Assembly: GCF_007860125.1 (NCBI RefSeq)
Contig: NZ_SJPW01000005.1
Coordinates: 1-64,000, forward strand
Reading direction: 5' to 3'
From: Rubripirellula tenax
Lineage (GTDB): Bacteria; Planctomycetota; Planctomycetia; Pirellulales; Pirellulaceae
DNA: 64,000 nucleotides
The position numbers were made by a program, and so were the translations under genes. Positions within the stretch are counted from its first letter, which is position 1; each line of letters starts with the position of its first letter. The notes below the pieces were generated by a model, which was not told where the DNA came from, ran no database searches, and saw only the letters and a list, made by a program, of their open reading frames with translations. Positions 1 to 64,000 of this stretch are shown here, one piece after another.

Positions 1-392
1 GCTCGCAAAACATGTAGAGAAGCCGGAAATCACTTCGCCCGCTACTCGGAATCCGAATCTTCGCGACTGAAACTCGTAAGCTCACCCCGAGGAAATCGCA
101 CTCGGAGTGATTTCCGGACAGACACTAGCTAGTCCCGCCAGGGTTCAGTTGAATGCAGATCGAAATGGACTGAACCCTGGCGGGATCAGCTACGACCGTT
201 GTTTGCAAATACGGAATCTGTTTCGGGACAGTTCCTTATTGCGTTCGTTGAGCGTTCGCTTCACACTACTAGCGGGACGGTGTGATCACCGGAGGAGTGT
301 CACACCAGGTTTCCAAGTTCTGTGAAAATTCTGTTGATCGTGCGATCAATGGGTGTTCTTGCAAAAACTCTCTCTCAGTGACGGATGACTCG
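1..392. other. Leader region upstream of the sigma factor gene
   Basis: No gene is supported here apart from the palindromic repeat at 133-194. The sigma factor frame is open from 282, so an N-terminally extended product starting there cannot be excluded. No convincing sigma-70 promoter could be picked by eye. Confidence 0.4.
133..194. repeat. Palindromic intergenic repeat upstream of the sigma factor gene
   Basis: A 17-bp perfect inverted repeat has arms at 133-149 and 169-185 (core ACTGAACCCTGGCGGGA). The right arm continues to 194 and is repeated as a 26-bp direct copy at 1056-1081 on the other side of the sigma factor gene. The size and palindromic form fit REP-like elements. No transposase is nearby. 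It could also form a transcript hairpin in the long leader of the sigma gene. Confidence 0.75.
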
Positions 393-998
393 ATGGCCGC
401 GAAGCCGGACTTGAAGGACTCGTCAACCTCGCATTCAATGCTGGACGGTATGAAGGCGGGCGACTCCGGGCAGTGGGATCGCTTCGCGCTCCTGTTCACA
501 CCGTTGATCTACCAGTGGTGCCGCAGAGCCGGGGTTGAACATCAAGATGCGGCGGATGTGACGCAGGAGGTTTTCCGGGCCGTGGCGAAGAACCTGGGCG
601 ATTTCCGTCGCAGCCGTGAAGAGGATTCTTTTCACGGTTGGCTGTGGGGCATTACTCGATTCAAAATCCTGGATCACTTTCGGGCTGCGGCCAAACGGCC
701 GATCGCAACAGGAGGATCGTCAGCCCTAGTCGAATGGAATCGGCTCGCCGAGAACGTGCCGGAAGTTCTCGAGTCGAAACAGGCCAAACACGACATTCGA
801 ACGATTTACCGACAAGCGGTTGAGCTCTTGAACACGGAGTTTGAACCATCCACGTGGCAAGCTTTCATTAAGGTTGCCGTCGACGGGCGACTTCCAAAAG
901 ACGTGGCCGACGAATTGGACATGACCATTGGGGCGATCTACAATGCGAAGTACAAAATCTTGCGCCGCCTGCGATCCGAGTTCCAAGAGTTCTTTTGA
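393..998 (+). CDS. ECF-type RNA polymerase sigma factor, planctomycete type
   Basis: The 201-residue product has the layout of small sigma-70 family factors. A region 2 segment carries DAADVTQEVFRAVAKNL followed by FHGWLWGITRFKILDHFR (sigma 2.2-2.4, core binding and -10 recognition). The C-terminal region 4 helix-turn-helix contains RLPKDVADELDMTIGAIYNAKYKILRRLR. It should direct RNA polymerase to a specific promoter set. The frame is open from 282; ATG 393 was chosen because homologous factors usually begin 20-30 residues before the AGD..W..F motif. In this phylum such factors are often encoded beside Ser/Thr kinases, as here with the convergent kinase at 1112-4123. No anti-sigma factor with a membrane helix is adjacent. 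The gene is bracketed by 26-bp direct repeats. Confidence 0.88.
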   Translation: MAAKPDLKDSSTSHSMLDGMKAGDSGQWDRFALLFTPLIYQWCRRAGVEHQDAADVTQEVFRAVAKNLGDFRRSREEDSFHGWLWGITRFKILDHFRAAAKRPIATGGSSALVEWNRLAENVPEVLESKQAKHDIRTIYRQAVELLNTEFEPSTWQAFIKVAVDGRLPKDVADELDMTIGAIYNAKYKILRRLRSEFQEFF

Positions 999-1055
999 AC
1001 GACGGACTGTCGTAGCTGGGCCGGCCACGGTTCAGACGATCATGACCAATATCCA

Positions 1056-1081
1056 ACTGAACCCTGGCGGGATCAGCTACG
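1056..1081 (+). repeat. 26-bp direct copy of the palindromic repeat
   Basis: This stretch is identical over 26 bp to 169-194 and lies between the stop of the sigma factor and the convergent end of the kinase gene. The two copies frame the sigma factor gene. It is a half-element, since no inverted partner lies beside it. Confidence 0.75.
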
Positions 1082-1111
1082 GGACTTATGCCCGATCGCT
1101 CTCAACTGCGA

Positions 1112-4100
1112 TCAATACGCAGCGTCAGCCGAAGACAGACGTTGCGGGCGACCGGCATAGATAGCCAAAGCGATGAGTAACGCGATCACGCACAACGAGA
1201 TTCCGGTCGTTTCGATGTACCAAGATGAAATGTCATTCGCCATCGGCCATTTCCGCATCAAACGAACAAAGTGCATCGTGACGGCTGCTAGCAGACCCAC
1301 TCGTAGGTACAGATAGGCCATGACACTCATTTCAATCGCCGTGACGACGAATGCCAACCAAGCCGGCTCGTACTGCGCGGCGACCATTGTTGACAAAACC
1401 GCGACGAAAATGGGCGCCGCCACAGCAGTGCGGCCAGTCAGAACTCGCAGCGCAATGAGAAAAAAGAGTTGGAAGAAGATACTGTAGACAATTGCCTGGG
1501 ATGCGGCGGTGGTAACCTCTCCGACGGCGATGCGAAGCCCATGTAACGGCGTCAGGTTGGTGACGTTGGGAAGTCCGAACGTCGCATCGCCCCACAGTGA
1601 TGGCAGATCGAAAATCAAGTGCTTGCTAATCGCGGCCAGTGCGCCGACCGTGCATCCGATCAACACATCGCGACCGACCAGGGAATCATTCCAGTTTCCG
1701 TGCAATAGACGACTCCAACTGACCAGTGAAGTGGGCCAGTGACGTCGTACCACGGGTTCAAAGGCGATATACGCGAGCCACATGACAACGTAAACCAAAC
1801 AGGCGCCGGCCAGCGCGGTGACCAGTGTATCCATTTCCAGCGCATCGACCGCATGGGTGCCACCAAGCAACCAAATCATGATCACGGTAAACGCACCGAA
1901 GCCAGCCAATCGAATCGCACCAAGGCGGTCAGCTCGTTTTGCGTACAAGTTTTTTCTGACCTGCCAAACGATTAGCCCCAACAGCACCGGAATCCAGGTA
2001 ATAATCAGAATCGCTAGCACCCGATTGCGACTTGCGAACCCATTCCATGGGATCACGGGCGAGGCATCGTCCCAGGGCATGACGATTCGAAAGTAAGTCA
2101 CGGTATCGTCCGCTCGTGCTGCATCGATGCGAACCATCTGCTCGATCCGAGCCGCGATCGGTGTGTCAGTGTTTGCGTTGTCGATGCTTGCTGCAGAATT
2201 CACGCGAGAAGATAGTTCGTCGTCGGTCTTCGGCAAGATCCAACTGCGGCGCTCGTTCGCAAATCCCAATGGAGTGAATTCAGGCGGGATCGGCTGCAGG
2301 CGGGAAATCTGCGACGGCGACAACCCAGCCAACTCCAATGGCTGATGCCACCAGGGGTTACCTTCAGCGTCTTCAAATTCCGTGTCTTCAACATCCGGTG
2401 CAGAAGAGTCTTGACTCGAAAAGAATTCCGTGGATGGAATCGCAGAATAGTATTTGAGATTTCCCTGTGCATCTAACCGCATGTGCATGCCATCGGGTGC
2501 AAGGATCGAAGGACGAACTTCGTCGACGACCAAGAAACCATCGCCTTTCCAATAGGGCAGCAGCGCGATCAAGGGCGTTGGACTTTCCCGATACCAGAAA
2601 TAAGAACTTTCGTAAGCACTGTAAGATCGATTTCCTGACTCGTGCTGGTCTGGTGCAGCCGCGTTGTTGCTGAACCATCGCATCGCTGGTCGATTGGCGA
2701 CGTATCGGTACACGTTGCTGGTCCCCGCGGGCCAACCAAGCAATTCTCGGTACTCGGAAGCATCATCGGCTAGTGAAGTCAATGAGCGATCAATGCCGAA
2801 TTGCTGAAACGTCGTGCTGAAATATGCCACTGCGATCAAGACGCTGATGCAGGCCGCCATGATCCAACCGATGCGATGTCGGTCGATCGTGCTGTTTCGT
2901 GATCGCACTTCGGCGATCATATTGGGCGAGGCCATCTCACCAGATCGAAAGGCGTCAGACAACGATAAGCGTCCCGGCAGCGTTTCCGCGAAAGCGGCAA
3001 CACTGGACGGTCGGTCTTCGGGTTTGCGGCGTAGACAAGTCGCGATTGCGGTAACGATCGCGGGCGAGATGTCATTGCGTTTTAGGATTGCCTGTTCGGC
3101 TTCGTCTCGCTGGTGCATCCTCCCAATTTCGTCTCGTGAGGTGCCGTTATGCGCGGGCTTGCCCGTCAGCACTTCGAACAGAATCAGTCCTAGCGAGAAC
3201 AGGTCCGACTGGACGCTCGTTTCGTTGCGTGCCATTTGCTCCGGTGCCATATAGTTAGGCGAACCCGTCAAGCCTTCATTTGGGTCGATCAGGTTTTTCT
3301 CGCGAGCAAGTCCAAAGTCGGCGATACGCGCTCGTCCACGCTCATCAATCATGACGTTCGCGGATTTCAAGTCACGATGTAAAACTCCGACTTGGTGAGC
3401 GGCATGGAGTCCGTCGCAAATCTGATGAGCCAGTTCCAATGCTTTCGGCTCCGGAAGCGGTCCGACTCTGCGAAGCAACGATTTCAGATCTTCGCCCTCG
3501 ATGTATTCCATCGACAAACAATGCTGGCCGTCAACTTCCACTAGGTCGTGTACACGACAAATGTGTGGATTGGTCAGACGCTGGGACAGACGCACCTCTT
3601 TGTACAGGTACTCCAAATGTCGTTGGTTGCCCGCTCGTTCGACGGGCAAAAACTTTAAGGCGACCGTGTGCCCCAGGCGTATGTCTTCAGCCCGATAGAC
3701 TTCACCCATGCCGCCGCGGCCGAGCATAGAAACAATCCGATAACGATCAGCGAGCAATTGACCTGGCATGAACCTCGCACCGGCTCCAGATCGATTGCCG
3801 CTACCACTTAGCGGCTTTACAGGCCGCGAATCGGCCGTGACGGTCGGTGCATTTCCCGCGGGTTTGTGCCGATTGTCGTCATCAAGATCGCTGGTTACAT
3901 CCAATTGGGATCGAGTGAACTCCTCTCCTCCCACAGAGAAACTGGCGTTGAGGTCGTCTTGGATGGTTTCCAGCCGAGTTCGTAGAAACACCGACTCATC
4001 GCCCGTCCATCCCTCTAAAAATGACTCGATTGGCGGTCTTTCACCATTTCGCAATTGCCGCTGAAAGTCGTCGCAGAGCTTTTGGATTTTGCGCTGAACC

Positions 4101-4123
4101 TGTGAAGGAAAATCTGATTGCAT
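1112..4123 (-). CDS. Membrane Ser/Thr protein kinase with C-terminal CPBP-like membrane domain
   Basis: The 1003-residue protein has a short N-terminal region (1-110) and a complete Hanks-type kinase domain (about 127-385). The kinase has the glycine loop GRGGMGEVY, the ATP lysine in VALKFLP (K157), the catalytic HRDLKSANV (D251) and DFG (269-271). A membrane helix follows at about 417-437, then a roughly 250-residue extracytoplasmic part. A C-terminal multi-helix membrane region (about 690-985) resembles CPBP intramembrane proteases in its GLLAAVTMHF segment, but the EExxxR catalytic motif of that family is not present. The kinase is therefore predicted active and the membrane domain is probably not a protease. 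It converges on the sigma factor and diverges from the zinc-finger gene at 4404. Substrates cannot be read from the sequence. Confidence 0.88.
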   Translation of the reverse strand: MQSDFPSQVQRKIQKLCDDFQRQLRNGERPPIESFLEGWTGDESVFLRTRLETIQDDLNASFSVGGEEFTRSQLDVTSDLDDDNRHKPAGNAPTVTADSRPVKPLSGSGNRSGAGARFMPGQLLADRYRIVSMLGRGGMGEVYRAEDIRLGHTVALKFLPVERAGNQRHLEYLYKEVRLSQRLTNPHICRVHDLVEVDGQHCLSMEYIEGEDLKSLLRRVGPLPEPKALELAHQICDGLHAAHQVGVLHRDLKSANVMIDERGRARIADFGLAREKNLIDPNEGLTGSPNYMAPEQMARNETSVQSDLFSLGLILFEVLTGKPAHNGTSRDEIGRMHQRDEAEQAILKRNDISPAIVTAIATCLRRKPEDRPSSVAAFAETLPGRLSLSDAFRSGEMASPNMIAEVRSRNSTIDRHRIGWIMAACISVLIAVAYFSTTFQQFGIDRSLTSLADDASEYRELLGWPAGTSNVYRYVANRPAMRWFSNNAAAPDQHESGNRSYSAYESSYFWYRESPTPLIALLPYWKGDGFLVVDEVRPSILAPDGMHMRLDAQGNLKYYSAIPSTEFFSSQDSSAPDVEDTEFEDAEGNPWWHQPLELAGLSPSQISRLQPIPPEFTPLGFANERRSWILPKTDDELSSRVNSAASIDNANTDTPIAARIEQMVRIDAARADDTVTYFRIVMPWDDASPVIPWNGFASRNRVLAILIITWIPVLLGLIVWQVRKNLYAKRADRLGAIRLAGFGAFTVIMIWLLGGTHAVDALEMDTLVTALAGACLVYVVMWLAYIAFEPVVRRHWPTSLVSWSRLLHGNWNDSLVGRDVLIGCTVGALAAISKHLIFDLPSLWGDATFGLPNVTNLTPLHGLRIAVGEVTTAASQAIVYSIFFQLFFLIALRVLTGRTAVAAPIFVAVLSTMVAAQYEPAWLAFVVTAIEMSVMAYLYLRVGLLAAVTMHFVRLMRKWPMANDISSWYIETTGISLCVIALLIALAIYAGRPQRLSSADAAY

Positions 4124-4403
4124 GGCCGAGGTCAGGGTGTAAGCGAAACGTCGAAACGAAGTAGCGACATCGGGCGACGCTTCAACTGGAGAGCCAACCT
4201 ATCCAAAGCTAGCTTTGAAAACAATCGTCAAGAAGGGGCCGACAAGCACTGGATTCCGCTATCGTTTTGTCCCTTTTCGCGTGAGTTCGCGAAAAATGCT
4301 GTGAGACTCACGCGATGAAGGGAGATAGAAAGAAGTGCGTGCAGCTTGACTGTGGTCGCCGAGTCCCTTCCATGTCGTCTCTAGCCCCTTGTGATCTAAA
4401 CTC

Positions 4404-4691
4404 ATGTCCGAGCACATCTGTCACCCTACAAAGGCCGATTTGCAAGGTTTATGGGATGGCCGTATCAATCGCGAACAAGCGGACCTCATTTCCCGGCACC
4501 TGGACGAATGCGAAGCATGTCTCGCCTGTATTGAACTGATTTCACTCACATCAGACCCTCTGATCGCCAAATTGATCGGATCTAATAATCGCTTTCGGTT
4601 TTCAAATGAACTGTCACTCGCTCAGGCTCGCACCACACTCCGTCGTCGCGCCCACGATATGTCCAGCGGCGAAACTAGAAATGACCACTAG
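4404..4691 (+). CDS. Small zinc-finger-like (zf-HC2/anti-sigma type) protein
   Basis: The 95-residue protein has an N-terminal half like the zf-HC2 module found in anti-sigma factors and at the start of many planctomycete kinases: a short helix, then HLDECEACLACIE with the H-x3-C-x2-C zinc-binding pattern. The C-terminal half has no recognisable domain and no membrane helix. It lies between the divergent kinase at 1112-4123, which lacks such a module, and a DUF1559 gene. It may be a stand-alone regulator of the sigma factor or kinase, or the remnant of a longer kinase N-terminus. Function is inferred only from the zinc-finger pattern and context. Confidence 0.6.
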   Translation: MSEHICHPTKADLQGLWDGRINREQADLISRHLDECEACLACIELISLTSDPLIAKLIGSNNRFRFSNELSLAQARTTLRRRAHDMSSGETRNDH

Positions 4692-4819
4692 ATATTTGCA
4701 GCGTTTAAGTAGAAAATCTATCTTGGCGAGCGCTAACGGCTTTATTGCGGGGGTGAGTCAAGGGAGGCTTTGGATCGCTAAGAGCATCTAACATTTCAGT
4801 TTCAATTTCCGCTGCTTCG

Positions 4820-5938
4820 ATGAGCCCATCTGTGACAAACAAGTCAGATCAGCCCCTGCGCCGTGTCAACCGAGGGTTCACTCTTATAGAGCTATTGGTT
4901 GTGATCGCCATCATTGGCGTGCTGGTTGGATTGTTGTTGCCAGCCGTTCAAGCTGCTCGTGAAGCGGCACGCCGAATGAGTTGCCAGAACAATATAAAAC
5001 AGTGTGGGCTGGCTCTCCACAACTTCCACGGTGCATTTTCTGAGTTCCCAGGTTACTGGGAATACGGTTTCTCGGGTGCCCCGGGGCCGACAACGAAGTT
5101 GAAGCTACAAAGCTGGGTGATTTCCACCGCACCGTATCTGGAGCAAACCGGATTGTTTGAGGCATACGACAAAACAACTTTCTTTGCTGACACGGTCAAT
5201 CAACCCGTGGTCAGTTCGCCGATTCCTTCTATGGTTTGCCCGTCGGCAGCGCGAAGCAACCCGACCATCACCAAGGCTTTTGATCCGGCTAATGGTTACA
5301 ACGTGGATCAACTTGCCCTGGCTGGATTACCAATCAATCCAGCAGCGTTTGTCCGCACCAATACCGTGCTCGGAGTCTCAGACTATTCGATCTGCAACGC
5401 AGTGGCAGGCAATTTGCTTATCAGCGCGGGATTGGATCGCAACGGCAATGGCACGATCGAGACGACGGATGATCCTCGAATCAAACCCGATTTTGAAGGC
5501 AGGCCCGTGGTGATGGGAATGTGGCCCAATCCCACTGTCGACTTTGCGACTCTGACAAGATGGGCAACCGGCCAGATCTCCGATACCGGGCTTCTGTCAA
5601 ATCGTTCGAGAATGCGAGATCTGCTGGACGGATTGAGCAACACGATCATGTTGGTAGAGTGCGGTGGTCGTCCTGACAAGTTTTTGTTGGGCCGGCTTGA
5701 TCCCAGCGGCACGGACGTCGAATCGGCGGGTTGGTCAGATCCGACCAACCAATTTTACGCGGATAACGAACGAGCGATCAACTACACCAATGATGATGAG
5801 ATCTATTCGTTCCACGGTGGTGGTGCCAATTTCTTGTTGGCCGATGGATCAGTCCGATTTCTCACCGAGAGTATTTCTGCGAAGGTGTTGGTTGACTTGA
5901 TCTCACATCAGGGCCGCGAAGTGATTGAAGAGTTTTAG
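4820..5938 (+). CDS. DUF1559 protein with prepilin-type N-terminus
   Basis: The 372-residue protein opens with a short basic leader and the type IV pilin-like motif [21 protein letters not shown], which a prepilin peptidase would cut after the glycine. Immediately after comes the DUF1559 signature [18 protein letters not shown] and [13 protein letters not shown] helix. The C-terminus carries the family's [18 protein letters not shown] motif. Such proteins are strongly expanded in planctomycetes; they are thought to be surface pseudopilins but have no established role. ATG 4820 places the cleavage site about 18 residues in, as expected. A second member of the family is at 28589-29677. Confidence 0.9.
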
Positions 5939-5974
5939 GGAATTCTCATTTTTCTCGTTTGGCCGCAGGAGCTG

Positions 5975-6557
5975 ATGCATGAGAAAATCGACCACTCGGC
6001 GTTCACCGTGTGGGATCGGAAGGCAGGCACGCCGCTACGGCAAATTGATGCTGCGCAGACCGGGAGCATCACCGCCCTAGCACCTAGCCCCGACGCACCG
6101 GCCATTCCGTATCCGACAGTCGCCAAGATGTAGCCGTTCGTGAAGGACGCCGCTGTGCGAAGACCTGCCCGGAGTCGTCGAAGGCGAACAGGTGAAGGAT
6201 GCCGAGCCGCATACATTGGAAGTGACCGTGCGCCTCGACGGCGAAAACGCGACCATCACCACCAATCTCGTCGGCCAGCCGCTTTACGAATGGACAGGCT
6301 CCATCGCCGCGCTCAGCCAGAGTAAAGTCTGGTACAAGGCGCAGCCCGGTGTCCTGGCCATACGCACCAAGCTCGGCGGCTGGGTGGTGTCGGAAGTTAA
6401 GGTGAAAAAGTTAGACGCGGCGCTCGAAGCAGGCGAGAAGCCTGACGCATTGGGTGAATATTGGGCTTCGACAAACCATGTACTCCGGGGGATGATGCAG
6501 CCTCACACGGTTACCAACGGTTCGAGCAAAATCCAAAACGCTCTTCCGTTTTTTTAA
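5975..6557 (+). pseudogene. Decayed C-terminal fragment of a WD40/concanavalin-like protein
   Basis: Two frames carry protein-like remnants. From 5975, FTVWDRKAGTPLRQIDAA followed by SITALAPSPDAP reads like a WD40 blade and ends at a TAG at 6131. A shift to another frame gives VSDSRQDVAVRE, then from about 6159 DLPGVVEGEQVKDAEPHTL and TVRLDGENATITTNLVGQ. That second part resembles the C-terminal beta-sandwich tail of planctomycete kinase or sulfatase-type proteins and runs to the stop at 6557. The break and the lack of a start fit a degraded gene. The missing upstream part is not present before 5938, where the DUF1559 gene ends. Confidence 0.55.
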
Positions 6558-6660
6558 GAAAAAAAACGACTCCCGGTCGTTTGACTCTGGGGGCTTTCTG
6601 GGATAATCGGGCCGTTTCGGAACTGCACGTGAAGCGAATCGACTCGTTCAAAAGTACGCA

Positions 6661-8163
6661 ATGAACCATAATTCACCGGACGCGAGTCGTGACGACACAA
6701 ACCACGTTCGCTCAAACTCATTACCGGACAGTGAAGTTCTGATCGATCAGATCGCTGAGGAGTTTCTATTAGCGACGCGTGAGGGGAAGATCACGGGAAT
6801 TGATGCATTTGTCGGTTCGCATCCCCAAGTGATCAAGACCCCAGCCATTGACGGGCCGCTTCGGCGGATGCTGGAAACCCTGTGTGTGCTGCATAGTCTC
6901 GGTGCTGAATCGTTCGTTGATGAAAAGCGGTTCGAGCCGCCGTCACTGCCCGAAGCCGGTTGGCCCGAGATCGAAGACTACGAATTGATTCGCGTCGCCG
7001 GACGTGGCGGGATGGGGGTCGTGTATGAAGCGGTTCAAGTGCCACTGTCGCGAAAAGTGGCGCTCAAAGTCTTGCCAAGTCACGCGGCAACCAATCCCGG
7101 CGCGGTAGCACGGTTCCAGCAGGAAGCTCGTTCAGCGGCCGGGCTTCACCACACCAACATCGTTCCGGTGTTCGAGGTCGGCGATGACGGCAAGCATTGT
7201 TACTATGCGATGCAATTCATCGGAGGCTATTCGCTTGACGCGGTGATCCGCCAATTGCGCGAGATCCGCGACAAAGATAGGGCCCAATCACGTCTCGGTT
7301 TACCGAATGAAGTCCGTCAAGGTGAGCCGAAGGCGCTGGCAGCAGACAAAGAACGATCCGCGGTCACGGTAGCCGCGACGAACACCAAAAATGCTGCCGC
7401 CGATTCGCGACTCATGACATCGTGCATTGCCTCGGTGTTGGAACTGCCGCAAACGCAACCGATCCTTGGCAGCGACGACACGGTCCCGATTGCCAAAGGA
7501 AGTTCGACATTGACGGTGTCGGGGCAGTCCAAACCGTTCTTTCGCAACGTCGCGCGAATCGGACAGCAAGTTGCCGATGGACTCCAGCATGCTCACGAAC
7601 GTGGCATTGTGCATCGCGATGTCAAACCGTCCAACATCCTCTTGGATCCGCAAGGAGTCGCGTGGATCACGGACTTTGGACTTGCGAAAACAGATGACAT
7701 CGACTTCACCCGTGATGGTGACGTCGTTGGGACGCTGCGGTACATGTCACCGGAACGTTTTACGGGATCCTGTGATGCCAGCAGCGATGTCTACTCGTTG
7801 GGCGTGACGCTGTACGAGATGCTGGCGTTACAAACGCCATTTGCCGCGTACGATCGTGTCAGTTTGATCGCCGCGATCCGCGACAAGCAACCGGCTCCGC
7901 TGCGATCGTTGAATCATCGCGTACCGCATGACCTGCAAACCATTGTCGACAAAGCGATGGAAAAGGATCCTCGCCGGCGCTATCGCACGGCCGCGGCAAT
8001 GGCCGACGACTTGGAACGGTTCTTGGACGGTCGCCCTATCCGCGCTCGCCGCGTCGGATCGGTCGAGCGGTTGTGGCTGTGGTCAAGGAGTAACGTCGGG
8101 CTGGCATCGTCGATCGCCACGATCGCGGCTGTCCTGGTCGTGGCCAGCGTGGTCAGCACGTAG
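6661..8163 (+). CDS. Ser/Thr protein kinase, truncated after the membrane helix
   Basis: The 500-residue protein has a kinase domain at about 106-460: glycine loop GRGGMGVVYEA, VALKVLP lysine (K136), HRDVKPSNILL (D320), DFG (338-340) and GTLRYMSPE. An unusual insert of about 90 residues (200-292), rich in charged and small residues, lies between the lobes. A membrane helix (about 478-499) ends the protein at a TAG. In this kinase family the helix is normally followed by a large extracytoplasmic WD40 or similar sensor. The bases after the stop still encode a recognisable NESEKEATRHAA continuation and a WD40 blade (see 8164-8619). All catalytic motifs are kept, so the kinase could work without its sensor. 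Confidence 0.85.
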   Translation: MNHNSPDASRDDTNHVRSNSLPDSEVLIDQIAEEFLLATREGKITGIDAFVGSHPQVIKTPAIDGPLRRMLETLCVLHSLGAESFVDEKRFEPPSLPEAGWPEIEDYELIRVAGRGGMGVVYEAVQVPLSRKVALKVLPSHAATNPGAVARFQQEARSAAGLHHTNIVPVFEVGDDGKHCYYAMQFIGGYSLDAVIRQLREIRDKDRAQSRLGLPNEVRQGEPKALAADKERSAVTVAATNTKNAAADSRLMTSCIASVLELPQTQPILGSDDTVPIAKGSSTLTVSGQSKPFFRNVARIGQQVADGLQHAHERGIVHRDVKPSNILLDPQGVAWITDFGLAKTDDIDFTRDGDVVGTLRYMSPERFTGSCDASSDVYSLGVTLYEMLALQTPFAAYDRVSLIAAIRDKQPAPLRSLNHRVPHDLQTIVDKAMEKDPRRRYRTAAAMADDLERFLDGRPIRARRVGSVERLWLWSRSNVGLASSIATIAAVLVVASVVST

Positions 8164-8619
8164 CAGGCAGTTCGTTAGAATGAATCAGAGAAGGAAGCCA
8201 CCCGACATGCCGCTCGGGCTGGTTGTCGTGATACGGCGACAACGAGCTGATCATTCTGAGCGCTAGTTCTGGAAAGAAAACACGATCATTGCACTTCATG
8301 GGCGATGAGGTGCGACGGCTCAGTCCCAGCGGAGCTGTCGTTGCAACCAACAATGCGAACCGCATCCGTCTGGCGGTGACGCGAGCGGAATGGTTCGGAT
8401 TCATAGTGCAACCGATGGCGACGAGATGCTGGCCCTTTACGGTCTGTCGCAGATGTGGACTTCTGTCCCAATGGGACACTCATCGCCGCAATTGGCAGGG
8501 ATGGGCTTGTCAAAATTTGGGATCGCAAGATTTCGAACCGCGCGGCAATGTCATTCCCGCCATCGAATTTGAATCATCCGTCGCCCGCACCGAAATCCGA
8601 GGCCAAGAAGCCGCGATAA
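8164..8619 (+). pseudogene. Decayed WD40 C-terminus of the preceding kinase
   Basis: Directly after the kinase stop, the same frame reads QAVR, a second stop, then NESEKEATRHAARAG, which matches the segment that usually links the membrane helix to the WD40 part in planctomycete kinases. Further on, after frame loss, 8452-8543 encodes a WD40-type blade: DVDFCPNGTLIAAIGRDG followed by LVKIWDRKISNR. This frame ends at 8619. Several stops and frame changes separate the pieces and most of the propeller is missing. The simplest reading is that the kinase once continued through this stretch. Confidence 0.6.
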
Positions 8620-8791
8620 TCCAGCTGCCGCCGCATAATTTCCACTACAGCCGCTAAATGCTTCGAGGGGGGGCATGGGGAAGTGAAAAGCCTGGCGAGA
8701 TTTGCTCCCTCGTAATGGAAACAAACTCGCATCCCCGGATGAGTGCCGGCCAGCATTGATCACCACAAATCGTCCACTCGGAAGATGACGA

Positions 8792-8876
8792 TGCGGCCGA
8801 GAGGACTCGAACCTCCACGGGATTAACTCCCACAAGGCCCTCAACCTTGCGCGTCTGCCAGTTTCGCCACGGCCGC
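8792..8876 (-). tRNA. tRNA-Leu (anticodon GAG)
   Basis: The reverse strand folds as an 85-nt class II tRNA. The acceptor stem is GCGGCCG with CGGCCGC and discriminator A. The D arm is GCG-AAACTGGCAGA-CGC. The anticodon stem CAAGG/CCTTG encloses loop TTGAGGG, giving anticodon GAG. The variable arm is long (GGGA/TCCC stem) and the T loop is TTCGAGT. CCA is not encoded. All stems pair well. Confidence 0.95.
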
Positions 8877-9203
8877 TTGATTCGTGTCTTTGGTGTCTGC
8901 AGATGGGCAAAGTGTCTCAGATTGCACTTTCACGTCAACGCCCTGACGCCCCGGTTTGACCATGATTTTCAACTTTCAGCCTCGATTGCGCCGACTTTGC
9001 GGGCCAGCGGCATCGTCGGCGCGGGGGATCGACGTTGACCTTGGGGCCGTCTTTGTCGAGAATCGTAGTGCAGCGCCGCACCCAAAACGTGGGATAGGCT
9101 TCCAGCCTGTCGTCTAGCCTGTCATTGAAAACTAGGCGAAAATGACAGGCTGGAAGCCTATCCCACGTTGAATTCCACTAGGTATCTAGGTTCCCTTTCA
9201 AAC
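8877..9203. other. Intergenic region between tRNA-Leu and proA
   Basis: No gene is seen. The right-hand part carries the 26-bp inverted repeat at 9086-9169, which ends about 35 bases before the chosen proA start. Confidence 0.5.
9086..9169. repeat. Perfect 26-bp inverted repeat
   Basis: The arms are 9086-9111 and 9144-9169, each 26 bp and exact reverse complements, with the core GATAGGCTTCCAGCCTGTC. Inside the loop the last part (AGCCTGTC) is repeated at 9116-9123 and again complements the right arm, so two alternative hairpins can form. It sits just upstream of proA. The structure fits a planctomycete interspersed palindromic repeat; only one copy was noticed in this window. Confidence 0.8.
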
Positions 9204-10481
9204 ATGTCTTCGCTCGTCACCGAACCTGAACTCGGTACTTATTGTCGCCAAACTGCCGAAGCTGCACGTGCGGCGTCGTACGAGTTGGCATCGCTTGATA
9301 CGGAAGTTAAGAACCGCTGGCTGCACCAATCTGCGGACGCCCTGGTCGCCCATTCGGACAAGATCATCGCTGCGAACCAACTCGATTTGGCTGCGGCGCC
9401 GGAATACGGATTGACAGACGCTGCGATCGATCGACTTCGACTGGACGACCAACGAATTGCCGCGATCGCCGCGGGGCTGCGAGAGATCGCGGCGCTGCCC
9501 GATCCGATTGGTGAAGTGATTGACGGATTCACGCGTCCGGGCGGACTGCAAATCTTGAAGCGACGTGTTCCGTTGGGCGTCGTGTTCTTCATCTACGAAA
9601 GCCGCCCCAACGTGACTGCTGACGCGGCCGGCATCTGCGTCAAGAGCGGCAATGCGGTGATCCTTCGCGGCGGCAAGGAAGCCATCCACAGCAGTCGCGC
9701 CATCGTCGACCAATTGTCGGCCGTCGCGGTCCAAAGCGGAATCCCAAAAGCTGCGGTGCAATTGGTCGCTACCACGGATCGCGCCGCCGTCGGCGAATTC
9801 TTGACGATGAGCGACTTGATCGACGTGACGATCCCCCGCGGTGGCGAAGGGCTGATCCGTCGGGTTGCAACAGAAGCGACGATGCCGGTCATCAAACACT
9901 TCGACGGCAATTGCCACGTCTATGTGGATACCTCGGCCGACATCGACATGGCCGCGTCCATCATTGAAAACGCGAAGTGCCAGCGTATGGGTGTATGCAA
10001 CGCGTGCGAGTCGCTGTTGATTCACGAATCGGTCGCGTCGACGGCATTGCCCGCGATTGCCGATCGTTTACGAAAATACAACATCGAAATGCGTGCCGAT
10101 GCTCGAGCCAAAGAGTGGTTGCCCGATGCGGTCGCAGCGACTGAGGAAGACTGGGGCACCGAATACTTGGGGCCAACGATCAGCATTGCGGTCGTGGACT
10201 CGATCAGCCAGGCAATCGAGCACATCAACCGTTACGGATCGCACCATACCGACGCGATCGTCACCAACGACCTGCAGGCTGCGGACACGTTCACGACGCG
10301 TGTCGACAGCGCTGCGGTGATGGTCAACGCCAGCACTAGGTTTAACGACGGTGGCGTTTTCGGCTTGGGCGCCGAGATCGGAATATCAACCGATAAATTT
10401 CATGCTCGCGGGCCCTGTGGGTTGCGCGAACTTACCAGCTACAAATACATCGTTCGTGGAAACGGACAGATCAGGGAATAG
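9204..10481 (+). CDS. proA: Glutamate-5-semialdehyde dehydrogenase (gamma-glutamyl phosphate reductase)
   Basis: The 425-residue cytoplasmic enzyme reduces gamma-glutamyl phosphate with NADPH to glutamate 5-semialdehyde, the second step of proline synthesis. The family signatures are clear: [21 protein letters not shown] near the cofactor site, [32 protein letters not shown], and the catalytic cysteine in [13 protein letters not shown]. The C-terminal segment [22 protein letters not shown] is also typical. Length matches the family. The frame is open from 9168; ATG 9204 ([10 protein letters not shown]) was chosen because upstream codons overlap the inverted repeat. No proB neighbour is visible. 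Confidence 0.95.
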
Positions 10482-10684
10482 GTGTCTGGAATCATGCGTT
10501 TATTGTTCTTACCAGATTGACCTATCAAGGCGCGTGGGTGCGATGTCATCGTTTCGTCCACTTTGGATTGCGTTTGAAATTGGCAACGGGCGGCGATGAC
10601 CTGCGAATGTTCGTTCTGCAAGAGTGTGTTTTACTTCCATCCTGATCGCCACGACCTGATCTTTCAACCGAAGGGGACACGGAC

Positions 10685-11758
10685 ATGTCCGATGAATCAC
10701 TGAGCCAAAACCAAGTCGAAAGCCTGTTGAAGGCGATGGAAACGGTCGACGGTGCACCACCGAAACCGCAGACTCCTAAATTCAGCGACGAAAAAAGTCC
10801 GACGGCGGGTGCGCGAACGACTCCGGCTGCCCCGGCTGCGGCTCCTCGTGTGACTGCGTATGACTTCAAGCGACCCGAACGGGTCGGCAAGGATCAAATG
10901 CGAGCCATGCATTCCTTGCACGAATCGCTCGCTCGTAACTTCGGTGCGTCGGTTTCCGGCATGCTGCGAACGATGATCGAAGTCAAGCTGTTGAGCGTGG
11001 ATCAATTGACGTACAGCGAGTTTGTTTTCAGCTTGGACAACCCTAGCTGCTTCAACGTTCTGGCGCCGTCCCCTTTGAACGGCAATTGGATCTTAGACAT
11101 CGCGCCGACGCTGTCGTATGCGATCATCGACCGGATGCTTGGTGGTGACCCTGATCCGAACGAGACGATACGTCGGCCGCTGACCGAAATCGAGAATCGA
11201 CTGATCGGTCGTGTCGTCGAACTGTTCCTGAAACGGCTGCGCGAATCTTGGGAGAACATCGTCGATCTCGAATTGACGATCGAGAAAGTCGAAAGCAACC
11301 CGCAGCTGGTTCAAATCGTTCCGCCCAACGAAGTCGTGATCCTGGTCGGATTCGAAGTCTTGTTGGGCAAGAACCGCGGAATGATGAATCTGTGCATCCC
11401 TTTCAACACGATCGAGAATTTCAATTCTCGGCTGTCACGCAACGGATGGGTCGGCTACGGAAAAGGGACGCCCACCGAAGAAACGCGTGGAAAAATCTCG
11501 ACCAGCATGAGCGAGGCGCCGGTGGATATTGTGGTCACGTTGGCGAGATCGAAGATTCGGACCGGAGACCTGCTGGAGCTGGCGGTCGGCGACATCATCA
11601 CGACAGAAAAAGAAATCAATTCGCCGCTGGAGCTTGCGGTTCAAGATGTCCCGAAATTCAATGCCCGCGTGGGTGCATTCAAGGGCAAGAAAGCGGTTCG
11701 CATCGAATCGGTGATGGAGCGTCCAAAGAGAGACGCTCCGCCACCAGAATCGAAGTGA
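10685..11758 (+). CDS. fliM: Flagellar motor switch protein FliM
   Basis: The 357-residue protein forms part of the flagellar C-ring, where it binds phosphorylated CheY and sets rotation direction. The N-terminus has the CheY-binding type peptide LSQNQVESLLKAM. A disordered Pro/Ala linker follows (about 25-55), then the FliM middle domain beginning YDFKRPERVGKDQMRAMHSL with the LGG motif in MLGGDPDPNE. The C-terminal SpoA domain includes VVTLARSKIRTGDLLELAVGD. No other flagellar gene is in the window, so it is a lone member of a scattered regulon. A GGGGACA stretch lies about 6 bases before ATG 10685. Confidence 0.95.
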   Translation: MSDESLSQNQVESLLKAMETVDGAPPKPQTPKFSDEKSPTAGARTTPAAPAAAPRVTAYDFKRPERVGKDQMRAMHSLHESLARNFGASVSGMLRTMIEVKLLSVDQLTYSEFVFSLDNPSCFNVLAPSPLNGNWILDIAPTLSYAIIDRMLGGDPDPNETIRRPLTEIENRLIGRVVELFLKRLRESWENIVDLELTIEKVESNPQLVQIVPPNEVVILVGFEVLLGKNRGMMNLCIPFNTIENFNSRLSRNGWVGYGKGTPTEETRGKISTSMSEAPVDIVVTLARSKIRTGDLLELAVGDIITTEKEINSPLELAVQDVPKFNARVGAFKGKKAVRIESVMERPKRDAPPPESK

Positions 11759-11792
11759 TTGGCGACCGCTTAACGTCGCCTATCGCCAATCA
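11756..11792. terminator. Hairpin between convergent fliM and HU genes
   Basis: A perfect 10-bp inverted repeat, TGATTGGCGA at 11756-11765 and TCGCCAATCA at 11783-11792, starts at the fliM stop codon. A nested GGCGAC/GTCGCC alternative exists. There is no clear U-tract on either side, so intrinsic termination is only suggested by the position between convergent genes. Confidence 0.4.
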
Positions 11793-11822
11793 CGATTGTT
11801 CTCAGTCAAACTGATAACGGCT

Positions 11823-12146
11823 TTACGCCATTTCCTTCAGACCCTTCAAAGGGCGGATCGACAACTTCTTGCTGGCGGGCTTGGGCTTCAACCAGATTTC
11901 TTGTCCGTCGGCCGGGTTACGTCCCTTACGCTTTGGCTTTGCTGGAACGTCCTTCAGGACGATCTTGCAGAGGCCAGGGATCGCGAATTGGCCAGGGCCG
12001 CCCTTGCCAAGCGACTTGGCGATTTCGGCGGTCAACGCGTCGAAGACGGCCGCTACGTCCTTTTTGGACAGTTCGGTCTCTTCAGCGATGTTAGCAAGGA
12101 TTTGCGTCTTGGTGGGTGCTTTGGGAGCAACGGCGGCTTTTGCCAT
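11823..12146 (-). CDS. HU-family DNA-binding protein
   Basis: The 107-residue protein has the HU/IHF fold. An alanine- and lysine-rich N-terminal tail (about 1-13) precedes helices KTQILANIAEETELSKKDVAAVFDAL. The beta-arm core follows with IPGLCKIVLKDVPAKPKRKGRNP and a lysine-rich end. It is expected to bend and compact DNA in the nucleoid. The arm reads GRNPADGQEIWLKPKPASKK, as in planctomycete HU-like proteins, rather than the canonical GRNPQTGE. Start ATG 12146 (MAKAAVAPK) is preferred to an upstream in-frame start at 12197, because family members start at the basic tail. Confidence 0.9.
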   Translation of the reverse strand: MAKAAVAPKAPTKTQILANIAEETELSKKDVAAVFDALTAEIAKSLGKGGPGQFAIPGLCKIVLKDVPAKPKRKGRNPADGQEIWLKPKPASKKLSIRPLKGLKEMA

Positions 12147-12519
12147 GGGGTCGAACCTTGTTTGTAGACGTGAATTGGAATCGATCGGGGCATCCAATAA
12201 TTCAGCCCGCGATTACTATCGGCAAAGTGTTATGCCGCATTCGGTCTTGTTGCAACCCGGCTTCGACCAAAAAAGCCCACGATTTGCGGGTTTTTCGATC
12301 GGACTTGACACGCCGAGAGCCATTTGACCTAGATCTGACATCCTCCAAGAACCCCGTTTTTACGGTTTTCTATGCGTTTTTCGCTTTTAAAAGCGACGTC
12401 GTCAGGCCGTAAAACAAGCCCTCGAACGACTTTCGGCACCCCACGAAAAGCTGCATTTGCGATGTGAATCCTCCGTCGTTCGGAGGAGTTTTCGCACGCC
12501 ATCGGTGACGCGGCGGATG
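12147..12519. other. AT-richer intergenic region upstream of the HU gene
   Basis: No gene is seen. The region holds the promoter side of the HU gene and the 3' side of the giant gene. It contains a perfect 16-bp palindrome, TCGCTTTTAAAAGCGA, at 12381-12396, which could be a regulator site or a terminator stem. Confidence 0.4.
12381..12396. promoter_or_regulatory. 16-bp perfect palindrome
   Basis: TCGCTTTTAAAAGCGA is its own reverse complement. It lies 235 bases upstream of the HU start and 124 bases past the end of the giant gene. A dimeric regulator site or part of a transcription terminator is possible; nothing else supports either. Confidence 0.25.
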
Positions 12520-15500
12520 TCAAATGTCGGTGCTCAGAACCTGATCAATGGCTTCGCTAGAGATCGATTCTTCGTCCGCTATTTGCTCGCCAGCAACCGA
12601 GATTCGCGTCAGCTCCGGTGCAACGGATTGCATCGCGGAATCGATCGACGAAACGTCCGTGACGTTCGCGTTCTGGGCGATATCCGCTCGATTCGCGTCG
12701 GCGGACTCGTCCGCATTGTCGTCCAGCGTCGTTGCCAATGGGGATGTATTCGGAGCGTCGAGCAACGAAGGCACAAAGACATCTGCGACCGTTACGCCGG
12801 CGGTTGCAACGGACTCACCTTCGGCTTGCTGTTCACCGAACGTCAACGAGCTTGATGACAGTCCGCTTGAGGACTCCGATGCAAGCGGTTGTGTGCTGGA
12901 AATCGTCGACACACTGCCGGTCGATCCGGTTGTCGTTGTGGTGGTCGTGGTTGTCGGAGTGGTCGGCGTGAACGCAACACCGCTCGATTGGACGTTGATT
13001 CGGTAGAGCCGCAACCCGTCGACTTCGCCGCGAAATTCGACGTTCCGATTGTTGACGGTTGAAACAGTGGCTTGAACTTCCTCGGTGGTTGCGGCTGTTC
13101 CCGTGCCGGTCGGCGCGGTGCCGCGAATCGTCACGTTCGTACCCGCTTCGTCCAACGTCACGACCGGCGATGTGATCGTGTCGGTATTTTGCGAAGGAAT
13201 GACCAAGGTATGTGATTGTCCCGGGGCAACGGCAACAAGCAAGGACTTGCGAGGCGAAGTGCCCATCCAATCGCGGATCGAAATGTACTGGGCCTTCAAC
13301 TGGCCGACATCGATTTGAACCGTCGAATCGCCGTCTTCGGCCGCACTGACGACGTCAATCGTACGAGCTTCCGAAGCACCTTGTAGGAACCCGAGTGCCG
13401 GGATGTCGATTTGGTAATTTCCAGGTAGCACGTTCTGGAAGGAATACGAATCGCCGCTTACGGTCAGGGCCGCATTGACGTCGTTGCCCAAGGCATCGGT
13501 GCCTTTAAGAGCCAACGACGCTGGTACGAATGCCGAATTCGCGTTGTAGTCCAGGAAAATATTTCGCAATGCGAAGTCGTTCACTTCGACGGTCAACGTA
13601 CCGTTGCTGGTGAGCGTACCGTCACTGACCGTATACGTGATCGAATCGGTTCCCGCATAAGTCGCGGATGGCAGCGTGTAAAGAATTCGTCCGGTCGCCG
13701 CATCAATGCGAACGGTGCCGCCGCCGGTGGTCGTGTTGGTTGCGGCGGTGATGGTCAACGTTTCACCAGAGTCCGGATTCGTCGGCAATTCCGAAAGGGC
13801 GAAAATTGGAAAGTCAGCTGCCGTTCCACGGTTGATCGGGATTGTCTTGTTCAGAATCGTTGGCGCGTCGTTGACGGGCGTCACGGTGAACGTGACGGTG
13901 CCCGTTGCGCTACCGCCACCGGAATCGCGAATGGTGTACGTCACCGTTTCGGTACCGGCAAAATTGGCTGCCGGTTTGTAGAAGAACTGCGTACCATCGG
14001 TGCTGACCCGCGCCGCGCCGCCGGATGCTGCGTTTGCAGCAGTCAAGAGAAACGCTTGATTGGATGCATCGCGGGTGTCGTTGGCGGTCACGTCGAACAC
14101 CGCTTCCGCCGCATCCTCGATCACGGTGAAAGCATCGGCGACAGCGGTTGGAGGCGCATCGGCCGATTTCACCGTAACTGCGACCGTGGCTTGGTCAGTC
14201 AGGGTGCCGTCGCTAATCGTGTAGGTGAACGAATCGGGGCCGACGTACCCGGCCGCCGGCGTGTAGAGCACCGCGGTACCACCGGTTGCGATCGTTACCG
14301 TTCCACCGTTGGTCGTCGTACCAACCGCGGTAACCGTCAGCGTTTCACCCGTGTCGGGCGCAAAGGTGTCATTGGCCAGAACGGCCAGGGACGTGTTGGT
14401 CGAGTCTTGGTCGACCGTGAACGTATCGTTGACCGCGTTGGGGGCGTCATTGACGGGGGTCACCGTCACCGTGACTGAACCATCTTGCTGGACACCCGTC
14501 GAATTCGCGACTCGATAGGTAAAGACCGATGTGCCGTTGAAGTCGGCGGTCGGCGTGAAGCGAACCTGGCCGCCGGAAAGGGTTGCCGTCCCGCCGCTTG
14601 TCGGCTGTGTCACGGAAACGACCGACAACGTTCCGCCACCCGATACGACGGCATCGTTTGCGAGAACATCGATTGTGGTCACCGCGGCGTCTTCGGCGAT
14701 CGTGGCGGTGTCATTGCCGACGGTGAACGATTGCCCAACGGCCAGCGAGACGCTGCCGTATGCGACCGTGCCCGCGGGGACACGTTCGTCCTGGCCAAAC
14801 AACAATACGTCGCTGTCGCTATCGTCGGCCGGCTCGCTGCGAATGTTGACGTTGCCGCTGGCAAGTGCCCGCATGCGTACGGTCGCGATCAAGCTTTCGG
14901 CTTCGTTGCTGGCAACGATACGGTTGTTGACGGCGCCCAATTCGTCGATCAATCCGTCACTGAACGTTCCCTTCGGAACCACGGTGAAGTCGTCGTCGTA
15001 GTCGATCGGCGTGCCAGTCACGGGCGTTACCAATGTTCCGTCGAACAATATGTCGGCATAGGCGGCATAAACACCTGGTTTGGTGAACGCGCGAGCATCG
15101 ACGCCAATCATTTCAAGAAAGAACTCTTGGCCGACGGCGATGGACGTGATCGCGTTTCCGTTCAGATCCGTGGCGCGCAGCTTGATCTCGGCTTGCGGAG
15201 TCCCTGATACAGTGACAGTAAACGATTCGGTGCGAACGTTTCCGGCTGCGTCGGTCAAACTCAAGCTGAACGTGTTCGCGCCGCTTTGCGCGGTCGTTGG
15301 CGTCCAATTGATCACGCCCGTGGTCGCGTTGATCGTTGCGGTCGCCGGCGCGGTGGTCAATGTATAGACCAAACCGTTGCCTTCTTCGGTGCTGATCAAA
15401 TCGCTGACATAGGCGCGGCCCACGTTCGCGGTGGTCAAGGCCGAACTCGTGACCGAGGCGGGTGATGTCGTGTCGTAGACCAGCGAAAGAGTCGGCGACG

Positions 15501-17409
15501 CGGTGCTGGTAACGCTGCCGACACGTTGTCGTGCGGCGAGCGTATAAGTCCCATCGCCGAGCGCCGCGATGTTGTTGGTCGTGATGTTGACCGTTGTTCC
15601 GGTCGCCACTGCGGTGCCGACAACGCTGCCGCTGGCGGTGTTGACCAATTCGACCGTCGCGCCGCTGGTCACACCAGAAACCGAAAACGTCAACGAGCCC
15701 GCGTTGGTGATATTGTCTGTGCTGCTGGACCCTGAGTCGCTGGCGGCTTGCAGGTCGACACCGGTCGGTGTGGCGACGGCGTTCTCGGCCTCGAAATTGA
15801 AAGTAACACGTTGGTTGTCATCCGCCGTTTGGCCGGACGCGGTCGCGGTGTCGCTGACGCCGACGTTCAATACGATGGGCCCGGTAAAACCAGTGGTCGG
15901 GGTGACCGTCACCAATCCTGTTGATGCATCGACGTTGACCGTACCGTTGGTCGCACCGGAGACGATCGATGCGGAATAGAATACCGGATCGCCTTCGACG
16001 TCGACGCTGGAAAGCTGCAGCGTTGCCGCGTTGTCCTGCGTGCCGCTGACGGTCGGAGCGATCGTGTTCAAGAACGGCTGGCTGTTGTCGGTATCGCCCG
16101 TCACGGTCACCGAAACGGTTTCCGAGAAGGCGTTTCCGTCCGCATCAGTGACCGTGAACGTGACGTTCGTAGTACCGGTCGCGTTGCCGATCGCCTTCAA
16201 CATCACAATGCCGTTTTCGGTGTCGTCGAATACGTCGATGGTGTTGATCGTGACGTCGTTGACGGGCTTGTTCTGGGTCGTGTTGTTGACCGCCGTTTCA
16301 CTGATCGCCTCGCGAACATCAAAACCTTCGACCAACTGACCGAAGATCGAGTGATTGAAGTCCAGGAATCGCGTCGGCGTTTCGGTGACAAAGAACTGTG
16401 AATTGTTGGTGTCGTCGCTGCTCTTGGCAAACGACAAGACGCCCTCGCGGTTGTGTTGAAGATCAGGGTGGAAATCGTCATCGAAATCGCCCAGCGTTGA
16501 ACCGCTGGTGCCGGTACCGGTGGGGTCGCCGGCTTGGATCACGAAGTTGTCGACGACTCGGTGGAAAATGATTCCGTCGTAGAACCCGGAATCGGCTAAC
16601 TCGATGACACGCCCGGATGCTACGGGTGCGCGATCCTCGAACAACTCGAACACCATGTCCCCATAGCCGTTCAAATCGACTCGAATCGATCGGTTGCCGG
16701 TCAAGACCGATGCCTGCAAGAGTGCCGGATTGGCCACCGAAACTGTGACGGTCAGTGGCCCATCGCCTGGATCGTAGGCATCGATCGGCACATGAAGCGG
16801 GCTGCCGGTGCGAACGGTCAAGTTGCCGATCGGTTCAAAGGTGGGCTGGTCGCTTTGCGGAATGGCGACGTTCGCTGTGGCACTGAGCGTGGCCAAAGTT
16901 TGGACGCCAACCAATCGAGTCCCGTTGGGGAAATCCCACGTCGGATACTCGGAAATGCCCTCTGCGATACCCACCGAGTTGAGCGAACGGTCCGGATTGG
17001 TGACCTCGACGAAAGGAAGATTGTCTTTTCCGTCCGAAAACAACTCCTTTTGCGCCGTGCAGGCGGGGCACCAGTGGGCGCCATAAAACACGACGCCCGC
17101 GTCGGCTAGATCTTTTGCGAACTGGACCAAATCGGGAGCCGATTCGCCTTCGGCTTGGGTGGTCGTCCGCAATCCGCTGGTCGACTGGTCCGAAACGGAC
17201 GCACGAGTATCAACGGCAGTCTCGACCCCATCGGTGAACAAAAGGTCCATGTCGCCCGCCATCAACTCTCGCTTTTCGAGCGATTCGAGCAGCAATCGGC
17301 CCTTTCGCGGTTGGACGCGGTCCGTACCGCCCAGGATGAATCTTTCGAGCAATCGACGAACTCCTCGCGAGGGATCAGGCAGTGAAGACTTGGCATTGGA
17401 AGAACGCAT
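12520..17409 (-). CDS. Giant exported protein: thioredoxin-like, cyclophilin and cadherin-like repeats
   Basis: The 1629-residue protein begins with a basic region and the planctomycete export-associated motif LLLESLEKRELMAGD (about 39-53). Residues about 95-170 form a thioredoxin-like domain with the active-site pair in YGAHWCPACTAQKELF (C114, C117) and a cis-proline type YPTW; this matches the thioredoxin part of VKOR homologues. Residues about 245-395 are a cyclophilin-type prolyl isomerase with GIIFHRVVDNFVIQAGDP and SQFFVTETP. The remainder is a series of cadherin/Ig-like repeats with NDAP..VNDTFTVDQDS and SFTYTISDGTLTDQ motifs, a threonine-rich stretch near 1480 and an acidic C-terminus without a sorting signal I recognise. 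It probably acts at the cell surface, where redox and isomerase domains could help fold exported proteins. Confidence 0.85.
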   Translation of the reverse strand: MRSSNAKSSLPDPSRGVRRLLERFILGGTDRVQPRKGRLLLESLEKRELMAGDMDLLFTDGVETAVDTRASVSDQSTSGLRTTTQAEGESAPDLVQFAKDLADAGVVFYGAHWCPACTAQKELFSDGKDNLPFVEVTNPDRSLNSVGIAEGISEYPTWDFPNGTRLVGVQTLATLSATANVAIPQSDQPTFEPIGNLTVRTGSPLHVPIDAYDPGDGPLTVTVSVANPALLQASVLTGNRSIRVDLNGYGDMVFELFEDRAPVASGRVIELADSGFYDGIIFHRVVDNFVIQAGDPTGTGTSGSTLGDFDDDFHPDLQHNREGVLSFAKSSDDTNNSQFFVTETPTRFLDFNHSIFGQLVEGFDVREAISETAVNNTTQNKPVNDVTINTIDVFDDTENGIVMLKAIGNATGTTNVTFTVTDADGNAFSETVSVTVTGDTDNSQPFLNTIAPTVSGTQDNAATLQLSSVDVEGDPVFYSASIVSGATNGTVNVDASTGLVTVTPTTGFTGPIVLNVGVSDTATASGQTADDNQRVTFNFEAENAVATPTGVDLQAASDSGSSSTDNITNAGSLTFSVSGVTSGATVELVNTASGSVVGTAVATGTTVNITTNNIAALGDGTYTLAARQRVGSVTSTASPTLSLVYDTTSPASVTSSALTTANVGRAYVSDLISTEEGNGLVYTLTTAPATATINATTGVINWTPTTAQSGANTFSLSLTDAAGNVRTESFTVTVSGTPQAEIKLRATDLNGNAITSIAVGQEFFLEMIGVDARAFTKPGVYAAYADILFDGTLVTPVTGTPIDYDDDFTVVPKGTFSDGLIDELGAVNNRIVASNEAESLIATVRMRALASGNVNIRSEPADDSDSDVLLFGQDERVPAGTVAYGSVSLAVGQSFTVGNDTATIAEDAAVTTIDVLANDAVVSGGGTLSVVSVTQPTSGGTATLSGGQVRFTPTADFNGTSVFTYRVANSTGVQQDGSVTVTVTPVNDAPNAVNDTFTVDQDSTNTSLAVLANDTFAPDTGETLTVTAVGTTTNGGTVTIATGGTAVLYTPAAGYVGPDSFTYTISDGTLTDQATVAVTVKSADAPPTAVADAFTVIEDAAEAVFDVTANDTRDASNQAFLLTAANAASGGAARVSTDGTQFFYKPAANFAGTETVTYTIRDSGGGSATGTVTFTVTPVNDAPTILNKTIPINRGTAADFPIFALSELPTNPDSGETLTITAATNTTTGGGTVRIDAATGRILYTLPSATYAGTDSITYTVSDGTLTSNGTLTVEVNDFALRNIFLDYNANSAFVPASLALKGTDALGNDVNAALTVSGDSYSFQNVLPGNYQIDIPALGFLQGASEARTIDVVSAAEDGDSTVQIDVGQLKAQYISIRDWMGTSPRKSLLVAVAPGQSHTLVIPSQNTDTITSPVVTLDEAGTNVTIRGTAPTGTGTAATTEEVQATVSTVNNRNVEFRGEVDGLRLYRINVQSSGVAFTPTTPTTTTTTTTTGSTGSVSTISSTQPLASESSSGLSSSSLTFGEQQAEGESVATAGVTVADVFVPSLLDAPNTSPLATTLDDNADESADANRADIAQNANVTDVSSIDSAMQSVAPELTRISVAGEQIADEESISSEAIDQVLSTDI

Positions 17410-18030
17410 CAGAATTCTCAGGAAACGCGAGCGACGAAGTTAAAAGATTCGCTTTGAACGGATATCTCGTCGCCAGGGCGCGAAGAGACGGTCATCCATC
17501 GGTGTTGCTTCGGCATCGGATAGTCGGAAACGCAAACAAATTCGGCACGACCGCTACCGTTTAACACACAGCGGGCGCCGCGGATCATTGAAAAGTCGGC
17601 GGCACCACGTTTGAGACGCCGTGGCCGATGGATCCGTTCCACGATTATAATGGCGACCGCGAAAACGACGAGCAGATTCTTAGAAACCCGGCGTCAGAGC
17701 AAATGCACGCACTGGCCCTGCAGGGGGGCTGCGGCAGGGTCTTTCGCGGAACGAAGATCATTCCGTTGCAGAGAAGAAGCAGAAAACTCGCGACGAAAGC
17801 GGAACGCCTTCAGATGCCTGACGTGTGAATCTGGGGGGCTCGCAACCGCCAACAAACACCAAATTCGGAGCACGTCGGGTGAATTGAAAAACCAACCTTG
17901 GTATCTACAGCCTGGTTTTCGGGCTGGAGATGTTATCCGGACTTACACCGTTCGGTTTTCCGCGACGCCCTGAAGTCTGGTGACTCCAGTCGCGGAAAAC
18001 CCTACCCAAATACCGTGGTGCGTTGGAACG
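17410..18030. other. Long intergenic region, no supported gene
   Basis: About 620 bases separate the divergent start of the giant gene from the end of the next gene. Open stretches exist, including an arginine-rich one at 17611-17973, but none has family features or convincing start signals. The right end carries the hairpin at 17954-18001. The left end should hold the promoter of the giant gene. Confidence 0.5.
17954..18001. terminator. Long hairpin beyond the 18031-18879 gene
   Basis: Arms GGTTTTCCGCGAC (17954-17966) and GTCGCGGAAAACC (17989-18001) are perfect complements. The pairing continues inward as CTGAAGTC with GACTCCAG after a small bulge. It lies just past the stop of the minus-strand gene at 18031, so it may end that transcript; a U-tract is not obvious. 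It could also be a dispersed palindromic repeat. Confidence 0.45.
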
Positions 18031-18879
18031 CTACAGTTTTTCGATCAGCGATTTACGCTGAGCAGCAATTGCGGTGAGCAACCTTGTAACGCGGCTTTCG
18101 ATTTCGTCCGCGAAGTAGCTGGTCATTTCAAACACCGAAGTGTCCGCTTTCAAAGCGTCGAAGGGCTTCAGCAAATCGGCATCGAATTTGATATCCGAGT
18201 TCTTTTCGGCGGCGGCAAGGTACGCCTGTGCGACCATCACATGACGATACGATTGTTCGGTGTCATGACGGTACTGTGTTTTCGCCTTCAACAGGGCTTC
18301 TTGGGCGATTTCCTTTTTCAGCTCGGGATCCTTCTTTGTTTCAGCAGCTTTGACGTCAGTGCTTCCAATCCAACGTTTCGACCGGGCATCGTCATCAAAC
18401 GTATCGGCACGAAGCACATGCGACTTCGCGGTTACCAGTAGTGCCAAGGTCATCAAGTTCTTAAGTTTCTCGTCGGAGGGGACGTTTTCCTGGCTGGCGA
18501 TGGACTCAACAGCGTCATCGATTCGCCCGGCCGCGCCGATGATGCCTTCTTCGCCATCCGTATTTGCGGCCGAGGCAGCGAGCAACAGCCATGCGGATAC
18601 CTTTTCAAGAGCGGCCGTCAGCTCTTTCGGCTTGCCCTTGCCAATCAAAGCTGCCGCTTCCTCGGTTCGATCAAGGGACTCGTAGCAAAGCGGCCAATAA
18701 GCCTGGCGCGAAACGACGACCCAGGAGCGTGACCAGTCGGGGCGTTCCTCCGTGAAAACGACACGATTCTTTGCGTCGACGGCGACACCGGCCTCGTCAG
18801 CTTGTGCGACTCGGACAAGCGAAGACTGCGTCATGGGTAGGGCGACCAAGCCGAACATGAAAATGCGGACAAGACTCAT
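18031..18879 (-). CDS. Exported alpha-helical protein of unknown function
   Basis: The 282-residue product starts with a signal peptide (MSLVRIFMFGLVALPMTQSS, cleavage expected near AQA). The mature part is mostly helical, with many alanine, glutamate and lysine residues and no cysteine pairs or known catalytic motif. A segment DDAVESIASQENVPSDEKLK and repeated helix pairs suggest a TPR-like or bundle fold. The frame is open from 18996, but ATG 18879 gives a clean signal sequence. I do not recognise the family. It is divergent from the ankyrin gene at 19351. Confidence 0.7.
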   Translation of the reverse strand: MSLVRIFMFGLVALPMTQSSLVRVAQADEAGVAVDAKNRVVFTEERPDWSRSWVVVSRQAYWPLCYESLDRTEEAAALIGKGKPKELTAALEKVSAWLLLAASAANTDGEEGIIGAAGRIDDAVESIASQENVPSDEKLKNLMTLALLVTAKSHVLRADTFDDDARSKRWIGSTDVKAAETKKDPELKKEIAQEALLKAKTQYRHDTEQSYRHVMVAQAYLAAAEKNSDIKFDADLLKPFDALKADTSVFEMTSYFADEIESRVTRLLTAIAAQRKSLIEKL

Positions 18880-19350
18880 CAACAGGACTCCAAAATTCAG
18901 GAAGTGAAAAGACAGGCGGAATCTTGCCACCCAACACGCTTTCGTGCGACTCGGTAACAAGCTCGAAGCGATCGGGAATGCAGGGGAAGCACTCACTTCG
19001 CTTGCTCAGAGCTTGTCGATGAACCGAATTTGCAATGCAAATGGCATGAATCATCAAACATCATGCAACCACACCTCAGAATGTGAGATTCCGATGAAAC
19101 CGCTGTTGGTTGAGCGAGATTGACTAGAAAACCCCCATTGGGGCGGTAGTTCCGAATTTCTTTTCCGAAAGGTCAAAATAAATATCGCGGTTGCCCGTGA
19201 TCAAGACGGGTGACCCGGTGCGATTTCCATCGACTCAAGGGATCGAATCTGAGGTAGAGTTCTCGTTCGTTTGGAACAGTGACTCGTCGTGGCAACTCGC
19301 GGGCGCGTTCCAGCTGATCAACGCCGATCCAATCCGCTAAGATACCTTGC
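18880..19350. other. Intergenic region before the ankyrin lipoprotein gene
   Basis: About 470 bases between divergent genes. No gene is seen. A small CCCCATTGGGG hairpin is near 19133. Both flanking promoters are expected here but none can be placed with confidence. Confidence 0.4.
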
Positions 19351-20046
19351 ATGAATCAAACCATTTTTTACCAACGCCGCGCTGTTGCGTTTTCTGTATC
19401 GCTGGTCGTTCTTCTGGTCGCCGGCGGATGCGGTGCTGCAGTCGAATCGAACGCTTCGCGTGACGCGTCGACGGAAGTCCCGTCCACCGACACGGCAAGT
19501 GAGTCCGAACCGTTTGAGGATTCGGAAGTATCCACGAGTGTTGCCCAGAGCACCGTCGGTTCTGCGTCGGTCCGCTACAGCGACGAGGCTTTTCGAGTCG
19601 CTGCACACGACGGAAATATCGACATCGTTCGCGATGCGTTGGCGGCCGGAACCAAAGTCGACGCGCCCGATCCGGATCGCAAGTACACGGCACTGTTGAT
19701 GGCCGCCTATAACGGTCACAGCCATGTGGTGAAAGTGTTGCTGGAAAACGGCGCCGAGGTGGACGCCCGCGACTTCGAAGGCAAGACGCCGCTGATTCAT
19801 GCCGCATCGGGCCCGTTTCCCGACGCGGTAGCGATGCTGATCGATGCCGGTGCCAACATCAACGCGACCGAGACCACCGAAGGGTTCACGGCCTTGATGA
19901 CGGCTGCCGCGATGGGAGAAGCGGATGTCGTTAAGCTGTTGCTCGTACGAGGCGCTGACCCAACCGTCGTTGACGCTGACAACGACACCGCGAAAAACCA
20001 CGCAATCAATGCGGGAAAATCTGACGTCGCGGAACTGCTGCCCTGA
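19351..20046 (+). CDS. Ankyrin-repeat lipoprotein
   Basis: The 231-residue protein has a lipoprotein signal with lipobox LVAGGC, so it should be lipid-anchored. A polar Ser/Thr/Glu linker (about 28-75) leads to four ankyrin repeats (about 80-230) with typical patterns: AAHDGNIDIVRDALAAGTKV, TALLMAAYNGHSHVVKVLLE, TPLIHAASGPFPDAVAMLID and TALMTAAAMGEADVVKLLLV. Ankyrin arrays bind partner proteins; the partner is unknown. It stands alone, followed by the 96-bp palindromic element at 20080. Confidence 0.9.
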   Translation: MNQTIFYQRRAVAFSVSLVVLLVAGGCGAAVESNASRDASTEVPSTDTASESEPFEDSEVSTSVAQSTVGSASVRYSDEAFRVAAHDGNIDIVRDALAAGTKVDAPDPDRKYTALLMAAYNGHSHVVKVLLENGAEVDARDFEGKTPLIHAASGPFPDAVAMLIDAGANINATETTEGFTALMTAAAMGEADVVKLLLVRGADPTVVDADNDTAKNHAINAGKSDVAELLP

Positions 20047-20079
20047 TGATCGGGTGCTCAGGCGATTCGGTTCCTATAC

Positions 20080-20175
20080 AGCCTGTTGAAAAAGGGGGCT
20101 GACCCTCTCCGACGTTTCGAATTCACAATGTTTCAGCAACGTCTCCAAAGGGTCAGACCCCTTTTTCAACAGGCT
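20080..20175. repeat. 96-bp MITE-like palindromic element, copy 1
   Basis: The element is bounded by terminal inverted repeats AGCCTGTTGAAAAAGG and CCTTTTTCAACAGGCT. The interior again has inverted GGTC-type segments. An inverted copy with few differences is at 37266-37360. The ends and size fit a small non-autonomous palindromic repeat. The long stem could also act as a terminator after the ankyrin gene. Confidence 0.8.
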
Positions 20176-20230
20176 CGTTCGTGCATCTCTCTTTTCACTC
20201 GCTTTGTCCCACGCACAACAAGTCGACACG

Positions 20231-22072
20231 ATGATTCGTTTTGCCCTTGCCGCGTTGATCGCCGTTTCGGCTTTGTCCGTCACACACGGACAAACGAGCG
20301 GACGTGATCCGATCCGTTTGACCCACGGTCCCATGTTGGGCATGCCGACCGACCGTTCGGTTCGGGTCTGGGCACGAACATCCGATCCCGGTTCCTTTGA
20401 AGTTCACTACGGAACGAACCCCGATCAACTCAATCGGACCAGCCCCGCCGCCCAAACTTCGATCGATCACGACAACACCGGGTCCGTCACGATCGACCGT
20501 TTGCAAGCCGATACGCGGTTCCACTATCAAATTTGGGTCAACGGTCGACCGCACGGATTGCCGGGCAGCTTCATGACCTTGCCAAGCACCCCATTGTCGC
20601 GGAACGCCGAACACAACCCCGATGGATTGTTTAACTTTCGCTTTCAAATCGGATCGTGTGCAAACCAAAATCCGCTCCACGGACCCGGCCATCGTTTGCG
20701 AACGTACGAGCATTTAAACGCCGATTGGGCCGACAAAGTCAATTTCCACATCATGAATGGGGACTGGCTGTACGAGGAACTCCGCACTTATCCGGCCGAA
20801 GCTTGGCGACTCGTTCAAGGCGTCGACGAAGTCCCCAAGGTTGTCGAGGTCGCGCCGACCATTGTCGGAGTATGGGAAAACTACAAGCTGTACCTCGATC
20901 GTGGCGTGGAATTGGCGAAGTGGCACCGTCACGTGCCCAGCATGTTTACCTTCGACGATCACGAGCTGGTCAATGACATTTGGGGCTCGGGGGAAGCAGG
21001 CAAGCGTCATCGACGAACTGTTTTTCGCGACATCGGCACGCAGGCTTGGTTTGACTATTTGGGTTGGGCGAACCCGATGGCACACGACCACCCGGTCCAC
21101 TTTGGTACTGGTTCGATGAAGGCTGGCAGCGAAGTGCTGTTCGATGCGTCAGCCGATTTCCAAGCCATGCCGATCGACCAAATGTCGAACCTCCATGTCC
21201 ACTGGGGCACGCCCGAAGCCGGTGTCAATGAAATGGTCTTTGATGACGACAGCGGCGAAGCAAACTCGTACGTCTACGACATTGTCGAAGTGATTGACAA
21301 ACACAATCTGCGTTTGCACATGCCGGCGAAAGTCGACAGCGGTTCGCTGAGCTACTCGATCGGCCGACGAAGCTATGGCAGTTACCGCGTCGCGAATTGC
21401 GAGTTTTATATCCTGGATACTCGCGGCGATCGTGACATGCACGACATAAGCCAACGTGACAAGCCGGGTGTTTCGATGCTTGGCAAAGCCCAGCATGATT
21501 GGCTGCTTGAATCGATGAAGGAAAGTGACGCTGATTTCTTTTTCGTCATCTCGTCGGTACCGTTCATGATCCCGCACAGCGGCGCGGGTGGGTTCGAGGC
21601 TGACAACGAAAACAAGGAAGAGGCGTGGACGGGATTCATCGCCGAACGTGAATCGCTAATTGACGCCTGGGACGCGATTGGGAAAAAGGTTTTTGTGATG
21701 ACGGGCGATCTGCACAACAGTTTTGCGATCAAAGTCACCGACAACGTCTGGGAATTCTGCTGCGGCCCGCACAACAGCGTCAACCACGTCCCCGCGCTCG
21801 ACGAAAGCGATCGCCCGGCAACCGGGACATGGAAATTTGGTCCGCGGGAAATGGATATTCGATGGAGCAGTTATTTGCTGCCCGACCTTCCTCGCGAAGA
21901 GCGAATGTATCCGTATTTCTGCGTCGTCCAAGTCAACAACGTCTTCAATATGCCCAAGAAGTTGGGCGGCAAACGGCTGGTCGCTTACCCCCATCCGCAA
22001 ATCATCTTTCAGTACTACGACGGGCGTTCAGGCGAACTCGCCTATGCCGAATCGGTCACGATGGATCATTGA
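20231..22072 (+). CDS. PhoD-like alkaline phosphatase/phosphodiesterase
   Basis: The 613-residue protein has a signal peptide (MIRFALAALIAVSALSVTHG). An N-terminal Ig-like PhoD domain (about 25-125) with WARTSDPGSFEVHYG is followed by a metallophosphoesterase domain. Metal-binding motifs are QIGSCANQNP, MNGDWLYEE, TFDDHELVNDIWGSGE and, near the end, VMTGDLHNSFA with CCGPHNSVNH. It should hydrolyse phosphomonoesters or diesters outside the cytoplasm. PhoD enzymes are usually twin-arginine substrates; no RR motif is seen here, so Sec export is likelier. The frame is open from 20204 but ATG 20231 begins the signal peptide. Its stop overlaps the convergent gene by 7 bases. Confidence 0.88.
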   Translation: MIRFALAALIAVSALSVTHGQTSGRDPIRLTHGPMLGMPTDRSVRVWARTSDPGSFEVHYGTNPDQLNRTSPAAQTSIDHDNTGSVTIDRLQADTRFHYQIWVNGRPHGLPGSFMTLPSTPLSRNAEHNPDGLFNFRFQIGSCANQNPLHGPGHRLRTYEHLNADWADKVNFHIMNGDWLYEELRTYPAEAWRLVQGVDEVPKVVEVAPTIVGVWENYKLYLDRGVELAKWHRHVPSMFTFDDHELVNDIWGSGEAGKRHRRTVFRDIGTQAWFDYLGWANPMAHDHPVHFGTGSMKAGSEVLFDASADFQAMPIDQMSNLHVHWGTPEAGVNEMVFDDDSGEANSYVYDIVEVIDKHNLRLHMPAKVDSGSLSYSIGRRSYGSYRVANCEFYILDTRGDRDMHDISQRDKPGVSMLGKAQHDWLLESMKESDADFFFVISSVPFMIPHSGAGGFEADNENKEEAWTGFIAERESLIDAWDAIGKKVFVMTGDLHNSFAIKVTDNVWEFCCGPHNSVNHVPALDESDRPATGTWKFGPREMDIRWSSYLLPDLPREERMYPYFCVVQVNNVFNMPKKLGGKRLVAYPHPQIIFQYYDGRSGELAYAESVTMDH

Positions 22073-23103
22073 TCCGTTGCCGCCGCCGTGATTTCCACAG
22101 TCACCGATCGATGGTCCGACCCCGTGGGCCCGCCGACTCGGTGCCCGACACATTGCAAACGGTCGCTGATCAGTACATGGTCGATGACCAAGCCGAACGG
22201 GAACCAACTTGGGCCGCTGTAGTGGGTCGGCGTGAAGTCGATGCCCGTGATCGCGCGATCCAGGCCGGATCCGTCGCTCAGATCCGCCAGCGCAGGCGAC
22301 CAAGGTGTCGCGTTGAGGTCGCCGATCAAAAGAAAATGACAGTCGGGATGCGAGGCCCGATCTTCCCGCAATTTTTCGGCAAGTAAACGCAAGTGCTCGT
22401 TGCGTTGGTCGAAGTTATGGTGGCTGACCGGCGGCAACGGATGGGTCACGTAGATCCGATACGTTTCTTGCCCCTTTGAAAACGTTGCTGCAATCGATTC
22501 AATCCCCTCGTCAAACGAGAACACGTCGACGTCGTCCAGCGGGTGCTTTGAAAACAGTCCGATTCCGAAGTCGTAGCTGCTGATTGGACGGACAACGCGA
22601 TAGGGATATCGATGAGACGAGTGCTCGATCATTTTTTCCGACAACTCGTGACTCAATTCCACCACGCCGAACACGTCCGGCGAAGCTCTCAGGATGTCGG
22701 CAATCACTTCGCCATGACGTTGATTCTTGGTCAACGCATTGGACACCGTGACAGTAAGGTCTGGTGCCGGATCGCCAAATTTCGTCGATGGATTGGGATC
22801 GAATCGCCCAGCCGATCCACCGCCAGTCAACCATGGTGCATGCAGCGCGAGTGCGATCAGCATCATCATCGCAACGAATCCTTGTTGGCGGAACATCGCG
22901 ACGGCCAACATCACGACGATCACCGTGCATTGCTGAATTCGTAGCTCGGCAAGCAAGTTCATGCACCAATGCAGGGGCGCCGTCCACGTCAGCACGCTGA
23001 CGAAGCAAAGGACGCCTGCCGAGGCAACCCAAAAGACCTTTTCGAGATTTCGTTCGCGCGTCGGCGGACGTTTCTGCAACTCGTTAGATACGTCGGCATC
23101 CAT
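22066..23103 (-). CDS. Membrane-anchored endonuclease/exonuclease/phosphatase family protein
   Basis: The 345-residue protein has a cytoplasmic start, three membrane helices (about 25-45, 55-70 and 75-95), then an EEP-fold catalytic domain. Conserved residues of the fold are visible: NALTKNQRH (Asn), FGVVELSHEL (Glu), LIGDLNATPWSP (Asp/Asn) and IDHVLIS plus GSDHRSVTVEI (Asp-His). Such domains cleave nucleic acid or phosphoester bonds; topology puts this one outside the cytoplasmic membrane. It is 6 bases downstream of the lectin-like gene on the same strand and probably co-transcribed with it. Confidence 0.85.
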   Translation of the reverse strand: MDADVSNELQKRPPTRERNLEKVFWVASAGVLCFVSVLTWTAPLHWCMNLLAELRIQQCTVIVVMLAVAMFRQQGFVAMMMLIALALHAPWLTGGGSAGRFDPNPSTKFGDPAPDLTVTVSNALTKNQRHGEVIADILRASPDVFGVVELSHELSEKMIEHSSHRYPYRVVRPISSYDFGIGLFSKHPLDDVDVFSFDEGIESIAATFSKGQETYRIYVTHPLPPVSHHNFDQRNEHLRLLAEKLREDRASHPDCHFLLIGDLNATPWSPALADLSDGSGLDRAITGIDFTPTHYSGPSWFPFGLVIDHVLISDRLQCVGHRVGGPTGSDHRSVTVEITAAATDQ

Positions 23104-23109
23104 CGGTAA

Positions 23110-23844
23110 CTATTCAAACGTACTTTGGATCAACACGTAAATCTTTCCATCGTTATCCGACGGATCGATGTCGAACATCCGCAAAAACAACCGCCCCGAT
23201 TTTTCCGCGATGAAGTCCTTACCATCACTCAGCAACATTGGTTTTCCGTCTTCTAGTTCCTTCGGCGACGAAGCAATGACGGCGATCAGCGAACCCAACT
23301 TGATTCGACCGTCTTTGGGACGCATTTCTTCCGGGATCTCGATTCCACCTGGGCCGGTTTCGTAAACGACTTTCCAAGTCCCCTTGATGCCGATTCGCAC
23401 GGGCATGCCTTCGACCAGCGAGGCGCCCGAGTCTTGCCATCCTTGGTTTGCTTGAACATCGACTAGCTTTTTGTCCTGCATCGCTTGGTTGCCCAGGATG
23501 CGCTGCAACGCCTGCTCGGCCGCCGTATTGCTGGGCACCAGCCGCACCAGCGACTCATAGACCTCACGAGCCTTTTCGAATTGCTTTTTACGTTCGAACT
23601 CCGTCGCAAGCTTCTCGGCTTTCGCAACGAATTCTTTGTGGAGAGTCAGAAGTTGCGGGTCAGTCGGCAATTCGGCTTGGCTTTCCGCGATCTCTCGCAT
23701 CCGTTGCTGCATTTGCTGTTGAGCTTGCTGTTGTTGCTTCATCGCTCGGCGCGCTTCGGGCGATTGGGCAGCGACCCGCAGCGTGGGCTGCGAAAGAAAG
23801 CCCAGTGCTATGGCGAACGTGATCGAAAGGTATCGGGTTTGCAT
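23110..23844 (-). CDS. Exported coiled-coil protein with PA-IL-like lectin domain
   Basis: The 244-residue product has a signal peptide (MQTRYLSITFAIALGFLSQP). A glutamine-rich coiled coil (about 30-55) precedes a TPR-like helix pair (about 70-105, KAREVYESLVRLVPSN). The C-terminal 110 residues match the LecA/PA-IL galactose-binding fold: GWQDSGASLVEGMPVRI, KLGSLIAVI, FIAEKSGRLFLRMFDIDPSDNDGKIYVLI. In lectins of this type the Asp/Asn run binds calcium and sugar; here DNDGK keeps that character. ATG 23844 is preferred to the upstream start at 23901. Its partner on the same strand is the EEP gene. Confidence 0.75.
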   Translation of the reverse strand: MQTRYLSITFAIALGFLSQPTLRVAAQSPEARRAMKQQQQAQQQMQQRMREIAESQAELPTDPQLLTLHKEFVAKAEKLATEFERKKQFEKAREVYESLVRLVPSNTAAEQALQRILGNQAMQDKKLVDVQANQGWQDSGASLVEGMPVRIGIKGTWKVVYETGPGGIEIPEEMRPKDGRIKLGSLIAVIASSPKELEDGKPMLLSDGKDFIAEKSGRLFLRMFDIDPSDNDGKIYVLIQSTFE

Positions 23845-23962
23845 TGAACGACATCCAGAGTGAGTAAAGCAGTCTTCTACGCGACCGGCAGGAAAGATCA
23901 CTTACGATCGCGGTGAGACATTTACCGCGATCCTACTTTTAAACCGTACCCGTAAAACCGAT

Positions 23963-25363
23963 TCAGACTTCGATTTGGTAGCCTTCTCGCTGCTCGCGAG
24001 CAATCATCGAATTGGCTTCGTCATCGCCAATGAAGACCTCCTTGCTGGGGTCCCATTTGACTTTGCGGTCCAAACGCATTGCAATGTTCGCCAAGTGGCA
24101 AAGACTGACACTTCGGTGGTGCGAGTTCACGTCGCTGATCGGAGTACCTCCTTCACGAATGCATTCGAAGAAGTTCGCCATGTGGTTGCCTGGTTTCTTG
24201 CCGTGGCAAAGTTTGTCCACGGCTTCTTGCAACCAATCGGGCCCGCGTCCGCCAATCGGGCTTCCATCGGCCGCTTCGCCCGAGCCCCATTCATCGACGC
24301 CAATCTTGTGCGCGACGCCCAGTTCTTCGGCGGGTTTTCCAGACAAGCCACCGCGATTGACTCGGATACGTCCCTTGTCGCCGCTGATGATCAGTTCGTT
24401 TTTCCCCGAATACAATCGCGCGGTGTGACCGCCTTCAAATTCGAACTGACAATCGAAGTCGACGGCAACGTTGAACCCATTTTCAATTTTTGGATAAGTA
24501 CCTTTTCCTTGGATCGAAGTGGGGCCCGAATCGCTCATGCCCATCGCCCACATCGCAATGTCGCCGTGGTGAACGCCCCAATCCGTGACCTGGCCGCCGC
24601 TGTATTCGAGCCACCATCGGAAATCAAAATCGCAACGCTCGGGACAATACGGGACCTTCGGCGTTTGACCAAGCCACTTGTCCCAGTCCAAATGCTCAGG
24701 CACCGGCGCAGCCTTGTACGGGCCACCTTTCTCGCCGTTACCGACGCTGATCAGACAATCGAGTGTTTCGCCCAGCATACCGCTTTGAGCAATCGCGACC
24801 GCGTGCAGAAAGACTTGGTCGAATTCGCTCCTTTGTTGCGTCCCGACTTGGAAAATCTTTCCGGTTTCCTTGGCGACCTGACAAACCTGCTGGCCTTCGC
24901 GAATGGTCAGGCTGAGCGGTTTCTCGCAATAGACGTGCTTACCAGCACGCATCGCGTCGATCGCGATTTTGGCGTGCCAGTGATCGGGTGTGCCGATGGT
25001 CACCGCGTCGATGTCGTCGCGCGCGATCAAATCTTCGTAGTCTTTGTACATTTGGCAATTGCCTTTGTACCGATCGGCGAAGAACGCCGCCGCCTTGCTG
25101 TTCACATCGGCAACCGCCACCATATCGCCCAGGACGCCGGCCTGGTGCCCGATGACCGCACCGCGGCCGGGGTGATCCCCGTCGCCTGTGTAACGGTTCG
25201 AATAGATACTGGTCCCGATCGAACCAATGTGCAGCTTGTCGTTCGCCGACTCTGCCTTTGCGGACGCGGAAGTCCAAAAGTACGGTGTTGCAGCTACGGT
25301 TGCGATACTGGCGGTCTTCAGAAAATTGCGACGTGTTGCTGGTGAATGCACAGAGTCTGTCAT
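23963..25363 (-). CDS. Gfo/Idh/MocA-family oxidoreductase with twin-arginine signal
   Basis: The 466-residue protein starts with a twin-arginine signal, ATRRNFLKTASIATVAATPYF, so it should be exported folded. The NAD(P)-binding Rossmann part follows (LHIGSIGTSIYSNR, MVAVADVNSK) with the family motif TPDHWHAKIAIDAMRAGKHV and YCEKPLSLTIREG. The C-terminal substrate domain includes WDKWLGQTPKVPYCPERC and GGQVTDWGVHHGDIAMWAMG. Planctomycetes carry dozens of these enzymes, which oxidise or rearrange sugars; the substrate cannot be predicted. ATG 25363 is favoured over 25411 because it places the RR motif near the start. Confidence 0.9.
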   Translation of the reverse strand: MTDSVHSPATRRNFLKTASIATVAATPYFWTSASAKAESANDKLHIGSIGTSIYSNRYTGDGDHPGRGAVIGHQAGVLGDMVAVADVNSKAAAFFADRYKGNCQMYKDYEDLIARDDIDAVTIGTPDHWHAKIAIDAMRAGKHVYCEKPLSLTIREGQQVCQVAKETGKIFQVGTQQRSEFDQVFLHAVAIAQSGMLGETLDCLISVGNGEKGGPYKAAPVPEHLDWDKWLGQTPKVPYCPERCDFDFRWWLEYSGGQVTDWGVHHGDIAMWAMGMSDSGPTSIQGKGTYPKIENGFNVAVDFDCQFEFEGGHTARLYSGKNELIISGDKGRIRVNRGGLSGKPAEELGVAHKIGVDEWGSGEAADGSPIGGRGPDWLQEAVDKLCHGKKPGNHMANFFECIREGGTPISDVNSHHRSVSLCHLANIAMRLDRKVKWDPSKEVFIGDDEANSMIAREQREGYQIEV

Positions 25364-25652
25364 GGGTGTGGAGTGACTGCGAAAATGGAGATCGGATACG
25401 TGCGAAATCACGAGTTCGAAGAAGTCATCTTAGCGAGTCCCGATCGCGAAACAATGCGATCCGACGTTTGGGTTCTTCAATGTTGCGTCGGTTTTCGCCG
25501 ACCAGACACGGTCGGGGTTCTACGAAATTCGTCGTCTTTACCTATGCAAGGCGATTAGCATGGGATCGTCGCTCGAATTCGCCGAAGCCACCGACACGTT
25601 GAAGCCACCGACCCATTCGACTCGGATACCTTTTTCTACTTTAAAGTCCCCT

Positions 25653-26324
25653 ATGAAACCCCGTTTGAAAATCGTGGTCGCCGTCGTGGTGGTCCTGCTA
25701 ACGCTCGCCGCGATTATTGTTCCGCAATTGATTCCCAAGCCGTATGTGGCGACGGCGTCGCAACAACGTCAGTTCACATTGAATTGTGACTTTGCGAAGT
25801 TCCGACAAATCATGGTGCGAACCAACGCGACGAAAGCGATTGTCAATCGTGATGGTATGGAACTGATCAACGAGAGTATCGAGGAACTGAATCTCGATTC
25901 GTCGAAGGACGAACGACCGCTTCTGAACGCGATCCTTGGCAAGTCAAAATCGGAACTCGACGCGATTCGCACGATCACCGTCAGCGTGAACGACCCATAC
26001 GCCAAAGTGGACCAATTGAAACTGCGCCAAGTTGCCGACATCGACACGGATCAAATGAACGTCAACACGGCAGCGATCGGTCGCCAAGGGAACATTCACG
26101 ACTATGCGACCACGTTGACGGCAAGTCGCGATGGCAATGAAACCAAAGTCGAATTGACTCTCGACATGAAAATTGAGCTATCTTTGCCGTCGATGTTTCG
26201 CGGCCGCGCCGATACCCAAGTGGCTGATACAGCGACAAACGCATTGGCTGATCAAGAAGCCGCGATCACCGAGTTAGTGATCGAGAACGCGGACAAGGCG
26301 TTGATCCTTCCGAAGCTGAAATAG
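25653..26324 (+). CDS. Single-pass membrane protein of unknown function
   Basis: The 223-residue protein has a short basic start and one membrane helix (about 5-27, IVVAVVVVLLTLAAIIVPQL). The external part has a globular look with mixed alpha/beta predicted by eye and a C-terminal helix (ALADQEAAITELVIENADKAL). No catalytic motif is visible. The segment after the helix resembles a periplasmic ligand or lipid-handling fold, but I do not recognise a family. The gene is flanked by genes on the opposite strand, so it is transcribed alone. An upstream in-frame start at 25560 is possible but less likely. Confidence 0.7.
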   Translation: MKPRLKIVVAVVVVLLTLAAIIVPQLIPKPYVATASQQRQFTLNCDFAKFRQIMVRTNATKAIVNRDGMELINESIEELNLDSSKDERPLLNAILGKSKSELDAIRTITVSVNDPYAKVDQLKLRQVADIDTDQMNVNTAAIGRQGNIHDYATTLTASRDGNETKVELTLDMKIELSLPSMFRGRADTQVADTATNALADQEAAITELVIENADKALILPKLK

Positions 26325-26454
26325 GGCGCTAGCAACATTTCATTTTCTGTCGAATTGGAATCAGCAGAAATTCCGGCGATTCAGGAAAACCGAAGACTGG
26401 CGAGCCCCGATAGGGTGCGAACCCAAACAAACTTTGCCGACTAGAACGCCGGCA

Positions 26455-26886
26455 CTACTGAGTAAGCGTCGCGTCTTGCGACTGTTTGGTCAATTCACTT
26501 TCGCGCGCTAGCGTGCAAGTGGTCGTGATGGTTTTGCCTGCGAAGAATTTGCTGTAGGCGTACAGATTGCTGTCCATGGGCGTGGTGACGACAACTGTTA
26601 TTTCAGAAGTCCTTGGTGTGATCGTTGTTGGAGTCACGGTGATTACCGCGTCTACGATTCCGAGCGTATCAATGTTTGCTTGAACGACTTGTTGAATACC
26701 CGATGCTGTTCGTCCCGGCAGTATACCCTCGCGAGCCCCTTCGTACGCAGCCAATGCCGCGGTGTTGCGGACATTCTGTGCGCGTGAAAAATCAATTGCC
26801 GCGAACAGCAACCCGAAGATGATCGGAATGACCAACGCCATCTCCACCGCGGTGGTCCCTCGACGTGAATGCTTCTTACGACTCAC
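26455..26886 (-). CDS. TadE-like pseudopilin
   Basis: The 143-residue protein has a basic leader and the TadE signature RRGTTAVEMALVIPIIFGLL (membrane helix about 10-32), followed by AAYEGAREGI. A short extracellular domain rich in Thr/Val follows. TadE proteins are minor pilins of the Tad (Flp) secretion machine and are cut by the TadV-type peptidase. It ends a three-gene unit, 10 bases after the TadG-like gene. Confidence 0.88.
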   Translation of the reverse strand: MSRKKHSRRGTTAVEMALVIPIIFGLLFAAIDFSRAQNVRNTAALAAYEGAREGILPGRTASGIQQVVQANIDTLGIVDAVITVTPTTITPRTSEITVVVTTPMDSNLYAYSKFFAGKTITTTCTLARESELTKQSQDATLTQ

Positions 26887-26896
26887 AGTTGATTGA

Positions 26897-28051
26897 TCAA
26901 TCCGTCAGGGTCACGGGAAGGTTGAATGCAAGGTCTTCGAACGCAGCAATCAGACTCGGCCCATCGCTGGCGTGATAGTGTTCTCCGCTGCCAAATTTGG
27001 CCACCTTGACCATGTCCGACTGATCCGCGGTATCCAGAAAAGTGATTGTGTGAACGATGATCCCTTCTTGATTGGCGGCTTTCGCCAGAGTGGCAGGGTT
27101 GATACCCGTGTTCCACTTTCCGTCGGTCATCACAACCATTGTTTTCGTTGCGTGCGATTGCGATGTCGGACCGACAAGCATGTCGATGCCCATCTGCATT
27201 CCGGAAGACAGATTGGTGCCGCCCAGCATGACGTCGTTGGTGCGATTTTGAATTGCTGTTAAAACCGCCGCGAAGTCCGATCCCAGTGGAACGTCGAGAG
27301 CGGTTGCGGGAAACGTTCGACCGGTCAAGTTACCTTCATAGGTCGAAAGAGTAATGTTGGATCCGAAGGTAACCAATCCGATTCGCTGAGCCGCATTGCG
27401 TTGTTCGACGATTTCAACGAACGCGTCGACCGCTTCTGCCAAATAACCCCATCGACTCGCCGACGGGTCGGGAGGAAAAATGATCGGGTCATCAGGTCCT
27501 GTTGGAATCGCTGGCGGATAGGAAAAATCGGTTCCGGTCAAATCGAAACACATCGAGTGCGAACGATCGACGACAAGACAAATTTCGTTTTCCGTTGCGC
27601 AAGCGGTCGAATGCATGTTCGTGCTAAAGTTTTCTTTGCCAGTGATTGCGCCAAAAAATAAGGAAACGGGTTGGGTCGCATGGACTCGAACACCACTGTA
27701 CGGCATCGCACCTTGTGTGAACGCCCAGCTTCCATCGCTTTGGCGGGCCGAACGGCCGAAAAAAATATCGCTGTCTTGTAACGTCAGTGGGGCACCACCG
27801 ACCAGATTCATCGATGCCAACTGTTTCGCGGCTGTTCTTGCGTCGTCAACGGAGCCTTCGCGGGAAAGAGCTTCGGCACCTGCTTTTGCAGCAGCATCGG
27901 CGCTTGTCCGTAGTTCCAATCGCGACAATTGCATGTAGGCAACGTCGATTGAAAACGCGGCCATGATCAAAAAGACTGAAAAAGTCACGACCACCAATAC
28001 CGCAGCGGTTCCGTTTCGTTGTGGACTGTTCTTAAAGTTGAATGGAGTCAT
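26897..28051 (-). CDS. TadG-like protein with von Willebrand factor A domain
   Basis: The 384-residue protein has the TadG N-terminus: RNGTAAVLVVVTFSVFLIMA as a membrane helix and AFSIDVAYMQLSRLELRTSADAAAKAGA. A von Willebrand A domain runs from about 155 to 384 with a metal-ion site DRSHS (162-166), the GGTNLSSG threonine and the MTDGKWN aspartate. The domain probably mediates adhesion on a Tad-type pilus surface. It lies between two TadE-like genes with 10-12-base spacing, so all three should share one transcript. Confidence 0.9.
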   Translation of the reverse strand: MTPFNFKNSPQRNGTAAVLVVVTFSVFLIMAAFSIDVAYMQLSRLELRTSADAAAKAGAEALSREGSVDDARTAAKQLASMNLVGGAPLTLQDSDIFFGRSARQSDGSWAFTQGAMPYSGVRVHATQPVSLFFGAITGKENFSTNMHSTACATENEICLVVDRSHSMCFDLTGTDFSYPPAIPTGPDDPIIFPPDPSASRWGYLAEAVDAFVEIVEQRNAAQRIGLVTFGSNITLSTYEGNLTGRTFPATALDVPLGSDFAAVLTAIQNRTNDVMLGGTNLSSGMQMGIDMLVGPTSQSHATKTMVVMTDGKWNTGINPATLAKAANQEGIIVHTITFLDTADQSDMVKVAKFGSGEHYHASDGPSLIAAFEDLAFNLPVTLTD

Positions 28052-28063
28052 CGTCGGGGCTGA

Positions 28064-28477
28064 CTATTGTTTGACCATGGAAACGGTTGAAGTGATTTGT
28101 CGATTCGGCATCACGAAATTCAGGCCGCCCGAATTTAGCTCAGACGGAATCGCCACACTGAGCGTCACCACCGTTCCGCGAGCGAGTGAATCGTCGATGG
28201 CTGGCGTAATCGTGACGGTCGCCCCAGTGATGTTTAGTCCCTGAAGAACTTCGTCCACACGAGCGCGAGCGACTGATTCTGATCCGCCGGCGGCCGTCGC
28301 AACGCGTGCTGCTTCATAGGCCGCCGCAGTCGCGGCTTGTTTTGTGTAAACGCCGTTGCTTAGCTCGATTGAACCGAAAACCAAGAACGTAAGCACTGGC
28401 AAGCAGACAGCAAACTCGACCGCAGCAACGCCGCGCCGAGTCGACGTCATTCTTCGACTAATCTTACGCAGTTCCAT
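28064..28477 (-). CDS. TadE-like pseudopilin
   Basis: The 137-residue protein has the leader STRRGVAAVEFAVCLPVLTF and a membrane helix (about 13-37), then AAYEAARVATAAGGSESVAR as in TadE. The exported part is short and rich in Thr, Val and Ile. It is the first gene of the TadE/TadG/TadE unit. The chosen start is at 28477; an internal ATG at 28450 is also possible and closer to the usual leader length. Confidence 0.87.
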   Translation of the reverse strand: MELRKISRRMTSTRRGVAAVEFAVCLPVLTFLVFGSIELSNGVYTKQAATAAAYEAARVATAAGGSESVARARVDEVLQGLNITGATVTITPAIDDSLARGTVVTLSVAIPSELNSGGLNFVMPNRQITSTVSMVKQ

Positions 28478-28588
28478 ATCGGACCGATTACCAGTGTGAG
28501 ACTCTGTTCAATGGAACCTTAGGTCAGAAAACGATCGATTGCGGAAAAGATTCGCATTTTCTTGCCCGACTATCGCGGTTTTCAGCCC

Positions 28589-29677
28589 CTATAAGTCCTC
28601 ATCGATCGATTCACCACCAACCGCACTGCCAATCGCCCCCCACAATCCGTAGGGGCTGGCCAACGGAACCTCGCTTTTTTCCGTGGCGATCGTTGGTGAT
28701 TGGGCATCACCGGCGTCGATGCTGTCCGTCACAAACTTGACGGCGCCGTCCATCATCAGGACGTGGCATCCACCCTGGTGCATGCTGCTGGCCGAATAGA
28801 TGCCATCGACTTCTTGCGTCCCCATCACCGCGCAGCTGGGGCTGTTCGGCGGCAAGATCATGTTGGCCAAAGAAAAGCCCGCCGCACCATCAGCCCATCT
28901 CATCCCTCGGCCTTGCACGCCCAACTTCACATCGGCGCCGAAGTAGTTGGGACGATCGGGATCGGCCAATTCACGACACTGCGACGGAGATTCTAAGATC
29001 GAGGCCGGCTGCTTAACGGCGAACTGAGTTTTCGACATCCGGTCATGCAAGACGGCGATTTCGGCCATCGCGATCGTGTTAGAAAGACCGTCGTTGATGC
29101 TGCGAAAGGTCGTTGTCTTACGACAAGCGAAACCGCCGCGCTGGGCATCGGGGCGATGGATTTCACGCGCCGAATCACCGATCGAAAACGTAAAACTGGT
29201 CGCACCGAAGCCGGCCGGTTCGTTCGGCGAGCTGGGGCACATCAGATTTTCGATGTTGTATCGCCAAGGATCGTACTGCATGACCCAGGGCGCCGGCCCC
29301 ATCGCAGGGTAATCGACATCGCCGAAGCGGTTGGGTTTCGAAATGCTCTCCCACGCCGCTTGTTGCTCGATGAACGGCAACAACGCAACCAAGCCACTCA
29401 AGCGACTCGCGTTTGCGTGGTTGGGCGTCGGTCCCAAATCGGTGCCGCCCATCGCCATCGGAAGCTGTTTGTGATTCGAGTGATAGTTGTGAAGCGCTAA
29501 GCCGAGTTGCTTCAGGTTGTTGGAACAAGACATCCGCCGCGCCGCTTCATGCGAGAAACGCGTTGCCGGCAACAGCAATCCGACCAAAACGCCGATGATC
29601 GCAATCACGACCAACAACTCAACCAGGGTGAAGGCGAGCGGGGACAACGCTTGTTTGCGAATTCGAAACCTGTTCAT
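28589..29677 (-). CDS. DUF1559 protein with prepilin-type N-terminus
   Basis: The 362-residue protein opens with a basic leader and [20 protein letters not shown], then the DUF1559 motif [20 protein letters not shown]. The usual [12 protein letters not shown] segment is changed to [12 protein letters not shown]. The C-terminal motif [19 protein letters not shown] is present in altered form. Its first 59 coding bases overlap the end of the DUF2306 gene upstream. It is a paralogue of the protein at 4820-5938. Surface role is inferred from the pilin-like leader. Confidence 0.9.
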
Positions 29678-30353
29678 GGCGAGACCCTTTCGGTAACGGA
29701 CGAAGAGAAGGAGACCGAATGTAGAGAACCAGTTCGTAAATCAACCAAGGCGCCAGCCAACTGACCCACGCATTGATACGGTAGAACGTTTCTGACTCGG
29801 CATCCAAAACGCTTGCCAAGCCCGACACCAATCGCAACAGAAGCGGAGACAGCAAGAGCAGAAAACAACGCGTCGCCCACTTGCGATGCGAAACCCAGCT
29901 TCTTTGCTTCGCGGTTTGCATCGCCCTCACCGCGGTCATGGCCGTTGCGATCGCAAGCGAAGCAAAACCGACGCCCGCGATCGGGCCGGCATGAGCTCGT
30001 ATGGCCATCAAAAAACCAGTTGGCGCAACGACCGTCACCACGATCGCGATGTGAAGTTTCGCAACCCGACGATGCATCGACGCCAGGGGCCCGCGGCCGC
30101 CGGTAAACATCAAGAACGCGGCGAGCAGAAGTACGATCGGTCCGGCAACGATATGCGCATAGAACGCGATGCTGTACCAACCGAAAAACGTGTCACGCAT
30201 GCCGCACAGAAAAGCGGAATCAAAATTCGGCGGAATGTAGTTGCGATATTCCCAAATGGTCAACGCCCAAACCCGCGTCAAAAGCAACGTTGCCGCGAAG
30301 AGGATTGCCCGATGTAACCAAGACCGACGCGCGGTCGTGTGGGTGGCACTCAT
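29619..30353 (-). CDS. DUF2306 family membrane protein
   Basis: The 244-residue protein has about seven hydrophobic segments and matches the DUF2306 layout: [20 protein letters not shown], the [14 protein letters not shown] histidine motif, and [14 protein letters not shown] in the middle. Histidines within helices suggest a possible haem or metal site, but no activity is established. Its 3' end overlaps the DUF1559 gene by 59 bases in another frame, which implies translational coupling. ATG 30353 or an upstream in-frame ATG at 30365 could start it. Confidence 0.8.
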
Positions 30354-30711
30354 GCCGCTACTCACTGAAAAGATGAGAAGAAGTAGCTGTCAGAGACATC
30401 TATGGTAAACCAGAGCGCCGATCAAAACCGTGGGAATACAAGATCCACGCCAAAAAATGTGACGTGATCAAATACGAAATGCGTCGATCACTTTCCGCAC
30501 GTACCCGGGACCGGTCGAATAGGCGATTCGTGCGGTTGGCGAGATCGAATACGGCAGCACCTGATCCGGTCCATCAGAGGCAAGCTGTTTTCGGCTATTC
30601 TAGTGAACGTCGCCAGTCGATACGCATTCGCATCGTCACCAGAGCGGGGGGAGGGTGTGTCATGTTTCGAAGTCCGCGTGCGTGCCGAATCGGAAGCCCA
30701 CGGAAGTTTTC
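30354..30711. other. Intergenic region before the truncated lipoprotein gene
   Basis: About 360 bases between divergent genes with no supported gene. No strong hairpins or promoter could be placed by eye. Confidence 0.4.
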
Positions 30712-32055
30712 ATGAGTATCAAAGGAAAATCCGTACGCGTCGCTCTGGCACCGTTCCTTGCCTGCTTGGCTGGGGCGACGGGATGCCGCGACAATGCCGA
30801 TGCGCCACCGAATACGCCCACCGCAAATAGCGACTTTGATCAATCGCATCGCAGCGAAACGCGGATTGAGTTGACCCAATCTGCACAGGAAAAAGTACGC
30901 GTCCTGATCGCCGAGCAACATTTTGCGGAGGCGGAGAATCGCATCCCGTCTAAGCTTCTGGGCGATCCTGAATCCGCCGTCTGGCTTACTTTGTCGGGTG
31001 AACTTGCGTTGGTTCGCGGCGACACGAAACAGGCGATCGAGTGCATTGAATTTTTAGACGACTCGGCGTGGAATCTTTGGGATACCCAACGATTGGTCTC
31101 AGAAATCGTTCGTATCGATTCGCAGCCCGTCGAACGTTGGGGGATGGAACGAGTCTGGCGCGCTATGGAAACGGTTCTTGCCAAAGAAGCGGGTAGCCAC
31201 CCCCTGCGTTTTGCCCTCATCGACCTGATCGCTTCGCACGGTTTTCGGCACCGTGCTTGTCAGCACATCGATTACTTGATTGCCACGGGAAACGCGCGTC
31301 GTCGAGACTTGGAAATTGCTTGCAATCGGCGCGGTTACTTGAAGGTGGACTTCACGTCGACCGAACTTAGCAGCAGCCATCCGATGGCGATCGCTCGGTT
31401 GGCGTTGGCCCGGCTTGACTATCGCCACGGACTATCGGCGCTAGAAGAACTGCAACGCGACAACCGCAGTCCGATTGACCGGCTAGTTCGCGCTCAGCTT
31501 CGCTCGCATCGTGGACTTTGCTTCCGCCAACGCCTCGGGCAGTTTGCTGGGGTCGCTGCCGCCGGCTTGGGCCATGTCGGGACGCCCGCCGCCGCCGCCG
31601 CCGACCATTTTGGCGGCTTGGCCGACCCATTCGCCGGCCTTCAAGCCGCGGTCAACCAAATCGTGACTCAACCCACCGACCAACAAAACTTTATCGCCTT
31701 GAACGGCAGCCAGCAGGATTGCTGTTGGAACGCCCGCTTTCTTGCGAATCTGGTCGATCCATCCTCGCATCACGTTCGGATTTGCTCCTGGCGTGTCGGA
31801 TACGATCAACAACGTGTCGCCGATCTTTTCGGCCCCTGCGATCAGGTCGTCCGCAGACAATTCGCCTCCCGCGGTCACTTGCTTCAGTTCTTCGACCAAC
31901 TTAGATCGATCGGCCAACAGGGCTTCGACACGATCGGTTACATCCGAAATGGCCACGTTCAATCGGCGCGTGATCGCGCGAACGGCCGAACGGACCGCGT
32001 TATAGTCCGACGTGTCCGTTTTCGGGCCGCCGGCTTGGTACTTGAACGTCGGTGA
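30712..32055 (+). pseudogene. Truncated lipoprotein gene running into alaS
   Basis: From ATG 30712 the first 255 or so codons read as a real protein: lipoprotein signal with lipobox LAGATGC, then helical TPR-like repeats (AEQHFAEAENRIPSKLLGDP, ELALVRGDTKQAIECIEFL). The layout is like the N-terminal part of planctomycete TPR/CRTAC1-type lipoproteins. At about 31485 the frame enters the antisense of the alaS 3' end and stays open to 32055 only because GC-rich antisense lacks stops. The alanine-rich stretch after RSHRGLCFRQRLGQF is therefore not expected to be a native domain. The C-terminal domains were most likely lost when alaS became its neighbour. Confidence 0.55.
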
Positions 32056-34314
32056 GTGTTCGGCGGGTTTGCCGGCCGACAGTTCTTTCTTTAGCGAGCG
32101 GACTTCTTCCATCAATGCTTCGGTGGCGGCCATCGCGTCGGATTCTTTGCAACCGACGGCGGATGCAACTTGCGACAGCAATTGCCGAGTCTGTTCACGG
32201 TGTTCCTTCGCTCGTTCACCCGTCAACGCTTCGATTCGTCGTGTTCCCGTCGAAACGCTTTCCTCGACGACGACTTCGAACGCTTCGACTTCGGCGGTAT
32301 TGGTCAGGTGCGTGCCGCCGCACAATTCGCGACTGAATTGGCCCATCGCAACCATCCGGCACGGATCGGGATATTTCTCACCAAACAGCATCATGGCGCC
32401 GGCTTCACGCGCGTCGGCAAGCGAAACGGTGTCCCATCGAATCGGTTCCCCGGCGGCGACCAACTTCAAAACGTCCTGCTCGATCAAAACCAAGGTCTCG
32501 TCGGGGATCGCTTTGGGGTTGGTAAAGTCGAAACGCAAACGGTCCGCTTCGACCTTGCTGCCCTGTTGTTCGGCGTGTCGGCCGACGTGATTGTGCAGAG
32601 CGTGGTGCAAAATGTGCGTTGCCGAGTGGGCGCGGGCCAGCGCCGTTCGGCGATCGGTGTCAACGACGGCTTGGCACTCCACGCCTTCGTGGATGGATCC
32701 GCGAACCAAATTCCCGTGATGGACGATCAAGGCAGCGTGTTTTTGGGTGTCGGTGACTTCGAAGGTGAAGTCCTTGCCTTCGATGGTGCCGACGTCGCCC
32801 ACCTGGCCGCCCGATTCACCGTAGAAAGGCGAATGATCCAGCACGACGCGAAGCGGTGTTGAATCGGGGCGATCGACGTGGCTTAACAGTTGCCCCTCAT
32901 CACCCTTGCCGCCCACGCCGGTGATGATGCCTTTGACGATCGCTTTTGCGGAAGTTTGTTCGTAGCCGATGAACGGCGTTTCACGCAGCGCTTCCTTCAA
33001 GGTTTCCAGGGGACCGGTTTGGAACAGCACGACTTGGCCGGCGCCGCTGGCTTCGGCATGATCGTCCATCGCTTCGCGGTAACCGGGCCAATCGAACGTA
33101 AAGTTCTGTTCGGCGGCAAGCGTTTGCACCAATTCGGGCGGCACGCCATAGGTCGTTTGCAAGTCCGCGGCAACGGCGCCGGGGACCATCACTTGCGAAT
33201 CGGATCGCATCTGGGTGAACAGTTTTTCGATGCGAGACATGCCGCCGTCGATGGTCGCAAAGAATGTCCGCTCTTCAGCCTCGATCGCCTCGGCGACGCG
33301 CGCCGTCGTCTGGCCAAGTTCGGGATACGGATTCTTGTGAGTCTCGGCGACGGCTTCGACCAATTTGTACAAGAATGGCTCGCGCAAGTTCATTTGATAG
33401 CCGTCTAGAACGGCGCGGCGAATCAGCCGGCGGATCACGTAGCGAGCATCTTTGGCGCCGGGATAGACATTTTCATGAATCGAAAACACGCTGGCCCGCG
33501 CGTGGTCGGTGATGCGCCGCAATCGGCGACTGTTGTCGTTGTTGTATTCGTATTTGACGCCGCACACTTCTGCAGCGGCCTGGACGATCGGAAACAGGCT
33601 GTCGATGTGGTAGTTCGTGGGAACGCCCTGCAAAACGCTGGCCGTTCGTTCCAGCCCCATTCCGGTGTCAATGTTCTGACTGGGCAAGGGATGCAGGTTG
33701 TTAGGCGGAGCTCCGATGCGGTTGAACTGCGTGAAGACCAAGTTCCAAATCTCGACATCGCTGCCGTCGTCGAGTTGGTAGTAAATTTCGCTGCACGGAC
33801 CGCAAACGCCGTCGGGGCCTTCGCTGGGCGCCGACGCTGGCCAGAAGTTCTCGTCTTCGTCCATTCGCGAAATTCGCGTCTCCGGCAAACCGATCTTGTT
33901 GTGCCAAATGCCGTGCGCATCGTCGTCGTCTTTGTAGACGGTGACTTTCAGTCGTTCGCCGGGGATTCCCAACCACTTTTTGTCTGTCAAAAACTCCCAA
34001 GCCCAGTGGATCGCTTCCTCTTTGAAGTAGTCGCCGAACGAAAAGTTGCCCAGCATCTCAAAAAACGTATGGTGGAACGCCGTTCGACCGACATTGTCGA
34101 TGTCACCCGTTCGCAGACACTTTTGGCACGTCGTCGCCTTCGTGAAGTCCAGCTTGACCTTGCCCAGGAAGTGATCCTTGAACTGGTTCATCCCGGCCGG
34201 CGTGAACAAGACCGACGGATCCCAGGCGGGGACCAGCACGTCACTGGGACAGACCGTGCAGCCCTTGGATTGGAAGAAGTCGAGATACTTTTCGCGAAGT
34301 TCGTCAGTTTTCAT
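31483..34314 (-). CDS. alaS: Alanyl-tRNA synthetase
   Basis: The 943-residue enzyme charges tRNA-Ala and clears mischarged Ser/Gly. The class II catalytic domain starts at KTDELREKYLDFFQSKG with motif 2 region CQKCLRTGDIDNVGRTAFHH and motif 3 NIDTGMGLERTASVLQG. The editing domain carries the zinc-binding HSATHILHHAL and CGGTHL. The C-Ala region ends with GGGGGGRPDMAQAGG and ALAEAKSTMRAKL. Length is somewhat above the common 870-890, due to an insert before the editing domain. ATG 34314 (MKTDELREK) was preferred to 34332. Its 3' end overlaps the truncated lipoprotein frame. Confidence 0.96.
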   Translation of the reverse strand: MKTDELREKYLDFFQSKGCTVCPSDVLVPAWDPSVLFTPAGMNQFKDHFLGKVKLDFTKATTCQKCLRTGDIDNVGRTAFHHTFFEMLGNFSFGDYFKEEAIHWAWEFLTDKKWLGIPGERLKVTVYKDDDDAHGIWHNKIGLPETRISRMDEDENFWPASAPSEGPDGVCGPCSEIYYQLDDGSDVEIWNLVFTQFNRIGAPPNNLHPLPSQNIDTGMGLERTASVLQGVPTNYHIDSLFPIVQAAAEVCGVKYEYNNDNSRRLRRITDHARASVFSIHENVYPGAKDARYVIRRLIRRAVLDGYQMNLREPFLYKLVEAVAETHKNPYPELGQTTARVAEAIEAEERTFFATIDGGMSRIEKLFTQMRSDSQVMVPGAVAADLQTTYGVPPELVQTLAAEQNFTFDWPGYREAMDDHAEASGAGQVVLFQTGPLETLKEALRETPFIGYEQTSAKAIVKGIITGVGGKGDEGQLLSHVDRPDSTPLRVVLDHSPFYGESGGQVGDVGTIEGKDFTFEVTDTQKHAALIVHHGNLVRGSIHEGVECQAVVDTDRRTALARAHSATHILHHALHNHVGRHAEQQGSKVEADRLRFDFTNPKAIPDETLVLIEQDVLKLVAAGEPIRWDTVSLADAREAGAMMLFGEKYPDPCRMVAMGQFSRELCGGTHLTNTAEVEAFEVVVEESVSTGTRRIEALTGERAKEHREQTRQLLSQVASAVGCKESDAMAATEALMEEVRSLKKELSAGKPAEHSPTFKYQAGGPKTDTSDYNAVRSAVRAITRRLNVAISDVTDRVEALLADRSKLVEELKQVTAGGELSADDLIAGAEKIGDTLLIVSDTPGANPNVMRGWIDQIRKKAGVPTAILLAAVQGDKVLLVGGLSHDLVDRGLKAGEWVGQAAKMVGGGGGGRPDMAQAGGSDPSKLPEALAEAKSTMRAKLSAN

Positions 34315-34511
34315 CGTCGGTGACAGATTCAATTCGTCGTTAGATTGGCGTGTGAAGACCCGATCATATCGAACGAGACCGGATTCTTGGAATGCGTCTG
34401 ATATTTGTTGCTAATAATGCGTGTCAGAATTGGACACTGAGCTGGTAGAATTGGTACCGGCGTTCGACTGCCGTCGATGTTGATCCTTTGACCCGCGCCC
34501 GAGATGCCCCC

Positions 34512-35342
34512 ATGAAGAACGTGAACTGCATCGCCGTTGCTGCATGGCTGCTATGCGTTGCCATCGCAGCGGATTTCATCGTTGTGAACCCGGTCAACGC
34601 CCAGGTTTCGAGTGCCGCGGGTCCGAGTGCAGTGAAGGCGGATGAAACTCCGACTCCGCTGCCGATCGAAACCTACGTTGCCGAAATTGCCAATGGTGCT
34701 CGCGTAACGACGATGATCAAGTCGGGCACGTGGATGCGCGTGGTCGAGCACCGAAACGGAATCGAAACGCAAACCAAAAATGACGCTGGTGAGGTCAATC
34801 GTCTGTTTTTCAAGACTCTCGACGAGGCCGCGGCGGTGAACCCTGAAAGCATCGCTGCGTTCCAATGGGTGCAAAGCGAAGGACTAAACCGATTCGGACC
34901 GTCGGGCTTCGGTTCCTTGACGCGAAATTCGGGATCTGGGTCGAGTCGTTTCGGACCGAGTAACTTTGGCGATTGGGGCCCAGATTCGCGTGGATTCGGG
35001 TCGAGTGGATTCGGACCGCGCCGTTTCGGGCCACAAGGTTTCGGTGCAAGCAATTTCGGCGGAAACGGATTCGGGCCGCAAGCCTTTGGGCCGGGGCAAG
35101 TTCCAGATATTCGTTCGCCCGATGTGATGGATATTCCGAATCCGATCCGTGGCGGTCGTGACATGACGCTGGAACCCATCGACGCGCAATCGATTCTCGG
35201 GGGAATGCAAGATTCGATGATGAAGGGAATCGGTGAAATGGATGCAAAGCGAAAGAAGTCGGAAGACGATATGGACGCGAGAAGCGAAGCAATGAAGCGG
35301 CAGATGGACTCGCTGAAGAATCGAGTACGCCGATCATTCTAG
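34512..35342 (+). CDS. Exported protein with FGP/GFG low-complexity repeats
   Basis: The 276-residue product has a signal peptide ending near VNAQ (about residue 31). A small N-terminal domain (about 35-125) contains ETYVAEIANGARVTTMIKSG. Residues about 127-194 are a repetitive stretch of FGP, GFG and NFG units (NRFGPSGFG, SRFGPSNFG, GFGPRRFGPQGFG, GFGPQAFGPG). A charged helical C-terminus (KKSEDDMDARSEAMKRQMDS) follows, likely a coiled coil. I do not know the family. It is 66 bases upstream of the Dop-like gene and may be co-transcribed with it. ATG 34512 is preferred to 34488 for the signal peptide. Confidence 0.7.
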   Translation: MKNVNCIAVAAWLLCVAIAADFIVVNPVNAQVSSAAGPSAVKADETPTPLPIETYVAEIANGARVTTMIKSGTWMRVVEHRNGIETQTKNDAGEVNRLFFKTLDEAAAVNPESIAAFQWVQSEGLNRFGPSGFGSLTRNSGSGSSRFGPSNFGDWGPDSRGFGSSGFGPRRFGPQGFGASNFGGNGFGPQAFGPGQVPDIRSPDVMDIPNPIRGGRDMTLEPIDAQSILGGMQDSMMKGIGEMDAKRKKSEDDMDARSEAMKRQMDSLKNRVRRSF

Positions 35343-35408
35343 CTGCACAATCTCGCGAACTTGAGGAGCGAATCTGGACCCGGAAGGCTACAATGAACTT
35401 TCGAACCG

Positions 35409-37244
35409 TTGGAACGTCACCCTGCATTCCCGGAAAATCTCTTGTCGTCTGAGTCCCCTTCACCCGATCACTCGGCCGATCACCAGCAAGCGCCGTCGCC
35501 CCAGGCAAATGGAGCCCGGGCGAATGGTGCCGATCCCGCGGTTGCGCGATCAAGGTTCGCGCGAACAACGCCGTTGGTCACACGGCTTGTGGGGCTGGAA
35601 ACCGAATACGCGACGCTGGTCGCGGACCGGCAAAACATAGACGTCGAAGATCTGCCGCCGTCCCAATTGGTGTACTCGCAAATCTGTGAAGCGATTCGCC
35701 GCGACCAACCCACCGTGACTGGGTTGTTCGATAGCGAACAGATGTTTCTTGCCAGCGGCGGCGCCGTCACGTTCGAGTCGCACCCGTCGATGCACGCGTT
35801 GCCCGGCGGATTGGTCGAGATTGCGACTCCGGAAGTCCAGAGTCCCGCCGACCTATTGGCCTGTCAACGATCGATCGACCAACTGGCAAGCGATGCCACC
35901 GCGGACTCGGAAACAAGCTTCGATCTTCGCATCTTAAAGAACAGCAGCGATGCGCTGGGGCACGTGTACGGTTGCCACGAAAATTATGAGGCACAGGTCG
36001 CGACCGGGCTTGGGCTGTTGGTCTATCGCTTGTTCGTTCTTCTGCTTTGGGTCATGCAAGCGATCAGTTTGGTGGTTGCCATGCCGTTGATGGCGATCAC
36101 GTTGGCGACGGTCAACGTGTCGAGAATCAGAAAACGCCACGAGCTTCCGACGACTGAGATTGAACCGCAAGACATCTTCGAGCTCGTTCCGACTTGGATG
36201 TCGAGCTTGTTGATTGCATCCCTTCGCTTGGTGCACTTGCCGACGGTTTTGATGCTTCGCTTCGTCGCCCGCCATGTCGCGTTTCGGGTCCAGCGACGGT
36301 ACTTAGCGGCTCTGTTGGTTTCGCGAGTTTCACTTTGCGGAACCGGCAACTTGGATCCCGAAAATCGATTTCAATTGAGTGCCAAAGCGATGGCGATCGA
36401 TTCCGTTGCCGACATGGGCGGTTTCCGTGGCGAACGCCCCATTTTTGTCTACGGCCACTGGCTGGGGCAGTTCTGTGCGAAATCGTTTCTGTCGCTGGGT
36501 TCAACACGGCAAATGTTGCGTCAGCGCCAACGGCTGCAGATCGGGCTGTCGGATTCGAATATGTCGGACTTGGCCGAGTACGTCAAAGTCGGATCCGTCT
36601 CGTTGGTTTTGGACATGTTGGAATCGGGTCACACCGAAGGCTTGCCGATTCTTAAGAAGCCGATCGATTCGCTGCACCGGATCGCCAACGATTGGAATCT
36701 GGTTTCACGCGTTCCGACCCATCGCGGCGATATGTCGGCGCTTGAAATTCAAAAAGAGTTTTTGCTGGCGGCAGAGTCTTTCGTCGAATCGACTCCCGCC
36801 AACATGCGCGGCGAGGCACCGTTGGTGGTTTACCGTTGGCGCGAGTTGTTGGATTCGGTGTTGGCCTTTCGTCGCGAGTTTTCGGACGTCGACATGGCGC
36901 TCGGTCGGGTCGATTGGATGACCAAGCGATGGTTGATCGCTCAACTGGGTGATGAAATCGAATGGACGGCACGCAAAAAGATCGACCTCCGCTACCACGA
37001 ACTGTCCGAAGACGGCTACTACATCCAATTCTTGAAGTCACGGCCTGATCTGCGTTTGGTGGACGACGAAAGTATCGCCCGCCGGCGACGATCACCGCCG
37101 GCAAGTTCGCCGGCGGCAAGACGCGGGTGGCTGATCCGCGAATTCGCCAACAGCGACGAACTGCTGCAAAGCGAATGGACCTACGCGATGATCGGCCGAG
37201 GTCGACGACGACGAAGGATCGAGTTCGTCGATACGCCACGGTAA
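35409..37244 (+). CDS. Dop/PafA-like protein (depupylase/Pup-ligase fold) with membrane insertion
   Basis: The 611-residue protein keeps the landmarks of the Pup ligase/deamidase fold. GLETEYATL (62-70) matches the metal-binding GTEVEYG motif. LPGGLVEIATPE (131-142) matches the HPEYSAPE region, LKNSSDALGHVYGCHENY (176-193) matches NNVDGKGASYGSHENY, and SDSNMSDLAEYVKVGS with LVLDMLE (381-405) matches GDANLAETSTYLKLGT. Between the last two lie two hydrophobic segments (about 200-235 and 262-285) absent from actinobacterial Dop, implying membrane association. The N-terminal 50 residues are Pro/Ala-rich. The start is TTG at 35409 (no ATG in frame; TTG 35442 is an alternative). No Pup, UBact or proteasome gene is adjacent. 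Confidence 0.82.
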   Translation: MERHPAFPENLLSSESPSPDHSADHQQAPSPQANGARANGADPAVARSRFARTTPLVTRLVGLETEYATLVADRQNIDVEDLPPSQLVYSQICEAIRRDQPTVTGLFDSEQMFLASGGAVTFESHPSMHALPGGLVEIATPEVQSPADLLACQRSIDQLASDATADSETSFDLRILKNSSDALGHVYGCHENYEAQVATGLGLLVYRLFVLLLWVMQAISLVVAMPLMAITLATVNVSRIRKRHELPTTEIEPQDIFELVPTWMSSLLIASLRLVHLPTVLMLRFVARHVAFRVQRRYLAALLVSRVSLCGTGNLDPENRFQLSAKAMAIDSVADMGGFRGERPIFVYGHWLGQFCAKSFLSLGSTRQMLRQRQRLQIGLSDSNMSDLAEYVKVGSVSLVLDMLESGHTEGLPILKKPIDSLHRIANDWNLVSRVPTHRGDMSALEIQKEFLLAAESFVESTPANMRGEAPLVVYRWRELLDSVLAFRREFSDVDMALGRVDWMTKRWLIAQLGDEIEWTARKKIDLRYHELSEDGYYIQFLKSRPDLRLVDDESIARRRRSPPASSPAARRGWLIREFANSDELLQSEWTYAMIGRGRRRRRIEFVDTPR

Positions 37245-37265
37245 TCGCCATGTCGATCACTTAGC

Positions 37266-37360
37266 AGCCTGTTGAAAAAGGAGTCTGAACCTTTGGAGAC
37301 GTTGCTGAAACATTGTGAATTCGAAACGTCGGAGAGGGTCAGACTCCTTTTTCAACAGGC
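37266..37360. repeat. MITE-like palindromic element, copy 2 (inverted)
   Basis: This is the reverse complement of the element at 20080-20175 with a handful of changes, including terminal AGCCTGTTGAAAAAGG. The two copies face each other across 17 kb. It lies 21 bases after the Dop-like gene. Confidence 0.8.
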
Positions 37361-37367
37361 AGCTAGC

Positions 37368-37394
37368 CCCCGTGAAACCCGGCTGTTTCACGGG
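37368..37394. terminator. Hairpin downstream of the Dop-like gene
   Basis: A 10-bp perfect stem, CCCGTGAAAC (37368-37377) and GTTTCACGGG (37385-37394), has a 7-base loop. No U-tract follows on the plus strand, so termination is uncertain. Confidence 0.35.
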
Positions 37395-37497
37395 CGTTGA
37401 TGGCGAACTGATCTTGCTGGTGGGTGGCGGATCGAACTATCTCCTAGGTTGCTACCAGTTATCAACAGGAAGTTGTCCCACCTAAATCAGTTCCTGG

Positions 37498-38454
37498 ATG
37501 CATCGCCCACCACGTCCTTTCCCACCTGTCGCGATCCAGCTTTGGAAAATCGCCGCGTTTTCGATAGCGTTGGTGGGTCTGGTGCTATGCGCGACCGGGT
37601 GTGGAACGACACGCGAGTACAACGCCACTCAGCAGTTGGTGATGAGCGACGCGGTCGACCGCAGCATCGCGTCGATCGATTTTCGCCCGCTCAGCGGACA
37701 ACGTGTGTATCTGGACACCAGCTATATGCGACAAATCAAAGGTGAGAGTTTCGTAAACGCCGACTACGTCACCAGTTCGCTAAGACAACAGATCGTCGGT
37801 GCAGGTTGTTTTATCCAAGACGCTAGCACCGACGCGGACATTATCATCGAAGCACGAATCGGAACGCTCGGTTCCGACGACCACCGCGTCACCTTCGGAA
37901 TTCCGGAAAACAATGCCTTGGCCACTGCGGCGTCGTTGGTGCCCGGCGCGCCCCAAGTTTCTTCGGTCCCCGAAATTGCATTCGCCCGTCGTGAAGCTCG
38001 CGAGGCTGCTGCGAAAGTTGCCGCGTTCGCGTACGACCGCGAAACACGAGCACCGATATGGCAATCCGGCGTGAAGCCGGCAATGGCAACCGCGCGAGAC
38101 ACGTGGGTCATGGGTGTCGGCCCCTTCCAAGCCGGATCGATTCGCCGGCGAACAAAATTGGCCGGCAGCGGGCTGAAGTTCGGTGCCACACCGACCACCG
38201 GATCCCCTGCCCGCTTCTTTGATCGGCCGCCTGTCGACTACACTGCCGTGACGCGATTCCAAGAAGGTTGGCCGGTGCTAGACCAAGGCGGACCCGGCGC
38301 CGACTTGATGGGCCATGGTGAATGGATCGATGTCGCGCTCGAAGAACCGGTGCAAATTGCCGATCGAGCACCCGACGTCGCACCGTCGCCGTCAGAAGCG
38401 CCTCCGGATGGTCAATCCTATTCAGCGTCGGCTGACGGTTCGACCATTCGATAG
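37498..38454 (+). CDS. DUF6655 family lipoprotein
   Basis: The 318-residue protein has a lipoprotein signal with lipobox LCATGC, followed by GTTREYNATQQLVMSDAVDRS, the opening I associate with the DUF6655 family. A following domain (DIIIEARIGTLGSDDHRVTFGIPEN) and a proline/serine-rich C-terminus complete it. A conserved alanine-rich helix (FARREAREAAAKVAAFAYD) is in the middle. No enzymatic motif is seen; it is probably an outer-membrane or periplasmic lipoprotein of unknown role. It starts a run of same-strand genes to 44330. Confidence 0.75.
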   Translation: MHRPPRPFPPVAIQLWKIAAFSIALVGLVLCATGCGTTREYNATQQLVMSDAVDRSIASIDFRPLSGQRVYLDTSYMRQIKGESFVNADYVTSSLRQQIVGAGCFIQDASTDADIIIEARIGTLGSDDHRVTFGIPENNALATAASLVPGAPQVSSVPEIAFARREAREAAAKVAAFAYDRETRAPIWQSGVKPAMATARDTWVMGVGPFQAGSIRRRTKLAGSGLKFGATPTTGSPARFFDRPPVDYTAVTRFQEGWPVLDQGGPGADLMGHGEWIDVALEEPVQIADRAPDVAPSPSEAPPDGQSYSASADGSTIR

Positions 38455-38568
38455 CGGCTGGTCGATAGCCGCTGGTCGATGGCGCCAGGTCCATGTCGAC
38501 TGGCACGGATCGGTTGGAATCGCGATCCCGAGTTTCGTCCGTGATTTCGTTGAGCTTGTATTTTTGTG

Positions 38569-39432
38569 ATGGACGACCAGTATCGATTGTTGGACTTTGG
38601 CGACGGTCGAAAGCTGGAATCGGTTGGCGGCTATCTGATCGATCGCCCCTGTCCCGCCGCCGCCTGGTCAAAGCCCGCCGACAAGTCGAAGTGGCAAAAC
38701 GTGGACGCGAGATACGACGCAGACACGAAACGCTGGACCTATCACTCGCCGTGGCCCAAAGATCATTCGATTCAGTGCGAGGGATTCAAAATGCCATCCG
38801 GGGCGACGCCTTTCGGACACATCGGATTTTTCCCCGAGCAGGCCGATAACTGGCGTTGGCTCGCGGAATCGGAATTCACCGATTCGGTACCGACGGCGAC
38901 TCCCAACACGGACCGCCCGAAAGGATTGAACTTGTTCGGTTACACCGGCGCCAGCACACTGGCCATGATTCGAGGTGGGTTTCAAGTCGCCCACGTTGAC
39001 GCCGCCAAGCCGAACGTCCATGCGGTTCGCATCGCGGCAAAGGCGAACGGTTGGGACGATCCACCCATTCGATACTTGGTCGATGACGCTGCGAAATTTG
39101 CCGCGCGTGAAGTCCGCCGTGACAAGCGTTATCATACGATCGTGTTGGATCCACCCGCCTACGGGCATGGACCCAGCGGCCGCTCGTGGCGTTTGGAACG
39201 CGATCTTTGGCCGTTGCTCGAAGACTGTTTGAGACTGATCGATGCCAACCGGTTTCGGTTGCTGATCAGCGGTCACTCACCAGAAGTCGACCAGGGCGAC
39301 GTCACAGACTTTTTAAGCCAATCAAAACATCTCGATCCGTCCAGTTTGCGAATCACGTCAGGTCGATCACAATTAACCGATCAAGCCGGTCGAGCCCTCG
39401 ACACGGGGTTCTTCGTGAGAGTCGAACGGTAA
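38569..39432 (+). CDS. Class I SAM-dependent methyltransferase (RlmI/RlmK-like)
   Basis: The 287-residue enzyme has a SAM-binding fold: LNLFGYTGASTLAMIRGGFQ (motif I), VAHVDAAKPNV (acidic residue binding the ribose), and VLDPPAYGHGPSGRSW, a [DN]PP-type catalytic motif of nucleic-acid methyltransferases. It resembles the catalytic half of RlmI-type 23S rRNA cytosine methyltransferases, without their PUA domain. ATG 38569 was chosen; the preceding GTG is also in frame. It is 114 bases after the DUF6655 gene and 56 bases before larE. Confidence 0.82.
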   Translation: MDDQYRLLDFGDGRKLESVGGYLIDRPCPAAAWSKPADKSKWQNVDARYDADTKRWTYHSPWPKDHSIQCEGFKMPSGATPFGHIGFFPEQADNWRWLAESEFTDSVPTATPNTDRPKGLNLFGYTGASTLAMIRGGFQVAHVDAAKPNVHAVRIAAKANGWDDPPIRYLVDDAAKFAAREVRRDKRYHTIVLDPPAYGHGPSGRSWRLERDLWPLLEDCLRLIDANRFRLLISGHSPEVDQGDVTDFLSQSKHLDPSSLRITSGRSQLTDQAGRALDTGFFVRVER

Positions 39433-39488
39433 TTCGACAAATTTGATGACGTTTCGATTTGTCGAAGTACAGGGAAACCATTGCACCG

Positions 39489-40361
39489 ATGCCTAGTGAA
39501 CCGAAAGACGCAGCGGTAGCCGACAAAGCGACGCGATTGATCGATCGGCTGTCACAGTTTGCGCACGTCGCGGTTGCGTTTTCCGGCGGTGTCGATAGCA
39601 GTGTTGTCGCGGCCGCTGCACTTCGGGCACGCGCGAACGCTGCCATTGCGGTGACGGCGCGCTCACCGAGTCTTGCCAAGTCGCAAGCCGAGATTGCCGT
39701 CCGCGTCGCCGGCGAGATGGGTATCGCACATCGATTCGTCGAAACGGACGAGATCAACAACGGCGACTACCGACGTAACGATGGGCGGCGTTGTTTCTTT
39801 TGCAAACAAACGCTGTACCGAACGATGGCTGCGATCGCGGCACACCACCCGTCGTCAGTCATCGTATCGGGAACGAATGCCGACGATTTGGACGACTATC
39901 GTCCGGGCTTGAAGGCTGCGGAGGAAGCATCCGTCGTAGCGCCGCTTGCCGAACTGGGACTGAACAAACGAGACGTCCGACAACTGGCGGTTTACTTTGG
40001 GTTGTCGAATCACGATCTTGCCGCCGCGCCGTGTTTGGCCAGCCGAGTTGCCTACGGTGTCGAAGTCACTACCGAGCGGCTATCGCGAATCGAAAGGGCC
40101 GAGGCTTGGCTGGCCGACCGAAAGTTTGTCCATTTTCGCGTACGTTTGCACGAAGGCGAATTGGCGCGGATCGAAGTCACCAAAGATCGGATCGCCGATT
40201 TGGTGGCACTCGACATGGACGGAGCACTGACGGACGCTTTTGTATCTTTCGGTTTCAAGTACGTGACGATCGACACTCGCGGATTTCGATCGGGTAGCCT
40301 CAACGAGGTTTTGACGCCGCAATCGATCTCTCTTTATTCCATCGGTGAGACAGCTTCGTGA
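39489..40361 (+). CDS. larE: ATP-dependent sacrificial sulfur transferase LarE-like
   Basis: The 290-residue protein has a PP-loop ATP pyrophosphatase site AFSGGVDSSVVAAAAL (about 30-45). The LarE markers follow: GRRCFFCKQTLYR, SGTNADDLDDYRPGLKAAEE and AAPCLASRVAYGVEVT with the cysteine that in LarE gives up sulfur. LarE makes the dithiolated pyridinium cofactor of lactate racemase. LarA, LarB and LarC are not in the window, so it could serve another sulfur transfer. ATG 39489 was chosen over an upstream TTG at 39459. Its stop overlaps the next gene's GTG (GTGA), which implies translational coupling. Confidence 0.88.
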   Translation: MPSEPKDAAVADKATRLIDRLSQFAHVAVAFSGGVDSSVVAAAALRARANAAIAVTARSPSLAKSQAEIAVRVAGEMGIAHRFVETDEINNGDYRRNDGRRCFFCKQTLYRTMAAIAAHHPSSVIVSGTNADDLDDYRPGLKAAEEASVVAPLAELGLNKRDVRQLAVYFGLSNHDLAAAPCLASRVAYGVEVTTERLSRIERAEAWLADRKFVHFRVRLHEGELARIEVTKDRIADLVALDMDGALTDAFVSFGFKYVTIDTRGFRSGSLNEVLTPQSISLYSIGETAS

Positions 40362-41920
40362 ACGACGATACGATTTCGAGCGAAAATTCCAACGGCGCAG
40401 GTGCGTCCAACTCGGCGGTCAGCCTGGTCGGTACCCGCATCGGTGACTACCAAGTGCTGCGAAAACTCGGTCGCGGCGGGATGGCGGATGTCTACGCGGC
40501 GCGGCATCTTTCACTCGGCCGCGATGTGGCACTGAAGGTCCTACGCAGCGAATTCGCGCGAGATAAAGAGTACGTCGAACGTTTCCGACGCGAAGCACGG
40601 GCGGCCGCGAAGCTGAACCATCCCAACATTGTTCAAGTGTTTGATGTCGGCAGTGCCAACAATGCCCAATTCATCGCACAAGAGCTCATCGATGGCGAAA
40701 ACCTGCGCGAAGGTCTCGACCGGCGAGGCGTCTTGTCACCTGAAGAAGCAGTTCGCGTCTTGATAGACGTCGCGTCCGCGTTGGAGGTTGCTTCGGAAGC
40801 CGGCATCACCCACCGCGACATCAAGCCCGAAAACATCATGCGTTCGTCACGCGGTTCGATCAAAGTCGCTGACTTTGGACTGGCGCGCGTGGGCGGCGGG
40901 AATGCAGACGTTAGCGGCGCGAACTTGACGCGGGCCGGCTTGACGATGGGAACGCCTCGCTACATGAGCCCTGAACAGGTCCAAGGTGTGACGGCCGATG
41001 CACGCAGCGATCTCTATTCGCTGGGTGTATCGATGTACCACTTGCTAGCCGGGCGACCGCCGTTCGAAGCCGATGATCCGTTGGCGCTAGCGGTGATGCA
41101 CTTGCACGAAACGCCCATGCCGCTTGATCGCGCTCGGAACCGTCGCGACGCCGATGGTGACCCGGACCTTCCCGAATGGTTGATCGCCGTCATTGCCCGC
41201 ATGATGAACAAGGCGCCTCAGGATCGTTTCCAATCGCCGGGCGAATTGCTCGACGCGGTGCGCAACGAAGCGTCGACTTCAACGCTTGACGGTTTTGGGA
41301 TCGGCACCGCCGCCGCGACGACCCGCTTGCAACGCGCCGCCGATGACGCGCGGCGGCAACGACGTCGAAAAGGAACTCGTATTTTGGTCGCGACAATGTT
41401 GCCATTGGCTTGTGGTGCCGCCGCAGTGTTGTTCGCCTATCAGCAAACCGAAAAAGATTTGTCCGAACTGCTTCGTCCAGGGCAAGTCAGCAAGGCAGAC
41501 TCGATCCAAGAACAATATTTCGTCGCCGTCAATCGCAACGACGAAGCGGGCTGGCGCGCGGTCAGCCAACACTATCTGCCGAGTGAAAATTCGACGAACG
41601 CCCACTTTCACGCCAAGGCGATGCTGCAGCTCTCGCGATTTTTCGTCGACCAAAATCAATTCAAAAAGGCGGATGTGGTGTTGAAGTCTGTCCTCAGCGA
41701 TCCGGCCGTCGACCGCGTCGTCCAGGTGGTGGCGTTGGTCGAACGATGCAAATTGCTACGAGCCAGCAACGAGACGGCCGAACTGCAAGTCGCGAAAGAT
41801 CAACTTCAAGGCTTGTACGCGGAAATAAAGAACAGCAACCCGGCGTCGCTACGGACGCTGCAACGCGTGGTCCCCGAATCGGATCGGTCACAGTGGGACA
41901 TCGGCGTCTCGGGGGGGTAA
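40358..41920 (+). CDS. Membrane Ser/Thr protein kinase
   Basis: The 520-residue protein starts with GTG overlapping the larE stop. The Hanks-type kinase domain (about 31-300) has GRGGMADVYAARH, VALKVLR (K60), HRDIKPENIM (D154), DFG (172-174) and GTPRYMSPEQ. A basic segment (about 325-345) precedes one membrane helix (ILVATMLPLACGAAAVLFAY, about 346-366). The external C-terminus (about 367-520) is helical and TPR-like, with QLSRFFVDQNQFKKADVVLK. All catalytic residues are present. The start-stop overlap with larE is conspicuous and suggests coupled expression. Confidence 0.9.
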   Translation: MNDDTISSENSNGAGASNSAVSLVGTRIGDYQVLRKLGRGGMADVYAARHLSLGRDVALKVLRSEFARDKEYVERFRREARAAAKLNHPNIVQVFDVGSANNAQFIAQELIDGENLREGLDRRGVLSPEEAVRVLIDVASALEVASEAGITHRDIKPENIMRSSRGSIKVADFGLARVGGGNADVSGANLTRAGLTMGTPRYMSPEQVQGVTADARSDLYSLGVSMYHLLAGRPPFEADDPLALAVMHLHETPMPLDRARNRRDADGDPDLPEWLIAVIARMMNKAPQDRFQSPGELLDAVRNEASTSTLDGFGIGTAAATTRLQRAADDARRQRRRKGTRILVATMLPLACGAAAVLFAYQQTEKDLSELLRPGQVSKADSIQEQYFVAVNRNDEAGWRAVSQHYLPSENSTNAHFHAKAMLQLSRFFVDQNQFKKADVVLKSVLSDPAVDRVVQVVALVERCKLLRASNETAELQVAKDQLQGLYAEIKNSNPASLRTLQRVVPESDRSQWDIGVSGG

Positions 41921-42010
41921 GATAAAGACGATATCTTTGCGTTTTGCGTTGCCGCGAACTATGGTTTGATCGGATCCAGCGTTCAAATTTCCCGCGAGAA
42001 ACCGTTTCAG

Positions 42011-42271
42011 ATGTTGTACTTCATCCCTTGGGTCATGCTACTGTTGGCCGTCATTTTGGCCGTTCCGGTTACGTCTTTTCTCGAAAAACGCAAGTATGCG
42101 CCGGCGAAACCGCGACCGGACGAGATCACGGATGAATCGGGATACGAAGACGAACACGAGGTCGCCGAGGCTTCGGATGAGGTCGTGATGGATGAAGAAC
42201 AAGTCGAAGAAGTCGCGTTTGAAACGCCCGGTGGTGATGATTTTTCGGCTTTTGACGAAGACTTCAAATAG
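42011..42271 (+). CDS. Small single-pass membrane protein with acidic tail
   Basis: The 86-residue protein has one membrane helix at its start (MLYFIPWVMLLLAVILAVPV), a short basic turn (EKRKYAPAKPRP) and a strongly acidic tail with many Asp/Glu residues. The family is unknown to me. It is 22 bases before the TIGR03790 gene and 90 bases after the kinase, so it probably belongs to the same transcript. An in-frame start at 41966 is possible. Confidence 0.6.
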   Translation: MLYFIPWVMLLLAVILAVPVTSFLEKRKYAPAKPRPDEITDESGYEDEHEVAEASDEVVMDEEQVEEVAFETPGGDDFSAFDEDFK

Positions 42272-42293
42272 TTTCTTTTGAATCGGTGGACGA

Positions 42294-44330
42294 ATGGATG
42301 TCGTGACTGTGAAGCGTTTGGCCACCCTTTTCCTCTCGTTCGGTTTGGCGATTGCTCTCGCCGGCCAGACACTTGCCGGCATCGGCCCCGAAAACGTTGT
42401 CGTCGTTGTCAACGCGAAATCGTTGATCTCGCGGACGGTTGCCAACCACTATGTGCATCTTCGCGATATTCCGATCGCGAATGTCATTTTGTTGGACGAC
42501 GTACCGACGGGTTTGGCGATGACCCTGGAGGACTTCAAGGCAAAAATTTTGAAGCCCGTGTTAGCCGAAGTCGACGCCCGAAAGATCGCCAACCATGTTC
42601 GTGTGATCGCCTACTCGGCGGACTTCCCCACGGCTGTCGACGTGCGATCCGACATCGACAAGTTGCCCGCCGATGGGTTGAAGAAAATTCAGTTGCCGAC
42701 GGCGTCAATTACGGGAGTCACGTCGCTTTATCAATTCGTTTTGAGCGACAACCCGAGCTACATCGACCTGGGCAGCAATCTGTACGCGCGCGGGAATATG
42801 GATCGGCACTTCCTGAATCCGTTCATGGACACCGAGCGGCGTGACAAGTTCAATCAAGCGAAGCAAGACTTGGTGGATGAGAAATTCGCCGAGGCGGGGA
42901 AGCAGTTTTCCGAAATCTTTGAACAGTCTCCGACGCAGGCGCCGATTGCGATCATGGCGGCTGAGGCTTACGCATCGGCCGAAGACAGTGAAAACGCGGA
43001 AGCGATGTTGGTCAAAGCCTTAAAAGCAGGCTGGCAATCAGCGACTTACCTGACGCGGAGCGAAACTCTTGGCCCGATCATCGCGGACGAGAAATACAAA
43101 GCTGTTCTCGCCCAACTCTCGGATCACCCCTTGGTCGCACAGGGACCCGTTGGCTTTTCGGGCGATGTCGCGTGGATGGGAAACGGGACAGCGTCTCGCG
43201 AGTCGTCCGATGGCGTTCGGTACCTGCTGTCGTGCATGCTGGGTGTCGTCCACGCTCGCGGCAATACGTTGGAAGAGGCCGTCGAGGTACTCCAGCGTGC
43301 CTCAACTGCTGACCGAACTTATCCCGATGCAAACTTTTGGTTCTCGTTGACGGCTGACGTTCGGACAACGACGCGGAAACCGGGGATGACGGATGCGTTA
43401 CTTTGGCTGGGTCATGGTAAGCACAAGGCATCGATCTTTCGCAAAACGATGCCGTCTGAAACGGATGACTGTGTCGGATTGATGCTCGGCACACCGACAA
43501 TGGTATTGCTGGGAAAACCGTTTACTTTTGTGCCTGGTGCGATCTCAGAGAACTTAACCAGTTACAGTGCTGCGTTTGGTACCAGTTCACAGACAAAAAT
43601 GACCGAGCTGCTGCAAGCCGGCGCGGCGATGACCAGCGGTCCGGTCGCGGAACCGTTTGCGCTCCAAGCAAAGTTTCCGGTGCCGATGATGTACGGCTAC
43701 TACGCATCGGGCGTTTCTGCGATCGAAGCGTTCTATTTGTCGATTCAGTCGCCGTACCAATCGCTGATTGTTGGGGATCCCATCACGCAACCGTTTGCTC
43801 GACCACCACGTGGACGATTTAACTTTGCGGTGGTTGATAAATTGACGGGCGAAAAACTTCTGCGTTTGTCGTATGCCCCGGACAACGTTGTCGAATCGGA
43901 TCGACGGACGACGCTCGGATTGGTCGAACTGTACATCGATGGCAAACTTGTTCGTGTTTTGCCGCCGATGAAGTCGATCGAAATGGGAGTCGCCGGTGCG
44001 CCGCCTGGATTCATGGAACTGCGCACGGCAGTCGTTGGTAATGACGCAACCCAGCCGCGGTTAAGCCAGTCGCATTGGATGAAACTGGTGTCGTCAGAAC
44101 TGGTGCCGGTCGGATCCGTTTCATCGGACGGAAACTCGGTCACTTGCAAGGCGATTGGCGCCGAGCGTATTGAGTGGCGGTTGTTTGGTCGCGAGTTGGA
44201 ATCGACGGACGGTGAAACGAGTGCGTACACACCCGACAGATCGGTTTTGGGTTCTGGTCCGCTGCTTCTGCAACCTTGGGCGATCAAGGGTGAACAGCGA
44301 ATTCCGGGTCAACCGGTCGTGCTTCCGTAG
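42294..44330 (+). CDS. TIGR03790 family protein, exported
   Basis: The 678-residue protein has a signal peptide (about 1-29) and the TIGR03790 opening GPENVVVVVNAKSLISRTVANHYVHLRDIP with IANVILLDDVPTGLAM. The C-terminal half keeps the family layout, ending with an Ig-like domain. Residues about 183-250 form a TPR-like insert (AKQDLVDEKFAEAGKQFSEI). The family is common in planctomycetes and related phyla, and its function is not established. It closes the same-strand gene run and is followed by the terminator of the opposite-strand RRM gene. Confidence 0.85.
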   Translation: MDVVTVKRLATLFLSFGLAIALAGQTLAGIGPENVVVVVNAKSLISRTVANHYVHLRDIPIANVILLDDVPTGLAMTLEDFKAKILKPVLAEVDARKIANHVRVIAYSADFPTAVDVRSDIDKLPADGLKKIQLPTASITGVTSLYQFVLSDNPSYIDLGSNLYARGNMDRHFLNPFMDTERRDKFNQAKQDLVDEKFAEAGKQFSEIFEQSPTQAPIAIMAAEAYASAEDSENAEAMLVKALKAGWQSATYLTRSETLGPIIADEKYKAVLAQLSDHPLVAQGPVGFSGDVAWMGNGTASRESSDGVRYLLSCMLGVVHARGNTLEEAVEVLQRASTADRTYPDANFWFSLTADVRTTTRKPGMTDALLWLGHGKHKASIFRKTMPSETDDCVGLMLGTPTMVLLGKPFTFVPGAISENLTSYSAAFGTSSQTKMTELLQAGAAMTSGPVAEPFALQAKFPVPMMYGYYASGVSAIEAFYLSIQSPYQSLIVGDPITQPFARPPRGRFNFAVVDKLTGEKLLRLSYAPDNVVESDRRTTLGLVELYIDGKLVRVLPPMKSIEMGVAGAPPGFMELRTAVVGNDATQPRLSQSHWMKLVSSELVPVGSVSSDGNSVTCKAIGAERIEWRLFGRELESTDGETSAYTPDRSVLGSGPLLLQPWAIKGEQRIPGQPVVLP

Positions 44331-44363
44331 CAGTTCGCGAACGCGCGAGATCCGATCGTCCCA

Positions 44364-44400
44364 CGAAAAAAGGGTGCTCGACGTTACATCGAGCACCCTT
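44364..44400 (-). terminator. Rho-independent terminator of the RRM gene
   Basis: On the minus strand an 11-bp perfect stem, AGGGTGCTCGA/TCGAGCACCCT, with a 7-base loop is followed by a run of six T. It lies about 40 bases after the RRM gene's stop. The stem may also stop plus-strand transcripts from the TIGR03790 gene. Confidence 0.85.
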
Positions 44401-44438
44401 CGTTCATTTAGCATTCAGTGTTAACTGATTTGTGTGGA

Positions 44439-44858
44439 CTAGTAGCGATCGCCACCACGTCCGCCACCACCGCCGCCGTAGCCGCCGCGGTCACCACCGC
44501 GTCCGCCACCGCCACCGCCGCCACCACCGTAGCCACCACGGCCACCGCCGCCGCCGCCACCACCGTAGCCGCCGCGTCCACCACCACCGCCACCGCCGCC
44601 GCCACGATCTTCGCGTGGGCGAGCTTCGTTAACGGTCAGCGAACGACCATCGTGTTCCTTTTCGTGCAGACCATTGATGGCTGCCTGGGCTTCCTCATCG
44701 GTGCCCATTTCAACAAACCCGAAACCTTTACTTCGGCCTGTGTCGCGATCAGTGATGACCTGCGCACTATCAACCGTCCCGAACTGAGCAAACAACTCTT
44801 CGAGGTCGGAACTCGAGACATTAAAGCTCAAGTTTCCGCAATACAATTTCCTTCCCAA
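44439..44858 (-). CDS. RRM RNA-binding protein with glycine-rich tail
   Basis: The 139-residue protein has one RNA-recognition motif (about 1-80) with RNP2 KLYCGNLSF and RNP1 KGFGFVEM. The C-terminal tail (about 87-139) is made of glycine runs spaced by RGGYGG and RGGDRY units. Bacterial proteins of this type are found in cyanobacteria and planctomycetes and are often cold-induced. It should bind single-stranded RNA; the RGG tail adds non-specific binding. It has its own terminator and upstream space, so it is probably expressed alone. Confidence 0.93.
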   Translation of the reverse strand: MGRKLYCGNLSFNVSSSDLEELFAQFGTVDSAQVITDRDTGRSKGFGFVEMGTDEEAQAAINGLHEKEHDGRSLTVNEARPREDRGGGGGGGGGRGGYGGGGGGGGRGGYGGGGGGGGGRGGDRGGYGGGGGGRGGDRY

Positions 44859-45131
44859 CGCTAACTCCTAGGCAAGGATTCACGACCCGTCGTTTACTTT
44901 CCGGGCCAAAAAGAAAGAGGCCAGCTTGGAGACCTACCAAGTGGGACGAACGAAAACTGAACGGGTGTCACTCCCAAAGCCTACAAAGCTCCTGGGCGAC
45001 GGTTTCACGATCGACGAACCTACCGTCCGAAATTTTACTCATTTTCCCGCCGACGAACAGCCCAAAGACGACTCGTGGTCGCCACTCGGACGAAACTTCA
45101 CGATTCCCCGCCTTCGTGCCGGCCCGAATCC

Positions 45132-48008
45132 ATGGCAAAATCTCCTTTCGCCGCACCGAATCCTCGTCCCCTTGGGAAAACTCACTTGTCTGCTGACGTC
45201 ATTTCGGTCCGCGGATGCCGCGTTCACAACCTGAAAAACATCGACATTGATGTTCCTCGCGGTAAGTTGGTTGCCGTTTGCGGTCTTTCCGGCAGCGGCA
45301 AGACTTCGTTGGCGCTCGACACGCTGTATGCCGAAGGTCAGCGTTGCTACATCGAAAGTTTTTCCGCGTACACGCGGCAGTTTCTCGAGCGACTCGACAA
45401 ACCCGACTGCGACGCCATCGTTGGAATTCCACCGGCGATCGCAGTCACACGCGCCGGTGGGGCGAAAACCAATCGCAGCACCGTCGGCACATCCACGGAA
45501 GTCGCCGATCACCTGAGGCTGCTGTTCGCGAAAATCGCCGACTTGTTCTGTTTTCAATGCGGCAACCCCGTACAGAGCGATGACCCGGCCGGTGTCGCCC
45601 AACAACTGTTAAGCTTGCCCACCGAAGCTCGCGCCATGATCGGATTTCCGATTTGGCTGGCCGATCGCAAATCGTCAAGCGAGGTGCTGCTGGGTCTTCA
45701 ACAAGAAGGCTATCTGCGTCTGATCATCGGGGAAGAAACCTTCCACCTGTCGGACGAAGACCGAAGCCGGATGGCGAAATCGATCCGTCGTGGCGGAGTC
45801 GAAGCGGTCGTCGTGGTCGACCGCGTGACCGGTTCCGACGATATCGGGCGACTGACGGAGTCGATGGAAACTGCGATGTCCGAAGGCAACGGACGTGCGG
45901 TCGTGTTGACGGAAGGATCCGAAACGGAATCGGCGAAGGTCGCCGTCATCGATGGTCGGACGTGGACTCGACGCGTCGTCAGCCGCGAGAACCGATGCGA
46001 TCGATGCGACATTGACTACCCCGATCCAGTACCGCGATTGTTCAACTTCAACAATCCGCTGGGTGCGTGTCCCGTCTGTGAAGGTTTCGGTGACGTCGTT
46101 GATGTCGACATGGACTTGGTCGTTCCCGACAAAACGCTATCGCTTGCCGAAGGCGCTATCGCGCCCTGGAACACTCCGTCGTACGAACACGAAAAACACG
46201 AACTGCTCGCACTTGCCGACGACTATTCGATCCCCGTCGACAAGCCCTTTCAAAAACTGACAAAGAAGCACTTGAAGTTGATCGTTGGCGGCGTTCCCGA
46301 ACGAAATTTTGGCGGACTCGACGGTTTTTTTGCTTGGCTGGATCGGAAAAAATACAAGATGCATGTGCGCATCTTTGCATCCCGTTTTCGATCCTATCGT
46401 CCCTGTGACGCGTGTGGCGGAAAACGGCTCAAACCCGCAGCGTTGGCGTATCGCATCGACGGCAAGAACGTCGCCGATTTGTTGGCGATGCAGGCGGGCG
46501 AACTGGCGACATTCTTTTCATCTTTGGCGCTGCAAAAACGTGAAGCCGCGATCGCGAAAGAAGCCATCAACCAGATTGTCGATCGGCTGGGCTACTTGCG
46601 TGACGTCGGGTTGCATTACTTGCAACTCGATCGCACGCTGCGAACGCTTTCGGGTGGTGAGACCCAGCGAGTGGCGTTGACGTCAGCCTTGGGCAGCAGC
46701 CTTGTCAACATGCTTTATGTGTTGGACGAGCCCACCGCTGGTCTGCATCCCGCAGATGTCGATCGGTTGTCGCATGCGATCGTGGGTCTGCGTGACCGAG
46801 GAAATTCGGTGATCGTGGTCGAACATGACCAGACGATGATCCAGCTTGCCGATCAGGTCATCGAGATCGGTCCCGAGGCGGGCGTGGGTGGCGGGAACGT
46901 CATGTTCCAGGGAACGCCTGCGGAAATGTTGGCCGATGCAGATTCGTTGACGGGACAATTTTTGACCGGTCGCCGTGGCGGGACGCTGCGAAACCATACG
47001 CCGCGCCAGCCACACAGCAGAATCTCGATCACTGGCGCGACGGGGCGCAACTTACAAAGCATCGACGTCGACTTTCCGCTGAACGTTTTGACGCTGGTGA
47101 CGGGCATTTCCGGCAGCGGGAAAAGCTCGCTGGTTCAAGACACGTTGTATGCCGCCATTCGCGCTGAAAAAATGGGGGAAGCTGCCAAGCCGCTGCCGTA
47201 TAGGTCGTTGCGTGGGCTAAGCCAGATCGACGACTGCGTGATGGTGGACCAGTCGCCGATCAGCCGCAGTGCTCGCAGCGCACCGGTGACCTATGTCAAG
47301 GCGTTCGATCCGATTCGTAAAGCGTTTGCTGAGACCGTCGAAGCTCGCGTGCGAAACTTCACACCCGGACACTTCAGCTTCAATAGCGAGAAGGGCCAGT
47401 GCGCGAATTGCGAAGGTGCGGGTGTTTTAGAAATCGACATGCAGTTTCTGGCCGATGTTTCGATGCGTTGTCCGGTATGCCGCGGGTCTCGGTATCGCGA
47501 CGAGATCTTGAAGGTCCGCTATCGCGATCGGTCCATCGATGATGTGTTGCAGATGTCGGTTCGCGAAGCGTTTGCATTTTTTCGAGGCGACGAAAAAGTG
47601 CGCGACCGATTGCAGCGGATGATGGATGTCGGTTTGGACTACATCAAACTGGGCCAGCCTGCGACGACGCTTTCGAGCGGCGAAGGCCAACGGTTGAAAT
47701 TGGCGGCGTTCTTGGCATCGGCGAAACGTCGCCGCACTCTGTTCGTGATGGACGAGCCGACAACGGGATTGCATTTCGCAGACATCGTCCGCTTGGTGGA
47801 CTGTTTTGATGCGTTGATCGAAGACGGTCACAGCCTGCTGGTTGTCGAGCACAACGCGCTGCTGATGCAAGCAGCCGACCATATCATCGATCTAGGCCCC
47901 GGCGCGTCGAGCGAAGGTGGCCGAGTCGTCGCCGAGGGAACACCATCAGAAGTCGCGAAAGTGAAAGACAGTGCAACGGGACGACTGCTGGCTGACCTCA
48001 ACACCTGA
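45132..48008 (+). CDS. uvrA: Excinuclease ABC subunit UvrA
   Basis: The 958-residue protein is the DNA-damage recognition subunit of nucleotide excision repair, working with UvrB and UvrC. ATP site 1 has GLSGSGKTSLAL and signature LSGGETQRVAL; site 2 has GISGSGKSSLVQ and signature LSSGEGQRLKLA. Zinc-finger cysteine pairs are in CDRCDIDYPDPVPRLF, CPVCEGFG, CDACGGKRLKP, CANCEGAG and CPVCRGSRYRDE. Length is close to the E. coli protein (940). The second signature departs from the usual LSGGEAQ, so it could be one of two UvrA paralogues. ATG 45132 is preferred to an upstream GTG at 45075. Confidence 0.93.
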   Translation: MAKSPFAAPNPRPLGKTHLSADVISVRGCRVHNLKNIDIDVPRGKLVAVCGLSGSGKTSLALDTLYAEGQRCYIESFSAYTRQFLERLDKPDCDAIVGIPPAIAVTRAGGAKTNRSTVGTSTEVADHLRLLFAKIADLFCFQCGNPVQSDDPAGVAQQLLSLPTEARAMIGFPIWLADRKSSSEVLLGLQQEGYLRLIIGEETFHLSDEDRSRMAKSIRRGGVEAVVVVDRVTGSDDIGRLTESMETAMSEGNGRAVVLTEGSETESAKVAVIDGRTWTRRVVSRENRCDRCDIDYPDPVPRLFNFNNPLGACPVCEGFGDVVDVDMDLVVPDKTLSLAEGAIAPWNTPSYEHEKHELLALADDYSIPVDKPFQKLTKKHLKLIVGGVPERNFGGLDGFFAWLDRKKYKMHVRIFASRFRSYRPCDACGGKRLKPAALAYRIDGKNVADLLAMQAGELATFFSSLALQKREAAIAKEAINQIVDRLGYLRDVGLHYLQLDRTLRTLSGGETQRVALTSALGSSLVNMLYVLDEPTAGLHPADVDRLSHAIVGLRDRGNSVIVVEHDQTMIQLADQVIEIGPEAGVGGGNVMFQGTPAEMLADADSLTGQFLTGRRGGTLRNHTPRQPHSRISITGATGRNLQSIDVDFPLNVLTLVTGISGSGKSSLVQDTLYAAIRAEKMGEAAKPLPYRSLRGLSQIDDCVMVDQSPISRSARSAPVTYVKAFDPIRKAFAETVEARVRNFTPGHFSFNSEKGQCANCEGAGVLEIDMQFLADVSMRCPVCRGSRYRDEILKVRYRDRSIDDVLQMSVREAFAFFRGDEKVRDRLQRMMDVGLDYIKLGQPATTLSSGEGQRLKLAAFLASAKRRRTLFVMDEPTTGLHFADIVRLVDCFDALIEDGHSLLVVEHNALLMQAADHIIDLGPGASSEGGRVVAEGTPSEVAKVKDSATGRLLADLNT

Positions 48009-48059
48009 GACCCAACGTGTACCTGCGACGGCGTCACAGGGCCACATCGGGTGCTTGGT

Positions 48060-50780
48060 CTAACGGTCTTCGTTTTGGTTTCGGATCATTGTTGCCACCA
48101 GCGCCGTCCATCCCGTTTGGTGGCTTGCTCCCAAGCCCTTGCCCGTATCCGCGTGGAAGTACTCGTAGAACAGCACCAAATCCTTCCATGCCGGATCGTG
48201 CTGATACACTTCGTCGCTGCCGTGCGACGGACGGAAACCGGATTCGTCTTGCTCGAACAATGAAATCAATCGTCGTTCCAGTTCGTGTGACACTTCCATC
48301 AACGTCATCAAATTTCCGCTGCCGGTCGGACACTCAACTTTCAACTCGTCACCGTAGTAATCGTAGTACCGTTTCATCGCTTGGATCAGCAAGAAGTTCA
48401 TCGGAAACCAAATCGGCCCCCGCCAATTGCTGTTTCCACCAAACATGCCACTGTCACTCTCGCCCGGTACATAGCGGACTTCATGGTGTTCGCCGCCGAA
48501 GTCGAACACGAACGGTTCATCGCGGTGGATGGCTGACATGCTGCGGATACCGAACGGCGACAGAAACTCATCTTCGTCCAACATCACCGCGATCAATCGG
48601 CGAAAACGATCCTCCGATGGAATCGCCAGCAAACGCTTCGAAGCCTTGCGTCCGTCAGGACATTTCAGCTCCATGTACGTCATGTGTTCGCTCAGGTCAT
48701 CCCGGTTATCCAAGAACCATTTCATCCGCTTTTTGAAACCGGGCAGCTTGTCGACGATCTTCTCTTCCAGCACGACTCCCGTCGTCAACGGAAACAAGCC
48801 CACCAACGAGCGAACTCTGATCGGTATCGATTGGCCATCGACATAGAGGTGGTCATAGTAAAAACCGTCCGCCTCGTCCCACAGCCCCGTGCCGTCCATC
48901 GAATTCATCGCCTCGGCGATCGCGACGTAGTGCTCGAAAAATTTGCTGGCCATGTCCCCATATGCCAGGTGATCTTCCGCCAACTCCATCGCAATCCGCA
49001 GCATCGAACCGCAATAGAACGCCATCCACGACGTTCCGTCGGCTTGCTCCAAGTGACCGTGCGGCAGCGGCTTGCTGCGATCGAAGACTCCGATGTTATC
49101 CAAACCCAAGAAGCCGCCGGCGAATATATTTTTTCCGCGCGGATCCTTCTGGTTCACCCACCAAGTGAAATTGAGCAACAGCTTTTGAAACGCCCGTGCC
49201 AAGAAGACTCTGTCGCGTTGCAACGGTTTGCCAGTCGCTTTGTAAATCTCCCAAACGCCCCAGGCGTGAACCGGCGGGTTCACGTCACTGAGTTGCCATT
49301 CGTAGGCCGGGATTTGCCCGTTGGGGTGCATGTACCATTCTCGCAAGAAAAGCAGCATTTGCTCTTTCGCGAACTGACCATCCAGCTTTGCAAACGGAAC
49401 CATGTGGAAGGCCAAATCCCAAGCCGCGTACCACGGATACTCCCACTTATCCGGCATTGAGATCACGTCGCGGTTGAACAGGTGACGCCAATCGGCGTTG
49501 CGACCTTGTTTTCGCGTTTCCGAGGTGGGGACGCCGTTGTGGTCGCCGTCCAACCAAGTCGCGATGCTGTAGTGATAAAACTGTTTCGTCCACAGCAAGC
49601 CGGCATACGCCTGACGCATGATGGCTTTTCGCTGGGCCGACAAATCGTCGGCGATCAACGTTTCATAAAAAGCATCCGCGTCCTTGATTCGTTCGGCAAA
49701 CGTTTGGTCGAAAGATTCGTCGAATGCGAGCGAAGCAAACTGTTTCGCATCGCCGCCGGACCGCTTTGCAATGACGGGCTCGTCGATGTGCGCGATGCGC
49801 ATCCGAATCGTCGCTGACGCGCCCGGTTCAAGAGAAAGCATTCCTGCCGCGCCACATTTCGTGCCACGCTCGGCCGGGTTGACGGCGTCGGTCTTACCGT
49901 GAACGACATACTCGTTGAACGCATCTTTGAAGAACTCCGACTCGCTGGGCAAACCCGGGTGCCGCCGGATATTCGTTTCATTGTCGGTGAAGATCCAAGC
50001 GAATGCATCGGGGCTGCTATCGACAGCACCGTCAAGTGTCTGTTCACACACGCACCACATTTGCCCGAGCGATTCGTGATTCGTTTTGACAACGCCGTCT
50101 TGCAATCGCATCGACGGAGGCAGCGTGCATCCCTCGTCGGTGCATTGCCAAGTCCACGTGTTGCGAAAGAACAGCTGAGGGATCGCATGAACCACCGCCA
50201 CGTCGGGGCCCCGGTTGACGATTGTGATCCGCACTAGAACATCATCCGCGCTCGCCTTGGCATACTCGGCAGTAACGTCGAAATACCTTGAATCATCGAA
50301 ACAAGGTGAATCCAATAATTCGTACTCGTCATCGGTGCGACTGCGACTGCGGCTGATCGACACCAATTCTTCGTACGGATATCGCGACTGCGGATACTTG
50401 TACAGTGCCTTCATGTAACTGTGCGTCGGCGTGCTATCGAGATAGTAATAGCACTCTTTGACGTCTTCGCCGTGATTGCCTTCCGGTCCCGTTACGCCGA
50501 ATAAGCGTTCCTTCAAGATTGGGTCGCGTCCGTTCCACAGCGCAACCGAAAAGCACAACCTGCATTCACGATCAGAAATCCCCAACAGCCCGTCTTCGCC
50601 CCAACGATAGGCGCGGCTGCGGGCGTGATCGTGCGGAAAGTAGCTCCACGTTGCATCGCCGCCTTCGCTGTAGTCCTCGCGAACGGTGCCCCATTGCCGC
50701 TCGGACAGATAGGGCCCCCAACGCTGCCAATTGACTTGGCGGCGGTCAGATTCGAGCAATCGCAGTTCTTCAGCAGACAT
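48060..50780 (-). CDS. GH63-type glucosidase (mannosylglycerate/glucosyl-oligosaccharide hydrolase family)
   Basis: The 906-residue protein looks like a bacterial member of glycoside hydrolase family 63, with an N-terminal beta-sandwich (about 1-270) and an (alpha/alpha)6 barrel. Family-like segments are WKYPWYAAWDLAFHMVPFAKL-type (here YPWYAAWDLAFHMVPF), PAYEWQLSDVNPPVHAW and GGNSNWRGPIWFPMNFL, which carry the catalytic acid residues in this fold. It has no signal peptide and should act in the cytoplasm on alpha-glucosides. It is convergent with uvrA and 125 bases downstream of pgk on the same strand, separated by a palindromic repeat. Confidence 0.87.
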   Translation of the reverse strand: MSAEELRLLESDRRQVNWQRWGPYLSERQWGTVREDYSEGGDATWSYFPHDHARSRAYRWGEDGLLGISDRECRLCFSVALWNGRDPILKERLFGVTGPEGNHGEDVKECYYYLDSTPTHSYMKALYKYPQSRYPYEELVSISRSRSRTDDEYELLDSPCFDDSRYFDVTAEYAKASADDVLVRITIVNRGPDVAVVHAIPQLFFRNTWTWQCTDEGCTLPPSMRLQDGVVKTNHESLGQMWCVCEQTLDGAVDSSPDAFAWIFTDNETNIRRHPGLPSESEFFKDAFNEYVVHGKTDAVNPAERGTKCGAAGMLSLEPGASATIRMRIAHIDEPVIAKRSGGDAKQFASLAFDESFDQTFAERIKDADAFYETLIADDLSAQRKAIMRQAYAGLLWTKQFYHYSIATWLDGDHNGVPTSETRKQGRNADWRHLFNRDVISMPDKWEYPWYAAWDLAFHMVPFAKLDGQFAKEQMLLFLREWYMHPNGQIPAYEWQLSDVNPPVHAWGVWEIYKATGKPLQRDRVFLARAFQKLLLNFTWWVNQKDPRGKNIFAGGFLGLDNIGVFDRSKPLPHGHLEQADGTSWMAFYCGSMLRIAMELAEDHLAYGDMASKFFEHYVAIAEAMNSMDGTGLWDEADGFYYDHLYVDGQSIPIRVRSLVGLFPLTTGVVLEEKIVDKLPGFKKRMKWFLDNRDDLSEHMTYMELKCPDGRKASKRLLAIPSEDRFRRLIAVMLDEDEFLSPFGIRSMSAIHRDEPFVFDFGGEHHEVRYVPGESDSGMFGGNSNWRGPIWFPMNFLLIQAMKRYYDYYGDELKVECPTGSGNLMTLMEVSHELERRLISLFEQDESGFRPSHGSDEVYQHDPAWKDLVLFYEYFHADTGKGLGASHQTGWTALVATMIRNQNEDR

Positions 50781-50782
50781 GG

Positions 50783-50917
50783 GCGGGAATAGGCTTCAGG
50801 TGTCAGGTAACAGGTTTCAGGAAGAAGTTGCCGCATTGTGGCATAACTCGGCAACCGCGTGACACGTGACTTTCCCTTCCTAGTACCTGTGACCTGTACT
50901 GTTACCTATTCCCCCGC
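50783..50917. repeat. Imperfect inverted repeat between pgk and the GH63 gene
   Basis: Left arm (about 50783-50827) contains GGAATAGG then GTCAGGTAACAGGTTTCAGG. Right arm (about 50876-50917) is the imperfect complement with ACCTGTACTGTTACCTATTC. A related element with the same AGGTAACAG core is at 58625-58712. The right arm covers the pgk stop codon (50906-50908), so the repeat defines the end of pgk. Confidence 0.6.
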
Positions 50918-52105
50918 TTCGTCCAGCAAATCGACGGCGGCGAAACGTTGGCCTTCCAGCATGGCCAGACTGGCGCCGCCACCGGTGCTGACGTGACTGA
51001 CTTGGTCCGCGAAACCGAGCAATTCGACGGCCGCGGCACTGTCGCCACCGCCAATGATGCTGACCGAATCGCTGTCGGCGACGGCTTGCGCCACTGCTTT
51101 TGTGCCCGCATCCATCGGTGGCTTTTCAAAGACACCCATCGGTCCGTTCCAAACGATGGTCTTCGCATTCTTGATGATCTCGGCGTACTTCTTTGACGTT
51201 TCCGGTCCGATGTCGAATCCTTCCATGTCATCAGGGATCTCGCCCGCCGCGACGACCTTTTTGTTGCAACCGGCGATGTTTCCGAAATCGTCGCCGCAAT
51301 GCGTGTCGACGGGCAGTTGCAGTTTATCGCCGCCTTTGGCCAGCAATTCTTTGGCCAGTTCTACCTTGTCCTTTTCGACCAAACTGCCGCCGACTTTGCC
51401 GCCGCGTGCCAGCGAGAACGTGTACGCCATCGCGCCGCCGATCAATACCGTGTCACAAATTCCCAGCAGATTGTTGATCACGTTGATCTTGTCGCTGACC
51501 TTTGCCCCGCCGAGGATCGCAACAAAGGGACGCCCCGGTTTGCTGATCGCGTCGGTCAGATACTGAATCTCACGCGCGACCAAGTGGCCCACTACGCGTG
51601 GTTTGCCCGCCATCGCTTCGGGGACGGCGACCATCGACGCATCGCTGCGGTGACAAGTTCCGAACGCATCGTTGCAGTAAATGTCGGCCATCGCAGCCAA
51701 CTTGCCCGCGAACTCGGCGCAACCCTTCTTTTCACCCGAGTTGAAACGCAGGTTCTCCAGCACGACCACGTCGCCGTTGCCAAGTGCTATGACCTTCGCG
51801 GCCGCGTCGTCACCGACCGTATCCGATGCCATGGCAACCGGTTTGCCCAACATTCCCGCCAACGCTTCGGCGGCCGGCGCAAGGCTGTACTGCGATTCAA
51901 AGCCCTTTCCTTCAGGGCGACCCAGGTGGCTGACCAGGATCACTTGGCCACCGCGATCGACCACGCTTTTGATACTTGGCAACGCCATTCGCACGCGGCG
52001 ATCGTCAGTGATCTTTTGGTTGTCGTCCAGCGGAACGTTGAAGTCGACGCGGATCAGTACCTTTTTGCCAGCAACGTCAACTTGGTCGATTGTCTTTTTA
52101 GCCAT
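50906..52105 (-). CDS. pgk: Phosphoglycerate kinase
   Basis: The 399-residue glycolytic enzyme transfers phosphate between 1,3-bisphosphoglycerate and ADP. It has the family motifs [44 protein letters not shown] (substrate arginine/histidine), [17 protein letters not shown] and [16 protein letters not shown] near the nucleotide site. Length is typical. The stop codon falls inside an intergenic repeat, so the last residues may differ from relatives. Upstream space of over 300 bases should contain its promoter. Confidence 0.97.
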
Positions 52106-52468
52106 GAAAATTTTCTAAAGTGAGAGGTTTTCGGGTCACGGTCCGTGCCGACGCCATCGGCGACGAATACCAAGGCGGTTCAAAAAATCAGGTCTCGCCT
52201 TCGGTGCCGCTAGGGCACGAACGTGTCGCGATTATCGGGAATCGCGGTGTGGTGTCGAGTACGCCATTTCAGCTTGCCTGCACTCGGTCCGACGTTTTCC
52301 TCAACTCGGTCGGTCCCTGCGACCGAAAAACCCTCACATGCCTTTCGTCCGGCACTCCGTCGACGAAGGTACGCATTGCCGAACCCCGCGTGAAACTTTT
52401 TCACAACGAGCGGCCGATTGGTGGATCGGTCGAAATGGCGGTGCGAGCAGACTCGGGGGGAGACATCG
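52106..52468. other. Intergenic region upstream of pgk
   Basis: About 360 bases between divergent genes with no supported gene. It should contain the promoters of pgk and of the exported protein at 52469. No repeat or hairpin stands out. Confidence 0.4.
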
Positions 52469-53326
52469 GTGGCCGGAAGATCGATAAAAACGATCGGACG
52501 CTCAGGCTCGTGGTGCGCTTTGGCGCTGTTCGGCCTGGTCGCGACGATGCCGGTGACCGCTTGCGGCGAAGGCGGCTTTTTCGGCCGTGGCGACAACGAC
52601 GGCGACTCCAGTCGTGCCCAGCGAAAGGCGGCGATCGAGTCGCTGCCCATGCAGCGGCTGACACCGGCCGCCCAATCGCGGATTCTTTCCGTGGTCGAAT
52701 CGCCAACGATCTTTCGACGATTGCCGACGCAAGATATCGATTGTGACCGCGACATGTTTTTGTTCCTCAGCCGCAATCCCGAGGTGCTCGTCGGCATGTG
52801 GGACTTGATGGGGATCACCAATGTGCAAATTCGTCGAACCGGCCCCTATCAATTGGAAGCCATCGACGGCAGCGGGACCACGTGCCAAGTCGACCTCGTC
52901 TACGGTGACCCTCACTTGCACATTTTCGTCGCCACGGGCAGCTACGACGGCGCGCTGGTCGCAAAGCCGATCGGCGGCAACGGTGTCTTCATCTTGTCCA
53001 GCCGCTATTCCGAAAACGGCGACGGACGAACGTCGGTGACCGGAACCATTGATTGCTTCTTGCAGCTTGAAAGTCTGGGCGCCGACTTGGTCGCCCGAAC
53101 ACTCAGCGGCCTGATCGGGCGATCGGCGGACAACAACTTTACCGAGACCGCAAAGTTTATCTCGCAAGTTTCGATGGCGTCCGAAAACAATCCGCCCGCG
53201 ATGATCGACGTCGCAACCCGACTGCCGCAAGTCGACGACGGCACACGCCGCGAGTTCGTAAACCGAATCACCGAAATCGCCCAAAGAGCATCGCTCAGGG
53301 AATCGAAGGTCGCACGTCGGCAGTAA
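52469..53326 (+). CDS. Exported or lipid-anchored protein of unknown function
   Basis: The 285-residue product begins at GTG 52469, which has a GGGGGAGA ribosome-binding stretch just upstream. A signal segment (WCALALFGLVATMPVTACG) is a possible lipoprotein signal with an imperfect lipobox. The mature part contains LPMQRLTPAAQSRILSVVE, FRRLPTQDIDCDRDMFLFL and VYGDPHLHIFVATGSYDG, which look like a conserved planctomycete protein, but I do not recognise a family. Upstream in-frame TTG/GTG codons at 52418 and 52421 are alternatives. It converges on the pseudouridine synthase gene. Confidence 0.65.
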   Translation: MAGRSIKTIGRSGSWCALALFGLVATMPVTACGEGGFFGRGDNDGDSSRAQRKAAIESLPMQRLTPAAQSRILSVVESPTIFRRLPTQDIDCDRDMFLFLSRNPEVLVGMWDLMGITNVQIRRTGPYQLEAIDGSGTTCQVDLVYGDPHLHIFVATGSYDGALVAKPIGGNGVFILSSRYSENGDGRTSVTGTIDCFLQLESLGADLVARTLSGLIGRSADNNFTETAKFISQVSMASENNPPAMIDVATRLPQVDDGTRREFVNRITEIAQRASLRESKVARRQ

Positions 53327-53342
53327 CCCAACGTCCGTCCAG

Positions 53343-54278
53343 CTACTTCTGGCGGCCGATTCCGCCCCGCAAAAACTTCGCCATCGCGGCCGGCAACTTC
53401 GACTCGATGGCGATCGGCTTACCACTGGTGGGGTGATCGAAGCCAAGAGTCTTCGCGTGCAGAGCGATGCGTTTGCGAATCCATCTCGGGTGCATGGATT
53501 TGTCCGTTTCGTAACGAGGGTCCCCAAGCACGGGGTGGCCGGCATCGGCGAACTGGACTCGAATTTGGTTGCGTTTTCCGGTTTCCAGGCGAATTTCGAC
53601 CTCGGTCGTGTCGTCCATCCGTTTGATGACGCGATAGTGAGTGACGGCCCGTTCAGTATGCCTTGACGGCGCCGTGATATAGCGATCCAGATTGTTGCCC
53701 GTCGCCATATGAGAATCGAACGTGCCTTCGTCGGCGGCCACCAACCCGGCGCAGATTGCCGAATACAAACGCATCGGCTTGCGATGTTTGAACTGTTCGA
53801 TCAGCGCATCGGCGACCTCCTGTGACTTGCCGATCACCAACAACCCGCTGACTTCTCGATCGAGTCGGTGGACGACGAACGCTTGGCGGTATCGTTTGGA
53901 GTGCGATAGGTATAACGAGACACGATCGACCAAAGTGTTTTTTTCTTCCTGGTTGGTCGGTATCGTCAGCGTCCCGGCGGCTTTGTCAACGACGATCAAG
54001 TCGTTGTCCTCGTATGCGATCGTGAACGTGCGATCGTCCCAGCGAACCTTCTTTTTTTCACGGTAACGTTGGTTTGCGTCATAGCGAAGTTCGATCGCGT
54101 CACCCACCTCGACTTCCTGCCCGCCGTCCTCGCAAGGTTCGCCGTTGATCGCGACGCAGCCATGGTCGAACATTCCTCGCACCTGGCTGTGCGACAAACC
54201 GACCAACGCCTTGACGACGCTATCAACGCGCCCGACTTGTTCTGGCATTACGGTTGTCGTGGCAGTGGTCAGCGGCAT
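53343..54278 (-). CDS. RluA-family pseudouridine synthase
   Basis: The 311-residue enzyme has an N-terminal S4 RNA-binding domain (about 10-75: VDSVVKALVGLSHSQVRGMF, CVAINGEPCEDGGQEVEVGD). The RluA catalytic domain follows with HRLDREVSGLLVI, where the aspartate is the nucleophile, and RLETGKRNQIRVQFADAGHP near the base pocket. It isomerises uridine to pseudouridine in rRNA or tRNA; which site is unknown. The frame is open to 54371, but ATG 54278 gives a normal length. Confidence 0.9.
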   Translation of the reverse strand: MPLTTATTTVMPEQVGRVDSVVKALVGLSHSQVRGMFDHGCVAINGEPCEDGGQEVEVGDAIELRYDANQRYREKKKVRWDDRTFTIAYEDNDLIVVDKAAGTLTIPTNQEEKNTLVDRVSLYLSHSKRYRQAFVVHRLDREVSGLLVIGKSQEVADALIEQFKHRKPMRLYSAICAGLVAADEGTFDSHMATGNNLDRYITAPSRHTERAVTHYRVIKRMDDTTEVEIRLETGKRNQIRVQFADAGHPVLGDPRYETDKSMHPRWIRKRIALHAKTLGFDHPTSGKPIAIESKLPAAMAKFLRGGIGRQK

Positions 54279-54784
54279 GCGAGGCGACTCGGTCGAAGAT
54301 GGGAAGAAGCGAAAACGCAGCAGTCGGACGAGGCACGACTGCCGGCCAGGGCGAAAGGACCTCAGAATCAAGAATCTTCGTCTTTCAGCACGTTTTCAGC
54401 ATAGACCCCCAGGGGTCAACAGCGGAATGGGTGCCCGTAGATGATCAGCAAAGGTGCCCGCGCCCGACCATTTCATTTTTGCACGATCACTAGCCCCGTA
54501 CGATCCGTTATTATCCAACAACTCACCCAAAGTCGGTCTTGACCGGCAGCTCGGTGACTTCGGGGATGGGTCGCTGGAGCGGCCCCATCGTTTATCCAAT
54601 CGATAATAGTTCACTCACTCATCTGCGAGGCTTCTTCGGCATCCATTCGCCAATCGGTACCGCAGTGTTCGTTCGGCCACGTTTCATCAACTTGGTGGGC
54701 GGTTCACGCGGCATTCTTTCTTAGCGGTGGTAGGGTTCAGTTGTCAGCCATTTCTGCGTGCATCGGATCGCATCAGGAAGTCGG
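54279..54784. other. Intergenic region between the RluA-type gene and glgX
   Basis: About 500 bases with divergent genes on either side. No supported gene. It likely contains both promoters; no clear repeat was seen. Confidence 0.4.
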
Positions 54785-56905
54785 ATGACGATTGAAAATC
54801 CCAATATCGGAGAAGTCCGCAACATGCTAATGCGCCAACCGTGCCCATCACTACAATTCGCCTACGCCCCGCCGTTCGGTGCGACGATTCAAGATACCGG
54901 CGTCCAGTTTTCGGTCTTCAGTCGTTCGGCAACGGCGATGCGATTGTTGCTTTACAACAAGGTCACCGATCGCGAACCTGCCGAGATCATCGACTTTGAT
55001 CGCGACGCGGATCGCTGGGGCGATGTGTGGAGTATGCATGTCCCGAACCTAGCCGAAGGACAACTTTACCACTTCCAAGCCAACGGTCCTTGGGCGCCCG
55101 AACGGGGACATCGATTCGATTCGACCGCCCGTTTGATAGATCCGTACACTCAAGCACTCGCAGGCGAATATCAAAAGGGCAAAGATGGCGTCGTCCGGCC
55201 GCCGAAGTGCGTGGTCGTCGACGGCGAATTCGATTGGGAAGGCGACCGGCACATCCGACGGGACATAAGCGAATCGGTGATCTATGAAATGCACGTCAAA
55301 GGTTTCACCAAAAGCAAGTCCTCGAAAGTCAAACATCCAGGCACCTACCTGGGCGTGATCGAAAAGATCCCGTATCTGAAAGACCTCGGCGTGACGGCCG
55401 TCGAGCTGATGCCGGTCAATGAATTTCCAATCAAGGATATCCACGGCAACAAGATGGATCGGTCGAACTATTGGGGCTATGACCCAATGGCTTTCTTCGC
55501 GCCGCACCGTGGATATGCGTCCGACAGCACACCAGGTGCTCAAGTTCGCGAGTTCAAAGAAATGGTCAAAGCGCTTCACAAAGCTGGTATCGAAGTCATC
55601 CTCGACGTTGTGTTCAATCACACTTGCGAAGGTAACGAAAAGGGACCAACGCTATCGTTTAAGGGACTCGAAAACCAAGTCTATTACATCCTGTCCGAAG
55701 GCCAGCATTACTGTAACTACAGCGGATGTGGCAACACGCTCAACGGCAACCATCCGGTCGTTCGCGAGATGATTTTTCACTGCCTTCGTCACTGGGTTCA
55801 CAACTACCACATCGACGGTTTTCGATTCGATTTGGCCAGCATCCTGAGCCGCGACACGAAGGGGAACTTGATCCCCAATCCACCAATGGTCGAATTGATC
55901 GCCGAAGATCCGTTGCTGGCCGATACCAAGATCATCGCCGAAGCATGGGACGCCGCCGGTGCCTACCAAGTCGGTTCGTTCGGCGGCGCTCGCTGGGCGG
56001 AATGGAACGGACGTTACCGCGATGACACGCGTGGTTTTTGGCGAGGTGACTCTGGCACGTTGGGCGCTCTGGCTACTCGATTGGCCGGCAGCAGCGATTT
56101 GTACGAGCATGACAATCGTCCGCCGCACTGCAGCATCAACTTGATCACGACCCACGACGGCTTCACGATGAACGACCTTGTTTCGTACAAGGACAAGCAC
56201 AACATCGCCAACGGTGAAGACAATCGTGATGGTGACAACCACAACATCAGCGACAACTATGGTGTCGAGGGGCCGACTCGCAAGAAAGCGATCACGGTCA
56301 CTCGCGATCGCCAAATTCGCAACATGATGACGACGTTGTTGCTTAGCCAGGGCGTGCCGATGCTGGTCAGTGGTGACGAAGTCCGCCGCACTCAAAAGGG
56401 TAACAACAATGCCTATTGCCAAGACAACGACATCAGCTGGTTCGATTGGCGTTTGGCCACCAAGAATGCTGACATGCTGCGTTTCGTCAAAGCGTTGATC
56501 AAGTTCCGTCGCGAGCAACCGACGGTTCGCCGGAAAACATACCTGACCGGCCAACCGGTCGATGGCCGCGCGATTCCCGATGTGTCTTGGTACGCGCCCG
56601 ACGGCACCCATTTGAATTGGAACCAATCGGAACTCGCCATGGTGGCGTACATCGCCGCACCGACGCGCATCGAGGACCCCGAGGGGCTTGGTCGTGACAT
56701 GGTGATGATGTTCAACAGCACCGGCCAGGACCGCGTCTTCAAGATGCCTGAAATTGGCTGGGGTATGAACTGGAATCTGTTCATCGATACCGCCGTCGAG
56801 TCGCCTGGCGACATCTATCCCGATGTCGACGGACCCGTGCCAGCAACGGGCCATTCGCTCAGCATGGCATGCCACTCGATGAAAGTTTTTGTAGGAAACA
56901 GTTAG
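54785..56905 (+). CDS. glgX: Glycogen debranching enzyme GlgX
   Basis: The 706-residue enzyme (GH13 subfamily 11) removes alpha-1,6 branches from phosphorylase-limited glycogen. An N-terminal CBM48 (about 22-130, YAPPFGATIQDTGVQFSVFS) precedes the barrel. GH13 regions are visible: VILDVVFNHT (I), DGFRFDLAS with the nucleophile near residue 349 (II), IIAEAWDAAG with the acid/base near 386 (III) and ITTHDGFTMND (IV). Other typical parts are SNYWGYDPMAFFAPH and GDEVRRTQKGNNNAYCQDN. ATG 54785 (MTIENPN) was chosen over a GTG at 54758. The protein is intracellular. Confidence 0.94.
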   Translation: MTIENPNIGEVRNMLMRQPCPSLQFAYAPPFGATIQDTGVQFSVFSRSATAMRLLLYNKVTDREPAEIIDFDRDADRWGDVWSMHVPNLAEGQLYHFQANGPWAPERGHRFDSTARLIDPYTQALAGEYQKGKDGVVRPPKCVVVDGEFDWEGDRHIRRDISESVIYEMHVKGFTKSKSSKVKHPGTYLGVIEKIPYLKDLGVTAVELMPVNEFPIKDIHGNKMDRSNYWGYDPMAFFAPHRGYASDSTPGAQVREFKEMVKALHKAGIEVILDVVFNHTCEGNEKGPTLSFKGLENQVYYILSEGQHYCNYSGCGNTLNGNHPVVREMIFHCLRHWVHNYHIDGFRFDLASILSRDTKGNLIPNPPMVELIAEDPLLADTKIIAEAWDAAGAYQVGSFGGARWAEWNGRYRDDTRGFWRGDSGTLGALATRLAGSSDLYEHDNRPPHCSINLITTHDGFTMNDLVSYKDKHNIANGEDNRDGDNHNISDNYGVEGPTRKKAITVTRDRQIRNMMTTLLLSQGVPMLVSGDEVRRTQKGNNNAYCQDNDISWFDWRLATKNADMLRFVKALIKFRREQPTVRRKTYLTGQPVDGRAIPDVSWYAPDGTHLNWNQSELAMVAYIAAPTRIEDPEGLGRDMVMMFNSTGQDRVFKMPEIGWGMNWNLFIDTAVESPGDIYPDVDGPVPATGHSLSMACHSMKVFVGNS

Positions 56906-57278
56906 CGTTTCATCCCGCCACTACCTCGGGGCAATGGGAGTCGCCCGACTTCAGGGCGTCTCCGAAAACCCGAGCTCTGGCAAGTCCCGCTACGATTGTG
57001 AAACCCAACTTTCCACCTTGCCGAAGTCTTACGCTTCGGTGAACCAATCCAGAAACAGCACTCAGGTCATTGGCTCAGGGCGGGAAAAGTCTGCTTCTGT
57101 TCGTCAATGACCTGAAATCTGGCCCCGGACGGGTTCGCTTCTGCGTGGCCTTGTCAGTTTCCGGGTCAGTGGCGAACATTAAGGGGTGGTCGGTCGCCCG
57201 TGAACGCAGCCGCTCCGCGAAATGCAAAAACCTCGTCCCTTCTAAATTGCCCATTCTCACACGTTCGACAGACACCGA
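56906..57278. other. Intergenic region between glgX and clpP
   Basis: About 370 bases, no supported gene. Near the left end a 10-bp hairpin with one mismatch (GGAGTCGCCC at 56937-56946 and GGGCGTCTCC at 56954-56963) may end glgX transcription. The right part should contain the clpP promoter, but no box could be assigned. Confidence 0.4.
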
Positions 57279-57917
57279 ATGAATTTCCCAACGGCTTACG
57301 ACCCCCGAGATCCCCAACTGGCCGCCAGTTCGTATCAGGGTTACCAGCGTCAGCGTCAACTGACGCTCGGCGACTTGCTGATGGAGAACCGGATTGTGTT
57401 CCTCCAAGGCGAGATCCATTACGGCAACGCGAACGAAATCGTGATGAAGTTGCTGTATCTTCAAAGCGAAAACCGTCGCAAAGACGTCCACTTCTATATC
57501 AATTCGCCTGGCGGATCGGTTACCGCGACCCTGGCCATCTATGACACCATGCAAATGATGTCATGCAGCATCGCGACGTACTGCGTCGGTGAAGCATGCA
57601 GCGGTGCGGCAGTTTTGTTGGTCGGCGGTACGAAAGGCAAACGCTATTGTTTGCCCAACAGCCGCGTGATGATGCACCAACCCATGGGTGGCGTTGGTGG
57701 CCAAGTCAGTGACATCGAGATTCAAGCGGCCGAAATGTTCCGCTATCGCGACGTGCTAAACGAAATCATCAGCAAGCACAGCGGTAAGTCGGTCGACCAA
57801 ATCGCGAAAGACACCGATCGCGACTTTTTCCTTGGTGCTCAAGAAGCCAAGGAATACGGCTTGGTCGACGACATTCTGACCAAGCCACCGGGCTCGGAAG
57901 AAGACGAAGACAAGTAA
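57279..57917 (+). CDS. clpP: ATP-dependent Clp protease proteolytic subunit, divergent paralogue
   Basis: The 212-residue protein belongs to the ClpP serine protease family. The catalytic triad is present: S108 in YCVGEACSGAAVLL, H133 in MMHQPMGG, and D182 in DTDRDFFLG. The region around the serine differs from the usual GQAASMGA. The oligomer-forming handle helix (AEMFRYRDVLNEIISKHSG) is present. An N-terminal extension of about 25 residues precedes the LLMENRIVFL core and the tail is acidic. With the paralogue at 58022 it probably forms a mixed tetradecamer fed by ClpX or ClpC. The spacing of 104 bases suggests one transcript. Confidence 0.92.
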   Translation: MNFPTAYDPRDPQLAASSYQGYQRQRQLTLGDLLMENRIVFLQGEIHYGNANEIVMKLLYLQSENRRKDVHFYINSPGGSVTATLAIYDTMQMMSCSIATYCVGEACSGAAVLLVGGTKGKRYCLPNSRVMMHQPMGGVGGQVSDIEIQAAEMFRYRDVLNEIISKHSGKSVDQIAKDTDRDFFLGAQEAKEYGLVDDILTKPPGSEEDEDK

Positions 57918-58021
57918 TCTTTGACGGTTCGTCATTGGCCGACCGAACTTGATGCCGCAACCATCGTTGCGGCATTCCGACTTCATCACTGCACACCCAC
58001 ATTCAACCGAAATAACACAAC

Positions 58022-58612
58022 ATGCCTGTCATTCCCTACGTCGTCGAAAAGAGCGGTCGCGAAGAACGTGTCTACGACATTTACAGCCGATTGCTCAAAG
58101 ACCGCATCATTTTTCTCGGCCAACAAGTCGACGATCAGATCTCCAATGCTCTGGTCGCTCAGATGTTGTTTCTGCAGTCGGACGACCCGAAAGCCGACAT
58201 TCACTTGTACATCAACAGCCCCGGTGGATCGATCACTGCGGGCATGGCGATCTACGACACGATGCAATTCGTTTCCTGCGACGTCGCAACCTATTGCATC
58301 GGCCAAGCCGCTTCGATGGGCGCCGTGTTGTTGACCGCCGGCGCGAAGGGCAAACGGTTCTCGTTGCCCAATTCGCGAATCATGATCCACCAACCGCTCG
58401 CCGGGATGCAGGGCACCGCCCGTGAAGTCGAAATTCACGTGGGCGAACTGCGTCGCATCAAACAGCGAATGAACGAGATCATGATCGAGCACACCGGACA
58501 TTCGCTCGAAAAGATCGAAAGCGATACCGACCGCGACCGCTTCATGTCGGCCGTCGAAGCTCAAGAATACGGTCTGATCGACAAGGTCGTCACGAAGATC
58601 GACGAAAAGTGA
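58022..58612 (+). CDS. clpP: ATP-dependent Clp protease proteolytic subunit
   Basis: The 196-residue protein is a canonical Clp[21 protein letters not shown] start, [19 protein letters not shown], catalytic S98 in [15 protein letters not shown]123 in MIHQPLAG, and D172 in [10 protein letters not shown]. It forms the proteolytic chamber that degrades proteins unfolded by Clp ATPases. The chosen ATG gives the standard N-terminus. It follows the divergent paralogue on the same strand; pairs of this kind often form hetero-oligomers. Confidence 0.96.
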
Positions 58613-58624
58613 AGATCGACGAGA

Positions 58625-58712
58625 AGTAGAGAGTAGGTAACAGGCGACAGGTATCAGGCGACCGCGGTAAGCATTGATTGCTGTCACCTGTAGCCTGTTC
58701 GCTGTTACCTCT
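58625..58712. repeat. Palindromic repeat after the clpP pair
   Basis: Left arm contains AGGTAACAGGCGACAGGTATC and right arm contains ACCTGTAGCCTGTTCGC followed by TGTTACCTCTTCC, an imperfect complement. The AGGTAACAG core and the ACAGGT repeats match the element at 50783-50917, so both belong to one family. It lies between clpP and the tRNA-Glu candidate. Confidence 0.6.
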
Positions 58713-58716
58713 TCCC

Positions 58717-58789
58717 GCCCCCTTCGTCTAGTGGCCCAGGACACCGGGCTTTCCGCTCGGAAACGCTCGTTCGAATCGGGCAGGGGGTA
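58717..58789 (+). tRNA. tRNA-Glu candidate (anticodon TTC), possibly a pseudogene
   Basis: The stretch folds as a 73-nt tRNA: acceptor GCCCCCT with AGGGGGT, D arm GTCTAGTGGCCCAGGAC as in known tRNA-Glu, anticodon stem CCGGG/CTCGG and loop CTTTCCG giving TTC. The T loop TTCGAAT is intact. Odd features are the G1-U72 pair, G-U pairs in the anticodon and T stems, and C at position 37 where purines are nearly universal. It could be a functional but divergent gene or a decayed extra copy. No CCA is encoded. Confidence 0.65.
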
Positions 58790-58879
58790 TCGCCGGTTTC
58801 GGGCCACCCAACGTGAACCCGCGACTCCGCTTGCGGGACGTGAACTGCAAAGCAGTTGAAAGAAATCCGGGCCAACCAT

Positions 58880-59578
58880 TCAGCTAACCAGTGCTGCCGC
58901 CACCACCACGGCCGCGGTTTCGATCCGATAGATCCGTGGCCCCAAATCCACGCACTCGAATCCCGCCCCGATCGCAAGCTCCACCTCTTCATTGGACCAT
59001 CCGCCTTCCGGTCCGATCGCAACCGTGACGCGAGACTGTCCAACGAAGCGAGAAACTTTTGCGGCACCGGTTTCCGGGTGAGCAATCAGGCTGACACCTC
59101 CATCGACCGAAGCAAAAAAATCGCTCGCAGACATCGTATCGCGAATCTCCATCAAGTGATTCCGACCGCTTTGCTTGCATGCTTCGACCACGCCACGACG
59201 CAATTTGTCGACGAACGCCCCTTTCGGCGGACGCTGCGACCGCTGACCCACGATCGGCGTGACCGCTGCCACTCCAAGCTCCGTCAAACGTTCGATCAGC
59301 TCCTTCGCGCGATCCGGCTTCGGCAGCGCGACACCAAAATGAATGCAACACTCAGGCTCACGATCGATCAGTTGAACGTCACCGACTTCGCACTGACACT
59401 CGTTGCGTCCGAGCGAAACGACGCGAGCATCGCATTGAAACCCGCGTCCGTCGAAAAGGGTGACCACGTCGTCCGGCTGAATTCGCATCACCCGGATCGC
59501 ATGCTGGGCCTCTTCGGGCGGCAGAGCCACCAAACTTCCAGGTTGGCTCAAGTCGGGAACAAAATATCGTCGAGTCAT
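58880..59578 (-). CDS. rsmE: 16S rRNA (uracil1498-N3)-methyltransferase
   Basis: The 232-residue enzyme has an N-terminal PUA-like domain (MTRRYFVPDL, HAIRVMRIQPDDVVTLFDG) and a SPOUT knot methyltransferase domain. The family signatures are ALPKPDRAKELIERLTELGV, RSQRPPKGAFVDKLRR..EACKQSGR and the SAM-binding loop AIGPEGGWSNEEVELA. It methylates U1498 of 16S rRNA. The frame is open to 59749, but ATG 59578 gives the normal family start. It is divergent from the ExeA-like gene at 59693. Confidence 0.95.
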   Translation of the reverse strand: MTRRYFVPDLSQPGSLVALPPEEAQHAIRVMRIQPDDVVTLFDGRGFQCDARVVSLGRNECQCEVGDVQLIDREPECCIHFGVALPKPDRAKELIERLTELGVAAVTPIVGQRSQRPPKGAFVDKLRRGVVEACKQSGRNHLMEIRDTMSASDFFASVDGGVSLIAHPETGAAKVSRFVGQSRVTVAIGPEGGWSNEEVELAIGAGFECVDLGPRIYRIETAAVVVAAALVS

Positions 59579-59692
59579 TGGGGCTGGGGGTTTGTCGCTT
59601 GAGGCTAAAGAACGGTCACCGCGGACGCCGATCATATCGAAGTTGACCCGATTGCTGGGGGTCTGTACCTCATTCTTTGCGGACAAATCCCA

Positions 59693-60493
59693 ATGGATTA
59701 CCTCACCTATTGGGGACTCGCACGCCGGCCCTTCGCCCGTGACGTGCATCCGTTCTTCTTTTCCGGCAACTCCCAGCGCGAAGCCATCGCGGGTCTGGGC
59801 TACTTCGTCGCCGGATCATGGAATTCCGCCCTCTTGGTCGCCCCGCCCCGCAGCGGCACCACGTTCCTGCTCGAGCAATTGACGCAAGCCCGCGGATTTG
59901 GCGACTGCGCCGCCGAAGTCGTTTTGACTTCCGGAACCCATTGCCGAAGCGACAAGAACCGAGTCACTCGCGAATTGGCCAAAGCCGTCGGTGCTGAAAT
60001 CGTAGACGGGTCCGACCCCGTTCACGCCATCAACCGGGCGATCGACGCTACATCCCGAGCGGGAATCCGAACCGTTTGGCTGGTCGACAAATGTGACGCC
60101 GCGACCGCGACGCTAGCACGCGATCTGGTCATGGCGGACGGCGACCTGTCCGTCGTCATGGCTACCGAGCCAGGATTCGTGGGCAATCTGTCCAGCGCCT
60201 TCGGACGATGCTGCATGCAGATCGAGGTCGAGCCCATCGATGTCGCTGAAACGTTCGACTACATCGCATCAGCGCTCGAGCACGCTGGGCTGACCGCGAA
60301 GCCTTCGCAACCGGGCACCTTCACCGACACGTCCGTCGTCCGAATGCACGAAATCGCCGAAGGCAGAATGGCCGCCCTCGCGCACGTCGCCGAGTTAGCG
60401 TTGCAGCATGCCGCAGCGATCCGATCCCATCGCATCACGACCGGAATCGTCGAGTCCGCGATCACCGAAATGCAATCTTCGGCCGCAGCCTAG
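59693..60493 (+). CDS. ExeA/GspA-like AAA protein with degenerate ATP sites
   Basis: The 266-residue protein opens like ExeA-type secretion ATPases: MDYLTYWGLARRPFARD and FFSGNSQREAIAGLGYFVA. The P-loop position reads APPRSGTTFLL (49-59), so the lysine of GxxxxGK[ST] is replaced by threonine. The Walker B position reads WLVDKCDAA instead of hhhDEA. The C-terminal lid region (IRSHRITTGIVESAITEM) is retained. ATP hydrolysis is therefore doubtful. It may act as a structural or regulatory relative of the secretion ATPases. No type II or Tad secretion gene is next to it. Confidence 0.8.
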   Translation: MDYLTYWGLARRPFARDVHPFFFSGNSQREAIAGLGYFVAGSWNSALLVAPPRSGTTFLLEQLTQARGFGDCAAEVVLTSGTHCRSDKNRVTRELAKAVGAEIVDGSDPVHAINRAIDATSRAGIRTVWLVDKCDAATATLARDLVMADGDLSVVMATEPGFVGNLSSAFGRCCMQIEVEPIDVAETFDYIASALEHAGLTAKPSQPGTFTDTSVVRMHEIAEGRMAALAHVAELALQHAAAIRSHRITTGIVESAITEMQSSAAA

Positions 60494-60513
60494 CGAGCCC
60501 GCGAAAACGCCAA

Positions 60514-61863
60514 TCACTTTTCTTCGATGCGGTACAGCGCCGCGTCAGTACGAACGATCAACGCGCCATCGATCACCGCGGGCGAAGCCATGATCTTTCC
60601 ATCAAGCTCGTTCACCGCAACGATCTCGGGTTCGTCGCCAGGCTTCACGATCGTGACCTTGCCGTCGTGGGATCCAAAATAGATCAGCCCACCGATCAGC
60701 GTCGGCGATGCCGAATAGTCGCCACCGAGTCGCTCCTTCCAAAACTCTTCACCGTCGACGGCACTCTTACTACTGGCCACGCCATTGTCCGATACCATGT
60801 AAAGTCGGTTATCGTGCAACACCATCGACGGTCGCGCGGGAATCCCCTGAGCCGTCGTCCACTCGACGTGCGAATCGGTCACGTCCCCCGATCCGTCGAC
60901 ACGAACCGCCCAAAGTTCAGGTTTACCGAAACCAGTCGAAAAGAAAACAACGTCGTCCTGAAACAACGGACGAGGGACGACCGAAAAACCTTTGCCGTGA
61001 CGCAGTCGCCAAATCTCGTTGCCCGTTTTCGCTTCGTAAGCAACGATCCACTGAGCTCCCATGCAAATCAGTTGCTCGCGGCCGGCCGAGTCCGTGATCA
61101 CGATCGGGGTACAGTAAGACTTCGAAGTATCCGGCGTCGCGTTCTCGAACGGCGGCCGGTCAGCTTCCCAGATCGTTTCGCCCGTGCGTTTATTCAATCC
61201 CGTGACGTACTGACGATCCATACCGTCTTGGATCAGCACTAAGACGTCACCATGCACAAGCGGTGAACTGCCCGGACCGACACCATGCTCCAGAGGCAAC
61301 CGTCGCTGCCAAACAACTTCGCCCGACTTCCGATCAACGCGAAACGTTCCGTAAGTACCGAAGTGGCAATACAGTGAATCGCCATCGATCACCGGCGTTG
61401 GCGACGCGTAGCTGTTGAGTGAATGGATGGCATCCGGCTTTTCGATGACCGCCAAATCGGTTGACGACACAACGCTGCCGCTTTCCAAGTCGACCGAGAT
61501 CAGTTTCAGCTCGATCGCCTTGGCAATCGCCAACTGTTTCATCTTCTTCTCTTCGATACCCGACGCCCGCATCATTTCCAGCCGCTCTTCGTCGGTCGCC
61601 GCTCGCTCCACCGCCGTCGTGACCCAAATGGTCCCATCGGCAATCACCGGCGACGACCAAGCTCGGCCGGGCAGCCCCGTCTTCCAAGTAACATTTTGAT
61701 CTTCGCCAAACGCCGTCGGCACCGACTGGCTAGCGACAATGCCGTCGCCCGACGCGCCACGAAACTGGGGCCAAGATCCATCCGCCAGAGCACAGGAGGT
61801 CCAACAAGCGAAACAGATCGAAGCAATCGCGGAAACACGCAAGGAAAAACCGAAAGACAACAT
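60514..61863 (-). CDS. Exported PQQ-type beta-propeller protein
   Basis: The 449-residue protein has a signal peptide (about 1-27) followed by WPQFRGASGDGIVASQSVPT, the common opening of planctomycete PQQ-like propellers. Repeated blades follow with the W-K-T and G..W-type motifs, for example VTWKTGLPGRAWSSPVIADG, GEVVWQRRLPLEHGVGPGSSP and GNEIWRLRHGKGFSVV. No dehydrogenase active site is recognisable, so it is likely a binding or structural propeller. It converges on the ExeA-like gene. Confidence 0.9.
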   Translation of the reverse strand: MLSFGFSLRVSAIASICFACWTSCALADGSWPQFRGASGDGIVASQSVPTAFGEDQNVTWKTGLPGRAWSSPVIADGTIWVTTAVERAATDEERLEMMRASGIEEKKMKQLAIAKAIELKLISVDLESGSVVSSTDLAVIEKPDAIHSLNSYASPTPVIDGDSLYCHFGTYGTFRVDRKSGEVVWQRRLPLEHGVGPGSSPLVHGDVLVLIQDGMDRQYVTGLNKRTGETIWEADRPPFENATPDTSKSYCTPIVITDSAGREQLICMGAQWIVAYEAKTGNEIWRLRHGKGFSVVPRPLFQDDVVFFSTGFGKPELWAVRVDGSGDVTDSHVEWTTAQGIPARPSMVLHDNRLYMVSDNGVASSKSAVDGEEFWKERLGGDYSASPTLIGGLIYFGSHDGKVTIVKPGDEPEIVAVNELDGKIMASPAVIDGALIVRTDAALYRIEEK

Positions 61864-62596
<733 letters not shown>

Positions 62597-63028
62597 ATGT
62601 CCGATATCGAAAAAGCTCACGGCGAAAGTGATTTTCCCAAAGACGAGGTCTTCACAGACTTTGCTGGGCGGAAACGACGGTTCCTGCTCATGCAATACCC
62701 AACTCCGTTGGGGCATGCTGTACGTGCGTCCGAAGACATAGACGGCGAAGATGGCTATGTCTTTGACGCGTTCTCGACAACGGATCCGTATCAAGCACTC
62801 GGCGATCTTCGCAGAAAGATTCGAAAACTACTTTCGGTGCGTCATCTCATCGAGGAAGCCGGAACGTTATCGCTGACTCACGATCGACTGCGAGGGCGAG
62901 TTGAGAGCGATGGCGTCGTGGTTGACGGGCGTTTTCTATGCTTCGATCAGTTAGTCGAACTCATTCCGTCCTACGAAGGATTCCAATTTAACTTAAGGTT
63001 CATCGATCCATCGGATGAGATCGAGTAG
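62597..63028 (+). CDS. Conserved-looking cytoplasmic protein of unknown function
   Basis: The 143-residue protein is soluble and acidic, with no signal, membrane helix or cysteine pair. The N-terminal half has a beta-rich look (FTDFAGRKRRFLLMQYPTPL, EDGYVFDAFSTTDPYQALG) and a basic helix (LRRKIRKLLSVRHL) is in the middle. A strong ribosome-binding site (GAGGAGGG) precedes ATG 62597. I do not recognise the family. It sits 134 bases before the DUF6398 gene on the same strand. Confidence 0.7.
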   Translation: MSDIEKAHGESDFPKDEVFTDFAGRKRRFLLMQYPTPLGHAVRASEDIDGEDGYVFDAFSTTDPYQALGDLRRKIRKLLSVRHLIEEAGTLSLTHDRLRGRVESDGVVVDGRFLCFDQLVELIPSYEGFQFNLRFIDPSDEIE

Positions 63029-63161
63029 TACCCGTTTTGCGTTCACAATCGACGAGAGGTAACAAGCTCATGGAACCAAGATGGTCGCAAAAGGGAGCGA
63101 CGCTGGGCGATAGGTCCGCTCGGAAAGAATGCGGATTGACTCAGCGAAAGGATCAATTGAA

Positions 63162-64000
63162 ATGAATCTGTCACTTGACGAAGGGAAGCTGTTCTACGAC
63201 CTGTCTGCAGCCATACTATCGTTCGTGAACCGAAAGCTGAACGTGGCACCGGAGCAGTTCTCAAGCTCAGCTGAATACATGTCGGTTTCGCCCGAAGAAA
63301 GGCTCGCGATTCGAGACGCACTCTTTGACAAACGTGAATTGATCGACGAGTTCGTTGCCGAGAATCCGGCACAATTGTCGGCCGAGCAATTGAGGATCGT
63401 CAGCACGTGGAAAGACGCCTTGCTCGGTAAATTCTATGTCTTTCGCTATTTGAAGAAACACGCGGTCTTCCTGACCAGTGACAATTCGCCAACGAAAGCT
63501 TACGGGGTCGTCGGTCTAGCAGAACCAATGGAGTTTGTTGTCGGCCCCTCACTGCCCCGGTTGGTGACAACCGTCCTTTTGCCGTTCCAGGGAAAAATCA
63601 TCTACGACGGATTGGTTTCGGGATACAACATCACCTTTGGTGGTGGAATCAAGCGAATGCTTAACGAGGAATACAATCGAGCCAAAGAATCCTCTGGCGT
63701 CATCACTTCGCTTGGGACTCAGTCTGGGACGCTAAAGACGAGTGGACTAAAGAAACGGTCAGCGAAAAGGAAAAAAACGTCTGCTGCTGCCGCTTCGCCT
63801 GCCAACGAGGCCAAGTCAGTTGCTGCAGAAATAACTGAATTGACGGATGGCTTTTGCGAGAAATTCCTCAACGAAGAGTACGCCAAGCTTTGCCGAGAAC
63901 TAGCGTCGGCACTGGCCAGAAAGCGACCTTCGCCTCTTTTACGAGGTAAGCGAGAAACTTGGGCCTGTGGGATCGTAAGAACGATCGGCTGGGTGAACTA
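63162..64000 (+). CDS. DUF6398 domain protein, cut by the window end
   Basis: ATG 63162 opens a frame that continues beyond the window. The visible 279 residues have an N-terminal part (about 1-190) with EYMSVSPEERLAIRDALFDK and FRYLKKHAVFLTSDN. A lysine/alanine-rich linker follows (about 195-218, GLKKRSAKRKKTSAAAASP). From about 222 the DUF6398 motif appears: ITELTDGFCEKFLNEEYAKL, RELASALARKRPSPLLRGK and ETWACGIVRTIGWVN. DUF6398 has no assigned activity. The linker suggests two domains joined by a flexible basic segment. Confidence 0.8.
   Translation, partial: MNLSLDEGKLFYDLSAAILSFVNRKLNVAPEQFSSSAEYMSVSPEERLAIRDALFDKRELIDEFVAENPAQLSAEQLRIVSTWKDALLGKFYVFRYLKKHAVFLTSDNSPTKAYGVVGLAEPMEFVVGPSLPRLVTTVLLPFQGKIIYDGLVSGYNITFGGGIKRMLNEEYNRAKESSGVITSLGTQSGTLKTSGLKKRSAKRKKTSAAAASPANEAKSVAAEITELTDGFCEKFLNEEYAKLCRELASALARKRPSPLLRGKRETWACGIVRTIGWVN

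Follow-up and report, generated by a model that had tools for sequence, protein, structure and literature searches.

We propose that the ligase-family gene described here belongs to a one-enzyme, membrane-anchored and probably non-degradative conjugation pathway, in which the modifier gene was separated from the ligase gene once; we put the probability of this reading at roughly 0.7. The window, i.e., the whole stretch of 64,000 nucleotides from Rubripirellula tenax that was analyzed, carries the ligase gene, and the candidate modifier gene lies on another contig of the same genome. The features of the ligase gene, all on the forward strand, are as follows:

35409..37244, +, membrane-inserted Pup-ligase-family protein (PF03136), 611 amino acids when read from the TTG at 35409; assigned by family profile and predicted fold
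35592..35609, +, GhExE motif GLETEY, residues 62–67; E64 and E66 are the counterparts of Dop Glu8 and Glu10
35775..35777, +, Glu123, where PafA (D64) and Dop (D94) have their catalytic Asp; placed by profile alignment to 4b0t
35817..35834, +, EIATPE, residues 137–142; E137 aligns with Dop Glu99
35967..35987, +, YGCHENY, residues 187–193; H190 is the counterpart of Dop His155
36009..36137, +, first inserted hydrophobic helix, residues 201–243, a predicted membrane anchor (AlphaFold2 helix and hydropathy)
36192..36278, +, second inserted helix, residues 262–290, less hydrophobic and predicted to be membrane-associated (AlphaFold2 helix and hydropathy)
36525..36560, +, RQRLQIGLSDSN, residues 373–384; Q377 is at the place of Dop His241
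36990..37007, +, RYHELS, residues 528–533, in the C-terminal half; kept in active-type rows and largely lost in degenerate copies

The open reading frame (ORF) at 35409–37244 matched the Pup_ligase family PF03136 with E=2.5e-70 and 238.1 bits (gathering score 25). The alignment covered ORF residues 59–592 and profile positions 1–439 of 441, indicating a full-length family member. The ORF scored 125.1 bits with the PafA equivalog model TIGR03686 (cut-off 551.3) and 117 bits with the Dop equivalog model TIGR03688 (cut-off 492.3); both scores are far under the cut-offs, and the protein is therefore neither PafA nor Dop. It was the sole PF03136 member found in its own genome (7.99 Mb, 99.91% complete). 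As conservation among relatives begins at approximately residue 55 and an alternative in-frame TTG occurs at 35574, the start is uncertain, and residues 1–55 may or may not be translated. The N-terminal extension was also considered as a fused modifier; this was rejected, as the extension is variable and does not resemble one. The locus of the ligase varies within the genus: it follows ribH (named by eye) in 11 loci and lies beside alaS (named by a family model) in 5, the window among them. A secreted-looking protein (judged by eye) with GFGP repeats and no Pfam match directly precedes the ligase at 34488–35342; of the 28 loci compared, L048 alone has it as well.

The first-pass annotation had recognized landmarks of the Pup ligase/deamidase fold in GLETEY, YGCHENY and RQRLQIGLSDSN, and these are present at the residues listed above. 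An AlphaFold2 model of the ligase, built from an input alignment of 24 rows, had a mean pLDDT of 88.3 and a pTM of 0.89 (model numbering + 55 gives ORF numbering), and a second structure model, of an outer relative, had a pLDDT of 91.2. In Foldseek searches, Dop 4b0r ranked first (E 9.3e-24; TM 0.66 for the query and 0.79 for the target), followed by PafA 4bjr (E 2.8e-22) and then by YbdK-type proteins; the Dop/PafA fold is thus predicted from the structure model as well. With PafA (PDB 4b0t, 4bjr), the protein shares the fold, the GhExE and HEN motifs and the short segment before strand 2; unlike PafA, it has a membrane insert, Glu in place of Asp64 and a partner modifier that is undetected by the Pfam Pup model.

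We mapped the ligase residues to Dop and PafA by profile alignment to the PDB sequences (4b0t for PafA), taking the Dop metal ligands, among them Glu8 and Glu10, and the catalytic D94 as named in PMC8599861. Residues E64, E66 and E137 are Glu in all 24 active-type rows of the ligase alignment, window included. Position 123 is likewise Glu in 24 of 24 rows; in a set of 80 loci (the best 80 of 111 relatives found, from genomes that overlap in part with the genomes numbered with G), the residue is Glu in 77 and Asp in 1, and the remaining 2 have a gap. Position 190 is more variable (H in 14, Q in 9 and K in 1 of the 24 rows), and position 377 is Q in 23 and E in 1; the Dop metal ligand His241 is thus replaced. 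At this place, [QH] is given for the Pup-ligase family in Iyer 2008 (PMC2588565). The metal and catalytic residues pointed to in the first-pass annotation therefore fared differently: the first-strand glutamates and the equivalent of Dop Glu99 are kept, whereas the catalytic aspartate is glutamate. Judged by the alignment, the predicted ATP/metal site is largely conserved, and the exchange of Asp for Glu at position 123 and of His241 for Gln counts against a precise assignment of its reaction.

Dop (PDB 4b0r, 5lrt, 7oxv) is the closest system by profile and Foldseek score, the family profile scoring Dop over PafA (1e-60 vs. 1e-48). The enzyme could thus be a Dop-like depupylase or amidase, with conjugation being performed by an unrelated enzyme. 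However, a depupylase that is the only PF03136 protein of its genome would have nothing to remove. By manual count, 57 residues separate E66 from the catalytic position E123, compared with 46 in PafA and 84 in Dop; this intermediate length may fit poorly with a full-length Dop-loop (40–65 residues according to PMC8599861), and planctomycete paralogues are described in PMC7947786 as aligning in part with the Dop-loop. The modifier described below already ends in Glu, and therefore deamidation is unneeded. We consider a purely Dop-like enzyme unlikely. For the preferred pathway, the single family enzyme in the genome and the modifier ending in Glu lead us to infer that the enzyme at least conjugates.

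The two hydrophobic segments reported in the first-pass annotation were recovered as the predicted helices at residues 201–243 and 262–290. Their Kyte–Doolittle maxima were 2.3 for the first and 1.6 for the second, which is weakly hydrophobic, and the two-helix insert sits after the HEN motif. An insert of 106–149 residues, with a 19-residue hydropathy maximum of 1.72–3.24, was present in 78 of the 80 relatives, the other two being the halves of one split gene; therefore, the insert is not a chance feature. The membrane-anchored conjugation step suggested in the first-pass annotation is plausible. In Iyer 2008 (PMC2588565), membrane-inserted Pup ligases of Rhodopirellula and Plesiocystis are described without proteasome linkage, with an insertion of four transmembrane segments and a proposed anchoring to the cytoplasmic face. 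The present protein agrees with that description in family, in an insertion after core strand 4, in the lack of proteasome linkage and in having relatives with a Pup-like neighbor ending in G[EQ]; membrane-associated protein modification was already proposed there. It differs from it in that the models show two long helices instead of four transmembrane segments, and in that the modifier is unlinked in a whole clade instead of encoded by an adjacent Pup gene. The glutamate at the place of the catalytic aspartate and the decayed ligases in genomes where no modifier was found go beyond the accessible text of that study.

The membrane location also bears on a further alternative, namely that the acceptor of the modifier's C-terminal glutamate is a small amine or a lipid headgroup and not a protein, which would yield a membrane-tethered peptide. 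The superfamily includes small-molecule ligases, as the YbdK match illustrates, and the acceptor site may have a different shape with Glu where Dop and PafA have Asp. However, the C-terminal part common to PafA and Dop is kept (profile 1–439 of 441), and a lipid or amine acceptor is without direct support; we regard this possibility as very unlikely compared with conjugation to proteins.

No Pup gene was visible to the first-pass annotation, and within the clade of the window no Pup-like ORF was found next to the ligase, either by C-terminus or by profile; neither the Pfam Pup model nor the UBact NCBIfam model gave a match over its cut-off in the own genome. In 8 loci belonging to other genera, the ligase is directly preceded by a short ORF with GE at its end. 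A first modifier profile was made from these 8 ORFs (57 positions, no sequence from the window's genus) and run against 60 whole genomes. In the own genome, it matched G000:C1:1379010-1379102 with E=2.7e-5 over model positions 27–57 of 57. The corresponding ORF, G000:C1:1378923-1379102, has 60 residues and ends in HDGE; it lies on contig C1, and the ligase lies on contig C5 of the same genome. Another 14 same-genus matches reached the last model position with E values of 5.7e-7 to 1.2, the weakest of which would not stand alone, and all 15 same-genus ORFs end in DGE. An extended profile gave E 7.2e-21 in the own genome, a value that is partly circular because this profile contains same-genus sequences. 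It also matched G004, of the same genus (3.5e-14), and G034 (2.8e-11), neither of which is in the profile, and both ORFs end in DGE. Over the last 28 codons of the 15 same-genus modifiers, mean pN was 0.29 and mean pS was 0.76; pN was lower than pS in all 105 pairs (which are not independent of one another), indicating that the frame is under protein-level constraint. The absence of Pup therefore holds for the surroundings of the ligase and for the Pfam Pup model genome-wide, whereas an unlinked Pup-like gene is present on another contig.

The GE terminus is invariant in the 54 rows of the modifier family alignment. Neither Pfam Pup PF05639 nor UBact NF033388 matched any of the 54 members at E<=0.1, matches to other families were scattered, single and weak, and a PDB search with the modifier profile returned no Pup chain at E<=10. 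The term Pup-like therefore rests on size, the GE ending and partnership: the modifier is short, has a C-terminal G-[E/Q] and is the partner of a Pup-ligase-family enzyme. UBact of gram-negative bacteria is also a small modifier ending in GE. Unlike the modifiers described here, it is defined by a model that matched none of the 54 and found nothing over cut-off in the own genome. The link to UBact drawn in the first-pass annotation was not supported. The neighbors of the unlinked modifier are a HisA-like ORF, rpsL, rpsG and fusA (all named by eye) and a 789-amino-acid protein without a Pfam match; these surrounding genes gave no clue to function.

In the 80-locus set, a modifier-family ORF lies upstream of the ligase in 56 loci (E 5e-16 to 0.03), and all 56 end in GE. 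The distance from the end of this ORF to the GhExE motif was 25–209 bases in the 44 loci measured, and the other 12 were judged by coordinates. An upstream modifier is lacking in 23 of the 80, which comprise 21 loci, with the frame broken in L140 and only ~400 bases available upstream in L122, and the two halves of the split gene; L169 is truncated by the end of its contig. The loci without a linked modifier include those of Rubripirellula, Stieleria, Roseiconus and some Rhodopirellula. In a tree of 51 ligases (midpoint root, bootstrap not fully settled), the 25 unlinked rows form one branch with a support of 99/98; therefore, one separation suffices. We suppose that the genes would have been separated in the ancestor of the clade with these genera; elsewhere, they are adjacent. 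Across 149 Pirellulaceae genomes, the modifier was linked in 50 genomes and only unlinked in 27; 26 of these 27 belong to the genera g1, g14, g56, g57 and g70, and the other, G024, is a contig-edge case. The neighbors of three same-genus modifier loci, searched for in 8 further loci, had counterparts in just one, L211, of the window's genus; the remaining 7 belong to other unlinked genera and yielded either the modifier alone or no match. The modifier's genomic place is not common to the unlinked genera.

As the ORF precedes the ligase in 56 of the 80 loci, it might also be taken for a leader peptide, or for a chaperone serving the ligase, that is not itself conjugated. However, in the unlinked clade the ORF is retained at a great distance from the ligase, its C-terminus unchanged, and a leader would need no fixed terminal glutamate, whereas the GE end is invariant in 54 rows. 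These observations leave little probability for a leader or chaperone, and we retain the reading of the ORF as the modifier. In G027, G101 and G123 (loci L035 and L036), which belong to one genus, two ligases and two linked modifiers each are present; the pathway is duplicated in these genomes.

Co-distribution was assessed in the 149 Pirellulaceae genomes, all with >=90% completeness, at a modifier threshold of E<=0.001. The ligase family and the modifier occurred together in 77 genomes, the ligase family alone in 5, the modifier alone in none and neither in 67 (Fisher p 6e-37, phylogeny ignored; the modifier profiles contain sequences from some of the counted genomes). The modifier match reached the last model position in 76 of the 77, and that of G024 was cut by a contig end. 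The 82 ligase genomes were counted by family, and at least that of G128 has no evident insert. The five ligase-only genomes are of different kinds. In G092, an adjacent ORF ends in GE (E 0.0066 among few loci and 0.29 genome-wide), and in G153 and G171, ORFs ending in DGE narrowly miss the threshold (E 1.2e-3 and 1.1e-3, respectively); the family protein of G128, judged by eye, has no evident insert, and G015 has a degenerate ligase. In the set of 60 relatives, which overlaps the 149, the ligase family was found in 28 genomes, the modifier (E<1e-4) in 25 and both in 24. The ligase alone was found in four genomes: G006, G009 and G015, where it is decayed, and G013 (91% complete), where it is intact and no modifier was found, which counts against the pairing. 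G001 (86% complete, 1030 contigs) has a modifier and no ligase match, the sole modifier-only case in this set. The ligase and the modifier are largely kept and lost together.

In the decayed ligases of G006, G009 and G015, E66 is replaced by W and E137 by K in all three, the frames are open and other motifs are lost. The profile search found no modifier match reaching the C-terminus in these genomes (G009 being only 66% complete). Decay of the ligase where no modifier was found would be expected if the role of the ligase is to handle the modifier. The decayed copies occupy the place of 8 other same-genus ligases, after rho and ribH (read by eye). In the midpoint-rooted tree, the three degenerate rows lie on a long branch outside the same-genus ligases, a position that suggests to us long-branch displacement; the neighborhood suggests, against the tree position, that they are the same gene as the same-genus ligases. 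As the three genomes are related, the decay may be a single event.

The lack of visible proteasome genes stated in the first-pass annotation was confirmed: none occur near the ligase, and the proteasome family PF00227 gave no match at E<=1 in the own genome. For Mpa/ARC, nothing was over the cut-off in the own genome (best 153 vs. 504.75 bits). Unlike the Pup–proteasome system, therefore, the present one comes without detected 20S proteasome subunits or Mpa/ARC in its own genome, and the modification is probably regulatory or handled by another protease. Proteasome-independent pupylation is described for Corynebacterium glutamicum ferritin in PMC8223512.

Other carriers differ in this respect. 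A search of 40 genomes found a PF00227 protein (E ~1e-20), possibly HslV, in G022 and G024, both of which carry the ligase and the modifier; the absence of PF00227 therefore applies to the window's genome but does not extend to every carrier. Within the genus, 5 of 22 genomes, the own genome not among them, have a weak, distant PF00227 relative (E 3e-3 to 4e-9); examples are L218, L219 and L220 (in G021, G002 and G018). No NCBIfam proteasome model was over its cut-off in the two of these weak relatives that were scanned, and we take them to be possibly Anbu-like. As a pathway partner, the weak PF00227 protein was rejected because it occurs in only 5 of 22 same-genus genomes and the own genome is not one of them.

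These proteases bear on a degradative pathway, in which the modified proteins would be degraded by a membrane protease, e.g., FtsH, or by the PF00227 protease in some relatives. The matches of AAA cores to the Mpa model that reach 153 bits (cut-off 504.75) may be FtsH-type proteins, and the PF00227 protein of the carriers G022 and G024 would fit as well. However, the own genome has neither a PF00227 match nor an Mpa over the cut-off, and no protease was noticed beside the ligase or the modifier in the loci read, in an unsystematic look. Degradation is the strongest of the alternatives considered here, and we still regard it as improbable; the non-degradative pathway is preferred.

In the pathway that we propose, a glutamine-synthetase-like catalytic domain would lie on the cytoplasmic face of the membrane, anchored by the two-helix hydrophobic insertion after the HEN strand. 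This domain would act on the modifier, a small and probably disordered protein of ~60 residues with HDGE at its end. On the model of PafA, the terminal glutamate of the modifier would be phosphorylated on its side chain by ATP, and the phosphorylated intermediate would then be attacked by a lysine on a protein located at the membrane or close to it. The same ligase might also reverse the conjugation. Membrane proteins may be the targets, which is a natural guess and was already made in 2008. A bolder version, which we offer only tentatively, is a distinct membrane-anchored, proteasome-independent conjugation pathway with its own modifier family, in which a single enzyme would add and remove the tag using Glu in place of Asp; it would occur widely among Pirellulaceae and also in some myxobacteria, and would regulate membrane proteins rather than destroy proteins.

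In the literature on PafA and pupylation in planctomycetes, we recognized no experimental follow-up of the membrane form of 2008. The unlinked modifier, the Asp-to-Glu change and the decayed ligases were not mentioned in the literature covered, which was mostly without subscription papers and Additional file 1 of Iyer 2008. The membrane form was already known as a prediction, and these three points are apparent additions. Few examples of non-degradative pupylation exist. A modifier found where it was seemingly absent, together with the joint retention and loss of the two genes, makes the 2008 proposal testable in cultured Rubripirellula, Stieleria and Rhodopirellula, and the Glu123 family is a natural experiment on the catalytic aspartate. 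Caution is called for where no Pup is seen next to a ligase, as it can be encoded by a short gene at a distant site.

A second PF03136 type without an evident insert was observed in 4 of the 149 Pirellulaceae genomes, as tandem pairs in G030, G080 and G119 and as a single gene in G128. The corresponding loci are L054 (5907–13180 of G030:C75), L202 and L203 (tandem) and L201 (single). The pair in L054 has an AAA ATPase (PF00004, 3e-14) as a neighbor, together with a Prok-JAB match that is weak and under the cut-off (7.2e-4), and possibly belongs to a different system, either ubiquitin-like or Pup-like.

In the window, a palindromic element with 31-nucleotide arms that are 94% complementary occurs at 37262–37365, just downstream of the ligase. 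A related copy was found at 20084–20171 with a 19-nucleotide probe (1–2 mismatches), and none of 100 shuffled sequences was matched. The two palindromes represent a repeat family of small size that may be a miniature mobile element.
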